Part shown: piece after piece, positions 1-64,000 of the stretch
How positions within the stretch are numbered: the first letter of the stretch is position 1
Layout of the letters: every line of letters begins with the position of its first letter
DNA from: Norana najaformis
Taxonomy: Eukaryota; Annelida; Clitellata; Crassiclitellata; Hormogastridae
DNA: 64,000 nucleotides
Assembly (NCBI GenBank): GCA_964023275.1
Contig: OZ029916.1
Coordinates: 12,516,607 to 12,580,606, forward strand
Reading direction: 5' to 3'
Notes under the pieces: generated by a model
The model's input: only the letters and a program-made list of their open reading frames with translations
Told to the model about the DNA's origin: nothing
Database searches by the model: none
Position numbers and translations under genes: made by a program

Positions 1-479
1 CATGACTAATAAACAGACATTTAACTGAAATGCTATGAATAGCTCTATTAGCTGTTTTACCAAAAGTAGATTACTTGTGTAAGAAAAAGCAAGGCCAATT
101 ATCTCCTTACCACTCTCAGTATTCAGTGAAGAGGTATAATTTATCCTAAGTTAGTAATTTTTTATCATCTCTGGAGCACAGATACAGAATGTGAATTTCT
201 GCTTTGAAGAAGCTGAAGACAGGTGAAAGAGGTTACTGACAGTAACAACAATCAGTTTGACAAATTATAAGTGTAAAGAAAGACAACTTGAAGCATACAA
301 GCATTTTTACCATGTTTTACCACAGTAAAATATAAAGCAGGTTTTTACAGGTGAAAAATTGTTTAGCATCACTAGCATTAACCATTAAGTTGATCAGAAG
401 GAACGCCAGGTTCCCACTTCTGCGGGAACCTGGCATTTTTGTCAACACTGTTTAATAACACTGTAACCGTAATTGTGAT
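1..479. other. AT-rich non-coding stretch, no gene seen
   Basis: No open frame with recognisable protein similarity is visible on either strand. The only structure is the short perfect inverted repeat listed separately. It ends at the 3' tail of the LINE that starts near 480. Confidence 0.6.
405..434. repeat. Perfect 11-bp inverted repeat (hairpin)
   Basis: GCCAGGTTCCC (405-415) is repeated in inverse at 424-434 with an 8-base loop, and a short T-run follows. In bacteria this would look like a terminator, but the whole window is eukaryotic, so no function is inferred. Confidence 0.6.
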
Positions 480-1500
480 CAAAAACTTATAAAACATCAC
501 TTCAAGATAAAACTCATCAGAGGCACTCCCGGCCTAATGTCCCAGAACTAGTGGAGAATAACACGGTCTTCAAACACTTGCAGAAAAGGTCGCCAGACAA
601 GTCGTTCCATGAAGCAGGGCCAACAATGGCTGTGCGGTGGTAGTGCAAACCATAGGGACCACCAGGTCTGCCTGAACAGCTGATCGCAACAGTCGGCGAC
701 CGCGTACAGTAGAAACAGGAACACAAAGTTCCCTTAGGTAAATCAGAGAACATCCAACAAGGCAGCTGCACCCAAGGACCAGAATTTTAAAGAGAATGCG
801 CTCTCGAATTGGAAGCCAGTGAAGTTTTCCAACATGAAAATTAACACTGTAACACTATAAGGAGATATGGCCAAACTTAGGAATGCCGCCAAACAAGTGA
901 GCTGCTACATTTAGGACAGATTGAAGTTGGGAAAGGGAGAAGGATCCAAGACCAGCAAAAATCATGTTTCCAAAGTCAATTCTGGAGCAGATGAGTGCGT
1001 GGACTAGAGTGATGGAGGACTGGGTTGAAAGGGAGCATCGGGTAGTGCGTATTTGACGCAGATGGTAAAAACAGGTACGGCACACATTATTAATGTGCTC
1101 CTGCAAAGTGAGCTCATGATCCAGGGTCACTGCCAGATTTTGCACCGAAATATGGAAAGAAACGTGGGGAAAGAGGAGGGATAAAGTTACCATGTCAATC
1201 TTTGAGAGTTGGATGGAGCCGCCAGGCCAGATGAACTGAGTCTTGTTGGAGTTCAGACAAAGGTGGTTCGATTTAACCAGGCGTCGAGTGCCGACGATGC
1301 ATGAAGCAATCAGTGGGTCATAGAAACAGCCTCTGCCAACTGGCCATGAGTGTGTCGGTGCTTGTGTGTCGTCGGCGTATTGTTGAAAATAGAATAGGGC
1401 GTGATATTTAAGTAATTTTTTCATAGACTGATTAAAATTGAGTATATTATAGTCAACCTGAAAAACAGATAGCATGCCGCACATTTGAGCAGTCATTAAT
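480..1500 (-). mobile_element. L2/CR1-clade LINE, 3' half (family F), 5'-truncated
   Basis: Minus-strand frames at 1496-855 and 771-517 give the C-terminal half of a non-LTR reverse transcriptase. Visible are the YADDTQ palm box near the start, the L.VTLD.ELTLQEHI thumb signature, a block with LVHALICSRIDFGN, and the final GPASWNDLS and LKTVLF blocks. The palm core upstream of YADD is missing, so the copy is 5'-truncated near 1500. The 3' end carries a TTATAAG motif and an attac-like tail similar to the elements ending near 33955 and 59815. A frame change between 855 and 771 shows it is dead. Confidence 0.8.
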
Positions 1501-1779
1501 TGAGGCAGTGCAAGTTAAAAAAACTTCAGTTATCGTTTTTTTAATTACCAAGCAAAACTGAATGGTAGGCCTATTGCATTATTTATATATGTATCAGTCT
1601 TTTATTCACCAAACAGCACAAAAATCAAAACACAAGAATAAAGAAAAAATTAGCAAATTGATACAGACAGCATACTGCCTGTGATTTTATACTACTAACA
1701 GCATAAAAAAATTCAATAAATTTTGGTGACTGAGAAAATCACATAGAAAAATTAACAGCAACATTATCACTGATAGAAC

Positions 1780-2720
1780 ATTTCATCATTTATGGAAATA
1801 TGGAAAAATGCAGTCTTCTGGTCAACCAGCAGTCTTTAATGCTAGGTTCCTGCATGAAGTGCAGTATAGACTCAACATTGCTATGATCGATTTTGAATAG
1901 TTTGCATATGGCAGTGCTGTAAATGTACTCCAAAGAGTTAGCTCACTGTTGCTAAAACATGAATGAGGAAAGGTTTACACTGGGCACTAACTAAATGCAG
2001 TGGGACAGGTTCACTAAATTTATATTATTTACCATACAAAGAATTGTATGATTTATAAAACTTCACTCTCATTTCATGCAGACTAACTTTTAATGACTTA
2101 GCTGCAATCAGAAAACAGCCCAGATATAAGTTTAAGCTTATCAACAATGATTATTTCTGTTCCACTGAATGTCATTACTTAGATTATATATTGAAACAAT
2201 GATTCAATTCTTATACATTTAATTTCATATCCAAACTTTCTAGTTCAACAGAGCAAATGTCATCCATTGCTTGAAGATCACACAGTAATACAGATATTAA
2301 AAGGAGGTCATCTGCATACATGATGCCCCACAAGAATACCTCCCCATGGCTGGATTGACTTAACTTTTCAGTTATGTTGTTGACATACTCAGGAAACAGA
2401 ATTGGGGATAGACCGTCACCTTGCCTAACTACAGAGGCCAGGGTTAAAAGAAAGTCATGCCTAATAGCACATTATCCCATGTCACAAAAGCTGCACTCGG
2501 GCTATACCAGGTTATGAGTGGTTACAAATTCATGAGAAATGTTTTTTGTCTGTCCATTTGCTTAACGAACAATACAGTGATTCATTTTGTCAAAAGCTTT
2601 AGACTTGCCCAATGCACACAGTCTGTACACGGTCCATTCAAAAGGGCAAGCATAAATTCATTGAAAAATGAGCAGGTTGAGACTATAGAAAAACATAGAT
2701 ATTTACATTTTACATAAGTC
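1780..2720 (-). pseudogene. Old LINE reverse-transcriptase fragment
   Basis: On the minus strand, a CKSKAFDKM block, RQGDGLSPILF (about 2398-2426) and MYADDLL (about 2303-2320) appear in order. A decayed C-terminal stretch follows with MRVKFYKSYNSLYGK and further on NSELTLWSTFTALPY. The order palm-finger, YADD, then a conserved Tyr/Asn-rich tail is that of a non-LTR RT of a different clade from the L2-type copies nearby. Many stops make it a fossil. Clade assignment is uncertain. Confidence 0.6.
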
Positions 2721-2929
2721 TATTGTAAACCTATGACTAGTAAAGTAATCCACTGATGCTCTGACTGCAAGAAGTGCAAGTGAAACCCAAATTCTTTCTG
2801 AACCCAAACTGCAAGTCGGATGTGAATAAATAGGTACCATACTGCACTAGCACACACATTTCAAAGAGGTTAGATAAATTTGAATTTAATGTTATGCCTC
2901 GATAGTTATCACTTCACTCCTTGCAATCT

Positions 2930-3060
2930 CTGTGCAGCTCTTTCACCTAAAACTGAAAACACTCCTTTTCCACACATTTTTCCTGATTCCTCATCTTCCC
3001 CTTATCAGTCTTGCCACTGCTATTCTGAAGACCATCCACCGTATCTTGTCTCGTAGACTG
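2930..3060 (+). mobile_element. LINE family B, 3'-terminal coding scrap
   Basis: The plus frame gives FHLKLKTLLFHTFF, equivalent to the FHSKLKTLLF C-terminal block seen near 15343 and 33001. Only the last ~40 codons of the RT ORF and the start of the 3' UTR remain before a different LINE fragment begins. Confidence 0.5.
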
Positions 3061-3858
3061 TCAATCGGTCACTTGCTGATGGCTCCTTCCGATCATTTTC
3101 CTCTCGTGCAATAGTCCACCCTTTCCTGAAGAAACCGTCTTTGAATGCTGACACAATGTCAAACTATTGACCATTGTCATACTTGCATTTTATTTCTAAA
3201 TTTCTTGAACATGTTGCTAAAAGTCAACTGGAAGTGCAACTGTCTTCAAACCTCTTTACTTCTGCATTTCCAGTTAGCATATCACAAATTCGACTCCACT
3301 AGGCAGCTCTACTCTCTATCCAAAATTCTATTATCTGCCCCATGGAGAATTGTAAAGTAATTGCACTTGCTTTTCTTGCATTTCCTGTCTGATATCTTAC
3401 TCTGTCAACTTGAGCACTGGTTTGGTGTATCAGATCTGGCCCCAAACTGGTTCCAGTCATATTTTATTTCCTATGCTCAATCAGCAGATCAATGTCAGGC
3501 TGGGTACCACTCCTTTGTGGCTTCCCTTAGGGCTCTGTTCTTGGTCCCTTACTTTTCTCCTTGTACACCACTCCACTGAGCATTTTACTGAGTCAGTGGT
3601 TGAAGCACAGTGTTTAGGCCTATGCTGATAATCTAATCTAATGGCTTCTATAGCGCTTTTACAATAAAACCCAGGTCATGAGTCGATGGACGCTTCAAGT
3701 CAAAATTGCTCATTGCTTAACTGATGATACTTGACTAAATTTCCTTTGATAATCCCCCTTCTTCCAGCTCTCTCACTTTATTATCTGACATCTTTAATCA
3801 AGTTCAGTCTTGGATAGCAGAAAGTGAACTGCTTTTAAACAATGCTGATTCTAACCTG
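3061..3858 (+). pseudogene. LINE family C reverse-transcriptase remnant
   Basis: Across shifted plus frames one can follow FSRAIVHPFLKKPSLN, MSNYRPLS, the fingers, a broken FDTVDH region, LVWCIRSGPKLVPV and [17 protein letters not shown]. After a ~90-bp interruption it continues with SSSSLTLLSDIFNQVQSW and AESELLLN. The same blocks occur in the same order in the minus-strand copy at 20855-20146, so this is the same family in opposite orientation. It has numerous frameshifts and stops. Confidence 0.7.
3634..3727 (-). mobile_element. L2-type 3' tail (TTAGAT type) inserted in the LINE C copy
   Basis: The stretch starts TAATCTAATCTAA and contains TATAGCGC and GCTTCAAGTCAAAAT. On the minus strand it ends GCGCTATAGAAG then TTAGATTAGATTA. 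The same ~90-bp unit recurs at 26697, 34258 and 42613. It interrupts the LINE C reading, so it is a heavily 5'-truncated insertion of a LINE or of a SINE using the LINE tail. Confidence 0.6.
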
Positions 3859-3859
3859 C

Positions 3860-4492
3860 GCACATGCGCACAACCTCTGAAGACAATGATTTTCTGCCTG
3901 TGCACACATTTTGTGAGTGCTCAGATTAAGTAAGTTATATTTAGCTCACTTTTACAGCTTCTGGCATATTTAGCCTACTATGGTCAGAACTCGAAAGCTT
4001 CTATATCCTATATTGCCAAGCCACAAGATGGCTTAAGTTGTGAAGAGTCCTTCCCGCGTGGTCCTCGTAATACAGTTAGCCAAATGGCTGGTCAACAGTT
4101 GTCACTGGTCACAAGGAGTGCGCTGCCTGTACTCTGAACTCTAGCCTATATGTGATGGATGCTCAATGCTCAATGCTCAGTGGTTGCAGGTATATCATGT
4201 GATTTGGTCTGCAATGTAAGTAGCCCTTTGTTTTCTTACTACAGTCACTCTTGGTCAATGGGCCTAGTTTATTCTTGTAGACTAATGCACTTGATTAAAT
4301 AGTTCTATACTCTTTATATTTGACCGTTTGTAATTAAATAAAGTCAAAAATCAAAATTATCAAACAATGGCTTTTTTGCTAGAAAAACAACTTGTGTACA
4401 TTTTAAACGAATAATACTGCGCCTGAACTTCCGTCATTGGATACAGAACGCAAACCATTACGTAATATCTTTCCGTAATAATAATATATACA
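3860..4492 (-). mobile_element. Candidate 3' LTR of the gypsy-type remnant
   Basis: A purine tract at 4504-4493 (minus) is directly followed by TGTATATATTATT, the expected layout of polypurine tract plus LTR start. The LINE C copy ends near 3858, so about 630 bp lie between. I found no matching 5' LTR above 7140 and no target duplication, so both the boundary and the identity are tentative. No coding capacity is seen here. Confidence 0.3.
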
Positions 4493-4504
4493 CTCTCCCC
4501 CACC
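4493..4504 (-). promoter_or_regulatory. Possible polypurine tract
   Basis: On the minus strand the sequence reads GGTGGGGGAGAG immediately before TGTATATA. In LTR elements such a tract primes plus-strand DNA synthesis next to the 3' LTR. Support is positional only. Confidence 0.35.
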
Positions 4505-4590
4505 AAGAGCCAATTACAGGTAACTTAAAAGCCACTTCTAGGCAATCATAAAAACAAATAACAAACAAACTACTAAATTACGGCAATTAA

Positions 4591-5406
4591 TCCAACATTA
4601 TCACATCGTCATCTTCATCCTCGCCAGTAAGTGTCAGAGGACGGACTTCCGCGTGGGGGCCCGAACCCCGCGCTCGCAACCTCAGTAAGCCCCGCGTATC
4701 GCCCATTCAGGGAGCCGAGGGAAAAGCACAGAAAATACCTCTAAGAAGCGTTCCCACGAGGTGAAGCCAGCCGAAGGAGGGGCTCGGCCGACCAAAACGC
4801 CGAGGTCACGCGATAGATCTGCAGACGGCAGCCAGTCATCTAGGAACTGAAGAAGGTCCGCATTCGGTTCCGGCATGGTCAGGTCTGAGTTGTGAGTTGA
4901 CTCTCGTCGGCTCCTTCCGAGAGACCAACGCTCGTAGACGGGGCGTCATCCAAGAACCGAAGAAACTCTGCGTCCATTTCCGGCAGTGTCAGGTCTGAGT
5001 CGAACAGCGCGTCGGCTCCTTCCGATCGACCAACGCTTGTATACGGGGCGTCATCCAGGAACCGAAGAAACTCCGCATCCAGTTCCGCCATGGTCAGGTC
5101 CAGGTCCAGAGGCGCCTCGGTTCCTTCCGAGAGACCAGCGCTCGTAGACGGGGCGTCGTTCGGGTCGAAACCGCTCGAAGAAGAAGCTTGCATAGGTAGT
5201 AAGTTGACCGCCGAAGCGTCGTCGGAACAGGAAGCACCCGAGAGAAGAGCCTCGTACTGTTAACAGCGCTGACCGCACTCACGCAAGCTTTGCGCTTGAA
5301 GTCCTTGACATTGACGAGAATGACGGCGTAGCGACCGTTTCGCCCAAGTGCCCGTGAACAAGGTTCCGCACTCCTTACACTGAAGAATTAAGAGTCTCTC
5401 CACCAT
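4591..5406 (-). pseudogene. Accessory third ORF of the gypsy-type element: zinc knuckle plus acidic 35-aa repeats
   Basis: An ATG at 5406 opens MVERLLILQCKECGTLF, then RSLRRHSRQC, a Cys-x2-Cys...His...Cys zinc-knuckle-like motif within 40 residues. One TAA separates this from a same-frame continuation beginning MQASSSSGFDPND at 5193. There follow about 3.4 copies of a 105-bp (35-aa) tandem repeat, with core LDAEFLRFLDDAP and SEGAD; unit starts are near 5126, 5021 and 4916. Frame shifts then lead through LLQFLDDWLPSADLSRDL to an acidic end, TGEDEDDDVIMLD, before a stop near 4591. It lies downstream of the integrase, in the env position, but has no signal peptide or membrane segment. I do not recognise a family. 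An acidic regulatory or DNA-binding role is a guess from composition. Confidence 0.55.
4811..5160 (-). repeat. 105-bp in-frame tandem repeat, ~3.4 copies
   Basis: The pattern TCCGAnnGACCAnCGCT recurs at 4916, 5021 and 5126, exactly 105 bp apart. A more diverged partial copy lies below 4916. The period is a multiple of three, so the repeat is kept in a coding frame. Confidence 0.8.
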
Positions 5407-5500
5407 CGTGAACTTCAACTTTCTGTCCGGAGCTGACGTGTGTTCGGCCTTTTAAATCTTTCAGCAGTTTGTCAGGCGACAGCTCGCAGTCTGGTCCTCG

Positions 5501-6800
5501 CTACTGGAATCGAGTTGGCTTACGGACGGCTCGTCGTGACCGTTCCGACACTGGCTCAGCTGCAGTGAACACATGCTGCTCCACCTCCCCATCAGGAGCG
5601 AGTAATCCTACGTCCCCCCGTCCTGGGTTGTCATGGTAAGCTCTCAACTTGTCTATGTGGGCCACGAAAGGTTTGGCCTTTGTTGACTTCTGCAGGACAT
5701 AAGTCAGAGGACTCAACTGGCGCAAAATCTCAAAAGCACCAGTATACATCCGCCGCTATTTGGGCTGCGGCCTATGTACCTCCTCGGTGTGAAGTACCAC
5801 ACCCGAAAACCTATAGCGAATCTAGCGGAGCGGACGCGCAAGTCATATGCGTGCTCCCTACGTTCGGCGGCCCGCCGTAGTTGCTGGCGCACAAGTCTGT
5901 ACGCTGCCTCCAGTCTCTCTAACAGCTCCTCAGCATATGCGGAACAAAAGATCCTTCTTGCTATCTTGTCAGGAGGTCTTCCGTGCACCTCTGTCAGCCG
6001 CTGAGGCGGAGGCCACTTACCTCAATCATTTTGGCCGGGTCCACCCCGATTCCCGTGTGTCCTAGAAAACAGACCGCCCTACACATCAAATGGCATTTAC
6101 TGGGTTTTAACTTGAGACCCGCTTGCCTAAGCTGTTGTAAAACCTGGCTCAGCCTCTGGAAGGTAGCCGGTGCGTTGCATAACCCAAAACGTATCAACCG
6201 CCTTCGCGTGATGAGAGCGGTCTTGTCTGCAACTCGCAGATCCATCTCGACGTGGTGATAACCACTCCTAAGGTCCGGCGTGCTAAACCATTCCGCCCAG
6301 TGATGGCGTCCAGACATTCGTCCATCCTAGGAAGCGGACAAGAATCCTTCCGGGTCAAGTCGTTCAATCGACGATAATCAATGCAAAATCTCATAGTCCC
6401 ATCTTGCTTTTTAACGAGGACCACATTAGCCGCCCACTCGCTCACCGTAGGTTCGATTACCCCGGCAACCAGCATTTGGTCCAACTGCGGGTCAACCACC
6501 GCCCTATGGGGAAACGGTTGTCGCCGCAATGGTTGCCGAATCGGTCTAGCCTCTCCGGTTTCGATTTTATGCTTAAAGATGAAAGTTCATCCTAGATCTT
6601 CTTCTGTTCTAGAAAAAAACATCCTGATACTCCCTTAACAACTCCTCCAATTGGCGAACCACCTTTCCGGGACTTCTTCCGAAATATCTCTCCTAAGCTC
6701 CTCAACAAAGGATACATCTTCCGAAATCCTGTCACCCTGATAGCTTTCTCCATCATCCTTCAACTGGACCGGGTACAACTCTCCCAAGAATTGGTCCTTG
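5501..6800 (-). pseudogene. Ty3/gypsy pol remnant with two internal deletions
   Basis: Minus frames show pre-RT TGEARPIRQPLRRQPF, the RT fingers (VIEPTVSEWAANVVLVKK and CIDYRRLN), DLRSGYHHVEM, and GLCNAPATFQRL. The sequence then jumps directly to QLRQAGLKLKPSKC, so the ~35 residues that should hold the catalytic YxDD box are gone. After GHTGIGVDPAKM (about 6045) comes another jump: RNase H and most of the integrase are absent, and the frame resumes with LTEVHGRPPDKIA, ELLERLEAAYRLVRQQL and VWYFTPRR. The integrase C-terminus follows with LSPLTYVLQ and VAHIDKLRAY. It is a dead, internally deleted copy. Confidence 0.85.
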
Positions 6801-6838
6801 ACAAGCTTAGCAGGCGTCTCACCCGTACAGGCGCTACG

Positions 6839-7137
6839 TTAGACTCCTCCGAGACAACAACTCGTGCCAGATGATTCGCACCAGTAGGTTATATCTTGTC
6901 GTGCACGGCGGGCTATGACAACCCGATACCATTTGAACGCCAATCCACCGCAGGTAGTGAGCTCTTCTACGAAGGCGCGTACAGTCGTAGGGTTGCCGGT
7001 GGTTCTGCGTGGCGATTCGGCCATCCTGCTTTCAGTGCTTTGATTTGGGCCGTTAGGCGTTGATACTCCTCGTCGTCTGTAGCTGCCTTCTGTGTAGCGT
7101 CTATCGTTCCCTGCGATGTATGAGATGCATGTGTCGT
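6839..7137 (-). pseudogene. Gypsy-type 5' coding region remnant
   Basis: An ATG at 7137 begins MTTHASHTSQGT and leads to EEYQRLTAQIKALKAGWP, with a stop after about 55 codons. The second block resembles the linker between RNase H and integrase of gypsy elements (compare DDEHQQLIGQ in the element at 51.3-54.9 kb). This may therefore be an out-of-order or deleted pol piece rather than gag. It lies upstream of the RT in the same orientation. Confidence 0.4.
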
Positions 7138-7140
7138 CAT

Positions 7141-7785
7141 GCTGTATAATGAAAATATACTTTATAATATACTTTATGCAATGCTAATGAACTTACACGT
7201 CTAGGGCTTAGCACTGTTCAGATATCGAGACAGTCTTTCTACTCCAGTGTGAAGTGCTACTACGTTCCTCGTTCCGTACGCTGTGCGGCTGGCCAATGGG
7301 GAGGCGTGGCCTTCGCTGACCAATCGTATTGCAGTGCGTTTCCCTTTTATTCGCATTTGCTTGTGATAGTTGTGTTTGTTGTGCACATACTTACTGAACT
7401 AGATTTTCATTTCACTGATTAATTGCTGTTGTTGGATAAGAATTCGTTTAAATTTAGTATAGTTTTTAAGCTGGCCAGCAGAAGCATGAGTAAATAAAGA
7501 ACAAAAGCCAGCTTAGGTAATTAGGAGATATTAATTAGGCTTAACTTAGGCAGCAGGGAACCAGCGTCGCGGCGTCTGCGCTTTATTTCTCAAATCTATA
7601 TTTTCTAACTTCGGCGTCTATTTTGAATTTTTTAATTTTCTTTTCTTACCGGATTTATGCTCTGTCTTTGTTGAGTTCGTTCCAATTTGTTTCAACCTTT
7701 AATCAGCTTAAGATTCCCCTAATTTTGTCCTTTTTGCACCCATTGTTCGCGTTGCGTCTTTACCTTCCGCCATTTTCGCTTCATC
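7141..7785. other. No gene seen; AT-rich flank with (AAT)n
   Basis: This non-coding stretch lies between the gypsy-type remnant and LINE A. A short repeated ATATACTTTATA motif lies at 7156-7176. It should contain the 5' LTR if one survives, but I could not match it to 3860-4492. Confidence 0.5.
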
Positions 7786-7928
7786 TAATAATAATAATAA
7801 TAATAATAATAATTAGCAACTTCTAATGCGCCAGTGCTAATGCACAAGGCATCAACCGATGGCACACCAAAACCAAGCCACAATCAGGTCAATATCCAGA
7901 AGGTCAGTCCGCACGACAGAGAGGCAGC

Positions 7929-10347
7929 CTATGGTGGATAAGCAATTTGAAACAGGTAAGTTTTAAGTCGAGAACGAAATGACAGGAGCGACTGAGCAGA
8001 ACGAACAGACACAGGGAGGGAATTCCAAAATTTTGGTCCAGCAACCGAAAATGCTCGTTTACCAAGAACAGTTCTAGCCCAAGGTATGACCAGAGAAAGA
8101 CAATCAGATGACCTTGCAGAATAATGGTAAGTCTGGGGAATAAAGATTGATTTCAAGTATTGTGGTTGTTCAATGTTTTATAAACTGTAAGTCCTAATTT
8201 GAAACAAATCCTTTGCTGAACAGGAAGTCAATGTAAAGATTTAAGCACAGGGGTTATATGCTCATATTTAGAAGTATTTGTTATGGCTCTAGCCAAGGAG
8301 TTCTGAACTCTTTGGAGTTTCTGCATGTTTGATTTAGTGATACCAACAAGAATGGAGTTACAATAGTCAAGGCGACTGGAGACCAATGCATTAGCTAAGG
8401 ATATTCTGGAAGACATTGGGACATAATGCCTAATTTTGTATGTCTCGAATATACATATATGATGACTTACAAATACCATTTACATAGTTTGTGAGGGACA
8501 TGGTTGAATCGAAAACAACACCCAAGTCACGAGCAGTATCAGTCATCTCAATGAGTGAATCACCCAGTTTTACAGATTTAAGCCATTCGAATTTCTTAAG
8601 TTGCTGAGGAGTGCCAAGCAGTAGAAATTCATTTTTCGAGGGGTTAAGGAGAAGTTTATTTGCTGCCATCCAAGACTGCAGTTCTTCAAAGGCATCAGAC
8701 AACAGCTGGACAGACGAGTGACAAGTCAAACTGTCAAATGAGATGTAGATTTGGGTGTCCTCAGCATAGAAATGATATGCCAGTGAATGATTGTCTAGCA
8801 GAGTACCTAGAGGTGTGGTGTATAATGTAAACAAAAGAGGACCAAGTACAGAACCCCACAAGTCAGCGAGGCACTAGCTGAATAATGTCCATTTAAATAT
8901 ACAGATTGAGTGCAAGGGCTGAGGTAAGTAGCAAACCAGTGTAGGGCAGGACCAGAAACTCCAAACCAATGTTGAAGACGATGCAAAAGGAGAGAGTGGT
9001 CGACAGTATCAAAGGCAGCAGACAAATCAAGGAGAACAAGTGCAGTCACCTTACCGTTATCCATGGAGCACATGATGTCGTTATGAACAGCAAGCAGGGG
9101 AGGTTCTGTTGATTGAAATTTACGGTATGCAGACTGAAATGGAGAAATTAGTGGGTTGGAAGATAGGTGAGCTTGCATACGATTCAAAACTACCCGTTCA
9201 AGAATTTTAGATATAAAATTCAAAGTTGAGATGGGTCTGTAATTAGACAGGTCACTTGGATCGAGAGAAGGTTTCTTTAGCAGATGATGAACTATGGCAT
9301 GAGCAAAACCAGAAGGAAAGGATCCCTCAGGCAATGAGAAATTGATAATTGATGTAATGGTTGGACCAAGGACATAAAACATTCTTTTAGGTAAGAAGTG
9401 GGAATGGTGTCTAGGAGAGAGGTTTTGTCAGGTGAAGAAAATATGAGTCTGCGGACCTCCGCAAGAGTTGTTGGCAGAAAGTAATCCAAGACTGGAGGAG
9501 AAGAACTAGGAAGAAGAAATTTATCACATAACAAATAACCATTAAATTTCAGCCTTATACCAGAAATCTTATCAGCAAAAAAGGTCAAAAATTTACTGGC
9601 TAGCTCTTGGGTAGCACAGAACACGCCAAAAGATGAATTTAATTTCTCTCTGTGTAGTAATTTATTCAAAGCCATCCACAGAGTTTTTGGAGATGTAGAA
9701 CTTTCGGCAATTACATTAGTTAAATATTCTGATTTTGCTGAAGAAACAAGTTTGCGCACAAGTTTACACTGTTGCTTAAACCTACTGAGATCTGAGGGAA
9801 GTCGAGAGTGCTGCCACCAACGCTCTAACTGACTTCTGTGACGCCTAACATCGGAAATGGCAGAGTTGAACCAAGGCTGGGGTGTGCGCTCTACTACTCT
9901 TTTAGTTCTAAAAGGAATTTGTCTGTCAAGAAGCTCAGATAAAGTAGACTGGAACTGCATAGCCAGTTCATTAGCAGTTTGTGCAGGAGATAACCACAAT
10001 GGAGATGTTAAGATATCATGCTTCAACTTATTTAAATCATGCTTCAACTTATTTAAATCAATTTTATGCCAAGGACGAAATTTAATAGTTTTATAATTTG
10101 AAGGTGATTTAAAAGGGAAGTCAAATTTTGAGGAAATTGCAATATGATCTGATAAATATGACTCAAGTGGCGAGACAGAATGAAGTGATTTTGAGTCAGA
10201 ACGAGTTATCAAAACATCTGAGGTGTGGCCTTTATTATGTGTAGGAAAGGTAACAAGTTGTTTCATGTCGGACCCTTCTAACATATCAAGAAATGATGAG
10301 GAATAATGACCAGCTGTATCAATATGAATATCTAACTGCCACGTCAT
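7929..10347 (-). pseudogene. LINE A ORF2 remnant: endonuclease C-terminus and reverse transcriptase
   Basis: The reading passes through five overlapping frames (10347-9292, 9382-8807, 8861-8430, 8479-8228, 8156-7929), so at least four frameshifts exist. Endonuclease end: PTHNKGHTSDVLITRS and ESYLSDHIAISS. RT: PSDLSNYRPISTLNF, DLSAAFDTVDHSLLLHRL, a damaged CGVL..VLF block, [13 protein letters not shown] (the palm YADD is now YAED), [17 protein letters not shown] and [15 protein letters not shown]-terminus: AFSVAGPKFWNSLPVSV and FRSRLKTYLFQIAY. The YAED change alone would impair catalysis. Confidence 0.85.
10017..10058 (-). repeat. 21-bp tandem duplication inside LINE A ORF2
   Basis: CATGCTTCAACTTATTTAAA is present twice in direct succession. 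It adds seven residues in frame (LNKLKHD twice) to the endonuclease-RT linker of this copy. Confidence 0.75.
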
Positions 10348-10490
10348 CTTAAATCACATAATGTTTAATTCAATCATTCTTCTTATTTTCGGCCTACGTT
10401 GCATGATCGCCTTTCATATCAGTTGCCAACCCTTCCACACCCGCTTGCCATACATTATTCCAACAGCCAAATATTTTTACTGAGCCCAAT

Positions 10491-12140
10491 TTGCCACAGC
10501 GACCATACAGTATGGACATGTGTTTTATTCCTTTATCGTTCTTCCTAACTTCATCTCTCAGGCAACCATCGCAGTACCTTACCCGCCATACCTTCTTCAA
10601 CATACTGATCATACTCTTCGGGGACATCCACCCAAATCCTGGCCCACTGGCTTTTATTCATGTCCTCCCTCACCTCCTACCTATCCTCCTCCTTCCAGAA
10701 TTTCTTCCTCCAGCATCCTCGACAATACTCAAAATACAGACAACAGCCGCCTCTTACTTTGCACGTTAAATATTCGATCATTACTGCATGCTGCACATTC
10801 CCAAGAAATCAGTGATATAGCCCTCTCCTCTCACCCGCCTGACATATTTGCCTTATCTGAAACCTGATTTAATTTAAAAACAACTCTTGCTCAATATGAA
10901 GACTGTATTCCTCCTGGCTACCATCTTTACAGTACACCTTGCCCTTGCAAATCATGTACCCCTTATCATATAAGTCCAGTTGGCGGTGGTATTGCCTTTC
11001 TGACCCAAGACCTGCCACAGTTTTAGACTCACCTGGTTATTGTTTCCATTCTTTTGAATGTGCATCAGTTATGCTTAAACTTCCTCAAACAAATCTGACT
11101 ATCTTTAATGTATATCGCCCTCCATCCTCCTCTTCATATTCATGTCCTCCTTCAGTCTTCTTGAAAGAATTTACCACCCTCCTCTCCACTGCCGCCACTA
11201 CACCTCATGAATTTCTGATTACAGATGACTTCAATATACATGTTGATAACTCCTCTGACACATTTGCTTCTGAATTCCTCACCCTATTCAACTAATCTGG
11301 TTCAACATGTCAAATTCCCCACCCACATTCACAATCACATACTTAACCTTATTATCACATAATCATTATCCGGTCTATCACCTCATATATCTTTCTCTTT
11401 TGACAGACCATCTGATCAATACACCATTTTTACATGTCTTAACATTCTTCCGACTTCACGTGCTGATCCAGTCTTTCATTCTTTTCATCACATCAGTTCA
11501 GTAAATAATGAAGCCTTCATACAAGATATCTCCTGTTCTGACCTCGCCTTCTCTGGAAAACCATAAACCAACTCCTCCATCGGAACTCATCTAGCCCATT
11601 CCGAATTCTTCCACCTTCTTCAGTAGCTGACTCCTTTTGTTCTTTCTTTTCTGACAACATTAGTACCATCCGTCTTTCTCTACATTCTCTCCTTTCCAAA
11701 ACCACCAATTATCCATCTGCTGATGCTTCATTTCCCACTTATGATTGCCCACCATCTTCACCTCGCTCTTCACTATCTTTCTTTCAACCCACATCAGAGA
11801 CTGAAACATTGCATCTGTTAAACTCTCTTCCTAACAAACACTGTGAACTTGATACTATACCTACCTCCTTATTGAAAGACTGTGCATCTGTCCTTGTTTC
11901 AATCATTACTAAAATACTGAACCTCTCCTTATCTACAACTAATTTCCCCCTTCTATAGTCTCTTGTTACCCCTCTTCTAAAAAAATTATCTCTTGACAAG
12001 GAAATCCTTTCGAACTACCGGCCTGTTTCTAACCTGACCTTCATCTCCAAATTAACTGAATGGATTGTCCTCTCTCGGATCAATGACTATTTAGCTTCTA
12101 ACTCACTCCTTAATCCACACCTGTCTGGTTTTACTAAACG
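10491..12140 (+). pseudogene. LINE B ORF: leader, 2A-like box, endonuclease, RT fingers (broken)
   Basis: The N-terminal leader is rich in Phe, Leu and Ile and ends at GDIHPNPGP. The endonuclease shows LLLCTLNIRSLLHAA, PDIFALSET, GGGIAFLTQDLP, TIFNVYRPPSSSSYS and ITDDFNIHVD, where the usual GDFN glycine is Asp. Further on come VQHVKFPTH, a poor linker and RT fingers with RINDYLASNSLLNPHLSG. There are stops after SET and in most later blocks. Homologous to the leader-2A-endonuclease layout of the minus-strand LINE C at 22.3 kb. Confidence 0.75.
10620..10646 (+). other. 2A-like peptide motif GDIHPNPGP
   Basis: GDIHPNPGP sits between a hydrophobic leader and the endonuclease of LINE B. It keeps the invariant NPGP of 2A ribosome-skipping peptides, but has His at the usual Glu position. 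2A-like motifs at this place are established for some CR1/L2-clade LINEs; function here is inferred. Confidence 0.55.
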
Positions 12141-12152
12141 CCACTCTACCGG
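12034..12152 (+). repeat. ~115-bp segment repeated at 16870-16990 (possible long target duplication)
   Basis: Both segments read ATTAACTGAA, GATTGTCCTCTCTC, GGATCAATGACTATTTA and TTTTACTAAACGCCACTC with about 10% difference. They flank the LINE D insertion in direct orientation. Confidence 0.6.
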
Positions 12153-12402
12153 CTACCAATGATGAACTTGTTCGCCGCGCCGTATCGGTCAGCATGCCGA
12201 AATGCCAACAAATTCATCAACGACTCACGCCGACAATACTACAGTGACACCATATCGGAAAAGCCTAAGAATCTCATCTACAGTGGTCAGCAGTAAAGGA
12301 TATACTGCGCTCCACAGTACTGTCTGAGGTGTTACCGAGTGTTGCTCTAGATTAGATCCGTTGCTGCCTGTCTGACCGGTCACAACATGTCAGCATTGGA
12401 TC

Positions 12403-12410
12403 ATCAAGAT
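12403..12410. repeat. 8-bp target-site duplication of the P element (left copy)
   Basis: ATCAAGAT at 12403-12410 is matched exactly by 15849-15856 on the other side of the element. Eight bases is the characteristic P-superfamily duplication length. Confidence 0.85.
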
Positions 12411-12639
12411 CATAGATATAATAACACTGGATACAGCATACAGCCCGATTTCTATGCTATGCGGTGAAGCCGACACCTCTCTATGTTAATGACGTCATGG
12501 GGGGCAGAAAGCTGAGCTTTACACGGTAGTGATGGGCGCTATAGAGGAAAGTTGAGCGTTGTTTATCGGAACCAAATTCGTTATTTGGAGCATAAATTTT
12601 TGCAAAATGACTAAATCTGTGAGATGAAAGAATAAAGTC

Positions 12640-13290
12640 AAGTCCCCGTTGCGTACATTTGCCCTCACTTTGCATGTTCATTCAGCAAAGGCCTGCGAAT
12701 ATGCGAGGAAAACTTTTAAGACATGGCTCCCAGACCAAAATACATTGACGCGGTGGTTTAGCAGTATGAAATTCCAACCTGGTTTCATAAAGCTGACTTC
12801 AAAATGCCAGCAACAGGAAAATAATGAAATTTTCTGTGGTCTTCTAATGGACGAAAAGTCTGTACGGAAACATGTTAAATGGGATGGTCACAGATCATAT
12901 GGATTTGTTGATTATGGAACTGGTTTTGATGATGTCTGCGCTGGAGTTGCTAAGGAAGCTTTTCTTCTGATGCTGGTTGTTGTCAATAGACGCTAGAAAT
13001 TACCAGTTGGATATTTAACTCTTGGCCTACGTGCTAAGGAGAAAGCAAACATGATTAATTAAAACCTATCATCAAATTTGTTGATGTTGAAAATTTTGGG
13101 TTTGCAGACCTGTTTAATGTCCATAATATGAAGACTTGGTTCCCTCATCCAGGCAATGATCAACCAGTTAATTTGATTATTGATTCTTATGTTGATGTCA
13201 GGGTTCACCATATCAGAAGCACAGAAACAATTCAACTCCAAAGGACCCCAGGTTGAAACAGTTTCACAAAACTTATTCTTTTTAAGTTCA
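12640..13290 (+). pseudogene. P-element transposase remnant (THAP9/P family)
   Basis: The plus frame reads VRTFALTLHVHSAKACEYAR, FKTWLPDQNTLTRWF, FCGLLMDEKSVRKHVKWDG, GFVDYGTGFDD, AKEAFLLMLVVVN, PVGYLTLGLRAKEKANMI and, in a shifted frame, TWFPHPGNDQPVNLIID. This order (MDExxIRKxVxWDG, then VDYG, then LPVGYF, then WFxHP) is that of P/THAP9-type transposases. The N-terminal THAP zinc finger and the C-terminus are missing. Stops after VVNRR and after ANMIN show decay. The usual GLSGKE reads GLRAKE. Confidence 0.8.
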
Positions 13291-14130
13291 TTAAAGTAGG
13301 TTCATTAAATCAGGCATAAGTTCAACTACATAAGTAGACTTGGTGAACAATGGTTTTCTACATCATTGCAATAAAGATGCATAAGTCCAGTTATATTTCA
13401 TTTACTAAAAAATTATTTTTTGAAGATACAGTTAATTTTGTATATCATCTCATGAGCACAAATAAATGATTTATATGCTGAAAAGTACAGAGATATAAAT
13501 AGGGCTACAATGACTGCACGATTCCAGCATTCCATGAGCAACGTCATATGTAAGACATCTGACATAGGTTATTTGAAGCATATGTTACAATGTTACCATA
13601 ATTCCATATCATATGCAGGAAATATGAAGCCTGTCTGGGAATATTGTTGTATGGCTACATATGTCCTACATGTATATATGATGCTGCATGCCGATTTGAC
13701 ACAAATTCATAATTTAAAAAATCATATTATTAAAATTAGTTTATTATATGGGAATAGTACCATATGGGCCCAAATAGGTTGTCCATGCCTATGGCAGGGC
13801 AAATAAAAAATTCACAACTTTATGAAAACCACTGTAATATAAACTTTGCTGTAGACACTTAATTCTTTCTATTCATTTTCACCATTCCACCTTCAAATCT
13901 CTTGTGCCCGAACTCACCTAAAACTGGATTCCTACTTGTTGGCCTACACGACCACCTCAAGAAATTCCTGATCCTTCAGTCTCCCTCAGCCTGGATTCTG
14001 CTTCCACCCACACCGTTAACACTAACTCTCCTGTCTGCAATATAGGTGTAATATTCTACCAACACCTCACCTTTTCTGATCATAACACCCATCTTCCCAT
14101 TCTTACTTTATGCATATCTGTGACCTTTGC

Positions 14131-14828
14131 AGAATGTAAATGGTATTTGTAAGTCATCATACATGTATATTTGTGACATGCCCAGAATTAGGCATTATGT
14201 CCCTATGTCTTCCAGAATATCCTTAGCTAACGCACTGGTCTCCAGTCGCCTTGACTATTGTAGCTCAATTCTTGTTGGTATCACTACAAGTCAAACATGC
14301 ATATACTCCAAAGAGTTCAGAACTCCTTGGCTAGAGCCATAACAAATACTTCAAAATATAAGCATATAACCCCTGTGCTTAAATCTTTGCATTGGCTTCC
14401 TGTTGAACAAAGGATCTCAAATTAGGACTTACAGTCTATAAAACATTGAACTACGGCCAACCACATTACTTAAAATCAGTTCTTATTCCCCAGACTTACC
14501 ATTACTCTGCAAGGTCATCTGATAGTCTTTCTCTGGTCATACCTTGGACTAGAACTGTTCTGGGTAAATGAGCATTTTCGGTTGGTGGACCAAAATTCTG
14601 GGACTCCCTCCCTGTGTCTGTTCATTCTGCTCAGTCGCTTCTACCATTTCATTCTCAATTTAAAACTTGCCTGTTTCAAATTGCTTATCCACCATAGACT
14701 GCCTCTCTGTCTTGCAGACTGACCTTCTGGATACTGACCTGATTGTGGCTTGGTTCTGGTGTGCCATCGGTTGATGCCTTGTGCATTAGACACTGGCGCA
14801 TTAGAAGTTGCTAATTGTTATTATTAAA
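14131..14828 (+). mobile_element. LINE family A, 3' end, nested in LINE B
   Basis: It begins [16 protein letters not shown] and continues RHYVPMSSRISLANALVSS, matching the A copies at 8.4 kb (minus) and 23.8 kb (plus). It ends with the A-type 3' UTR, including GGCGCATTAGAAGTTGCTAA and TTATTATTAA. It is the innermost of five nested levels. Confidence 0.85.
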
Positions 14829-15403
14829 TCGTCCAAAGTTTGACTTCAAAACTGCATGTCTACCAATTGCCACATCCACATTCCATGCAAAACTAGACTA
14901 CTGCAATTCACTTTTCCTCACTAGAGCAACCACTCAAATAAACCACCTTCAAGCTATCCAAAATGCTCTTGCTTGTGCTGTCACCTAAACTTCCAAACCC
15001 TACCACATCACTCCTGTTCTCAAATCATGTCACTGGCTTAAAAATACAGTACCTGAACGCACAGTATAAAGTGCTGTTGCTTACCTAAAAGTCTAAAACA
15101 CAATTCAATTTTCCCAACCTTCAGGACTATTTTCATCAGTTATTTACAATCCAACCACTCCGTTCAACCCGATCCTCTTCTGTCCTAAAATTTCTCCCCC
15201 CGTGGCTTCGTCCTTAAAATTTGGAAATTGCTCTATAGCAGTAGCTGCTCCACTCCTCTGGCATAAACTCCCGCCAGAATTACGACAATTAACTGATCCA
15301 TCATACTAGCTCACCAACACTTCATCTCTGGCAATTTCTGGATTGGTCTTTCACTCAAAACTGAAAACATTACTTTTCCAAAAATCCTATCCTGATTCTG
15401 ATA

Positions 15404-15454
15404 CCCTGTCTGTCTGTCTATCTGTCTGTCTATCTGCCTGCCTGCCTGCCTGCC

Positions 15455-15514
<60 letters not shown>

Positions 15515-15519
15515 ACTCC
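15404..15519. repeat. (CTGT)n microsatellite
   Basis: Nearly uninterrupted TGTC/TGCC/TATC tetranucleotides within the former 3' UTR of the nested LINE B. It creates artefactual Cys-Leu-Ser-Val and Gln-Thr-Asp-Arg open frames on the two strands. Confidence 0.95.
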
Positions 15520-16868
15520 AATCCGAAACATCTTCCACCTAACTGTTTACCCGCCCGGCTCATGGATCTGACAATTCTAGTTGTATATTTTTATTATAAT
15601 TTTAAAAGCCTCATTATGGTCATTTTCCGCGATTATCCAAAACATATTGCATTATTAAACTTATCCGTTAAAATATTTGTGTACATAAATGTCTCTGTAA
15701 AGACGATTCACAAACACGAACTTGCAGTTCTTTCATGCATTTCTACCGTACACGACTGCTTTCTGCCCCCCATGACGTCACTGACTAAAATTAGATGTTG
15801 GCTTCACAAATCTGGTCGTATGCTGTATCCAGTGTTATTATATCTATGATCAAGATCGCAGTCGTCGACATGCGAATACGGTGTCCCACAAGGATCGATT
15901 CTTGGCCTGATTCTTTTCACGTTGTATGTGGCTCCAGTCGCGGGCGTCATTTCTGCACACGGTATCAATCACCACCAGTATGCCGATGGCACCCAACTAT
16001 ACATAGCGCTTGATCGCATTGACTGTGATACCAGCAACCTAACACGATGCACTGAAGCAGTACGCTGCTGGTTTCTAACTAACGGACTGTGTCTAAATCC
16101 AAAGAAGTCTGAAACATTGTACTTGGCACTTCCTCATCAATAAAATCGACCGTGGATCTAAAAACAGTCAACATTGCAGGCGCGGACATCTCACTATCAG
16201 GAACATTTAAGAATCTCGGAGTGACACTGGACTCTAAACTAACACTAAACCAGCATGTCACCGCTGTCCATATTAAAGCCATGCGTCATATTCGATCGTG
16301 CTTGCCACCGGAACTTATGAAAACAGTCGCGTGTAGTGTAGTGAGGGCAAAACTCGACTACTGTAATTCCCTATTGTACGGCACTACAAAGTCCCAACAT
16401 TTTCAAACTGCAACGAGTCCAGAACTCGCTAACCCGACTAGTGACAGGAACCCGCAGGTTTTATCATGTAACTCCTATACTTGCAAAGTTACGCTGGCTG
16501 CCTGCCAGTTCCAGGATCACTTACACGTAAGACTCTCTCAACCAATCAGCCTGCTTATCTGTCATCGTCCTTACAGCGCTATCAGCCACCCAGATCTCTG
16601 GGTTCGGCCACACAAAGCCGTCTGTCTCTTCCTGACATCTATGACTATCGGTCAGAATTATCCAGACGCGGATTCAGCAATTCTGCACCAGTCATCTGGA
16701 ACAGTGTCTCTGTTTACATTACTCACAACAACATCTCATTAGACATATTCGTAAAGCGGCTTAAGACCTATTTGTACCGTCGTGCTTTTGTTGTCTGACT
16801 GCTGTGACTCATCCACGCCTACGATTCCTCGCTCAGCCAATGGACATATGGCATGTTAACAAATGTCT

Positions 16869-18345
16869 TACTTATCTCCAGATTAACTGAACGGATTGTC
16901 CTCTCTCTCGGATCAATGACTATTTATCTTTTAACTCACTCCTTAACCCACACCAGTCTGATTTTACTAAACGCCACTCAACTGAAACTGCTGACATCTC
17001 TCTCATCAACAGGTTTCTTGCCTCTGTCTCCTTGATATCTCTGCAGCCTTTGACACCATAGATCACAATATCTTACTCCACCGACTTTCAACCTGGTTTG
17101 GTTTTGCTGACACTGCTCTCTTTTTGATACAGTCTTATCTCTCCTCCCGTTCTTTCTCCGTTAAAACTTCGGAAGCCTCTTCTCAGTCATGCCCTCTCAC
17201 TTGCGGAGTTCCGCAAGATCCGTTCCTGGACCTCTTCTGTTTATCCTCTACACCATCCCACTCAGTTCACTCATTAAAGCATCCTCCGTTGACCGTCATC
17301 TCTATGCTGATGCCACCCAAATATTCATCTCTTTCTGTCCGAATTGTTTCAACGAATCTATAGCTCATCTTCTTCGTGTGTTTAAACAAATCTCCTCCTG
17401 GATGACATCTAATCTATTATGCCTGAACCCATCTAAAACTGAATTCATACTTATTGGCCTACGCGATCGGCTCAAGAAAATTCCTGACCCCTCTATCTCC
17501 CTGAGCCTGAACTCTGCCACCTTTAATACTAACTCTTCTGTCCGCAATTTAGGTGTTATTTTCGACCAGAATCTTACTTTTTCTGATCATATCACCCATC
17601 TTGCGCAGAATCCGCCTTATGCTTGACTTCAAAACCGCATCTGTCATTGCCACATCCATAGTCCATGCAAAACTTGACTACTGCATTTTCACTTTTCCTC
17701 AATATAGAAACAACCCAGATAAAGCGCCTTCAAGCTATGCAGAAAGCTCTCGCTCGTGCTGTCACCAAAACTGTAAAGCACCATCACATCACCCCTGTTC
17801 TAAAATCATTTCGGTGGCTTAAAATACCAGAACGAATAGAGTACAAAGTCTTATCCCTTACCTACAACACACTTCAATCCTCCCAACCCTCCTATCTTCG
17901 TCAATTATTTACAATCCAACCACTCTGTTCAACCCGCTCCTCTTCTGTCCTAACACTTCTTCGCACTCCAGTCACCTCGTCCTTAAAATTTGGAAATCGC
18001 TCCATAGCCATAACTGCCCCACCCCTCTGGAATAAACTCCTGCCAAAATTACGACAATTATCTGATCCATCATATGAACTCCTACACTTCACCTCTTTCA
18101 TTTTCTGTGCTGGTCTTTCACTCAAGACTGAAAACATTTATTTTCCAAAAATCTTATCCTGATATTCCCCTTATCTCTTCTCGTTTCAATTTCAAACACC
18201 ATCCACCGTAGCCGTCCGACTGGATCTTGAACTGGAACCGTTCTTTTGCCTATCGAGTTTGTTTTGACTGAGCTTCTGTGAATAAGCTGGTTCCCGCGAC
18301 TTATCTTTCGTTGAGCGCTGTAGAAATCTCGAGATTACAATTAAT
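16869..18345 (+). mobile_element. LINE family B, RT to 3' end (continuation of the outermost level)
   Basis: RT blocks in order: LTERIVLSL, ISAAFDTIDHNILLHRL in shifted frames, LTCGVPQD (Asp for Gly), PGPLLFILYTIPLSS, HLYADATQIFISF, ISSWMTSNLLCLNPSKTEF, RNLGVIFDQNLTFSDHI, MQKALARAVTKTVKHHHI and LKTENIYF. The palm box is YADA where YADD is expected. The 3' UTR carries GCGCTGTAGAAAT followed by the palindrome AATCTCGAGATT and an ATTACAATTA tail ending at about 18345. Confidence 0.8.
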
Positions 18346-18981
18346 TGAGGATTTGCCGTGTTTTGACTGACTACGTCTATTGAAACCAGTTGTTCAATAA
18401 AGCCGTTGTAATGCGAAAAAATCTTTCCGGTCACGCCCACTTCCATTGTCAAGATGAAATTTTGCACTGAATATGTGCGAAATATCTTCCGTTGAAAAAT
18501 ACATTCCGAATGGGTAGGCAAAGTTATAAATAACTGGTCTGTTAATGAAGCAGATTAGCCTTCTCTCCATGCAAAGAAATATTGTAATTAGTGCGTGCTG
18601 GTGGGATCCCAGGCTAGTTATATTAGGATTATGCAATGAAATTGAGGACAAAACGTGATTCTGACGGACGAAGCGGTGTTAAGTTGGTCGTAGGAGCGTA
18701 GTTCTATTTTTGGGAAGAAATTTCCGCGTCCGAAAAGTAAACGCTTATCACGTGGAATCGATTTAAGTACGAGTCCGGATTTACCTACCTCTACCAAATT
18801 GGACGGTATTAAACCTAATGATAGTTCTCGAATCGCATTTTAAACGCGCTTATTCCCGTCTTCCGCAAACTATCCGACGATTTTCTACGATTTTTTAAAG
18901 TTCACTCTTTTTTGCACACACATCAACATCCTCCATTTGTAATCCGAGAGTGTTAATCACTAGCCGGAGGTCACACGCAAC
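18346..18981. other. No gene recognised
   Basis: Between LINE B and the P-element end there is no convincing coding frame. A 17-bp stretch here (18770-18786) recurs in inverse orientation near 23355-23371, possibly ends of one decayed element. Confidence 0.4.
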
Positions 18982-19250
18982 CATAGATGTAATAACGCTG
19001 GATACAGCACTGAGCCAGTGACGTCATGGGTGGCAGAAAACAGTCCTGTACGGTGCAAATGCATGGAAAGAATTGCAAGTTTGTGTTGAGAATCTTTTTA
19101 TTTAGAAAATTTTATGCATAAATATTTAAACAAGTAGAGTCTTGTATACAACTAGATCAGTCTTGAACATTATGCGCTTTTCTACGGCAACCAATGCAAC
19201 GATTTTAGGATTGGTGATATATGACTGTAGCAGGACTCCCCTGACAATTT
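18982..19250 (+). mobile_element. P-element terminal fragment
   Basis: It starts CATAGATGTAATAACGCTGG, a variant of the terminus at 12411. The subterminal TGACGTCATGGGTGGCAGAA and, further in, CAGTCTTGAACAT also occur in other P-like pieces of the window. Homology fades by about 19250 and no transposase is present. Confidence 0.7.
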
Positions 19251-19280
19251 TTAGTTAAGCATAGCACAGCGGATTTCTAG

Positions 19281-19732
19281 TGTAGACATTTTCCTATAGG
19301 GAATTTTCCCGTAGTTAAGCATATGGGATCTTTCCTATAGTTTAAATATAGAGGGTCTTTGGTTACTAAGCAACGGATTCCTATTGTCACCAGTTGCTAA
19401 GCAACGGATTCCTGGCGCGAATTCCCTTAGGGTGGAGGACGCAGAAATTACGCAGCAGTTCTCTCTCGACTCTGGTGGATGTTACTGGATTACTCTCAGT
19501 TGTTTCCGCAGATTACTCATGTTAGTCTAGGTTAAGCGGGCGATAGTTCATGGATTACTCTGTTGTTTCACTACGGATTACTAATCGGGAATTTATGAGT
19601 TCTGTGTTCACCTTAATTAAACGATCTGTGAATAAAACCTCGTTTCGAATTGTGTGTACTACCTTTACCTTCCAAGAAAAGCCCCTGACAGACCACGGGG
19701 GTCGAACCCGGCGAACATAACAATCGGCCTTG
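19281..19732 (+). mobile_element. Possible LTR (TG...CA, AATAAA)
   Basis: The stretch starts TGTAGACATTTTCC and ends GCGAACATAACA. It contains TGAATAAAACC ~110 bp before the end and GGGGGTCGAACCCGG near the end. No partner LTR or target duplication was seen, so this is a tentative call. Confidence 0.3.
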
Positions 19733-19742
19733 ATCTCGCCGC

Positions 19743-22336
19743 TTAGGAAGACGCAGGAGTGAGAGACGTGACATGATCATATTTTGGAGTTTTAGCGATA
19801 ACTCTTGCCAATGTATTTTTAACTCTTTGAAGCTTCATCAAATTAGCTTTTGGAATGCCAGTAAGAAGTGAGTTGCAGTAGTCAAGACGGCTGAAGACTA
19901 GGGCATTAGCCAAACAAACTAGGGCAGAGAAGGGAATGTGTCGCCTAATCCTACGTATATCACGAATGTGGTAGTGGGCAGACCTACATATAGAATTAAT
20001 ATGTTCATTGAATGACAGGTTGGAGTCAAATACAACACCAAAATTGCGGGATGAACTGTTGCGTTGTACGACGGAGATGCTTAGATTGACGGAATTCAAA
20101 GAATTAAATTTAGTCAGTTGCTGTGAGATTCCAAAAAGGAAACACTCAGGATGGGTTTAAGAGCAGTCTATTTTCTGCCATCCATGACTGAACTTGGTTA
20201 AAGACGTCAGATAATAGAGTGAGAGAGCTGGAAGAAGAGGAATTATCAAAGGAGATGTAGAGTTGAGTATCATCAGCATAAAGATGGGATTCAGACCATC
20301 TTTGACTAAGTAAAACACCTAGTGGAGTTGTGTACGAGGAGAAAAGCACGGGCCAAGAACAGAACTTCGAGGGACACCGCAGGTGAGTGGTATCTGGTCC
20401 GACATAGCACCACTGATGCAGATAGATTGAGTACAAAAAGCAAGATATGATTTGAACCAGTTAAGGGCCAGGCCTGATATACCAAACCAGTGCTCAAGGC
20501 GATGGAGCAATGTAGCATGATCGACAGTGTCGAAGGCGGCAGATAGGTCAAGAAGAGCTAGTGCAGTTACTTTGCTATTGTCCATGGAGCAGATAATGCC
20601 ATTATGGACAGATAGAAGAGCTGTCTCAGTGGAGTGGAATTTGCGATATGCTGACTGGGAAGGGAGGAGTAAGGAGTTTGAAGACAGATGTGCCTCCAGT
20701 CGACATTTAACAACGCGTTCAAGAAGTTTACAACTAAAATTAAAGTTTGAGATTGGTCGGTAGTTTGACATAGTTTCAGCATCCAAAGATGGTTTCTTCA
20801 GCAAAGGATGGACAATCGCATGAGAGAACCATGATGGGAAGGAAAAAGTCGGCAAGCGACCGATTAATTAATATTAATATCAAGATTGTAGTACCAAGCA
20901 CATCAAAGCAGCTTTTTAGAAGGTGGATAGGGACTGCATCTAGGAGGCAATATTTGTCAGGAGATGAGAAATTAAGCGACCGGATTTAACCCAAGGTTGC
21001 TGGAGTAAGAGAATCAAAAGTAGGCAGAGGGTGATCAGAAGTTGAAAATCCATTTGATAATGGAATACCAGAAAATTTTAACCTGACATTGGATATTTTG
21101 TCATCAAAGAATTTAATGAAAGCATCAGCCAGCGCAGATGGCGAAGGAGGTTTTTGGTAGTGTGCATGGTGTTTTCCTGTGGAGGGCCTGCCAATGCGAC
21201 CTCGGGCAAGATGAAGTTTCTGAAATTAAGTCTGTGAGATGGGAGGATTTGGCCTTGGAAAATAGGCTGCGAACAATTTTACAATTTTGTTTGAAACGTA
21301 CACGATAAAAAGGAAGTCATGAACGGCGCCAAGTGCGTTCAAGTTGGCTACGCAGACGTCGAGCTTCAGGAATTTTAGAATTAAACCAAGGCTTCGTGTC
21401 ACGAACGACAACCTTCTTGGTTTTAAGAGGAATATGCTTACCAAGAAGTCTGGTTAGAACAGACTGGAGTTGGTGAGAGAGGGTATCTGCAGATAAGTCT
21501 GAGTAAGAAGAAGGACGTGAGGAGATGTCATTCTTGAAAGTCTGGATATCTAGTTGATGCCAGGGTCTGAAAGTGATAACAGTGTAATTTGGTGGTGGTT
21601 TGGTTGGAAAAGAGATGGAAGCAGCAACGGCAAGATGATCAGAAAGATAAGTTTCCTTAGTTAAGATATCTTGAATTATGTTACAATCAGATCTTTTCAC
21701 TAGGAGATCAAGGGTGTGACCTTTAGCATGTGTTGGCAAGGTTATGTGCTGCTCAAGATGGAAAGAAGTCGAGAGCTGATGAAAGGTAGTAGAAATAGGA
21801 TTATTTGAATCGACATGAATGTTAAAGTCACCCGTTATGACTAGTTCAGTAGGAGATAAGATTAAAGCCTCCAAAAGAGCTTGAAATTCATTGAAGAAAT
21901 CCGTTAAAGAAAGTGATGGAGGTCGATATAATATATCTAAGAGTGTAATGTACTTGGTGCCCGAGTTTAGAGTGGCAATTAGAACTTCAAAAGACATTGG
22001 AGAAGGTATAGGGAGGACAGATCTGGACAAAGGCAAGAAGGATTTATAAAGAAAAGCTAATCCACCACCACTTCTACTCGGTCGTGGTTCTTGATGCAGT
22101 GAAAATGAAGGGGGAGTTATGTCTGAAAGGAAGGACTGAGTGTCATCAGGAAGTAGCAAAGTTTTATTAAGTGCCATAGTATGAATTTGTTCCTCAATGA
22201 GAAAATTTGTCAAAGAAAGGGTTTTGGAACGGATACAGGCAACGTTCAGATGGCAAAAGTTGAAGGTTTTTAAGAGCGATTGGCCAGGGTTCAACTCAAT
22301 ATCACCAGCAAGAAGTAGGAGAATAAGGATATGCAT
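19743..22336 (-). pseudogene. LINE C ORF: endonuclease and reverse transcriptase (broken)
   Basis: 22336-21317 is one long frame. It opens MHILILLLLAGDIELNPGQ, then CHLNVACIRSKTLSL, GGGLAFLYKSFLPLSRS, LYRPPSLSLTDFFNEF, ITGDFNIHVDSN, LPTHAKGHTLDLLVKRSD and TYLSDHLAVAASISFP. That is a nearly complete APE endonuclease with GDFNIH and SDH catalytic boxes intact. The RT at 20855-20319 shows MSNYRPISNFNF and DLSAAFDTVDHATLLHRL. 20436-20146 shows HLYADDTQLYISFD with the YADD box intact. 20099-19743 gives RNFGVVFDSNLSFNEHI. The linker and frame changes near 21300, 20900 and 20330 are broken. Confidence 0.85.
22280..22306 (-). other. Degenerate 2A-like motif GDIELNPGQ in LINE C
   Basis: GDIELNPG matches the D-x-E-x-NPG part of 2A peptides, but the final, essential Pro is Gln (CCA to CAA would explain it). 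Position between hydrophobic leader and endonuclease is the same as in LINE B. Confidence 0.55.
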
Positions 22337-22689
22337 TTGTATGCCGTTGCGTTTTTCGGTGATAAGCGCGACTTTTTACCTTGCAAGACAGTCCAGTCTT
22401 GGAAAAGAATCAATTTTGCAGTGAACAACAGTCGAGAAAAGGAACATACTAGAAGAAAAAAGCATCATCAGGATGTTTGAAAAATTGATGAGAATGACAA
22501 AATACGGTGGCTGACTAACAAGAGGTAAAGAGACAGGCAGGCGAGAACTGTCAATGACAAGGTAGTAGCACAGATCTCGGGGAGATTGCCAACGGGGCCA
22601 TTGTTGACCAGAAACACTAAATAAAGCGAAAACACCACAGTGAGCTTTAAACAAAGACGGAGTGTACTGAGGAGAGAGTAAGGAATTCA

Positions 22690-23749
22690 GCTAGTGGGCG
22701 ACTCAATAGCACAAGAAAACCTCAACCTTGTTAATGTGGTCATAAAATTATGAAATACCGCCTTAGAGAATGGAGGAAGGCTCACTGGGTGAATCCGCTA
22801 ATTTAAAGTGTCAGCCGTGTAAATGGCCAAAGTGCATAAATCTGAATATAATTGAAAAACAGAACTTAACTGTCGGTGCACAAAACTGTGAGGTAAGCAG
22901 ACGTAAAAAATTAACGAATAATTTTGATTTATTTAAAACCACGAATCTGTGCAAAAAAAGACGAGAAAATTTTAAAACACTTCCCGTCGGCTGTCTCCTT
23001 GATGTCATCCCGGTACTATTCCCATGTGGGGCCTCTGTATTTAGGGCCCATCAAATGTTCATGGGCATGCTCGCAAGGGTATTGTAAAAAAACTGTAAAA
23101 TTACCGAAATTTTTAATTTATACTAAATTTAAGTTTCATTACATCATATATAGGAAAGTAAGTTTAATTATGTGAATTTTTAAAATTGTGAATTTGTGTA
23201 AAATTGGCATGCCTTTCCCCAAACATCATCATGTTTTGGACATATGTTGGCTTAGCTATATAACAATATTCCCATATAGGTTTTCGTATTTCCTACACAT
23301 GATATATAAGGATGGTAATATTGTCACATGGGCTTCATATTTGGTAGTGGTAAGTAAATCCGGACTCGTACCGCACAATCTACGTTTAGAACTGTGGCAG
23401 AGATTGGTACCAGAGATTGTTCTCCTGATCGCGAGGTTACTTCCGTGTCAAAGTTTCTTGTTTATGACCTTTGTGTTCGACCACGTCTCACAACTGTAGA
23501 GGAGAACTGGCAGCACGTACAATCTGTAAAACTATAGTTTAGTATTCGGTTGGACGATGGTGGTGACGACGACGATTATGCTACTAGGAAAGGCTATATC
23601 ACTGCTGTTAACACTACATTTTAAAGACAAATTTTGAGGTTTGTGATAATAAAATTGAAGACATTCTTGAGAACGGGCAGAGTTTTTGCATTGGGAATAT
23701 ATCTTTATCCTGGCGATAAGTCAAAATTTGTATCTTACTACTCATGCGC
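22690..23749. other. No gene recognised
   Basis: AT-rich; short frames on both strands match nothing I know. 23330-23371 contains the inverse counterpart of 18770-18800. Confidence 0.5.
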
Positions 23750-24475
23750 ATTTGTAATTTGATTCTACCATGTCTCTCACAAACTATGTAAATGGTATTT
23801 GTAAGTCATCATACATGTGTTTTCGTGATATACGCAGAATTAGGCATTATGTCCCAATGTCTTCCAGAATATCCTTAGCCAACGCATTGGTCTCCAGTCG
23901 CCTTGACTATTGTAACCCCATTCTTGTTGGTATCACTAAATCAAACATGCAGAAACTCCAAAGAGTTCAGAACTCCTTGGCTAGAGCCATAACAAATACT
24001 TCTAAATATGAGCATATAACCCCTGTGCTTAAATCTTTACATTGGCTTCCTGTTCAGCAAAGGATTTGTTTCAAATTAGGACTTACAGTTTATAAAACAT
24101 TGAACTACGGTCAACCACAATACTTGAAATCAGTCCTTATTCCCCAGACTTACCATTATTCTGCAAGGTCATCTGATTGTCTTTCTCTGATCATACCTTG
24201 GGCTAGAACTGTTCTTGGTAAACGAGCATTTTCGGTTGCTGGACCAAAATTTTGTGTCTGTTCGTTCTGCTCAGTCGCTTCTGTCATTTAGTTCTCAACT
24301 TAAAACTTACCTGTTTCAAATTGCTTATCCACTATAGGCTGACCTTCTGGATATCGACCTGATTGTGGCTTGGTTTGGTGTGCCATCGGTTGATGCTTTG
24401 TGCATTAGACACCGGCGCATTAGAAGTTGCTAATTATTATTATTATTACTACTACTAATAATAATAATACAGCTG
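23750..24475 (+). mobile_element. LINE family A, 3' end
   Basis: An open frame of 173 codons from [14 protein letters not shown] through ISLANALVSSRLDYC, QRVQNSLARAITNTSKYEHI and AFSVAGPKF encodes the RT C-terminal domain. A small deletion removes the usual WNSLPVS block. The 3' UTR ends GCGCATTAGAAGTTGCTAA and a mixed TTA/CTA/AAT tail. The 5' end is truncated just after the DSTMSL position. Confidence 0.85.
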
Positions 24476-24710
24476 CAAATAAAGAGAATCCATAGTTGCT
24501 GGATGTGTCAGGAAAGGCATATTTAAATGCTTAAACAGTGTGCAGCCAGTGTACTCATTTTATAGCCGATTTCGCTAGGGGGTGCAGATGGAGCCGAAAT
24601 CTCGAAACAAATTACCTTCCTTGCTGCGATTTGAACCCCGACCTCTCGGTTGACAGTTCAGCATGCTAACCACTTCGCACCTTACCTACACTAGCCTTTC
24701 GCATACATTA
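24476..24710 (-). mobile_element. tRNA-derived SINE (RNA polymerase III A and B boxes)
   Basis: On the minus strand, near 24690-24640, an A-box-like TGGTTAGCATGC and a B-box-like GGGTTCAAATCG are spaced as in a tRNA. The loop between them holds CTGTCAA, so the anticodon would be GTC. There is no intact acceptor stem, and ~150 bp of non-tRNA body follows, so it is a SINE or tRNA pseudogene rather than a working tRNA gene. Confidence 0.55.
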
Positions 24711-26696
24711 ATTGCAACAAATATAACAACACTTGCCATCCTGCCATCAAAACTGTCTCTGAGCAATTGTTATAGTGCTTAGTCTCATGTTTTATAAAAA
24801 ATGGAGTCAGAGAATGATTTTTACAACATCATGTAGCAAGAAAATATAGAAAATATTATGCAAAGAAATCATTACCATCCATACAAAAAGACACAGATTT
24901 CATAAAACAAATTACTGAATCTAAAGAGTAAACCATGTTATAATTATGCATATATCGAAAACTCTTTATTTTCTTAGATGGCATATAACACTTCTCTGAA
25001 GTGTGGCTTAAGGATTTTCGATGAGAATCAAGATCAAGACGAGTCAGGCGAGTGCCTCACCAATCATTCTTCGCGTTCAGAAACTCTGATGCTGCTTCTT
25101 GATTATGTTCTTCATGACCTTTGCCTCGTGTGACTCATTAGCATAATAAAAACTAGTTCGCTACGTGTAAAAATAATAAAATTGAAGTGAAACAGTTGAA
25201 GCATACATGTGCTCCAGCAATTTATGCACAGGTCTGTAACATGAATATTACACATGACACATTTAGCGATTACATTTATGACACCATTTCTGTCACGACT
25301 GCTGACAAGTTCTATCATTGAGTTCTTCAAGCCTCTTTGTATTTGACGAATTCAGTATGCTTTCTTTCCTTTTTGGTGTAATTTTGTTAGTCAATCACTA
25401 CTAATGCGCGCAGACTTTCTGTTCAGATTCATTTTCTCCCAACTTTTGGCTCTCTTCTACAACCAGCCTCTGAAAAGCTTGAATTTTTGTTTCAAATGTA
25501 CATGCTCTAATGTCTCAGAATTAAGTAATAAAGCAGTTTATCTATAGATAACTTGCCTTGTATGTCATACAAATTAATGTCAACCTATAATTTAATAACA
25601 TGTAAATGTAAATCTTTTATCTCTGTAGATAAGTTTACTGACCGTAAATCAAGACTTAGAAATTATGATTTTAAAAATTGAAGCTGTATATGCATATGAC
25701 TCAGTGTTGGAGTATGGCATAGGCGTAGCCATCATATTATTATAAAAAACTGGTCCAAGAAAAATTTCCAAAACACAAATATATATCATAGACTGTCATA
25801 CGTGTCAATATTGAAGCAATTATATTAATTAAAAAAATGGCACTTTTCTTGTTTTGTTTATGCTAACTTTTTATCGGTGCGCCATTGATTGCTATCCATG
25901 ATAAAAACTGTATCAGGAAAGAAACTTTTATTACACTATGTACATGTGATTTAGAAGATAAGTTTGTTCTATCATCTTTGTATACAAGATAAAATGCTGT
26001 TGAACTGGTTGCGGTGTGATTGCTGCTAACAAAATTTGTTCTACTTCCGTTTAGTAACCTATAATGACATAAAATTATAATAACAGTTAATAGCAATAAC
26101 AGTTCCAAAACGGAATTACGCATTTCTTATTATCGATGAATGGACAGTGATAAAAAAATTGAAATAAGAAATGAAAAATTGTTAAAGAATATGAAAATTA
26201 TTATGCTACTATTATGTTTTGACAATGCAATTTCATTATTTTTATCGATTGTGTTAAGTATTTAAGTGAAAGACGAATGTATGAATGTTTCTTAAATTAT
26301 ATTTAAGAGTTTTATGCAGAGTCAACAGACCCGAATTGTTATACTTACGCCAAATGCAAATACTTCTGAACTGATCTCAATATTGTCTAGTTCTCTCATC
26401 TTCTCGTTTGCCTTGAAACGATTACAACGCTATGTTAACATTGTTGTCTTGGCGATTTAAAGAGTTCGCCTAATCCCCAATAATTCAAAATTAGTAGGCC
26501 TAAGAAATGATTAACCTTAGTGTTAAATCAAGAAGGTACACATATGAGATGCACATATCTCAAAGTGATTGCAATTCATGTTCAGTTATTTGCTTCCATC
26601 AACGTGCAATAGCGATCTTATCCGTACGTCAGGCTTTTAACGCATATAGCACGAAAAAGCGAAAACAAGAAATCACTAAAGTATAGAACAATACAA
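24711..26696. other. 2 kb without recognisable genes
   Basis: Very AT-rich. The longest minus frames (25330-25112 and 26123-25863) are short and have no motif I can name. This could be an intron or intergenic DNA. Confidence 0.5.
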
Positions 26697-27285
26697 ATAT
26701 AAACTAATCTAAAGACTTATATAGCGCCGTTATCAAAACGCCTAAGGCATCAGTCGATGATCGCTTCAAGTCAAAATCTCAGTCAAAAATCATGAACCGC
26801 TGGAGAAGCCGGGTCAAATTTCAATGGTTCAGAGAAAACAGAAGCCAGGCTACAGTGGGTAAGCGAGTTGGAAGAAATGTGTCTTAATGACATCAAAGAG
26901 TTGGCAGAACGAACTGGCAGTGAATTCCAAAACTTTGGACCAGCTATCGAGAAGGCCCAAAAGTCCAACACTGTCTGGATATATGGCACAGTGTCCACTG
27001 ACCAAGTGCAATGTCTACCAGTGTTTTAGGTGAGCATGGAATGTAGATAGGTCCGCTGATTTAAGTCTAATACCTTGTGAACTATAAGAGATTTTGAAAT
27101 GAATTCATCATTCAATGGGCATCCAGTGCAATGAATGTGATACTGGCTTATTATGCTGATATTTGGGGGTCTTTGTCAAGAGAGTTTTGAACAATTTGCA
27201 GTTTGTGCAGACCTCCCTTAGTAATACCAATAAAAACTGAGTTACAGTACTCGTCTGCTTGAAACCAATGCATTTGTTCTTCTTC
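26697..27285 (-). mobile_element. L2-clade LINE 3' end (TTAGAT-type tail)
   Basis: Minus frames give LLTKTPKYQHNKPVSHSLHW (thumb) and WAFSIAGPKFWNSLPV. The 3' end has TTGAAGCGATCATCGACTGA, GGCGCTATATAAGTC and a TTAGATTAG tail at about 26700. Upstream it abuts an unrelated RTE fragment. Confidence 0.75.
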
Positions 27286-27289
27286 TTCA

Positions 27290-28205
27290 ATGTTCTGCCC
27301 TTAGGCAGGTCCAAGAATCCAACGACGCCACTCTTCTCTGTTCTGTGGCCTTTCCTTAACTTCTTTGTAGCCCCTTCTTTCTTTATCCGTCATCCATTCC
27401 TACAGCATATTTCTTGGTCTTTCTGGAACCTTCTTTCCTTCAATTCTTCCTTCAATCACTGTTCTCAGGAGAGGATTTCCACACAGAATGTGTCCAATCC
27501 AGTTCACTTGTTTCCTGCTTATTGCGTTGACCAGTGTCCTTTCTTTCTGTACCAAGTGCAACCAACAACTTGTCATTTGTTTTATAATCCTTCCAGCTGA
27601 TTTTGGCCACATCTAAAATGCTTCGAGTTTCTCAGTTTCTGCCTTTCCAATAGTCCATCTCTCTGAACCACAGCTTTACACTCCATGAGGCTTTTCACAA
27701 TTCTTTTTTTTAGATCTAGATTCAGTCTTCCTCTGACAAGTTCTCCTCTCCTTCAGAATGCTTCTTTCCCCATTGCTATTCTTCTCTTGATCTCGGCACT
27801 GCATCTGCAGTCATCTGATATTATACTTCCTAGATAACAAAACTCGTGGACTTGTTCAGTTTTTGTGCCATCAACTACATTAGTTATTCGTTTTCCTTCA
27901 CGTTTACTCAATCTCATCACCTTTGTTTTCTTTCTAATTATATTCACACCATATTCTTCGGATTTTTCGTTCAGCGCATCCATTATTTCTTGTAGTCCAG
28001 CCTTGGTACCTGTTACCATTGCCTGATCAATCACAAATCTTCTGGCATTTACCAGATTCCCTAACTTTGATTCCGCCATCTATATTCCCCAGCGCTTCTG
28101 TGACCAACATCTGTATGCAGATGTTGAACAGTAAAGGAGATAGCAGGCAGCCTTGTCTGACTCCTCTTCCTGTTCCTCCAGGATCTGAGTTTATTCCATG
28201 TTCTC
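27290..28205 (-). pseudogene. RTE-clade LINE reverse-transcriptase remnant
   Basis: 28215-28027 reads GVRQGCLLSPLLFNICIQML. A changed frame then gives RRFVIDQAMVTGTKAGLQEI (the catalytic FADD position reads VIDQ), KKTKVMRLSKREGKRI, VHEFCYLGSIISDD and CSAEIKRRIAMGKEAF. 27612-27400 gives ERTLVNAISRKQVNWIGHIL and TVIEGRIEGKK. These are the RT core and C-terminus of the RTE-like EN-RT LINEs common in invertebrates. The endonu­clease part is absent. Confidence 0.8.
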
Positions 28206-28347
28206 TCCACGTCAACCCGTGCCATGCGCCCGGCCTTCAACTGCTCAGCAGAGCCTGTTTGGCTTTACCGGGACCACGCGGCTTCTACCGACCGGCTCGT
28301 CATCGTTCGCCCGCGTGTGTATTTGTAGCGCTACTGCCCGGCTAAGA

Positions 28348-28371
28348 GGAGTCGAACTCAACCCAGGTCCT
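28348..28371 (+). other. 2A-like motif GVELNPGP in LINE D
   Basis: VELNPGP keeps E and NPGP of the 2A consensus, but the preceding Asp is Gly. It lies just upstream of the endonuclease start (SLNARSAVHK), as in LINES B and C. Confidence 0.55.
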
Positions 28372-28409
28372 GTCCAACTGATCAGCGTCTCGAGCCACTC
28401 ATCTTTGGG

Positions 28410-29900
28410 TCCCTGAACGCACGCAGCGCCGTTCACAAAGGAGCACTTATAGTCGATTTGATTGAATCGAACCAGATAGACGTGCTGGGAGTCTGCAAGA
28501 CTTGGATTTCAGCTGATGATCCCAATGCCATCAAGTTTGACATGAACCCGTCAGGGTACGTCACCAGACACGTCCATTGTTCAGCCCCAGGACGAATTGG
28601 GCAGAAACAGCGGTCTTGCGATCATCCACCGCAATACGCTTGCCGTAAAAATTCATCCGGTACAGAATGCTGCGACAACAAACAGTTTCCACTTCCAAGC
28701 TGTCAAAATAATTACCTCTAACATCTCGTTCCTCTTCATTAATATCTACCGCTGGCCAGGTTCCAACCTTAATGAATTTTACCATGAATTCAGCAACCTT
28801 CTTGCTGCAACTACCACCGTGATTGGTAGCGAACGACTTATTCTCAGCGGAGACTTCAACTGCCCTGGAAACAATTCGTCCAGCATCTCCGAACACCTAT
28901 CCACAGTACTTGACGTCTTCGGCTTAAAGCAGCTCGTGTTAGGTCCAACGCGTAATGGGCCGACCGGTGACAGTCTGCTTGATCTTGTCATCGCCGGACT
29001 GAATTCGACATCGATCAAGAACATACAGGTGTGTAGTAGCCACGGATTGTCCGACCACCATCTGGTGAATTCGACGGTTGCAAGATGCCTCAACAGAAGG
29101 CAACCAATTACTATTGTCTACCGGAAGCTTAAAACACTCGACGTTGACTCCTTCCGACAAGCATTTATTAATTCGTCACTGTTCTTGGCTCCTGATGACA
29201 CCCCCGGCGGCTTTGCTTGTCAGATAGACGACGTTGTCACCGACATCCTGGACCAGTTGGCTCAGCTGAGGAAATTTGCGAAATGCCCAGGAAAAAAAAT
29301 CAATCGCTGGCTATCTCCTGAAGCCACAGCTGCAAAACGACTTCGTCGACGCTTAGAAAGGCGTTGGAAGGCTACCGATGATGAACTTGTTCGCCGCGCC
29401 GTATCGGTCAGCATGCCGTAACGCCAACAAACTCATAAACGACTCATGCCGACAATACTACAGTGACACCATATCGGAAAAGCCTAACGGATCTCATCTA
29501 CAATGGTCAGTAGTAAAGGATTTACTGCACTCCATAGTGCCCTCTGAGGCGTTACCGAATGAAGAATGTCAGAAACGCTGTTCCACGTTCTCAGACTTCT
29601 TCATGAATAAGACCAAGTCAATAAAGGCATCAATTGCCAATCAGTTGTCCGGACAACCCACAGACTCTCTTGCATCATATAGGGATTATGTCGGCACATC
29701 TTGATCACCTCAGACAAGTGGATGGCGCAGAAATCTTCAAGCTATCGTCTTCTTTACCGGGAAAATCATCTCCGATGGATGCTTTCCCATCGTCTTTGCT
29801 AAAGTCATGTGCGGACGTGTTCACTCCAATCATCGTTCGTCTCTGCAATTTGACTTTCAGTTGCGGACGTTTTTCAGCCTCACAGATCGTCTGCTAATCC
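28410..29900 (+). pseudogene. LINE D endonuclease, linker and RT N-terminus (broken)
   Basis: First frame: SLNARSAVHKGALIVDLI, IDVLGVCKTWISADDPNAI. After a shift near 28590 a 274-codon frame gives GRNSGLAIIHRNTLAVKI, INIYRWPGSNLNEFYHEF, ILSGDFNCPGNNSSS, LVLGPTRNGPTGDSLLDLV and VCSSHGLSDHHLV. These include the GDFN and SDH endonuclease boxes. The linker has KKINRWLSPEATAAKRLRRR. A later frame has WSVVKDLLHSI and the RT start SPMDAFPSSLLKSCADVFTP. The endonuclease part is the best-preserved of this family here. Confidence 0.8.
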
Positions 29901-29910
29901 GTGCCGTAAA

Positions 29911-30555
29911 CCCTTAACCAAGCAAAGACGTATCACCTCATCCGTTTCCATGGTAAAGTGTCGTCTGTAAAATCCATGGCGTCTTTCGATTTTGCCGATT
30001 CAACGTTCATAACATTTTCATTGGACGTTTGATTTGCACTGAAAACGCTCAGTCAAGACAGCACAAATCCCCATGCAGGCTAATTCTAACTAATTACTTA
30101 AGCTGGCCTTTAGTAATATTAAAGTTTAGCTGGCCCGCTAATATTAAGCTAAAATCTTAATCAACTACTGTAACTAATCTATACATTGTAACTTAACACT
30201 AATAAGTATGTAAATGAAAAGTAAAAGGAGGTTCGCTACCTTGACATCCGATTTCACCGACGATAGCTACAAAGGAAAACCATCAACGTCAGAGAACAAA
30301 CAGCTTAAACTTGCTTGTAGACTATATTTTTTAGTTGGCTACAGCACAATAATTGAATATGCTCATTCACTAACAACAGAAAAGAGCGTATTTTTACCCA
30401 CTTATAAATACCAAAAAACCAAAACCGAATAAACAAGTTGCATTCATTCGATTCTGCAGTCTCAATCTCAGGAATGCGGCGACTTTGAACTTCGATTAAT
30501 TATTCTAAAGGTTAGCTAACTTTATAGCTGGACCACTGCGCCGTGCACGATTCGG
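29911..30555. other. No gene recognised
   Basis: Non-coding, with scattered AGCTGGCC/TTAGCTAA motifs similar to those at 7470-7530 and 31890-31950; origin unknown. Confidence 0.4.
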
Positions 30556-31125
30556 CCTGGCATATTGCTTACACAACGCATAGAGTATAAAGTTCTTTCG
30601 CTTATCTATAACACAATTCAACCTTCCCAACCTTCTTATTTTCGTCCGTTATTTACAATTCAACCACTCTGTTCAACCCGATCTTCTTCTGTCCAAACAC
30701 TTTTTCTCCCTCCCGTCACTCCAAACTTTAAATTTTGAAATCGCTCCTTAGCCATAGCTGCTCCACCCCTCTGGAATAAACTCCCGCCAGAATTACGGCA
30801 ATTATTTTATCCATCATAGGAACTCACCAACACTTCACCTCTTTCAATTTCTGCACTGATGTTTCACTCAAAACTGAAAACATTACTTTTATAAAATAAA
30901 TCTTATCCTGATTCTTCCTTTTCCCCTCATCTCTCTTCCCGCTCCGATTTCAAAACCCTCCACCGTAGCCCTCCGACTGTCTGCCTGCCTGACTCCTGGA
31001 TCTTGAACTGGAACTGAACATTTTCTGCCTATCGATTTTGTTTTGACTGAGCGCTCGTGAATAAGCTGGTTCCCGAATCTTGGCTTTCGCTGGGCGCTGC
31101 AGAAATCTCGAGATTACGAATACAA
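30556..31125 (+). mobile_element. LINE family B, 3' end
   Basis: Decayed RT C-terminal blocks (compare FTIQPLCSTRSSSV at 17.9 kb) are followed by the B-type 3' UTR. That UTR has CCACCGTAGCC, GGATCTTGAACTGGAAC, TTTTGTTTTGACTGAGCG and GGGCGCTGCAGAAATCTCG, with a tail ATTACGAATAC. Confidence 0.75.
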
Positions 31126-31179
31126 CAGACTTCTATTGTAGGATACAAAATAGCTTGGATATCACGGAGTAACCATAGA

Positions 31180-31316
31180 ATATTCGAAGCATAAAATATG
31201 ACCGTTGTACCATTGCTTAAGAAACTATGGAAAAGTCATGGTTTACCAATTATAACTAAAATTATACTTCTGATGGCACTGATATGGCCAGTTGCAACTT
31301 ACGGTTGTGAAGGGTG
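31180..31316 (+). pseudogene. RTE-clade C-terminal fragment, left half
   Basis: The frame reads LKKLWKSHGLPIITKIILLM and ALIWPVATYGCEG, the conserved Trp-rich block after the RTE RT. It continues at 32429 after a 1.1-kb insertion. Confidence 0.75.
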
Positions 31317-32428
31317 TGTAGCGACTCCCCTCTCACCGTCTCTTTACTACGCCAAGACGATTCTCCGTACTTGCTCGTATAATGCACAGTAGAGAGGGGG
31401 TCGCGGCGCCTAGCAGGGATCTACTGCTGGACTTGCCTAGATAATGTAATCCGCTCGATTATAACGAAGTTTTAATGTATGCATAAAAACGAAAAGTTCA
31501 CACTATATATATTGTTGCGAGGGCACGTGTAGAAGGCAGGTGAGGTTAGGTCAGAAGGTGACACGTGTCCATGCAACATTCTGTTAGGAACACGTGCGCA
31601 TGCACCTGTGTTGGAAGGAATGTTTGAGGGAGTGGTTAAAGGAGTGGTTGTCTCGTTGGCTGAGAAGAAGGTAAAAAGAGAGCTTAAACTGTTGAAGAAG
31701 TTTTTGGTCTGATGTTGTCGTGTTGGAGGAAGTTCGTTGAGTTGACATTGTTGCTGTCTGATGTTGCCGTTTTGCATTCGGGTGTTCGATAATACAGAAT
31801 TTTAAATCAACGAACGTTGTATGCGTTGTATACCCCTACGAGCCTAATCGTTTTCCAGTATTCAACAATATACACACACAAAAGCGGTGTAATAGTTAAA
31901 TCTTAGCTAACTTACTTATGGCCAGCATTGCTAACGATCTTAAAGTTAGATTTTACTGCTACCTCCCTCATGATGGCCGGCATGTTTCTCGTTCTTCTCC
32001 TTTGACAAGTTCTTTGGCTTTTTGGAATGATGCAGTTTGAGACATGTTATCACCCGTTTTGCGCTGTACGATGGTGAGGCGTCTCATCCAAACGAGATAG
32101 ACGACGCTTATCAAATTCTAGAAAATCGACGGCAGATTCTTGAGGAATTCCACCATTTCACCAACCGTCTCTCACGACTTCGACACAGTTCGACACACGA
32201 CGTTCCTGTCTTTTACAGTCTCTGTTTCCAGCCGCACTACGCCAAGGCGATTCACAGCTTGCTGTCGACGCTTTAACTTGCAGAAACCGACACTACGTCT
32301 CTAACTTAAACGAGTCGCTATTCACATCCGTCTATCGATATATACGTAGATACCGCCTGAATACTAGAAGCAAAGTTCCACTTACAATCTATATAGCCAT
32401 TATGTAAACCTACAGGGAAATCGCTACA
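31317..32428. mobile_element. DNA transposon with TGTAGCGA termini, interrupting RTE
   Basis: The left end reads TGTAGCGACTCCCCT and the right end, reversed, TGTAGCGATTTCCCTG. The two RTE halves on either side join in reading order (YGCEG to WTIKRTDE). Flanking GGGTG and GGGCA could be a mutated 5-bp duplication. Inside are a solo LTR and a 79-codon frame (32037-32276) I do not recognise. Superfamily not assigned. Confidence 0.6.
31513..31867. mobile_element. Solo LTR, 355 bp, ATAT target duplication
   Basis: It starts TGTTGCGAGGGC and ends GTATTCAACA (TG...CA, with TGTTG/CAACA short inverted ends). It is flanked by ATAT at 31509-31512 and 31868-31871. No internal retroelement region is present. 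The flank is AT-rich, so the 4-bp duplication is weak evidence by itself. Confidence 0.6.
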
Positions 32429-32600
32429 GGGCAGACCATCAAGAGAACAGATTAAATGAGGATAAATAAATGGATTTGAAATTAAGGGACTGAGGCAGAT
32501 ACTGAGGGTTTCTTCGATGGCAAGGAAAACCAACGAATGGGACCTGGAACAAACCCACATGGGTCGTCAACTGTTAAGTAACATTTAGTCAAGAAAGTTG
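32429..32600 (+). pseudogene. RTE-clade C-terminal fragment, right half
   Basis: In shifted frames: IKRTDEMRINGFEIKGLRQ, LRVSSMARKTNEWDL. It directly continues the fragment ending at 31316 and matches the minus-strand copy at 48390-48300. Confidence 0.75.
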
Positions 32601-32629
32601 ACATACTTTGGTCATATTACTGATTCAAA

Positions 32630-32945
32630 GTCAAGTTTAATTTTATATAAAATAAACCCAAACAGTGCAGGGCAAAGTGAATCAGTGATAAATCATGTGA
32701 ACAATTAAGATCTGTGAGAACAATAATTGGCGTTTAAAGTATGCCTTAAAGAGACCAAGGCCAGGAACTTCAGATGGAAGAGTATTCCATAATTTTGCGA
32801 CAGAGCATTTTATAAAGAACTTCATTACATTAGTACGAGCTCCATGGTAACGGTAATGCCTGGAGGATCTAGTGTTATGGCTGTACCTTGCCGGAAGAAG
32901 TTATCAAAGGTCGCAGGTAATAATCGATGATGGTAGCGGTACACG
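32630..32945 (-). mobile_element. LINE 3' coding end (another family)
   Basis: Minus frames give YHHRLLPATFDNFFR and, shifted, RHYRYHGARTNVMKFFIKC, AKLWNTLPSEVPG and LGLFKAYFKRQL. This is the typical RT C-terminus with KLWNxLP and FKxxxK. Confidence 0.6.
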
Positions 32946-33262
32946 AATAAACCAATTTGGTACCACCGCTCCACCGTTTGAAATTTCTGCTTCGGCCTTT
33001 CACTCAAAACTCAAAACATTCCTCTTCCACAGATCCTATCCTGACACCCCGTCTTCCTCTTACCTGTCTCTCCTCTCCAACCCCAAACATCACCCACCGT
33101 AGCTGCCACGCTGTCTCTCTGCCTGACTCTTGGATCTTGACCTGGAACCGAACCCTTTTGCCTATCGATTTTGTTTTGACTGAGCGCCTGCGAATAAGCT
33201 GGTCCCCGCGGTGCGGCTTTCGTTGGGCGCTGTAGAAATCTTGGAATTACGATTACGATTAC
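32940..33262 (+). mobile_element. LINE family B, 3' end
   Basis: It begins FHSKLKTFLFHRSYPDTP, then the B-type 3' UTR with GGGCGCTGTAGAAATCTTGG and an (ATTACG)n tail ending at about 33262. Little of the RT ORF is left. Confidence 0.8.
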
Positions 33263-33954
33263 CTGGTGATGTTCTCTAGACGTAATATGCCATCGAATGA
33301 TGCCGTCGATGATTTTAATAAGCAGATTAGCCATTGATGGCCTTGCCCTCTAAGAATGTGTTTAATGAGGCTGTCCTGGTAGCTAGGGTGGTCAACGTGG
33401 AAATCCGCAGACGAAGGGGTTTTATCTGTGCTTATTTTAAGGGAGGGCAGAGATTGACTCGGACCGAGGGCCGTGCCCGACGCCGCTGGTAGGACAAGCA
33501 CCGAAATCGGCGGTTTGTGCGACCCGGGACAAGGGTTATCCCGCGGACCATGTTTGTGAACAAGGCCATAATTACCTAGTCGCCTTGCAAATACTGCAGA
33601 TTCCCTTGGCCTTCTGCGATGTTTGTGATATAGGCTATGGCTGAGAGAACAACAATACGTTGCCACTAGTGATTTCGACGAACTAGGCCGTTTAAACACG
33701 GAGTATGGCTTTTCGCGATATTTAAAGATCGCTGGTAATACAGTAGAAGAAAAAGTTTATCAAACCAATTATGTCGTGTCCTAAATGATTCGTCTTAGAT
33801 GAGTAAAATCGTCGGAGTCACAAATCGATCATTTGGCAAAAATATATAGGCCTAAATCCAACCCTAACGACTATGTAGGCCTACTTGCTTTGTTCGTTCG
33901 CGTATATAACAGTTAAAGTAGGCCTAATTTTAATTTGCATAATATACTGCCATG
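33263..33954. other. Unassigned stretch with one unrecognised 146-codon minus frame
   Basis: 33699-33259 (minus) is open from MFKRPSSSKSL to SFDGILRLENITR, but overlaps the LINE tail at its end and has no motif I can name. I would not call it a gene without transcript data. Confidence 0.3.
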
Positions 33955-34257
33955 TAATTGTAATTGTAATCTGACATTTATAAAGCACCACTTCAAGAAT
34001 AGACTCATCAGAGGCGCTCCCGACCCGAACCAGTGAGACCACTGTCAAATAATACAGACTTTAGGCGCTTGCGAAACTGCGGAAGGGACAAACTGAGGAA
34101 TTCAAGCCGGAGCTCTCGGGAAAGGCGATTCCAGCTATTAGGTCCAACATAGACTCATTCGTAGTTAGGATGACTTTGGTTGATATATAATCGCTGATGT
34201 GACGTCAGAGCTTCGGCTTCCCGTGAGCAGACATTACGAATAGAAGACAGACTTTTC
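33955..34257 (-). mobile_element. L2-clade LINE 3' end (same type as 480-1500)
   Basis: On the minus strand it ends GCTTTATAAATG, then an ATTACAATTACA tail. CTCATCAGAGGCGCTCCCG matches 516-534. Only ~300 bp of the 3' region remain. Confidence 0.7.
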
Positions 34258-34376
34258 AGCATAATCTAATCTAATACAATCTAAAGATTTCTATAGCGCG
34301 GTTATCATAATGCCCAAGTCATCACTCATCAGCCAGTGGCTGTTTCAAGTACAAAGCCCAGTCAAAATAGTGAATA
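34258..34376 (-). mobile_element. TTAGAT-type L2 tail
   Basis: Contains TAATCTAATCTAATACAATC and TATAGCGCGGTTATCATAAT. Same unit as 3634, 26697 and 42613. It abuts the preceding LINE tail in the same orientation. Confidence 0.65.
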
Positions 34377-35560
34377 GGACAAGTGTGTTTCGTGCTGATA
34401 TATGGGCCTAATTGTGTATAAAGCTTTGCACTGTTCGTAGGACGGCTGTGCAAGCGTTCTATATATGCGAATGCAAAATTTGGCGTCGTTTGGTCCGTGA
34501 TACCTACGGTATATGTTGGTTGTGGGTGACATTGTATACGAAAGTTATCGCCCGTTTCGGGGCAAGATACGATACATATATTCGGACGATCGGACGTCCG
34601 TGAAAGTCTAATCAGTGCGCTTCCGAGTCAGCCGAAACTAAACTGTCTGGTTACTGATCAACTCCGCAGATCCAAAAGTGCTGAAGGCCACCCTGTTCCA
34701 GATCGCGAGACGGTCTAAGTCAATAAATTTTGAAGATATAGGTTGTAGGAAACTCAGGGAAACTGGTCACAGCGCTCCCGGTTAAATCACATCTCAACCT
34801 TCCCTCACCGGATTCAAAGACCGCATTGATCCGATCTGCATCCGTGTAGCGAGAAGATAACTAAGTGTTGCCGAGCGGGGGGAAGCGAAACGTCCTACAA
34901 GTCTGTGTGCTAATAGTGAAGGTTATAGAGAGAGGGCCTTCCAAGCCAGAGATCCATACGGAAAATATCTTCCAAAGCAGACTTTATTAACTGTGTTGGT
35001 CGACAACTGCCAACACAGAAACCCGATTCGAAAACTTACGCAGAGGCTCGTCGTAAGATTCAACTGTTCCAGGAACTAAGAGAACGAGTGGTGTCCAAGA
35101 TTATTGGCGGCAGCGGGAGAGTTACGATACGTAGAATGGTGGTTACGAGAAAGCCCGTAATAAAGAAGGCACGCAGAAAGGCAACGACTATTGCCGGTAA
35201 AGGAACGGACCCTGTTCTGATCAAAGGCTATCCTTAAGACAGTGCCTATTTGGCCTATTCTCGATCGGGACATAACTGCGCAAATCGGGGTTCACTTCGG
35301 CCCGGTTATACGCTCAGATTCACCAGCCTCACTGCACCTTCTACTTCGACGTAAAATGGTCGTTCCATATCATCTCTGCCCATAGTGTTCGTTCTCTCTA
35401 AGGAAGGTTGCCTATTCGGCGACCGCGGAAGAGACAGAGTCAGATACTGAGACAGAGCTTTACAATGTTGACTCTCATAAGGAAGCAGCCACTCCTAAAC
35501 GTCATAAATGGGGAGGTATACAATCATTCATTTTGTAGTTTGGCACCAAACATATTATAA
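34377..35560. other. 1.2 kb without recognisable genes
   Basis: Some short frames are open, but none has a motif I can name on either strand. It lies between the LINE tail and the hAT element end. Confidence 0.45.
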
Positions 35561-36164
35561 CTTGTGGTGGACCTGGAAGTAAATGTGCAAATCAATTTCT
35601 GTGTGACAACTGAATCAATCATGTCTTTATGGATGTTGCAGACAACCAAATTCAACCTTGTTTCTGTCATCGTGCTTCTTAGCCATGTCTTGACCTTCTG
35701 AGAGCTCTAAAATTTCTTTCGGCTTCTGCAGAAGAGGGAGGACACACCAGTAGTAATCTAACAAGCGTCTCCATCTACAAAAATTCTTCTCCAACTTCAG
35801 TGACCATTTCCCGCATTATTGAGGCTGCCTCGTTGACAATTTTCACTGGACGTTTTGTAAGAAATAACAACATCTGTAGCTGAGGATCACTTATACACAA
35901 CTCTCTGTATGGAGATAGCTCATCAATAAAGCCAGAAAATAGAATGTTTTCATGTGCCTTGTAGGCACAAAGCCTAGCATTACCACTAAATCGGAGCCAC
36001 AGATTCAAGATCGCAGTATCAATTAGCATGAAATAGTCAGGTCGATAATGTTCTGTACATGTCTGAGCTACAAATGTTTCTGTATTGGTGGCAACTTCTT
36101 TGGAAGTTTACGTTGTCGCGGAACAGCAATGGGTTCCAAGGCAAGCTTCTTTATAATGTCATTG

Positions 36165-36489
36165 CATTCATATATATTTATATATATTCATATATTTTCA
36201 TATTTATTCATATGACAGCTCTGTTAAAATGTTCTGAGAGTTAAATATGTCGTTACAGTATCACTATCGACTCTATCGTTATCAGTTCGTCGAAACTTCT
36301 CGGAAATAAATTTTGATAGGCCTACTGTTAAGTGATAACCTGATGTGTAAAGTCGTAAATGTGGAACAATCTGCAAAGAAGCACTGAAGCAGACTTCGGT
36401 AATGATACCCTGGTAGCAAAAGCACATATGCGAAATATGATGCTTCAACGATTCCAACCGACATGAATTATTTAAACTAAAAATGGCTC
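36165..36489. repeat. ~265-bp block, copy 1 of 2 (plus AT repeat)
   Basis: 36225-36489 is repeated in the same orientation at 39900-40154 (shared: TTCTGAGAGTTAAAT, AGTGATAACCTGATG, GTGGAACAATCTGCAAAGAA). It interrupts the hAT transposase. An ATATATTTATAT-rich spacer adjoins it. No terminal inverted repeats were found. Confidence 0.7.
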
Positions 36490-36941
36490 ATCAGACCATC
36501 AAATACAGCATCGTTACGAAAAGAAATCAGTTCTTCAGTGATATCGTCGACAGCTGCAAGCATTCCAGATACAGTCTGATATGCTGACTGCAATGAAAGC
36601 ACGAGCCATTCCAGTGGTGCAATAACACTGGCCAACACATAATTTGTTGCCTCAAATGTTAGAACTGTTTCTGGGTATATTTGACCTGCTGATTCCAGAA
36701 AAGGCACCAGTTTTCTCCCAGCAGGTCTAGTTTTCGAGATATAGAACATTATGCCATATACCAGTCCTTGCCTCTGCTCGCCCATAAAACATAAGGCTAT
36801 AGCTATAATTATGTAGTGCTCAATTTATTATGTGATACACTAAATAAACATAATAATACAAATACTTAAAAGAAAATGGTAGTACCTGAAACTGTACTTA
36901 TATGATACCAAACAGAACAAGTTTGTTATAAAAATTTCAAG

Positions 36942-38645
36942 TCATTCGACACCGAAGAAGCTCCTTTTGTACGATTTCCGAGCGTGGCATCTGCCGGAAC
37001 AATCGCGCATAATATTCCAGCAATAGTCTGCCATCATGTGTGCATCCCATCTTCCTTGATATCGATTTTCCATTGTTTTGATGTCTTGGTGAAATCTTTC
37101 ACCTTGCTCTTCGCTGAAGTCACCAAGATTCTCTGGAAAGCGATCTAAGTGACTGTGGAGATAATGGACTTTAATGCTCATGTTGCAGCCAAGCTTGTTG
37201 AAATGAAGAAGCATATCCTCTACTAGTTGTGCATAATTGTCTGCCTTCTTGTTGCCAAGAAAATTTTTAGTTACAAGAACAAAGGAAGACCAGGCACAAA
37301 ATTCGATTTCATTCACTGATGGTATGAAAAGTGAGTAATTCATAAGTTGCCTGATCTGTGGACCATCGAAGATTCCAGCCTTCAATTTTTCCATTGTAAT
37401 TCCTGGTAACTTGTGTACTATGTATTCGAAGCATGAACCTTCTTTATTCAAAGCCCTGACAAATTGTTTCATCAGGCCTAGCTTTATATGTAGTGGTGGC
37501 AGTATGATCCTATCTCGTGCCACCAAAGATTCCTTGATTACATTTTGAGCTCCAACCACCATGTCTTTCCTCGAAGGCCAATCTTTTCTTGTCCAATGTT
37601 CATGCTTGGCTCTACTGTCCCAAAGACACAAAAAGCAGGGATACTTTGTGTAGCCACTTTGTTGACCAAGGAGGAAATTTACCATCTTCAAGTCTACACA
37701 AATTACCCATTGATGTTCTTTGTATTTTATCTTTTCCAGTACTAAAGAGATGGCATTGTACTCTTCTTTCATCCTGGTGGAGTGACCGATTGGAATAGAA
37801 CCAAATTTGTTGCCGTTATTTAAAAGCACACATTTCAGACTACGTTTTGAACTGTCGATAAAAAGACGCCACTCATCTGGGCTGTAATCCGACAGACCAA
37901 TTTTCTTCAATAAGTTGCTGATGTCATTACAGAATACTAGGTTGTTGTCTTCGGTAAAGAATGGCAGTAAATCCTTTTCTCTGTTTCTATAAATTGTAAT
38001 TTTCGTTCCAGGCTGAAGTGCATTCTTTTCCTTTAGTCTGGACGCAATCAATTCAGAGGACTCTTTGGAAAGATTTAAGTCCCTGATCAGATCACTCAAC
38101 TCTTTTTGGTCAAAAAGTTCACTGTGTGAAGTTGATTGGAAATCACTGTCACTGCCCCCACTTTCTTCACTTTCGTCATCTTGTCCGATATTGGACATGC
38201 AAGTCTCATCGTCTGAGAGCTGAGGTAGTTCGCGAAAAGGTGAAACTGGTACAATATCCGAATGCGGAACAGGTCTCCTGGCTGAAGGTATATCAGGGTA
38301 AGACAACTTGTGACGATTATTTTGATTGATGCCTATGATATTAACCATACAAAAGTAACAGTCGTCGAAGTGGTTTATCTGTTCCCTCCAAACCATCGGT
38401 ACACCAAATTTCAGGCAGCTTCTCTTTCCAATTGTCCAGTGGCACAATTGTTCAATACAAGTTTTGCATACTGTAGGAGGAGCCCATTGCTTATCTTGAT
38501 CTCCAAGTTTGACACCAAAATAACCTACATATGCTCTTTTTACAAACTCAGAAATCGGTTTCCTGTTTGCTTTTAGTGTGTATTCCCCACAAATGTAGCA
38601 GAATATGTCTGGATGGTTAATGCAGCTCCGTCTGGAAGTAGCCAT
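36942..38645 (-). CDS. Intact 567-aa transposase-like protein of transposon copy 1 (unclassified family)
   Basis: One uninterrupted frame from ATG at 38645 to a stop at 36942. The N-terminus has three CxxC pairs (C16/C19 in FCYICG, C60/C63, C96/C99 in CYFC), likely zinc-binding, then an acidic Ser-rich linker (about 145-175). A probable RNase-H-like core begins LFIDSSKRSLK (D264), followed by VICVDLKMV (D318), CFLCLWDSR (337-345), and SEEQGERFHQD (about 511-521). The Asp/Asp/Glu residues are candidates for a DDE site; this is inference. The element copy at 45.1-47.8 kb encodes the same blocks. Its position between inverted repeats argues for transposase. No signal peptide or membrane segment is seen. 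Being open in so decayed a window suggests a young insertion or selection. Confidence 0.8.
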   Translation of the reverse strand: MATSRRSCINHPDIFCYICGEYTLKANRKPISEFVKRAYVGYFGVKLGDQDKQWAPPTVCKTCIEQLCHWTIGKRSCLKFGVPMVWREQINHFDDCYFCMVNIIGINQNNRHKLSYPDIPSARRPVPHSDIVPVSPFRELPQLSDDETCMSNIGQDDESEESGGSDSDFQSTSHSELFDQKELSDLIRDLNLSKESSELIASRLKEKNALQPGTKITIYRNREKDLLPFFTEDNNLVFCNDISNLLKKIGLSDYSPDEWRLFIDSSKRSLKCVLLNNGNKFGSIPIGHSTRMKEEYNAISLVLEKIKYKEHQWVICVDLKMVNFLLGQQSGYTKYPCFLCLWDSRAKHEHWTRKDWPSRKDMVVGAQNVIKESLVARDRIILPPLHIKLGLMKQFVRALNKEGSCFEYIVHKLPGITMEKLKAGIFDGPQIRQLMNYSLFIPSVNEIEFCAWSSFVLVTKNFLGNKKADNYAQLVEDMLLHFNKLGCNMSIKVHYLHSHLDRFPENLGDFSEEQGERFHQDIKTMENRYQGRWDAHMMADYCWNIMRDCSGRCHARKSYKRSFFGVE

Positions 38646-38801
38646 AACCTTAAGGATGTTCGCATCTGAGGAATTAAATGACTAACCTAAAAAATAGTAA
38701 GAACATGTAGTTATTTAATGCTCACATTCACAGATTGTTCTTGCGACCAACTCTTAATATGCCCTAAGACGACTGTGGCTGCTCTAGCTTTCAGGAGGCG
38801 G

Positions 38802-38809
38802 TTTATATA
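38802..38809 (-). promoter_or_regulatory. Possible TATA box of transposon copy 1
   Basis: TATATAAA on the minus strand in the context CCTATATAAACC, about 157 bp upstream of the copy 1 ATG. A TTTTTTAG/GTTAG acceptor-like site lies between it and the ATG, so a 5' intron is possible. No heat-shock pentamers are seen here. Confidence 0.35.
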
Positions 38810-39899
38810 GGCTATAAATGCTGACTTCAGCATAATCTATTTACATAGTTCGAAACCATGAAACGCTGTATAAGCACAAATGAATTCTAAATGAGGCCAT
38901 GAATTTAGTGCTGAGTAAGCTGTAGGCTACGGAATAGTTATTTCGTTGAATCAGCAATATCTCAGCACGCGGCAAGATATGCTGATTTTACATTATAAGG
39001 ATGTAGGCATTATATGAATCAGCAAGAATTATAATTAGCCATAAATAAAGCTTATTATGACATTTTAGTTTTGCCAAAGACATCGTTTAAAGAGTGGACT
39101 GGGTTTTCTTTACAAAATCGACGATATCTCAGAAACTAGACCTGATGCACTCAATCCAATGACATTTTCTGAATCAGCGCCCAAAATTACCCCAAGAACA
39201 GGTCTAAAACCGAAGGCAACAAGAAAAAAAAATTTTCTGTTGGCCAGTGTAATCTTTAGAGCCATCTTTAATCCAAACACCACGTTTCCTTTCTGCAAAC
39301 TTACATGTAAACCAGATGCGCGAGTTGCCACGGTTGATGATGATACTTTACCATGCGACATTTCATCCAGACATTAAAAAACTGAAGAGTACGAGTCAGA
39401 AGTGAAAGAAGCCCTTTAACCCTCACAAGCCATCGTGTAGGGCACAGTGGTTTAATTCGCTCTACCTGTTGAAGGGGATTCTCCGACTGAATGATGTTAG
39501 AAAATATGGTATGACATTTGCTAGATTGTGAAAACAAACGGCCAAGCTCCTGAAGATTATGCAGTGAATCTCTAACCAATTAGAAAGACTCTACAGTTTG
39601 CTGTGACACAAGGTTAATGCAGTGAGCTGCACTATGAAAACAAAAAGCACGCAGCTGTCGCTCAGCTATGATTGCTTGGCAGCCATTGTATTGACCAGAC
39701 ATGCTACTTGCTCCATCATATGACTGTCCACAAAGAAGAGATACTGGTAGCTGTAAGCGTAGCAATACGTAAAAAAGGCACTTGGCCAGAATTGCACCTG
39801 TTGTGGAAGGCGGATCGTATAGCCCCACAAATTGCTATCACGTCGAATGTCATTACCTCACACAGCAATTTTTCGGCAGTATCAGCAAGCAAGAACCTC

Positions 39900-40154
39900 T
39901 ATTAAAATCTTCTGAGAGTTAAATGTGTCGTTACATTATCATTATCGACTCTGTCGTTATCGAAACTCCTCGGAAGTAAGTTTTGATACAGCTAAGTGAT
40001 AACCTGATGCGTAAAGTCGCACATGTGGAACAATCTGCAAAGAAGCGCTGAAGACTTCGATAATGATATCCTGGTAGCAAAAACTCATAAATATGCGAAG
40101 CATGATGCTTTAAAGATTCCAACCGACATGAATTATTTAAACTCAAAAATGGTT
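39900..40154. repeat. ~265-bp block, copy 2 of 2
   Basis: Same orientation as 36225-36489, about 85% similar by eye. It lies just 5' of the recognisable hAT coding, where the missing N-terminal region would be. Confidence 0.7.
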
Positions 40155-40313
40155 GTTGAACAAGGCAAAGAAACTGACACAATGCATACAAGTTGAATAA
40201 AGCAGAGGGGCAGCGCTTGGTTTAGCACTGTTCTCATGTTGTTCCCCCATTAGAAGTTTTAATTTTGGGGATAATCCCCCAGTCAAAACTTTGGGGGACA
40301 GTCCTCCTCTATC

Positions 40314-40333
40314 CCCGTGATTTCCGCCACTGG
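40314..40333 (-). repeat. hAT terminal inverted repeat (5' end)
   Basis: CAGTGGCGGAAATCACGGGG on the minus strand is a typical hAT terminus and lies in the right place upstream of the transposase pieces. Confidence 0.6.
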
Positions 40334-41500
40334 TTTATGGGTGTGAACTGTGCGATGTCAAGGACTGCAACGAAAGCAGGTACCAGCGAATATGATTGCA
40401 AACGACTAAGGATTTTTGATCCTACGTCATGAAATAGCAGACGAACTTTCTTCAAGGCGGTTGAGCGAGAAAATTCGATTAATCTATCCAGTTCTGCGTT
40501 GGGCGTGGCAGATTAAGTACCGCTGTGAAAGATTCGTCGCAAACTCCGAGTCTAAACTGTAATTTTGACGATTTATAGCTAGCCAGTTAGCTAAAAACTC
40601 CTTAAAAGTGCATGGAAAGCAGTGAACGATAAACTGCTCATTTACCTTTTAAGTCTCTGAAAGTGATTCGAGTGAAGCGTTGCAACTTTATCGCTCCTGA
40701 TCGTGTTGGGACTTACAATACGTCGCGTCGGACGTTACCGTAGTTCGAAAATAAGTTGAATCAGATGTCAACTGATTGCTATACGAACTGTTGAACATTT
40801 CTACATATTCTTCGAACAGAAACGAGTGAACTTTGTTTGAAAGATTTGGCAAAAATCCTATCGTCTGTGAAGGACGCCATTTAAACCGGACGACGATCTA
40901 CGTGGAAAAGTACACGGTGATAAAACGGTGAGTCCTAGAACCTGACTACATCGGGAAACTGCAATTAGAAGACCCGTCAACCAACGAGGGAAGGATTATT
41001 AACTGCATTATTTGTTTAGTATAATTAATGCTGGCCTTAGATAGGTGGATTAAAGTGTAATTACGTACCTCATTTGTCAAGTGAACCGATTGACAATTAT
41101 TCTTATTAAATAATTAAATGTTAGGCCTATCTCAGTATTCCATGATACTCAGATAAACATGCTATCGCACAATGTTTGGTAAGGTAAGTGGCTTGGGCTA
41201 TTGTGAAAATCAACAGACGATCACTGTATGAATCATGCACCCGGCTCAAGCACTTACATGAATTAAAGCGATATAATTCCTCTAAAGGACATTGCATCGA
41301 AATCATACATAGAAGTGTAGAACTCTGCATATTGTGGCCAAAGGTAGAGATAGTTAGCACAGTAAATTGTGTAAAAGAGAGTGAGTAAAAAGTAAGTTAT
41401 AGGGTGGGACAAGTCCCTACAAGTTTAGTTTCACAGAAGGTTTAGAAACTAGTCCAAATCTTGTGCGAGGTTATTCCGCTGTAGGTATAATCATAGGATG
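40334..41500. other. 1.2 kb without recognisable coding; one donor-like site
   Basis: CGGTGAGTCC at about 40926 resembles a splice donor at the end of a moderately GC-richer stretch (40350-40930), which might be a host 5' exon. No open frame supports it. Confidence 0.35.
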
Positions 41501-42150
41501 CTGTGGTTTAGGTGCTAATGGAGGTTTTCGTTTGCTGCATGGGAGGTGTCAGAGGAGGAGGAGGATGATGAGCTGCCTGGCACTGTAACTCTGGTAGGTA
41601 GCTCAGGTTTCCGTTGTCACCCTGAGTCGAGGAAGAAGCATGTGTCATCTTCCAGATTCTGTGATACTCGCAATGGTCGTATGAGCTGTCGATTTCTCCT
41701 CAGTGTTCGGACTTCAGGTGTTGTGAATTCGTCAACATTCTGAATCGATGCGCTTGTCACAGAAGTTGCATGATTTGATCAGTAGCCGTAGTGCTGCCAG
41801 AAAACTCTCGAATGTCTCACCTTCGTCCTGGTTGCGTTTGTTGAAAAGATGACGTTCGTAGGTTCCGTTGACTTATCTGTTGGCGAACTCGTCGAATTTT
41901 CTCAGCATCTCGTCCACCGTCTTTATCAGTTCTTAAGTAAAACCCATTGTAGGCTTTTAGTGACGTGTAGGAGCAGGGCGACTTCATACTGTTGGATTTG
42001 TTAGCACAGATGTGTAATTTTTCCACTTCTGCTTGAAAGAACGCCAGTTTTCTTCCAGGTTTTCTTCCATGACGATATGTGCAGAAGATCAAATGCCCGA
42101 GATCAGCGCAACAACAGAGTCGGTCATCTTGGTCTTGGTTCAAACATGTA
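41500..42150 (-). pseudogene. Ty3/gypsy gag remnant
   Basis: Minus frames give MEENLEENWRSFKQKWKNY, then in changing frames DEMLRKFDEFANR, NGTYERHLFNKRNQDEGETF and ESFLAALRLLIKSCNFC. This is the NWxxFKQxWxxY...YERxxFxxRxQxxGETFxxF signature of gypsy Gag. After that comes TPEVRTLRRNRQLIRPLR, which looks like a pol C-terminal tail, so the middle is deleted. It is a different copy from those at 4-7 and 51-55 kb. Confidence 0.65.
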
Positions 42151-42240
42151 AACTCAAAAGTTCGTTAGTTTGAGCGGTAAAAGTTTGAGCGACAATGGTG
42201 TGCACCGCTACCACCATGTTTCCTGCTGCTATTTGTTAAC

Positions 42241-42350
42241 TAAAATCGAAGAAATCGTAATCGTAAACCCGAAATCTCTAAAGCGCTGGTTAAAAGCTAA
42301 GCGCACGGCACCAGCTTATTCATGAGCGCTGCGTCAAGTCCGTGGGGTTG
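42241..42350 (-). mobile_element. LINE family B 3' tail
   Basis: Reads TCGTAATCGTAA, GAAATCTCTAAAGCGCTGG and CAGCTTATTCATGAGCGC on the plus strand. This is the reverse of the B-type UTR with an ATTACG tail; only ~100 bp remain. Confidence 0.7.
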
Positions 42351-42612
42351 TTCAAAGATGCCATGTCAAGAACCATGTTCGGTTACCAGATCTTAGTTTA
42401 CGTTGAGCGATAAAGGGCGTGTTGCGGCCGCAACACCTTTTGCTTAAAAATTGGTTCGTATATTTGATTATAAGTTCTTTTAAACTATCCAACTGATTAC
42501 AGATTGTACATTTCTTAAGTGCCGAGTACATGCTAATATATCAGGCGTAAGCTGACACTTATTTACGAAGCTTCTAATCATTTTGGATCGAAGTTCAAAC
42601 TTTCATATTCAT

Positions 42613-42720
42613 GGAATATAATGTAATCTAATGACTTCAATAGGCATTTTATCATAATGCACACGAGATCAAGCGATAGTTGCTTCAAGTAAATCCTACT
42701 CTCATGGCCTGACATTGACC
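42613..42720 (-). mobile_element. TTAGAT-type L2 tail, diverged
   Basis: AATGTAATCTAATGACTTC, ATTTTATCATAATGC and TTGCTTCAAGTAAATCC match the tail unit at 34258 with more changes. Confidence 0.5.
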
Positions 42721-42829
42721 TGGTATTGAAAGTGATCAAACACTACCAGATCCATAAGCTGAATCCTTACCATAGGTTTTGTGTGTTTTGGGGGAAATTG
42801 CACGATTATACATTAGGACTACATCTATA

Positions 42830-43110
42830 ATTTTATCATGAAGAAAATTTACTTTGCAAATCGTTTACTATATTACAAATAGACAAGTCTTGAACATCGT
42901 TCGCTTTCTATGGACTGTGCAGCTCGCTCATGTCAAAGTCCAGAAACAGCCACTGTTTTGTTCTTGGGTGCAAAACTGGTTGCAAAACAACCGTGATGTC
43001 ATATCCAAAATTAAATGAAGCCCTTTTACGCCATCTGCCTTCTACAGTGGAACAAGGCTATACCACTTGCCGACAGGCAGTTGAGTTGCAAGGATCGTGT
43101 TTGCGAATTA
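42830..43110 (+). pseudogene. P/THAP-type fragment
   Basis: CAAGTCTTGAACATCGTTCG matches the subterminal part of the P fragment at 18982-19250. Just downstream, a frame from ATG 42930 opens MSKSRNSHCFVLGCKTGCKT, resembling a THAP zinc-finger start (CxxxGC). It is short and then loses similarity. Confidence 0.4.
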
Positions 43111-43491
43111 GGCTACACTTCCATCCATAGTATGTTACTCGTGGATGTGAATTTAAAGTGGTCAGTGATATTGGCATTCTGCCTTGAAGACCCAAAGACA
43201 GCCTATGGAGGAAATGAGTCAAGGAAGATGTGAGTATTTAGTTGATATCTGAAGGCCAAAACAGACTTTGCCTAGATAACATTCGCGGTAGAGAGTTCCG
43301 GAGTGTAAAGCCATCGACAGGAAAGGCAAGTACAGCCTTTGTTCACGAATAGTCAGATTTAGATAGCCAGAAGACCTGGTCGAATAGAGCCAAGACTTGA
43401 GAGTCAGTATAGAGCAAAGGTACTGAGGTTGGTTGAAATGTAGTCTTGTATCCAAATAGCCAAGTCTTGAACATCGTTCGCTTTCTATGGA
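42875..43491. repeat. ~40-bp direct repeat, copies at 42875-42916 and 43450-43491
   Basis: Both copies contain AAGTCTTGAACATCGTTCGC and TTTCTATGGACT. Between them lie the THAP-like frame and a LINE 3' piece. Confidence 0.75.
43110..43450 (-). mobile_element. L2-clade LINE 3' coding fragment
   Basis: 43455-43219 reads FNQPQYLCSILTL, STRSSGYLNL and FLSMALHSGTLYRE, a decayed RT C-terminal end (compare QPQYLKSVLIPQTYHYSARSS of family A). Confidence 0.55.
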
Positions 43492-43658
43492 CTTTAGTAT
43501 TTTGGAGTTTTGGTGATAGTTCTTGACAATGTATTTTCGACTCTTGAAAGTTTCATCAAATTAGAAATGCCGGTAAGAAGCGAGTCAAAACAGCTGGAGA
43601 CCAGGGCATTAGTCAAACAAACCATGGGAATGTGGCGTCTAATCCTATGGATATATGT
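43485..43658 (-). mobile_element. LINE family C fragment
   Basis: TATTTTGGAGTTTTGGTGAT and AATGTGGCGTCTAATCCTA match the C copy at 19778-19958. It covers the RT thumb region only. Confidence 0.7.
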
Positions 43659-44312
43659 ATAAGGCTGGAAATCAAAGTGCAAGATGAGGTGATTGAAAAT
43701 GCAAAGGAGTTTGTGTACTTAGGAAGTCTCATGACATGGAATAATGATTGCGCAAAAGACATAAAGGCAAGAATAGTAAAGACAAAAGGAGTTATGGCAG
43801 GGCTAAACAACATCTGGAAAAGCAGGAAAATCAGCCACAAGACCAAACTAAACGTCTTGAAAACGTGTGTTTAGCACAGCTCTGTATGCATGTGAGGCAT
43901 GGACAATCAAAAAGACGGATAAAGATAAGATATTAGCATTTGAAATGTACTGCTATAGACGAATATTACATCTGAATTGGACAATGAAGGTAACAAATAC
44001 GGAGGTCCGAAGAAGACTGAGCATAAAAGAAGATCTAATACAAGTAATAATGAGAAGGAAATTATATGCAGGATGGATGACAGTAGAAAAATAAAAAGCG
44101 TGATGATGGGAATTATGGACGGAAATGGGAGACGAGGAAGACCTAACAGGGAGTGGACAGATGATATAAGGGATTGGTGTAAGCAAGACTTGCACGCCTT
44201 GATAAGAACAGCACAAGATCGGGAACTGTGGAGACAGGTGACAATGCATGCAGTGGACACATACGGGCTCTCGGCCCATGGATCATGATGATGATGATGA
44301 TAAGGCTGGAAA
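43659..44312 (+). mobile_element. RTE-clade LINE, 5'-truncated insertion with 13-bp target duplication
   Basis: ATAAGGCTGGAAA at 43659-43671 and 44300-44312 flanks a fragment encoding AKEFVYLGSLMTWNNDCAKD-like blocks, IWKSRKISHKTKLNVLKTCV, LYACEAWTIKKTDKDK, CYRRILHLNWTMKVTN and RRRGRPNREWTDDIRDW-like C-terminal blocks. It ends in an (ATG)n tail, as RTE elements do. Only one frameshift lies inside the first half (near 43870), so it is fairly young. Confidence 0.85.
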
Positions 44313-44815
44313 CCTTCCTAACACTGATTTTTAACCCTCCTTGAAGACCGTCAAGTGTTTCTCTCATAACCATCTCTGCTATGATGCTAAATAAATGTGA
44401 TGAAAGGACGCGGCCCTACCTGACCCATTTTCGGATATGATACCATTGTCGCTGTGCACCTGCCACTCTTATTTTAGCAAGCTCTTTCTCGTATAGGTTT
44501 CCTTAGTAAGTTGACGAGACGTACTGGGTATCACATGTCAATCATGGTGAACCGAAGCAAATGATGTGAGATTGAATCAAATGGCTTTCTGAAATCCACA
44601 AAGCCCATGAACAGAGGTTGCTAGTGCTTCCTTGTCTTTTGCATGAAGATCCGAAGGTTAGTGCTCTGATTTCTTGTCCCACTGCCTCGCCGGAAACCTG
44701 CCTGTTCCTTTGCAATCTCGCTTTCCGTCTTCTTACGAACCGCGCCAAGATGATTCTGAGCAGTACTTTGCGAGCAATTGTTCTATAATTATAGAACCTC
44801 ACCGTGTAACAAAGA
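44313..44815 (-). pseudogene. RTE-clade RT fragment
   Basis: Minus frames: TIARKVLLRIILARFVRRRK, ISESHLIQSHIICFGSP, NLYEKELAKIRVAGA, WYHIRKW, then MVMRETLDGLQGGLKISVRK. It is colinear with the RT of the RTE element at 48.2-50.3 kb. It abuts the left end of transposon copy 2. Confidence 0.7.
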
Positions 44816-44820
44816 ATTAT

Positions 44821-44938
44821 TTTTTTTGTTCATGGGTAGTAAGTGTTATTTCCTAATTGCTTATGCCTCAAAACTATAGCAAAATGGCTATTATTACCCA
44901 CAAACTTTGCTTTTTTGACCAGGATAGTGATATTCTGA
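44821..44938. repeat. Left terminal inverted repeat of copy 2
   Basis: Pairs with 47955-48072 in inverse orientation, about 80% similar by eye over ~115 bp, starting around CATGGGTAGTAAGTGTTATT. Confidence 0.75.
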
Positions 44939-45002
44939 ATTTTGTTTACTTTACAGAACACTCAAGATGAATTCAGTACCGAGTAAACTTGGAGTAATTG
45001 CT

Positions 45003-45067
45003 AGAACTTTCTAGAACTTTCGCGAATATTCTAGAACGTCCGAGAACCTTCCAGAACTTTCTAGAAA
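45003..45067 (+). promoter_or_regulatory. Heat-shock element array: 13 contiguous alternating GAA/TTC pentamers
   Basis: Pentamers nGAAn and nTTCn alternate without a gap from 45003 to 45067. Twelve of 13 are exact; the eighth (45038-45042, GTCCG) has one change. Heat-shock factor trimers bind three such pentamers, so at least four trimers could bind. The array ends one base before the TATA box, a close-up version of metazoan hsp promoters. Confidence 0.9.
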
Positions 45068-45076
45068 TATAAATAG
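45068..45076 (+). promoter_or_regulatory. TATA box of transposon copy 2
   Basis: TATAAATAG directly follows the heat-shock array. TATAAATA is the form found in insect hsp genes. Confidence 0.8.
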
Positions 45077-45099
45077 CAGTATAAATGACCTTAAGCCCA

Positions 45100-45110
45100 C
45101 CAGTTCAGTT
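45100..45110 (+). promoter_or_regulatory. Initiator-like start site
   Basis: CCAGTTCAGTT contains initiator-like TCAGTT with its A at 45107, 39 bases after the first T of the TATA box, or CCAGTT with its A at 45102 (34 bases). The distance suits a TATA-driven start. The 5' UTR would be about 35-40 bases. Confidence 0.5.
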
Positions 45111-45185
45111 TAGTTGTAGCCTAAGTGGATACATATCTGAGTTGGCATCAAGAGGCTGCAAGCATCCGGCAGACGCATTTTGCTA

Positions 45186-46004
45186 TGTCTGCAGCCGGGT
45201 CCGTAGCAAAAGCGCACAGGACAAAAACGGGTCGACAAAAGCGCGCTAACAAATGCGCGCAGACAAATGCGCGCAATGATAACAACCCGACAAACGCGCG
45301 CAAGACAAAAGCGCGCAACTTTAGAATATTATACCTAATGTTTATTAATGGTCAATAATGTTCGACGCGCAAATCTATGTTTGCCTTGCAACTGTGGACC
45401 ATTCGTGATCGTGTAGTCGACAACCTGCCACGCACGAACAACTCAGCCGAAGCCTGGCAACGCTCCTTTCAACAGACCGTCGTCGATTGTCATCACCCCG
45501 TCGGTTTACAAACTTGTTGAGCAATTCCGTCAAGAACAAGGTCACTACGAATTGAAGAAAACGAGGTATTGTTCCGAATTCAGACATTCGGAGGCATCCA
45601 AGTCAAAATACGTTTGTTTGAAACTACGATTGCAGGCTTTGGCTCCAACATATGGAACAGTTCCGTTGGGAGATTACTTGCGTGGGATCGCTCATAACGT
45701 TAACATATAAACTGGTTTTATTTTAGCTATAGCAATACGTGTGAATAATATTACTTGAAGGAGTTACACGGTTATTTCTAGTGTATATATATATTGTAGT
45801 ATATTTTTGCGTGCTTCTGCTATTAAATTACTATAAAACAACTATTGTTTTTGATTATCTTTATACGCGCTTTCGTCGGCACTCGTTTGTACTATGCGCT
45901 TTTGTTGCTGCGGGCTTATGACGGCGAGCTTTTGTCGGCGCGCTTTTGTCGACGCGCTTTTGTCGACGCGTTTTTATCCTGCGCTCTTTTGTCGGGTGTG
46001 TCTG
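45186..46004 (+). mobile_element. Mutator-like (MULE) derivative inserted in copy 2
   Basis: 45192-45998 is flanked by TGTCTG (45186-45191 and 45999-46004). The duplication could be 9 bp, TGTCTGCGG, allowing one changed base in each copy. Both ends carry arrays of CGACAAAAGCGCGC-like units in inverse orientation (45205-45327 and 45862-45998). The middle encodes a MULE transposase C-terminus: LPRTNNSAEAWQRSFQ, then, after a frameshift, LVEQFRQEQGHYELKKTRY and LGDYLRGIAHNVNI. Size and content suggest an internally deleted non-autonomous element. Confidence 0.7.
45395..45715 (+). pseudogene. MULE transposase C-terminal remnant
   Basis: WTIRDRVVDNLPRTNNSAEA and DYLRGIAHN match the conserved end of animal Mutator-like transposases (LPRTNNxxExWH...LDYLRGIAHN). 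One frameshift lies near 45515. The catalytic DDE region is absent. Confidence 0.7.
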
Positions 46005-46161
46005 GGGCCAATTTGTCAAGACAAGAGCGAAAAAGTACTCCGTGGAAGCATCTACTAAGATGTACGAAGCCTGCAAGGCATATTTCAGCATGCCTGTCGG
46101 AGATCAAGGTAAACACTGGGCACCTCATTACACCTGCGAGCACTGCAAAAAACGCTAGAGG

Positions 46162-46371
46162 GTAAGATGGACAATTGATACTCGCTTAGGTGGCGACATT
46201 TTATGTTATAAAAGTTTTAAAAGTTTGAAATGTTGTAATTTCACAATTTAAAAAAAAATGTAAATGTTATTGAACAAATATATGAAATATGTTGCGAGAA
46301 TCTTACACATTAACCATGGGTGAAATACATTTATTTTGTTATGATCACAATTTCATTTTGTTCTGTTGCAG
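46162..46371 (+). other. Spliceosomal intron in the copy 2 gene
   Basis: It begins GTAAGATGG, and ends in a pyrimidine-rich TTCATTTTGTTCTGTTGCAG. Removing it joins ...CTAGAGG to GTTGGTAC, giving the LEGWYRG block. Copy 1 is continuous at this point (QLCHWTIGKR). Confidence 0.8.
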
Positions 46372-47954
46372 GTTGGTACAGAGGGAAAAAGACAGCCATG
46401 AAGTTTGCTATCCCAAGAATTTGGCGGGAACCCACTGACCGATCAAGAAATTGCTACTTCTGCATGGTGGATCCTTCCAAACGGCGGACTGGCAAGAATG
46501 CACCTGCTATCACGTATCCGAACCTTCCTTCATCCATCGCTCCAGTGCCACACTGCCCTGCACTTCCTGTCCCACTCATCCAGAGAGAAAGCAGCCGTCT
46601 TCAGAAGAAAGCAGTCAGTCAGAAAGCGAGGAAGACTTTAGAGATCCAGATTACAATTTTCGAGCTGAGGAGAGAAACCCCTGATATCCCAACCAAAAAG
46701 ACCTCAGCGACTTGATCAGAGATCTTGGTCTCACCATGTCCATGCCGAGCTTCTGACGTCTTGGGTCAAGCAGTGGAATTTGTTGAATGAAAGTGTGCAA
46801 GTCGCAGATCAGAGGAAGCGTCACCAAGCTTTTTTCAGCTTTTTCACCATTCAAGATGGGCTCTGCTGCAGCCACAATGTGACCGGTGTGTTCGAGGCAA
46901 TTGGAATCGACTGTAACCCGAACGAGTGGCGTCTCTTCACTTACAGTTCATCCAGGAGCCTCAAAGCCGTGCTGCTCCATAACGGGAAGAAGTACCCGTC
47001 ACTTCCTCTGGTTCACTCGGTGCACCTCAGAGAGGATTACAACAGCATCAAGAGCTTACTAGACGCCTCAAAGTATGATGAGTACGGTTGGGAGGTGATC
47101 AGAGACTTAAAAATTGTAGCATTCCTGATGGGTCTCCAAGGCGGTTTTACCAAGTTCCCTGCTGTCTGCCTTTGGGACAGCAGGGACAAGAAGTTGCACT
47201 ACCATAGGCGGGACTGGCCACAGCGGACCGAGTTCTCTACGGAGAGGAACAACGTCAAGTGGGAGCCATGGTGGACCCCCACAAGCTGCTGATGCCACCA
47301 CTGCGCATCAAATTGGGCCTTATAAAGCAATTTGTCACAGCTCAAGATAAGGAGTCGGCAGTCTTCAAGTACCTTCAAAACTTCTTCCCTAAGCTGTCTG
47401 AGGGAAAGGTCAAGCTGGCATTTTCGTCGGACCACAGATAAAGAAGACCCTGGAGTGGAAGAATTCCCCAAGAAGCTCACTAGGAAGGAGAAAGCGTCTT
47501 GGAACAGCCTTGTCGCAGTGGTTAGGGGCTTCCTGGACAGTCACAGGGCCGAAAACTATGTGGAACTGGTCGAGACTCTGGTGAGGAAATACGGCCAAAT
47601 GGGTTGCAGGATGTCCCTCAAAGTTCATATCCTTGATGCTCATCTTGGTAACCAAGCAGAACATGGAAGCGTACTCGGAGGAGCAAGGCGAGAGCTTCTA
47701 TCGAGTATACTGGACTTTGAACGTCGCTACCAAGAGCAGTATAACGAGAACGTGACAGGAGCATTTGGGGGTCGATTCGTATAAGTGATTTACAGTATAC
47801 TCGTAAATTTCGAAAAACTACCAACTTCCAAATCTTTTGTGGTAATTTTTGCATAATTATAGTATAAACACATGTTAATATTGATTCATATGTTGTTATT
47901 TTTATTTGCACGAAAACACGCAAATTCTCCCGTTTCTTTACTGGAAATAGGTAA

Positions 47955-48072
47955 ATTTCGAAATATCATTGTCTTGGTCACAAGAGCAAAGTTTAAAGGG
48001 AATAACAGCCATTTTCTATACTTTTGAGGCATAAGCAAGTAAGAAATAACATTTACTACCCAGACACAAAAA
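47955..48072. repeat. Right terminal inverted repeat of copy 2
   Basis: Inverse counterpart of 44821-44938; the outer end is ...CTACCCAGACACAAAAA. A palindrome-like CACAAAAATTGTG spans the probable boundary. Confidence 0.75.
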
Positions 48073-48242
48073 TTGTGTTATTTATTGTAATTTGTGCACT
48101 GTTTATCACCTTTATTGGAAAGTGGTACGAATGCAGTGTCCCGTTCTTTATTATTTTGAAGTAGACGAAAAATAGCATTATGCAAAAATGAGGCCTCTGA
48201 CCAAGTGAGACTCGGGCCAAATGGCCCTGCTGGCCCCTCTGT

Positions 48243-48262
48243 GATATATATATATATATATT
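48243..48262. repeat. (TA)n microsatellite
   Basis: ATATATATATATATATA within a stretch (48073-48245) that I could not otherwise assign. Confidence 0.9.
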
Positions 48263-50250
48263 TCTTTCTCCAAACAGTCTCCATTTTTCCTCATATATGA
48301 TATCCAAGAAACCCTCAGTATCTGCCTCAGTCCCTTAATTTCAAATCCATTTATCCTCATTTCATCTGTTCTCTTGATGGTCCACCCTTCCAACCCAAAG
48401 TTGCCCTCTATCGTATAATTTTAGTTGTAACTGGTAAACCATGACTTTTCCATAGTTTCTTCAACGTTCCCATGATTCCTAACCTTTATTCAATCTAGCT
48501 CTGATTTTCTTAATGCATCCTCTGTGATGAGAGATCCAAGGTACAGGAAATATATTAACCTGCTTCAGCTGTTCACCTTAATATACAGCAGCTATCACCT
48601 CTGTCTTGTCGATATTTTTTTCGATATTCAGCAATCCAAATTTCTGGCTAACCCGATCAAGACGATCAACCAGCTCCTGCAGCTCTGTTTCCGAACCAGC
48701 CATCAAAACAATGTCATTGACCTTCCTACCACTGATTTTTACCCCTCCTTGAAGACCATCAAGTGTTTCTCTCATGACCATCTCTGCTAGGATGTTAAAT
48801 AAATATGATGAAAGGATGCGATTGCTTGACCCCTTTTCGGATATGAAAGCATTGTCAATGTGTACCTGCCACTCTTACTTTAGCAATGTTGGCGTACAAG
48901 TGGCGGTTTGTTGGATCGTAATCGTAATTCCGAGATTTCTACAGCGCCCAACGAAAGCCGCGCCGCGGTTACCAGCCTATTTACATAGAACATGCGACCT
49001 CAGATCAATGAGGAGGTGGTTCTCATTCGTAATCCCATTGAATTTAATTTTTTCGTTGTCAATATATAATTTTTCACAATATTTACGCCACCTTTCTGTA
49101 ATTCTTTTCTGTGATGTTCTCTCTAGCTGATGACTTGATACAGTGGAAACGTGGCTGAAACTTCATTCAGTGTTATGGCTGTTTGGAATAACCTCGTAGT
49201 GTCACCGTTTTTATTAGCATCTTCTAAGCCTGCACACATTTTATCTATCAGCCTCTGCTTATCAGTTCGAAGCCTCCTCTGCACTTCTGATTTCAACTCC
49301 CTGTATCGATGTGGGTTTATTATTCTAGATTCCCTTTTCTGCTCGACCAAATGAAGGGTCTCGTCATTAATCCAGTCCTTCTGTTGCTTTGTCTTTGCAT
49401 GTCATACTATATCCTTTGCAACTTTCAGCAGAACGGCTTTTGTGGTCTGCCACAGCTCCTCCACGTTCTTTCCTCCTGTGCTGCGTTCAAAGCGTCGAAT
49501 TTATTGATAATCTAGACTTCATATTTTGCATTTCGACTTTTATATTTACTTCAAGAGAAGTCCACGTAAACCGTCGTCTTGGATGATATTTGAACTACGT
49601 ATTCATTATCGGTAACTCGTGTTCAGCACAAAAAATCTTCCAGTCTTTCACCTGCATCACTGACCTCTCCCCACCCATATGGTCCTATTACATCTGTCAC
49701 GAAGCTCGGTTCTCTGGCTCCTACCTTTGCATTGAAGTCGCTCAACATAACTAATATGTCTCCTCTTGTAGTCCGTTTCACGACCTTTTTCAGCTTGTCA
49801 TAGAAGGCCTCGCTGTCCTCCTCTGCGGTAGTGCTTGAAGGGCCATAGACCTGAACCACAGTGATGTTGAGTGGCTTGACATTGATTCGTACAACGATGA
49901 TCTTTTCTTTGACAGGCTCGTATCCAATAAGTAGACCAGCTAGATCTCTGCGCAACCATACCCCCACACTATAGGCCTACATGCCCTGTACATCACGCCC
50001 TGAGTATACAATGATATGTCCTTCCAATGTAATCAAGTGTCCTTGACCTTCCCATCGGACACCTGACAACCCGCATATGCCCACTTTATTTCTCTCCAAT
50101 TCTTGACCCTACAGCTGAACCTTTCCAACCTGAAGCATACTCCGAACATTCCAGATACCTACATTAAGTTTCTTGCGCATGAGGAAAGCATTCAATTATA
50201 CATACGACCGAAAAAGTAGAGATCATTTATTCGCAACCGTAGCCGTCAAA
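48246..50250 (-). mobile_element. RTE-clade LINE with endonuclease, linker and RT (broken)
   Basis: From the 5' side: NVGIWNVRSMLQVGKVQL (50170), then VWLRRDLAGLLIGYEP, NITVVQVYGPSSTTAEED, GDILVMLSDFNAKVGAREP and GWGEVSDAGERLEDF form an APE endonuclease; the usual GDFNAKVG reads SDFNAKVG. Linker: VEQKRESRIINPHRYRELK and DKQRLIDKMCAGLEDANKNG. RT: HIRKGVKQ, MVMRETLDGLQGGVKISGRK, DIVLMAGSETELQELVDRLD, MEGWTIKRTDEMRINGFEI, and NGDCLEKEI. A LINE B tail is inserted at 48915-48985. Frameshifts throughout. Confidence 0.8.
48915..48985 (-). mobile_element. LINE family B 3' tail inserted in RTE
   Basis: TCGTAATCGTAATTCCGAGA, TTTCTACAGCGCCCAACGAA read on the plus strand are the reverse of the B tail with an (ATTACG) end. 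RTE coding lies on both sides. Confidence 0.75.
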
Positions 50251-51315
50251 CGGCTGGCGTCAGGAACGGATGATGATGTGGTTGACTGTTCGTTGGCGCA
50301 TGAACAGTTATTTGCCTGCACGCCTAAATTTACATGATTGCGCAATGTCGTCGCCATTACGAGGCATCACTTTGACCGAATACTTCATGATATCTATGAC
50401 CGTGCCTTAAAAAACCATCACAAAGTCGGAAAATTTAATTTGTTAGAAACGCGCTCAAAAGGTAAGTGGGTACAAAATGGGTAAGAATATTTGCATACTT
50501 ATATTCCTTGTTGCCTAAGCTATCGAACTGTATCTCCTTACAGACTTTCACTGTTCGTAGGTCCTATATTATTTTAAATTTTAGTATGATGCCTTGCAAC
50601 GGAAACTTAATTTAGCATGTTCTATGGGTCCCTAACTTTAAGTTGTGTGCATCGATTCTTACGCAAACGATCAAGTCATTTAAATATTCTACTTAGCCAT
50701 GTTGTTATGTAGATTTCATTGATGGCTGCATCAAGACCCCTAGGCACAGCCACTTATGTCGATCAGTTACTGGCAAACTCTTACTCGTAATTTCTGAACA
50801 CACGTCTTTAAAAAATTATAACGTTTTAAGATTTGCGATAGAAACATGCGGTTTAAGCATAACTGGACATCAATTTCAGCCCAATCAGGTGGGTTGGAAC
50901 TGTCGAGTATTCAAAACCCAGTTTTGCTTTCTCCGACATTGTAATGGTTTTCTCAACCGCGGAAAACACCATGATCACATTTATTTACATAACGGAAATG
51001 CAATAATAAGTTGATACAAGTAACACATACATAGCAGCAAAACTTAAACGCCTTTACTTTCTACAGCTTTGTGCTGAACATATGACGAGTTTGGAAACTT
51101 ATTTCAAAATTTGTCACTGAAAATTATTTTTTTCTGTTTTTCTCTATTTCAATCCATATATTTATCCATTAAAACTCATTCTTAAAATGTGGAGTTTTTA
51201 ACATTAATCTGTCCTAAAGAGAAGTATAACTTCATTGGCGGCTATTTTTATATGACAGATATATATTTTTATATGATAGATAAATGTTATATGATCAGAA
51301 TTATAAGAGGAAATG
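50251..51315. other. 1.1 kb without recognisable genes
   Basis: AT-rich with many stops; nothing recognised. It ends at the left target duplication of the gypsy-like element. Confidence 0.5.
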
Positions 51316-51320
51316 GAGGT

Positions 51321-51826
51321 TGTAAGGCTATGGCCTTACATGTAGGTGCATGAACCACGTTGGTGCGCATCGGCCATGCCTACGGCATCGCAAGCGTATG
51401 GCCGAGTAGGTACGATGAACACACACTGTAGCGTGGACCGTCGAGATAGTGAGGATAGAGACTAATGCATACTGTGTAACTGTACATACTGTATTATCTT
51501 ATAATAAACCGTTATACTCGGTGGCTTAGCGGTAACGCGCTTGCTCACGGAACTTGCGGTTGCGGGTTCGACTCCGGGTAACGACCTTGGGCAAGTTGTT
51601 TACGCACACGTGCCTCTGTCACCAAGCAGTATAATTTGGTACCGGCGTAAGCTGGGAAGTAAACGGCAAGTCCTGCGATACACTGGCCCCGTGTCCAGGA
51701 CCTTGGGATTCGTCCATTGCCGGCTCAAGGCCATAGAAAAGGAGATGAGCGCCTCCCTATGTTCCTCAGGAACGGGAAAGGACTTTACTCTTTTTTACTA
51801 TACTCATTACATAGCGTAATGACACA
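51321..51826 (+). repeat. 5' LTR (220 bp) split by a SINE
   Basis: Starts TGTAAGGCTATGGCC, ends TAATGACACA. The 3' LTR is continuous where the SINE sits (TTATACTAGTTACATAGC). Confidence 0.85.
51513..51805 (+). mobile_element. tRNA-derived SINE with 7-bp target duplication
   Basis: TATACTC at 51513-51519 and 51799-51805 flanks a 279-bp body. The head has an A box TGGCTTAGCGG and a B box GGTTCGACTCC, both matching the RNA polymerase III consensus. The body contains AAAAGGAGATGAGCGCC, and the tail ends ACTTTACTCTTTTTTAC. It overlaps nothing coding. It is too long and lacks acceptor pairing for a tRNA gene. Confidence 0.8.
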
Positions 51827-51844
51827 TGGTATCACAGATCTGAA
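51827..51844 (+). promoter_or_regulatory. Primer-binding site
   Basis: TGGTATCACAGATCTGAA directly after the 5' LTR. The TGG start and TGGTATCA match the common initiator-methionine-type primer site in retroelements. Confidence 0.55.
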
Positions 51845-51944
51845 TTCATAATTGTACGCTCGACTAGGCAAAATCGGAACAGCTATCACTAGGACACTAT
51901 CGTTCGGAATCTATCGCTCTACTATCGCTGAATCACGACAAATA

Positions 51945-52470
51945 CGAATTTACGCCTTCCGGAACCGCTGCGAGTAACGGGAAGCAACTTCGCCGACAAT
52001 TGGAATCGCTTCCGCGAGCAGTGGAAAGACCGCAAACTGGCTTCAAAGCTAACCGAGGCCAATCCGGAAAAGCGTGCTGTTGTTTTTCTCAAGTGTCTCG
52101 GGACCGAGGCCTACGACACATGTAGAAGCATGCAGCTTCCTACGGGCCACAGAAAAACATCGACAGAACCGTAGAGACGGTGGGACTTTCTGCATATGCG
52201 CCGTAAATGTAACGTACGAGCGATACATGTTTTACTGGCGTGTTCAGAAGAGGGGCGCGCGGTTTGACATCTTCCTTTGTGACGTCAGAAGTATATGGCG
52301 AAATCCTGCAAGTTCGAAAGCGTAGGGAAGGCGAAGGTCCGAGATCGCATCGTCGACATCAAAGACGAAGCCACCCACCAAAACTCCTGCAGATTCGAGA
52401 GCTGACGCTGAATAAATAAATAAGGCAAGCGAATTGGTGGGACAGCAACTGAAAGCGATGGCAGAGCCAG
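51945..52470 (+). pseudogene. Gypsy gag (broken)
   Basis: Frames in order: LRVTGSNFADNWNRFREQWK, EKRAVVFLKCLGTEAYDTCR, then a shift to VNVTYERYMFYWRVQKRGAR and FDIFLCDVR. Next comes KAKVRDRIVDIKDEATHQ, and LTLNK after a further shift. These are the capsid blocks of gypsy Gag. Three or more frameshifts. Confidence 0.8.
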
Positions 52471-52554
52471 ACCAAGTCCAAGCTCCCTACTGAAAGAAGC
52501 ATTCGACAACCCGGAGTCACCGTCGCCACCGACCGCCACAGCCATCGGACTTTG

Positions 52555-52690
52555 CGGACCAAAGCACCAAAGTAGGCCAACATCGTTGTAAATACTGCAA
52601 CGAAATGCATGAAGCGCGTAAAGATATATACCCTGCACATGGCCAGGTCTGCCAACGCTGTTTTAAAAAAGCCACTTTGAATCGGTTTGC
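52555..52690 (+). pseudogene. Gypsy nucleocapsid zinc-knuckle region
   Basis: HRCKYCNEMHEARKDIYPAH and GQVCQRCFKKATLNRF match the double CxxC...H pattern of gypsy Gag ends, with some metal-binding residues lost (IYPAH for xCPA). Confidence 0.6.
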
Positions 52691-52739
52691 CAGTTGAAAC
52701 CCGTCAGCAGAAAGAATACCAGGCCTGAAGTATTAGAGC

Positions 52740-53330
52740 TAGGCCTAGACAAGGAGATAATTACGCTCGACGTTCCTGGCAACGACCAATGGTATTCGCG
52801 CTTGAAAATCGGAAACAAAACAATCCCATTACGTTGGACAGCGGAGCAACTGTTAACGTGATACCGGATGCAGTCGTCCGTGCTCTCAGTCGCATGCATG
52901 AAATTCGCACGGCAGCGACGACCCTGCGTATGTTTGACCGGTCAGAAATGCAGACGAGCGGTATGATCATGTGTAACCTTAACCATTGCGCAAGACTACA
53001 AATTAGATTTTTGCGTAATGGCCAAACACGAGCGGTCTATCCTAGGCTTCAAAGCCTGCTGATACTATTGAACGCGGCCGAGGAAAGCATATGCGAGGTG
53101 CGACCATCTCAGGCTCTCTCCTCCCCACGCAACGTAGCTCATGGCTGCATGACGGAAGCGCAAGTTCCTACTACATACGCCGATCTATTCCACTGCGTCG
53201 GTCAGCTCGAAAGCGACGTCCGTCTCGAGGTCAACGACGACGCCCCTCCGGTCCAGATGCCGCTCAGACGATTCCAGCTGGGTGTACGTGATAATTACCA
53301 GTTGGTCTACAAGCCCGGCAGTCAGTGAAT
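52740..53330 (+). pseudogene. Gypsy protease and pre-RT region
   Basis: One frame (52789-53328) carries NPITLDSGATVNVIPDAVV (aspartic protease DSGA active site), then TYADLFHCVGQLESDVRLEV and PVQMPLRRFQLGVRDN, the segment just before RT. It then joins LVYKPGSQ, the tail of RNase H, so the RT core is deleted between about 53305 and 53310. Confidence 0.8.
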
Positions 53331-53840
53331 TCTCGCTGACACACTGTCGCCCGCATAATCCTCAACCAATGATGGCGACGGTTCGCTTGAAGCTGAGGTC
53401 CCAGAGGAGCTACCGACACTAATGGACGATCAACAGCAGGAAGATTTTTACAGGATAGCCTCCCGGGGAAAGATTAATGCCATCCGAGCAGCTGCAGCGG
53501 ACGACGATGAACACCAGCAGCTGATAGGACAAATGACAGCCGAATCGCCGAATAACCCCACTGAGGTAACGGCAGCCCTAAAGCAGTACACGAGGTTCGC
53601 AGATGAACTAATTAAAAGCGGGGGGTCGCATTCAAAGGGCATGGGGTTATCAGCCCCCGGAGTGCCAAAGACGAAATCCTGACATTCAGGCAAGGCATAT
53701 CGGCGCTAATGACTGCATCAGACGCGCTCGAGAGGCCGTGTTTTCTCTGGCATAACGGTTACGATAAAAGATCTCGTTGCAAAATGTGACATCTGCTCCC
53801 GTTTGCAAACAGAGTCCCAAAAGGAACCTCTGATGCCGCA
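53331..53840 (+). pseudogene. Gypsy RNase H end and integrase zinc-binding region
   Basis: After ILADTLSPA the frame 53422-53682 gives MDDQQQEDFYRIASRGKINA, AAAADDDEHQQLIGQM and ALKQYTRFADELIKSGG. Shifted frames give ITVTIKDLVAKCDICSRLQT and SQKEPLMPHPAPVRPPR, the CxxC part of the integrase HHCC domain. The integrase core is missing. Confidence 0.8.
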
Positions 53841-54077
53841 CCCAGCACCAGTTCGACCACCGAGGCTCAAACAAGCACAACCCACGACAGGGTCAAGCCT
53901 CGAAACAGAATAAAGAACGCGTATTGACGCACAGTGAAGAAGCCTGCCCGATACAGGGCTAAAACAAACACTGGAAAATACGGAAACGATTTAGTAGAAG
54001 CAGACACGTAGATATATTTACAGATCGGCTTTCACGTAGACACAGGTAGATATAGCCCTGACATTTAATTAGCCTGT

Positions 54078-54088
54078 CGAAAGGGAAA
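54078..54088 (+). promoter_or_regulatory. Polypurine tract
   Basis: CGAAAGGGAAA lies immediately before the 3' LTR start TGTAAGGG. Confidence 0.75.
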
Positions 54089-54914
54089 TGTAAGGGTACG
54101 GCCTTAGGTCCGTGAATCCCATTTGTTAGCATAGAACACGCCTACGGCATCGCAAGCGTATGGCCGAGTTAAGCACGACGAATACAAACTCTGTCCCTTC
54201 CAAAGCCCTACCTGCCCCTTCCAAAGCCCTATCTGTCCCTTCCAAAGCCCTACCTGCACCTCAACGCGGCGGAAGGGTGAACAGCCAAGTAAGAGATCGC
54301 CTAGCGAGGCTATGTCATCAGTGGAGAAGGCTCAAGCCGAAGCACCACCTAGGGCTTTACGCGAGGTGGACAGGTTCGCTAGGAACTCTGAAAACGGCTG
54401 GCCAACGCAGGAGGCGGGTGCTGGAAGGACACCCTAGGGCGTATGAGGCTCAACCAGGGCCCACCGGCTTCCTTACCCTGCCAGGAGAGGAATGGTCACC
54501 ACCTGGTTACAGGACCTAGAAATCTGAACAAATGAGCCACACACGTGTCGAGGATGGAGAGCGACAGACTACCGGCGAGGGCACTCTACCATCATGTAGA
54601 GGGAACAAGGAGCCGGGGGAGGCAGATAAAGACCTGGATGGACAACATAAGGGAAGACCTGCAGTCAAGGGGAGTGGACATCACAGCAGCCGTGGGGCTA
54701 GCGAGGGACAGAACAGCGTGGAGGCATTTCGTTCAGACCTCATCGTCGGCTATAGCCTGACGGACGAGAGAAAAGAAGAAGAAGAAATACAAACTCTAAC
54801 GTGGACTGTGGAGATAGTCAGGTTAGCTAGGATAGACACTAGTGCGTACTGTGTAACTGTACATGTAGTATCTTTCAGTAAACCGTTATACTAGTTACAT
54901 AGCATAATGACACA
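54089..54914 (+). repeat. 3' LTR (221 bp) split by a LINE fragment
   Basis: Starts TGTAAGGGTACGGCC, ends TAATGACACA. Its two halves are separated by the insertion 54193-54785. Confidence 0.85.
54181..54797 (+). mobile_element. 5'-truncated LINE fragment in the 3' LTR, 12-bp target duplication
   Basis: AATACAAACTCT at 54181-54192 and 54786-54797 flanks a 593-bp insert. Its start holds three copies of a ~24-bp CCCTTCCAAAGCCCTA unit. The end encodes MESDRLPARALYHHVEGTRS, RGRQIKTWMDNIREDL and ARDRTAWRHFVQTSS, the C-terminus of an RTE/EN-RT type LINE, followed by a GAAAAGAAGAAGAA tail. Confidence 0.8.
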
Positions 54915-55138
54915 GAGGTATACTGATTTTCTGATTGTTGTGAAGTTCCGATAATGAAACCATCAATGAATTTAAGCAAACTGTACATGAAGGAGTAACA
55001 AGTCTTGATGTGTCTTTGTTTATGTTGTCATGTTTAGTAAATTCATTCGACCTGCCTTACGTTATTATTAAAATTCTGTTAATTTTCTTGTGAAAACACA
55101 ATAAAACATTGTAAGATGTACAAATCTGTAGAACTTAC

Positions 55139-55321
55139 CAGAAATGCAATTACGAGGAAAAAGATCAAGTGAAGACCAATATACAATGATGATAAAATGG
55201 TAAGAGCAACTTTATCTGCCCAGATAACACGCGTTGGACAGCAGAGGTTAATAACGGGCGCTATGGCATGCCAGATACAGATAAAGCACAGAACAGCCAT
55301 GCAGCCAAGAATATATTTGTC
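55139..55321 (-). CDS. Candidate internal exon of a host membrane protein
   Basis: The stretch is flanked on the minus strand by an acceptor (AATTTGTTAAACAG) and a donor (GTAAGTTCT), is exactly 61 codons long and open in phase 0. It encodes two hydrophobic segments, CMAVLCFICIWHAIAPVINL and ALTILSSLYIGLHLIFFLVI, separated by PTRVIWADKV. It does not resemble any mobile-element protein I know. The gene family is not recognised; neighbouring exons were not found in the window. Confidence 0.5.
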
Positions 55322-56700
55322 CTGTTTAACAAATTAAAAAAATTTAGTTCTTTTAATAACTGCAGCAACAAATGAACTAATTATATTAATAAAAATATGT
55401 CAGCTGAATTATACAATGACAGTGGACCCTAATTCGTAACTACTAAAATTAAGAATTAGGGTGAGAGCCAAAAACAACATGACATACTGTTTAAAATAAA
55501 TTCTGCTAGAGCACGCAATTAAACAACCATTTCAAACTTAACTCATCAATGAGATGAGTACTGTTTTCGGGCTATGAGCAATTTGACTGTAAAAAGCCCT
55601 ATAAATTTAATCAGTTAAACAATTTAAATTTGTGATTTTTATCTCAATCAGTTCTTGACCCACATACATGAAGTAAACAGTACTCTAGCATTTTATCTCA
55701 TCTTTCCATCCATCCGATCTTTTTTAAATTTTGGTGCACTCACAATTACCCGAAACTGTACCCCAATGCAATTTTTTTTACTTTTCATGTTTAAGCCTTG
55801 ATAAAACAAATTTATAGTGACAACATCATGTTGTGTGAGCAAAAAATGTGCAGAAAATAATTCCAAAACACAAAATAAATTGTGGCAAAACCTCCAACCC
55901 CAACCTTCAACCTCCAAACTCAACCTCCAACCTCAACCTAAAACCTCAACCTCCAACCTCAAACTCCAACCTCAACCAGGTTAAACGCCTATAAAAGGAC
56001 GAGTTGATGCAGAGTAGCGGAGCGAGACGACGAAGACTAGGATGTAAGAGCGGCAAAGAGGTCAGCAGTCGCGGTCTGTCAGCAGTTGTCGCAGCGTTTG
56101 AGTTCGACTCCGCAGTCGCGCTTTAGCTAGTTGGTCGGTCGAGTTGAGTCCTTGAAATAGTTTTGTGGTTCAGTCGAGTAGTAGTTTAGTCGTTATGTGT
56201 AATTGTACTTCAAATGTCATAATTGCAGTTTTAAGTTGCGGATAATAAACGATCGAAACATGAAGATCTTGTTGCTCAGCCTCCTGATAGACCATGGGAG
56301 CCTTGCCACGCGGACCGACCCCAAAACGGCGCTGATTAGGTCAACCTGGTTAACGTTTGGATCAGCCACCAAGAGGAAACACATCTTGTCGTCTGTCCCA
56401 AGATTTTGAAAATATTTGTATAAATCAAGGGGATACATTTTTATATTTAGACCTTAGCAGTAAAGTGATGGAAAGATAATAAAACGCATGAAAAGATGTT
56501 TGAACTTTTCACATCTTAGTCAGTTTTTGACATACAGACATAAGGTCAACACAATTCTTTAGCATTTTATCTTCTCTTCCCACTGATCCAGTTTTTGAAC
56601 AAATCTTCGAGTACCCAAGGTTGCCCATGCCACCCAGACCCAAACATATGTACCGCAAACACTCTCACAATATCAAACGATGCTACATGTACAATAACAG
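55322..56700. other. Non-coding; CCTCAA minisatellite beside a promoter-like stretch
   Basis: After AT-rich sequence there is a (CCTCAA/CCTCCAA)n block at 55892-55979, then CCTATAAAAGG (55989) and a GC-richer ~240 bp ending ATAATAAACGATCGAAACA. The layout (TATA, AATAAA ~240 bp later, CA end) could be an LTR, but no second copy is present. Confidence 0.4.
55892..55979. repeat. (CCTCAA/CCTCCAA)n minisatellite
   Basis: Irregular repeats of AACCTCAACCTCCAACCTCA; the other strand is G-rich (GGTTGAGGTTGGAGG). Confidence 0.85.
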
Positions 56701-57530
56701 GTCAGCAAGAAAAACTACAACATGCCAGACATCCAGAGCAGAAAACAGACTGATGTTTCCTTTTCAAATATTTGGTAGCTTTAAATAAAACTGGCTTGAC
56801 GAATGCTTGATTGACAGTGAATCGACAATGGATGATCTCTTCGAATATGGCTGAAGCTTCCTGGATCAACTCTCTTCTCTCAATAGACTGCACTAAACAG
56901 TTTTCGGATGACAATTTAGCACTGAAAATTTTAACAGCTGTTTTGACGTGATATACAATCAAATGAAGGTGCCATGAACTGATCCCTTGTCAGGATCCTT
57001 GAAATCCAGGGATCATTCAGTGAGAAATTGATTGACCTGTAGCCATACACCTGAGGTTGGATCTTGTAGCCTATCATGAGGTTGATAACATGATGCTGAC
57101 AAATGTACTCTTCTCCAGAGTATAAGTAGGGTTCTGATTTTTCTGCCTGATTGCTGTGCAGCTGAGCTACTTTGCCCGGCACACAGACTGGTTTGTTCAA
57201 CTGGTACCTCAGCGAAACTCATCTAAAGTCCAAAAATGGTACCTAATTGGTAGTACACCCCGGACACCTAGAGGAGAAACAGGAAATCTGATACTTTTTC
57301 AATTCAATATATGGTGCTTGTACTAATAGCAACCAAGTCTGACCCACATTCATTCCTATTACACACACCTAGCAAATGCAGTGTCTGAACTCGGTGACGA
57401 TGTTGGAATGTTCTTCAGCCAAAGTCACTTCACATCCATCACTTGATCCATCTGACAAGTATTCATTGTAAGATGTATTGAAAATGACATCATCAGACGT
57501 CAATTCCTCAAGCATTTGTCAAATTTCGTG
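56700..57530 (-). other. Unrecognised coding-like region
   Basis: Minus frames 57200-56931 and 56962-56702 overlap (VYGYRSINFSLNDPWISRIL, then KIFSAKLSSENCLVQSIERR, LIQEASAIFEEIIHCRFTVN). Farther up a frame ends EELTSDDVIFNTSYNEYLSD and an acidic stretch. They might be one decayed gene. I do not recognise the family. Confidence 0.35.
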
Positions 57531-58160
57531 GTCAGAATAGGCGTGAGCCTTGTTTCATTTATATATGTGATTTAAATGTTCGATTCGATTGGTTGTTTTC
57601 TGTTAATATCCCAATTTTAAATTCATAAATAAAATTCAGTATATGTAAAGGGGGTTTGAGCATAGCAGACATTCTGTCGCATGTAGGAGACCACCGACTC
57701 CCAGCTGCCACTCTTAGCCACATTTCTCATCCCGCGCCCAAAACGGCCCACACTGGCAGGCCAGCCAACCCAAATGTTCCAGTGCCAAGGGGCCGGTCCG
57801 AGCTCCTCCACGAGGCTGGCCACACAATTGCAGAAATTTATGGGAAGGAGTATACTAGGGCAGTCCTTATTTTTTGACTTTGAAATTCCAACTTCCCACC
57901 AGCCCAAATAATTCCCATATGGTAGAAAATAAACTCTGCCAAAATACCGGTAACTAAGTTTGGTCAATATTCAGGGTATGCTCAATCAAAACTGTTTTGT
58001 TTCACCTAGAAGAGCTTTCAGTTGTCAATACTAATAGAACCATGTTAATCAAATAACTGTACAATATGTTGTGCGACATATGACAAACAGTGGAAAAACA
58101 TGAGAAATGGAACAAATTAATGTTGACAAAGTAAAACTAATGCCAGTAACACAGTCTTAG
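57531..58160. other. No gene recognised
   Basis: A 73-codon plus frame (57656-57877) and a 114-codon minus frame cover the same DNA. Neither has a known motif and both may be chance. Confidence 0.4.
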
Positions 58161-58165
58161 CCTGT

Positions 58166-59300
58166 TTAGTTATCAGGATCGAGGAGAGTTGCCTTCTTGC
58201 AATCTGGGTAGCACTTTCAGTGTTCCTTGACTGTTTGTAGAGCGAACTGCGTTTGTTCTTCACTTCTGGTTAGCAAAGCATTGTATTGTAGCAGACTCGG
58301 CGTAGAGTAGTTGTCCGACCCTCGTAGGTAAGGCTCCAGTGGTCTGCAGGAGACGAAGTCAACAAGAGTTGGAGTTTCCAACGTTTTATTCATCGAACAC
58401 AACGATTCTTTTTGCATCCACACTGTCCGTAATTCTTGCTGGTCCGTAATTTTTGCCACACACACTTGCAGCTGTCTAGCCCTTATATAGGCAGTCGGGT
58501 GTTAAATATATCGCCTTATAAAAAATTAGATATAATGCCTTATAAAAAGTCACAGACATTGCCTTATAAAAATTAGATCATTGCACCCAGGGCAGGGTCA
58601 TGCCGGTTTCTAAGGTTGGAGGGGGTACAACTGTTACATTCTTCCTGCATCAGTGCCACCACGTGTTCTTCAGTATCATTGGCAACCAGCAGATCTTGGA
58701 CAACTTCCTCAGCCTGCATGTAGTCAGGATTTTTCAGCCAGATGTTAGGGTAAACTGTAAGGAACAAATCTGGAATGGAAAGAATCTGGAAGAAATTTCA
58801 AGTGTTCCCTGTCACAAAGTCTTTTTTCATGGATCTGAGACTGGTCTAGAAAATTTCTCTTTAGAGGATCCATTTCTGCAGTGTGACTGAGTACTTCTAC
58901 CATAACCCTTTTCTCGGATATGTCAACATCTTGATCAAAGAAGGCTAGTGCCACCAGCTCCCCAGTGAAATAACATAGCGGCCCACACAACTTCGTCAGT
59001 AGCTGCTGGCGATTCATCTGCCACCAGCTGTTTCTACAGGTGCGAATCACTGGCTGGCGCTGCCACTGGCAAGCATGGCGCTGCCACTGGCAAGCATGAC
59101 AGGAACATGGCTTGATGTATGCACCGACACCAAATACACAGAAGTTCCCAAGACCTGGCTTGCATTTTTCGCTTTGTAAATGTGAAGCCAGCATCTCTGA
59201 ACAAGAAGATTTTCAATGCATACAATAATCTGGCCATGAACCATGCATAGTACATATCAGCTTCATTCACGTAGTACCAATGAAGAAGTGTATTGGACAT
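58166..59300 (-). pseudogene. Decayed transposon-linked protein of unknown function
   Basis: Minus frames: MSNTLLHWYYVNEADMYYAW, FMARLLYALKIFLFRDAGFT, QQLLTKLCGPLCYFTGELVA, LAFFDQDVDISEKRVMVEVL, VYPNIWLKNPDYMQAEEVVQ, DLLVANDTEEHVVALMQEE. After a 352-bp insertion it continues YNALLTRSEEQTQFALQTVK, then CYPDCKKATLLDPDN and a stop. I recall similar block sets in repeated proteins of invertebrates, but have no function for them. A 24-bp tandem duplication (59052-59098) lies in it. Confidence 0.55.
58287..58638 (-). mobile_element. Solo LTR-like insert, 352 bp
   Basis: On the minus strand it runs TGTAACAG...CTGCTACA, contains CCTATATAAGGGC and, ~100 bp later, GAATAAAACG, so it has promoter and poly(A) signals in LTR order. 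Coding resumes in register after it (MQEE then YNALL). No exact target duplication is visible. Confidence 0.6.
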
Positions 59301-59439
59301 ACCCTAAATGTAGACTGAACACAACTTTTTTTTCAGTAAGCAGTTTAATGGAGGAGCATTAGATGGGCAGGTGAGAGATAAGAAAACCAAAAATGTTTCC
59401 TCTGTAAATAAGGACCACCCTAGGGTATATCTCAGGTAT

Positions 59440-59710
59440 AATGAAGGGTACAAACGTGTGCGACTGGCTCGTTCTACGATCTGCTTAAATCGGTGGTAAG
59501 AGTTGCCTTGAAGACTACTGTAAGGTCCACCTGGCAAGACTATGCAAGGGACGAGGAACGAGATCATGTATGGTATGTGCGAAGGCAGTAAAGAATGCAA
59601 CAGAGCTTTGCCGGGGGTGTGGCTATCAAGCTGCCAAGACTAAAAATGGGCGCGACTGGCGCCGAGGCTTCCGAGACGACTGGAAACGCCTAGCAGCGAC
59701 TGAGGTTTAG
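59440..59710 (+). pseudogene. Zinc-ribbon-like small ORF remnant
   Basis: A frame open from 59489 reads SCLEDYCKVHLARLCKGRGT, RSCMVCAKAVKNATELCRGC and GRDWRRGFRDDWKRLAATEV, then stops. CxxC...CxxC suggests zinc binding. Orientation and position match the Polinton coding strand; whether it belongs to that element is inference. Confidence 0.4.
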
Positions 59711-59811
59711 GAATACACAATTAGGTACACCCATATCGCAACGCGATGACTATGGACGAGTACACTGACAAGTTCTTGAACACGATCAAGCAGCTGGTTC
59801 TCTGGGCCATT

Positions 59812-61298
59812 GTGTAATTGTAATTACGACAATTTATATAGCATCGTTAGTAGCTTGCTACTTCTTGGGTGTTTTACAAAGTCAAAAGTCAGCCCAAGAA
59901 CTAAGAGTTATGCATCAAATACAATTTCAGCTGTTTTTTTAAAGAGGTTGACACTTTTGGACTCCCGAATGGATGCCGGAAAGCTGTTCCAGGCACACGG
60001 ACCAACGACCCGAAAGGCCCGATCACCTATTCTAGTCTTAGTTGCTGGTACAAAGACATTGGCGGAGTTTGATGATCGCAGTCGCAGTCGGTTGGGGTCA
60101 TCAGATAGTGGCCTGATGCTGTCTGCAAGATAGCGTGGTGCACAGTTGTTCAGACATTTGTACGCAAGAAGACAAAGTTTGAATTTCACGCGCTCGGCGA
60201 TCCTTAGCCACTGAAGTTGGTCCTGAAGCACGAGTGTGATATGGTCGGATCTGCTAGTCCGAGTGGCCAGACGAGCAGCGGCGTTGAAGACTGCCTGAAG
60301 CCGAAGGGTTCTGCACTGTGGCAAGCCAGCGAAGGCAACGTTGCAGCAGTCGATTTGGCTTAGGACCAGACTTTGTACGAATTACGTCCTTTGTGAGGGA
60401 CCGAGAGACAGACCTTAGCTGTCTCAGGATGGCGAAGCTGGTCCTCACAAGTCCTGTAATGTGTGATGTCATTGAGAGGTCACTGTCAAGTAGGAGGCCG
60501 AGATCACAAACCTCAATCGCTGGCTGAACAGCACATTCACTGATGAAGAAAGGGCTAGTATCTAATTTGTCCACCCTACGTGAAGATAAGCACCAGAGAA
60601 ATTCTGACTTGGATGAATTCAGCTGGAGCCGATTGCATTTCATCCAGTCAGCGACGTCATTGAAGCAGCTCATTGACACGGTCCTTAGGTGCTGGACATC
60701 AGTGTCATCAGGGCGACAGGAGCTGTAGATTTGAGAGTCGTCGGCATAGAGATGACCATGCAGACCGTGCTTGGATATTATATGTAGGATGTCGGCAGTA
60801 TAGAGGAGGAAAAGAATGGGTACCAGAACTGAGCCTTGAGGGATGCCACAGGTTAGAATAGTAGGTGTGGAGGAGGAGCAGGCATGACGGACACTTTGCT
60901 GTCTACCTGTCAGGTAAGACGTCATCCACTCAAGCACGGTGGATGACATGCCATAAGACAAATGTAGTCGGTGAAGGAGAATGCAGTGGTCAACTGTGTC
61001 GAATGCAGCAGACAGGTCCAGAAGACACAGAAGAGAGAAGTTTCCGGAGTCAATTGCGGTGAGTTTGCCAGAGAGAATATGTGCGAGAGCCGTCTTTATG
61101 GAATGGGAAGCACGGTAGGCCGACTGTCTTTCTGGGAGCAGGTTGTTGATGTTGAGGTAGCTGACAAGTTGCCTGTCTACGACCCTTTCTAGCATTTTAG
61201 ATAGAACAGACAAGTTAGATATTGGCCGATAAGTTTTTGCATCAGTGGTGTCTAAACCCGGTTTCTTTAGCAGCGGAGTGATAGTTGCAACTTTAAAG
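59812..61298 (-). mobile_element. L2-clade LINE (family E), 5'-truncated, inserted in Polinton remnant
   Basis: The 3' tail is at 59812-59850 (minus: GATGCTATATAAATTGTCG, then AATTACAATTA). RT 61213-60254 is a 319-codon frame: YRPISNLSVLSKMLERVV, ERQSAYRASHSIKTALAHIL, LCLLDLSAAFDTVDHCILL, ILTCGIPQGSVLVPILF, HGHLYADDSQIYSSCRP and CDLGLLLDSDLSM. The YADD box is intact. 60324-59908 continues with LQAVFNAAARLATRTSRSDH and GPCAWNSFPASIRESKSVNL. One frame change near 60290. It is the best-preserved RT in the window. Truncated at the RT N-terminus (AAFKVATITPLLKKPG). Confidence 0.85.
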
Positions 61299-61299
61299 G

Positions 61300-61985
61300 C
61301 CGCTGAACATCCTAGACGACCCCATCCCAGAAGCGGTCAAACAGCGCTGGCTCCGGCCTCTTTCCATCTCGCTACCGGCCCTCGGGACCGCTCAGAGCGG
61401 CCATGGCGAAAAAGAGACAGGCCGTCATAGCGGAGTTTGACCTCCTCTGCAGGCAGGAACAACCGCAGTATCGCGAACACAAGGAAAAAGCCGTCTTCCG
61501 CGACTATCGTATGGTCGTGCCTTTGGGATACTGACTGGATGGAGACGCGCTGGCATTTCTAAGCGCCATGACGCCAGCATTGGGGTAAATATATGATGAC
61601 AACGACGAGTCCGACATCGTTACAGCAGCAAAGCACCGCGACGCCAATCCTTAATGTGGTTGACATTAAAGACGCAGTAGAGGCGGCCAAAGCAGTGATG
61701 CTCCGACACCTAGACGAGTACACCCACGAGGGGTCGGATGGAAACTCTGGCGAGTAGTAGCACTGGATCTAGGGTCAGGCCAGTACCGACCCCTCTGCGC
61801 TTGCAGATACTTCACTACACCAAAGTGCCTCCCACCGTGTTCAGTTGTCAACGTGGAAAACAGAGACAACCTCTGCTTCGAGAGGGCCATATTGTCGGCA
61901 ACGTATCCTGCAGAAAAGACCCCAAACGCCCAGGCAAATTTCGATCCCATCTCGGCGAGTTGGACTTTACATGAATCGCCTTCCC
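61300..61985 (+). pseudogene. Polinton/Maverick polymerase N-terminal region (broken)
   Basis: MAKKRQAVIAEFDLLCRQEQ opens near 61403. After several stops, frames give HEGSDGNSGE / SGWKLWRVVALDLGSGQYRP, then VVNVENRDNLCFERAILSAT, YPAEKTPNAQANFDPISA, and FPVKVTDI near 61980. The block NVxNxDNxCFxxA..S is typical of the N-terminal region of protein-primed polymerases of Polintons. Confidence 0.55.
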
Positions 61986-61989
61986 AGTG

Positions 61990-62730
61990 AAAGTGACGGA
62001 TATATAGTATAATGTTTCTGCTGCAGCGCCAGTTTCGATACTGGTTTCACGTCCGGAGCGCAGTGTTCAGTTTTCATCTTTTATTTCGGATTGTCCAGAT
62101 ACAATGACTGTAGTAACGCGAGTATGATTCTAGTTCGAACAGAGTTACTTTACGGAGCGAATAATGGCCTGCGACGAACTTTAATCTAATCTTCCCATAC
62201 CGATTGTTATAACGCCAGAAGGCGCTAGACTCTATATAAGAGCCTACATTTCAACTGCGCCTTATCTCCGAGGGTGGAACCTCTTAGAGCTATTCGACTG
62301 TGTTCTCTGACGCCTAACTCTCGACTGACTTCTCTCGCGTCTAAGCGGACTCTTTACTTGGCGTGGTCTGTCTGCGTATCTCTCCCTGTATCTGTACCCG
62401 TCTGGCTTCCTGTCTCTATTGCATCTGGTTGTGCAATCGCTGTCTAGGTGGGCTGTGATTCATTTCCCAGTTATCAGATCCCATCTCTCTGTCTGAACAA
62501 AACAATTAATCAGGGTCTCACTCCCACTCCACTGGCACGACCAGGCGTTGACATCAGTTAATATTTCTGCACTAGCTGTCCCCTCTCTTTCTCCCAAACT
62601 TCAACAACTAAACTAAGGCTAGTAATCTACTACGACAACTACTAACTTTACATACTTGCGTAAGTACTTAAATTAACTTGGTTATAGATATAAGCCGTTT
62701 CTAACGCCAGAATCTGGTCATAACCGTAAG
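61990..62730. mobile_element. Non-coding insert separating two parts of the Polinton polymerase gene
   Basis: It holds CTCTATATAAGAGCC (TATA-like) near 62230 and pyrimidine-rich sequence. Coding stops before it at FPVKVTDI and restarts with VFEWNGGLYPTSVS. An LTR or other insertion is likely; no paired ends were established. Confidence 0.4.
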
Positions 62731-62735
62731 CGTGT

Positions 62736-64000
62736 TTGAGTGGAATGGCGGGCTGTATCCAACCAGCGTCTCAACCGAGACTAGCGTCCACAACGTCGAC
62801 CTTCTACTACTTGTGTTGGCCGAGAACGAACATTATGCCTGGATCAAAGACCTGCCCCGCATGCTACAAAAGCAACCGCCATAATGAGCACAAGTATCCA
62901 TGCCGCAGCTGTATGCACGTCTTTCACACCAAGGCGCTATTGGAAGCCAACGTCAAGGCGTTGGTGAGAAGCCACAGCGCATTGTGATGCCAGCGGCAAG
63001 CAAGAACGCCCTACAGTTCCAGAACCACCACAAGCGGAGGCGCGCCACATTCATAATCTATGCGGACTTTGAGTCGCTGAATATCCCAGTGCAATGCGCT
63101 GCAAATACCCCAAAAGAGCAGCCCTAGACTCATCGCCAGGCAGAAACCGTATGTTGTGGTCCCCTGCGATGGCGTGTCGCGCGCGCCAGTCCTCTATCGC
63201 CGAGAAGATGCTGTACAGGTGTTCTTGCGAGGCTTACAGACTGAACTGGAGACCACAAGAGAACGTCTGAGCGAGGTTATAAAAGTCCATTGGTCGGAAG
63301 ACGATTGTAAAACCCGCAGCGCAGCCAATGAGTGACATATCTATGGTGGACTACTCAACGGCGACAGAGTCCTCGACCACTGCCATATTACCGGCAAATA
63401 CCGTGGGGCAACCCACAATGCCTGCAACCTGAAGCTACGCATATACCACAACAAGTGCACGGTACCGGTGGTCTTTCATAACCTACGTGGCTTCAACAGC
63501 CAACTCCTAACGCATGCTTTAGGCACGTATGAGGAGGCACAAGACCAGAAAATCAGCTGCATCCCCAACAACATGAAAAAGTAAATGACGTTCAGCCTCG
63601 GGCAGTTGCAGTTCATCGATAGCCTCCAGTTTCTGTGTAGCTGGTTGGACCGGCATGCAGGGAATCTGCGGCTAAAGGACCTACAGATTATGCAGTCTCA
63701 CAGAACAGGAACACACGGATCTACAGCGCCGTAATGGCCTCTACCCATACGAGTAAGTTGACATCAGCGATTCGAGGAGAAGCTGCTCCAGCCGAAGGCG
63801 ACCTTCTACAGCAAGTTTTCTCGCAAGGGTATAACCGATGCGGACTACCAGCATGCTCAGCAAGAATGGGAGACGTTCGGATGAAAAACTCTGGGATATT
63901 ATCACGACAAATATCTCCGCACCAATGTCCTACTCTTGGCCGACGTCTTCGAGACGTTCCGGCTCACGGCGTAGGCACACTACAGCATCGACCCTGCGCA
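62736..64000 (+). pseudogene. Polinton/Maverick family-B DNA polymerase, exonuclease part (broken, runs off window)
   Basis: Frames in order: VDLLLLVLAENEHYAWIKDL, a CxxC...CxxC segment (HKYPCRSCMHVFHTKALLEA), RRRATFIIYADFESLNIP (Exo I, D-x-E present), LDHCHITGKYRGATHNACNL, VPVVFHNLRGFNSQLL (Exo II position, Asn for the usual Asp), ISCIPNNMKK, GQLQFIDSLQFL, KGITDADYQHAQQEWETFG, YYHDKYLRTNVLLLADVFET (Exo III position, Asn for Asp). This is the protein-primed polymerase of Polintons. Many stops and shifts. The polymerase palm should lie beyond 64000. Confidence 0.8.

Follow-up and report, generated by a model that had tools for sequence, protein, structure and literature searches.

Structure of the element

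The window (the 64-kb stretch of DNA analyzed here) contains a decayed DNA transposon, copy 2, in which a long array of nGAAn/nTTCn pentamers, two TATA-like boxes, and an initiator precede a two-exon transposase gene, and a second, distinct element, copy 1, with an open ORF on the reverse strand (Table 1). The first-pass annotation had described a DNA transposon bounded by inverted repeats, placed it at 44821 to 48077, and assigned it to an unclassified protein family. The inverted repeats were confirmed, as positions 44823 to 44943 align with positions 47953 to 48072 at 82.6% identity, but the ends were moved outward by the alignment of copies, in which the left homology boundary is CACCGTG (44800) and the right boundary is 48087. 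Ends at a TTA duplication (44817/48078) were considered and rejected on the same alignment. The copies in which both ends were found (11 among 20 fetched stretches) are 2.0 to 2.8 kb long, and 7 of the 11 fall between 2.36 and 2.47 kb, all lengths being measured approximately 30 bp short of the true ends.

The transposase frame of copy 2 is broken; the MULE insertion, frameshifts, and damaged start codon for which the window copy had been called dead are all present. The two 9-bp flanks of the MULE-like insert (45187 to 45195 and 46000 to 46008) are identical at 7 of 9 positions. In 16 aligned copies, including the window copy and its duplicate, the intron has the donor GT in 15 and the acceptor AG in 14. 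The best tblastn match between copy 2 and the copy 1 region has 42% identity over 176 columns (E value, 2e-44). An open-frame scan of 90 fetched loci, ten of which are only 0.55 to 0.6 kb long and many others of which hold part of a copy, revealed no intact copy, and the longest open frame of any kind was 345 amino acids. All of the examined copies are decayed, and the activity of the family therefore lies in the past.

TABLE 1 Positions of the features of copy 2 and copy 1 in the window, with the basis of each placement
Feature	Positions	Strand	Basis
Whole decayed element assigned to Chapaev3 (copy 2), including nested MULE-like insert	44800..48087	+	Where homology among copies stops
Left terminal inverted repeat	44800..44973	+	Aligned to right end; outer tip from copy comparison
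HSE array, 13 contiguous alternating nGAAn/nTTCn pentamers (12 exact)	45003..45067	.	Sequence, simulations, and family copies
First TATA-like box, TATAAATAG, adjoining the array	45068..45076	+	Sequence; TATAAAT in 21/30 copies
Second TATA box	45080..45087	+	Spacing and TATAAA across 40 copies
Initiator TCAGTT, A at 45107	45105..45110	+	TCAGTT in 36/40 copies
Transposase exon 1, start codon damaged, split by MULE-like insert	45142..46161	+	Homology to copy 1
Nested MULE-like insert, 14-bp subterminal repeats	45196..45999	.	Inverted arms 45207-45282/45916-45991
Intron, GT-AG, 210 bp	46162..46371	+	Kept across copies
Transposase exon 2, frameshifted	46372..47784	+	tblastn pieces versus copy 1 region
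Right terminal inverted repeat	47923..48087	-	Aligned to left end; outer tip from copy comparison
Copy 1, second, distinct element assigned to Chapaev3, open ORF 36942-38645 (567 aa)	36626..39249	-	Termini, target duplication, motifs

Assignment to Chapaev3

Chapaev3 elements have 5'-CAC and GTG-3' termini and a 3-bp TWA target duplication with A before it and T after it, and their transposase carries C(2)C, LH, and H(4)H motifs and is encoded in two exons in Merrow and Garfield (PMC4079192). Copy 1 has CAC ends and a TAA duplication flanked at each end by A and T, and its motifs read CFLC at residue 337, PLH at residue 384, and HYLHSH at residue 494; the damaged copy 2 retains H(4)H alone of the three. 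The left tip of the copy 2 family reads CACCGTG in the window copy and CAC in many copies, while the right tip reads GTG in several copies (e.g., L034, L035, and L036), is mutated in some, and reads TTG in the window copy. Immediately 5' of the left tip, TWA is found in 13 of the 29 copies with a recognizable tip, and in 10 of these it is preceded by A; L008 and L016 also read ATTA directly before CAC. Both ends are visible in 11 copies, in which, as judged by eye, TWA matches in 3 (L035, L036, and L044) and is unmatched or unclear in 8. The flanks of the window copy read CCT and TAA and do not match, and its own duplication is thus not seen. On the basis of the termini, the TWA duplication, and the motifs of copy 1, the element is classified as a Chapaev3 (CMC superfamily) DNA transposon, which replaces the earlier label of an unclassified family, and the apparent two-exon gene of the copy 2 family recalls the Merrow/Garfield branch.

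For the copy 2 pieces as well as copy 1, Pfam matches were weak only and all under the curated cutoffs. A PDB search yielded two matches (E values of 0.35 to 0.38), and Rfam gave no match at gathering scores. The AlphaFold model of copy 1, built from an alignment of 3 rows, has a mean pLDDT of 36.7, which is too low for a DDE catalytic core to be read from the model. Scans of viral contigs revealed no relative, and one match (L001) was rejected as a phage with a chance 10-residue match.

HSE array and promoter layout

To count as a canonical HSE, a site needs three or more nGAAn repeats in alternating inverted orientation (PMC8379338). The array of the window copy has 13 contiguous units, of which 12 are exact, as the first-pass annotation had read them, and 38 of the 39 core letters are matched in pentamer scoring. 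Within the window, it is the top match at 4, 5, 6, and 13 pentamers; at 3 pentamers, a site at 27420 scores equally. When the window was simulated 100 times with an order-2 Markov model, the best 13-pentamer score was 25 of 39, compared with the observed 38, and the observed scores for 6, 8, 10, and 13 pentamers were attained in none of the simulations and that for 4 pentamers in 2. The length of the array is far past chance expectation. Tandem Repeats Finder, which takes no account of HSEs, also calls the array as a 10-bp repeat.

The left end of the element (44821 to 45130) was used as a query against the host genome (608 Mb, 17 contigs), in which the window occupies 12516607 to 12580606 of contig C4, and 40 of the 487 candidates were scored. 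The array lies just upstream of TATA in all 40 of these left-end copies (window copy included), with 8 to 12 exact pentamers of 13 (median, 10) and 33 to 38 core letters of 39 (median, 36). Because this query contained the array, the family test was repeated with a coding-only query (46735 to 47274), which excludes the array and for which 40 of the 236 candidates were scored and 30 were fetched. All 20 of the fetched copies with a readable left end carry the array, and four of them (L068, L072, L078, and L090) overlap with the 40 left-end copies; in the other 10, among them the window copy and its duplicate (both of which bear the array), the left end is unreadable in the fetched stretch. Direct detection of the array was obtained in 19 of the 20 readable copies, with 28 to 38 of 39 letters. 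The arrays of L073 and L083 are shortened, and that of L076 opens the fetched stretch and is followed by an insertion. As judged from its presence in every readable copy of both sets, the array is a family trait and not a private expansion.

The downstream layout is also shared. In 36 of the 40 left-end copies, 12 bp separate the end of the array from the second TATA box, so that the array is conserved at the same TATA distance in other copies, the check that the first-pass annotation had set. From the first T of the second TATA box to the initiator A, the distance is 32 bp in 32 of the 40 copies and 27 bp in the window copy. The second box reads TATAAA in 28 of the 40 copies, and the position of the transposase start reads ATG in 32, this codon being damaged in the window copy. 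The TATAAATAG sequence at 45068 and an initiator-like site at about 45107 had both been annotated and were found as described; nevertheless, the second box at 45080 is a better candidate than the first and is likely the functional one.

As a host control, hsp70-family genes were found, and the stretches upstream of seven matches were examined. In three of the seven (L092 to L094), TATA is preceded within 60 bp by an HSE scoring at least 8/9 and followed by TCAGT; the promoter of L092 reads TATAAATAG...TCAGTT. TATAWA sites with an HSE of at least 8/9 within 60 bp account for 3 of 11 in the hsp70-family upstream stretches versus 1 of 117 elsewhere in the window. No HSE-TATA pair was observed in the other four upstream stretches, which may belong to noninducible members or have a promoter further off. 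The hsp70-family sites are far shorter than the array of the element: their best 6-unit scores are 14 to 16 of 18 (L092 to L094), and the 13-unit scores in all seven upstream stretches are 21 to 27 of 39. At the level of sequence, the HSE-TATA-TCAGT layout of the element is the same as that in the three host hsp70-family promoters.

Selection and tandem-repeat behavior

Given its 10-bp period, the array might be a neutral expansion of the microsatellite type in which HSEs are spelled by accident. In addition to the period, changes of array length in single copies, some by multiples of 10 bp (L069, +10 bp; L073, -30 bp, relative to the usual 62), favor this explanation and indicate that the array partly behaves as a tandem repeat. 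The array does, however, occupy a constant place in all of the readable copies that were examined, and when the majority-base array is compared with a 10-bp unit, mismatches are found at 1 of 39 core positions versus 9 of 26 spacer positions (Fisher P = 0.0007). The majority-base array is unaltered when the window copy and its duplicate are left out, and in a position-choice test, only 2 of the 210 choices of six positions were equally well conserved. The preservation of majority cores while spacers vary argues for selection in a once-active family and against a private microsatellite, the finding that the first-pass annotation had named as refuting its proposal; that candidate was rejected on the presence of the array throughout both sets of copies together with the core-versus-spacer mismatches, and accidental HSEs in a neutral repeat are hardly credible. 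Nor can later decay explain the variety of the spacers in the window copy: if the arms of its inverted repeats were identical at insertion, each arm has changed by approximately 9.4% since then, which is too little for nine spacer differences (P = 0.0004 under the same assumption). Among the decayed copies, the cores are no better preserved than the spacers (P = 0.17), which is expected once copies are dead and gives no support for present function.

Subterminal repeats are present in the plant element En/Spm, and the CACTA elements, to which En/Spm belongs, share a superfamily with Chapaev3; the array, a period-10 repeat approximately 200 bp from one end of the element, might likewise consist of subterminal repeats bound by the transposase and not be a promoter. 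We regard this as quite improbable. The array is one-sided: shuffles of the right end reach the best 3-pentamer score of that end in 127 of 200 cases and its best 13-pentamer score in 22 of 200. Moreover, the spacing between the end of the array and both TATA and the initiator is nearly constant, the cores of the array match the HSF pentamer, and the ORF of copy 1 is not preceded by an HSE-type array.

Long HSE arrays in the host genome

An exact pattern of six contiguous pentamers gave 71 matches on the forward strand of the host genome, compared with 1 for the backward control. Fifty of the 71 matches were listed (reaching into contig C9) and correspond to 43 places after overlaps were merged by hand; among the matches listed, 41 of the 43 places lie in the copy 2 family, and two (L115 and L116) lie outside the element. 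Thirty-one of the listed places were fetched, and 29 of them are inside the element as judged by the flanks with the array left out, while the other 12 fall in known copies, namely, ten copies from the left-end query plus L069 and L073 from the coding query. We tentatively entertain the possibility that the family coupled its transposase to the heat-shock response and also spread most of the strongest HSF sites of the genome through dead or shortened copies, perhaps rewiring heat-responsive host genes.

Proposed mechanism

Copy 2 is a dead member of a Chapaev3 family whose transposase gene probably had a heat-shock promoter. From the sequence, we infer HSF binding to the array, heat induction, and stress-linked transposition. 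In this model, the 13 alternating nGAAn units would be occupied by trimers of the host HSF; across the family, the array sits approximately 12 bp upstream of a putative TATA box and approximately 45 bp upstream of an arthropod-like initiator. HSF binding would then turn on the two-exon transposase gene in heat or other protein-damaging stress, and cut-and-paste mobility would thereby be tied to the stress of the host. This arrangement suggests that heat may once have awakened the now decayed family.

Several observations are counted against the heat-shock promoter: the related copy 1 is without any HSE cluster, all of the examined copies are decayed, the array is partly tandem-repeat-like, and four of the seven hsp70-family upstream stretches are without an HSE-TATA pair. 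Severe heat shock can block splicing, and the intron of the transposase gene is therefore a further caution. A transposon generally gains only from activity in the germline, and HSF has developmental roles; HSF-driven expression of the transposase might accordingly have been concentrated in germ cells or embryos, giving the element access to the germline, with heat induction being secondary. The array and TATA layout would fit any HSF-driven promoter, and apart from the resemblance of the layout of the element to hsp70 promoters, which favors heat, nothing separates the two explanations; we consider the germline alternative unlikely.

Comparison with known systems

The heat-shock promoter proposed for the copy 2 family bears on an old question, that is, whether stress wakes transposons via a promoter of their own or solely because silencing is lost, since this cut-and-paste family has a conserved, unusually long array of candidate HSF sites in an hsp70-like layout. 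The plant LTR retrotransposon ONSEN is reportedly heat activated. In Cryptococcus, putative HSEs in the LTRs of TCN12 and TCN3 have been proposed to drive heat-dependent mobility (PMC12810828). These elements and ONSEN are LTR retrotransposons, in contrast to the cut-and-paste copy 2 family, and the Cryptococcus LTRs hold one or two putative HSEs (PMC12810828), whereas copy 2 holds 13 contiguous pentamers by the TATA box.

Published Chapaev3 elements (Merrow, Garfield, and Conan; PMC4079192) resemble the copy 2 family in their CAC...GTG ends, TWA duplications, and, in Merrow and Garfield, two exons, but the copy 2 family differs in having inverted repeats of approximately 150 bp and the HSE array. 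The words heat, stress, promoter, and HSF are absent from the main text of that paper. Transposons of C. elegans carry many transcription factor sites, HSF-1 included, and Chapaev/CMC elements are not mentioned in the portions of that work consulted (PMC8896005). Among the matches listed from open PMC papers, none described HSEs in a Chapaev or CACTA element or a conserved 13-pentamer array in a Chapaev3 cut-and-paste family.

The closest precedent for the copy 2 family is the HSE-bearing Helitrons of Caenorhabditis. Helitrons are not known to have terminal inverted repeats, and those of Caenorhabditis, unlike the copy 2 family, are rolling-circle elements with a different transposase. Like the copy 2 family, these Helitrons are DNA transposons in which tandem-like HSEs cluster at the transposase gene (PMC6765114; PMC6927752). 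The HSEs of Helitron1_CE of C. elegans are bound by HSF-1, and the element is strongly heat induced (PMC6765114). Helitrons account for nearly two-thirds of the HSEs of C. elegans in one analysis and for 46.2% in another, and these HSEs occur in dense clusters (PMC6927752). Beyond Caenorhabditis, Garrigues et al. checked widely among bilaterians with annotated Helitrons and reported HSE clusters of high density in none of them (PMC6927752). A heat-shock promoter on a DNA transposon is thus already known from these heat-induced Helitrons, which carry HSEs at the transposase gene, and the remark in the first-pass annotation that nothing like it was known does not stand. The heat response was measured in the Caenorhabditis Helitrons, whereas in the copy 2 family it is predicted from sequence. 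With the copy 2 family, an independent parallel to the Caenorhabditis Helitrons, heat-linked transposition and the spread of HSF sites become directly testable in another animal besides Caenorhabditis, and any rewiring of heat-responsive host genes would be part of that parallel.

Copies of the element and other arrays

The duplicate of the window copy (L032) is 97.4% identical to it and lies ~73 kb away, with the nested insert present in both; the common coding part is 100% identical, and the left ends are ~5% different. As listed in the table below, the nested insert is MULE-like, and its inverted arms contain 14-bp subterminal tandem repeats.

The shortened, internally deleted family copy (L051/L004) retains the HSE array and both element ends and is a non-autonomous carrier of predicted HSF sites. 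The length from linker to TATA differs among family copies, and in L069 and L073 it does so in steps of 10 bp, a pattern that resembles gain and loss of array units.

Copy 1, the second Chapaev3 element in the window, has a clean TAA target duplication and is possibly a member of a younger family. No HSE cluster was found upstream of its transposase frame.

The two dense arrays outside the copy 2 family, one of which (L116) scores 36/39 over 13 pentamers, may be host heat-shock promoters or a different repeat.

Old mobile elements are abundant in the window; four LINE-type frames have Pfam matches, and the remainder were assigned by eye.

Coordinates of mobile elements and HSE arrays
Feature	Location	Strand	Remarks
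MULE-like insert	45196-45999		nested in exon 1 of window copy
Copy 1, Chapaev3	36626-39249	minus	transposase frame open, 567 aa
L032, duplicate of window copy	G000:C4:12632400-12635300
L051/L004, internally deleted family copy	G000:C3:27361059-27361696		~0.65 kb
L115, dense HSE array outside copy 2 Chapaev3 family	G000:C8:33405380-33405910
L116, dense HSE array outside copy 2 Chapaev3 family	G000:C9:331500-332030
LINE-type reverse transcriptase/endonuclease frames	8807-10353, 20319-22375, 28546-29421, 60254-61336

Host hsp70-family promoters

The upstream regions of three host hsp70-family genes (L092, L093, and L094) contain TATAAA and a TCAGT initiator ~0.4-0.9 kb 5' of the coding match, and the core promoter predicted from these motifs is arthropod-like.
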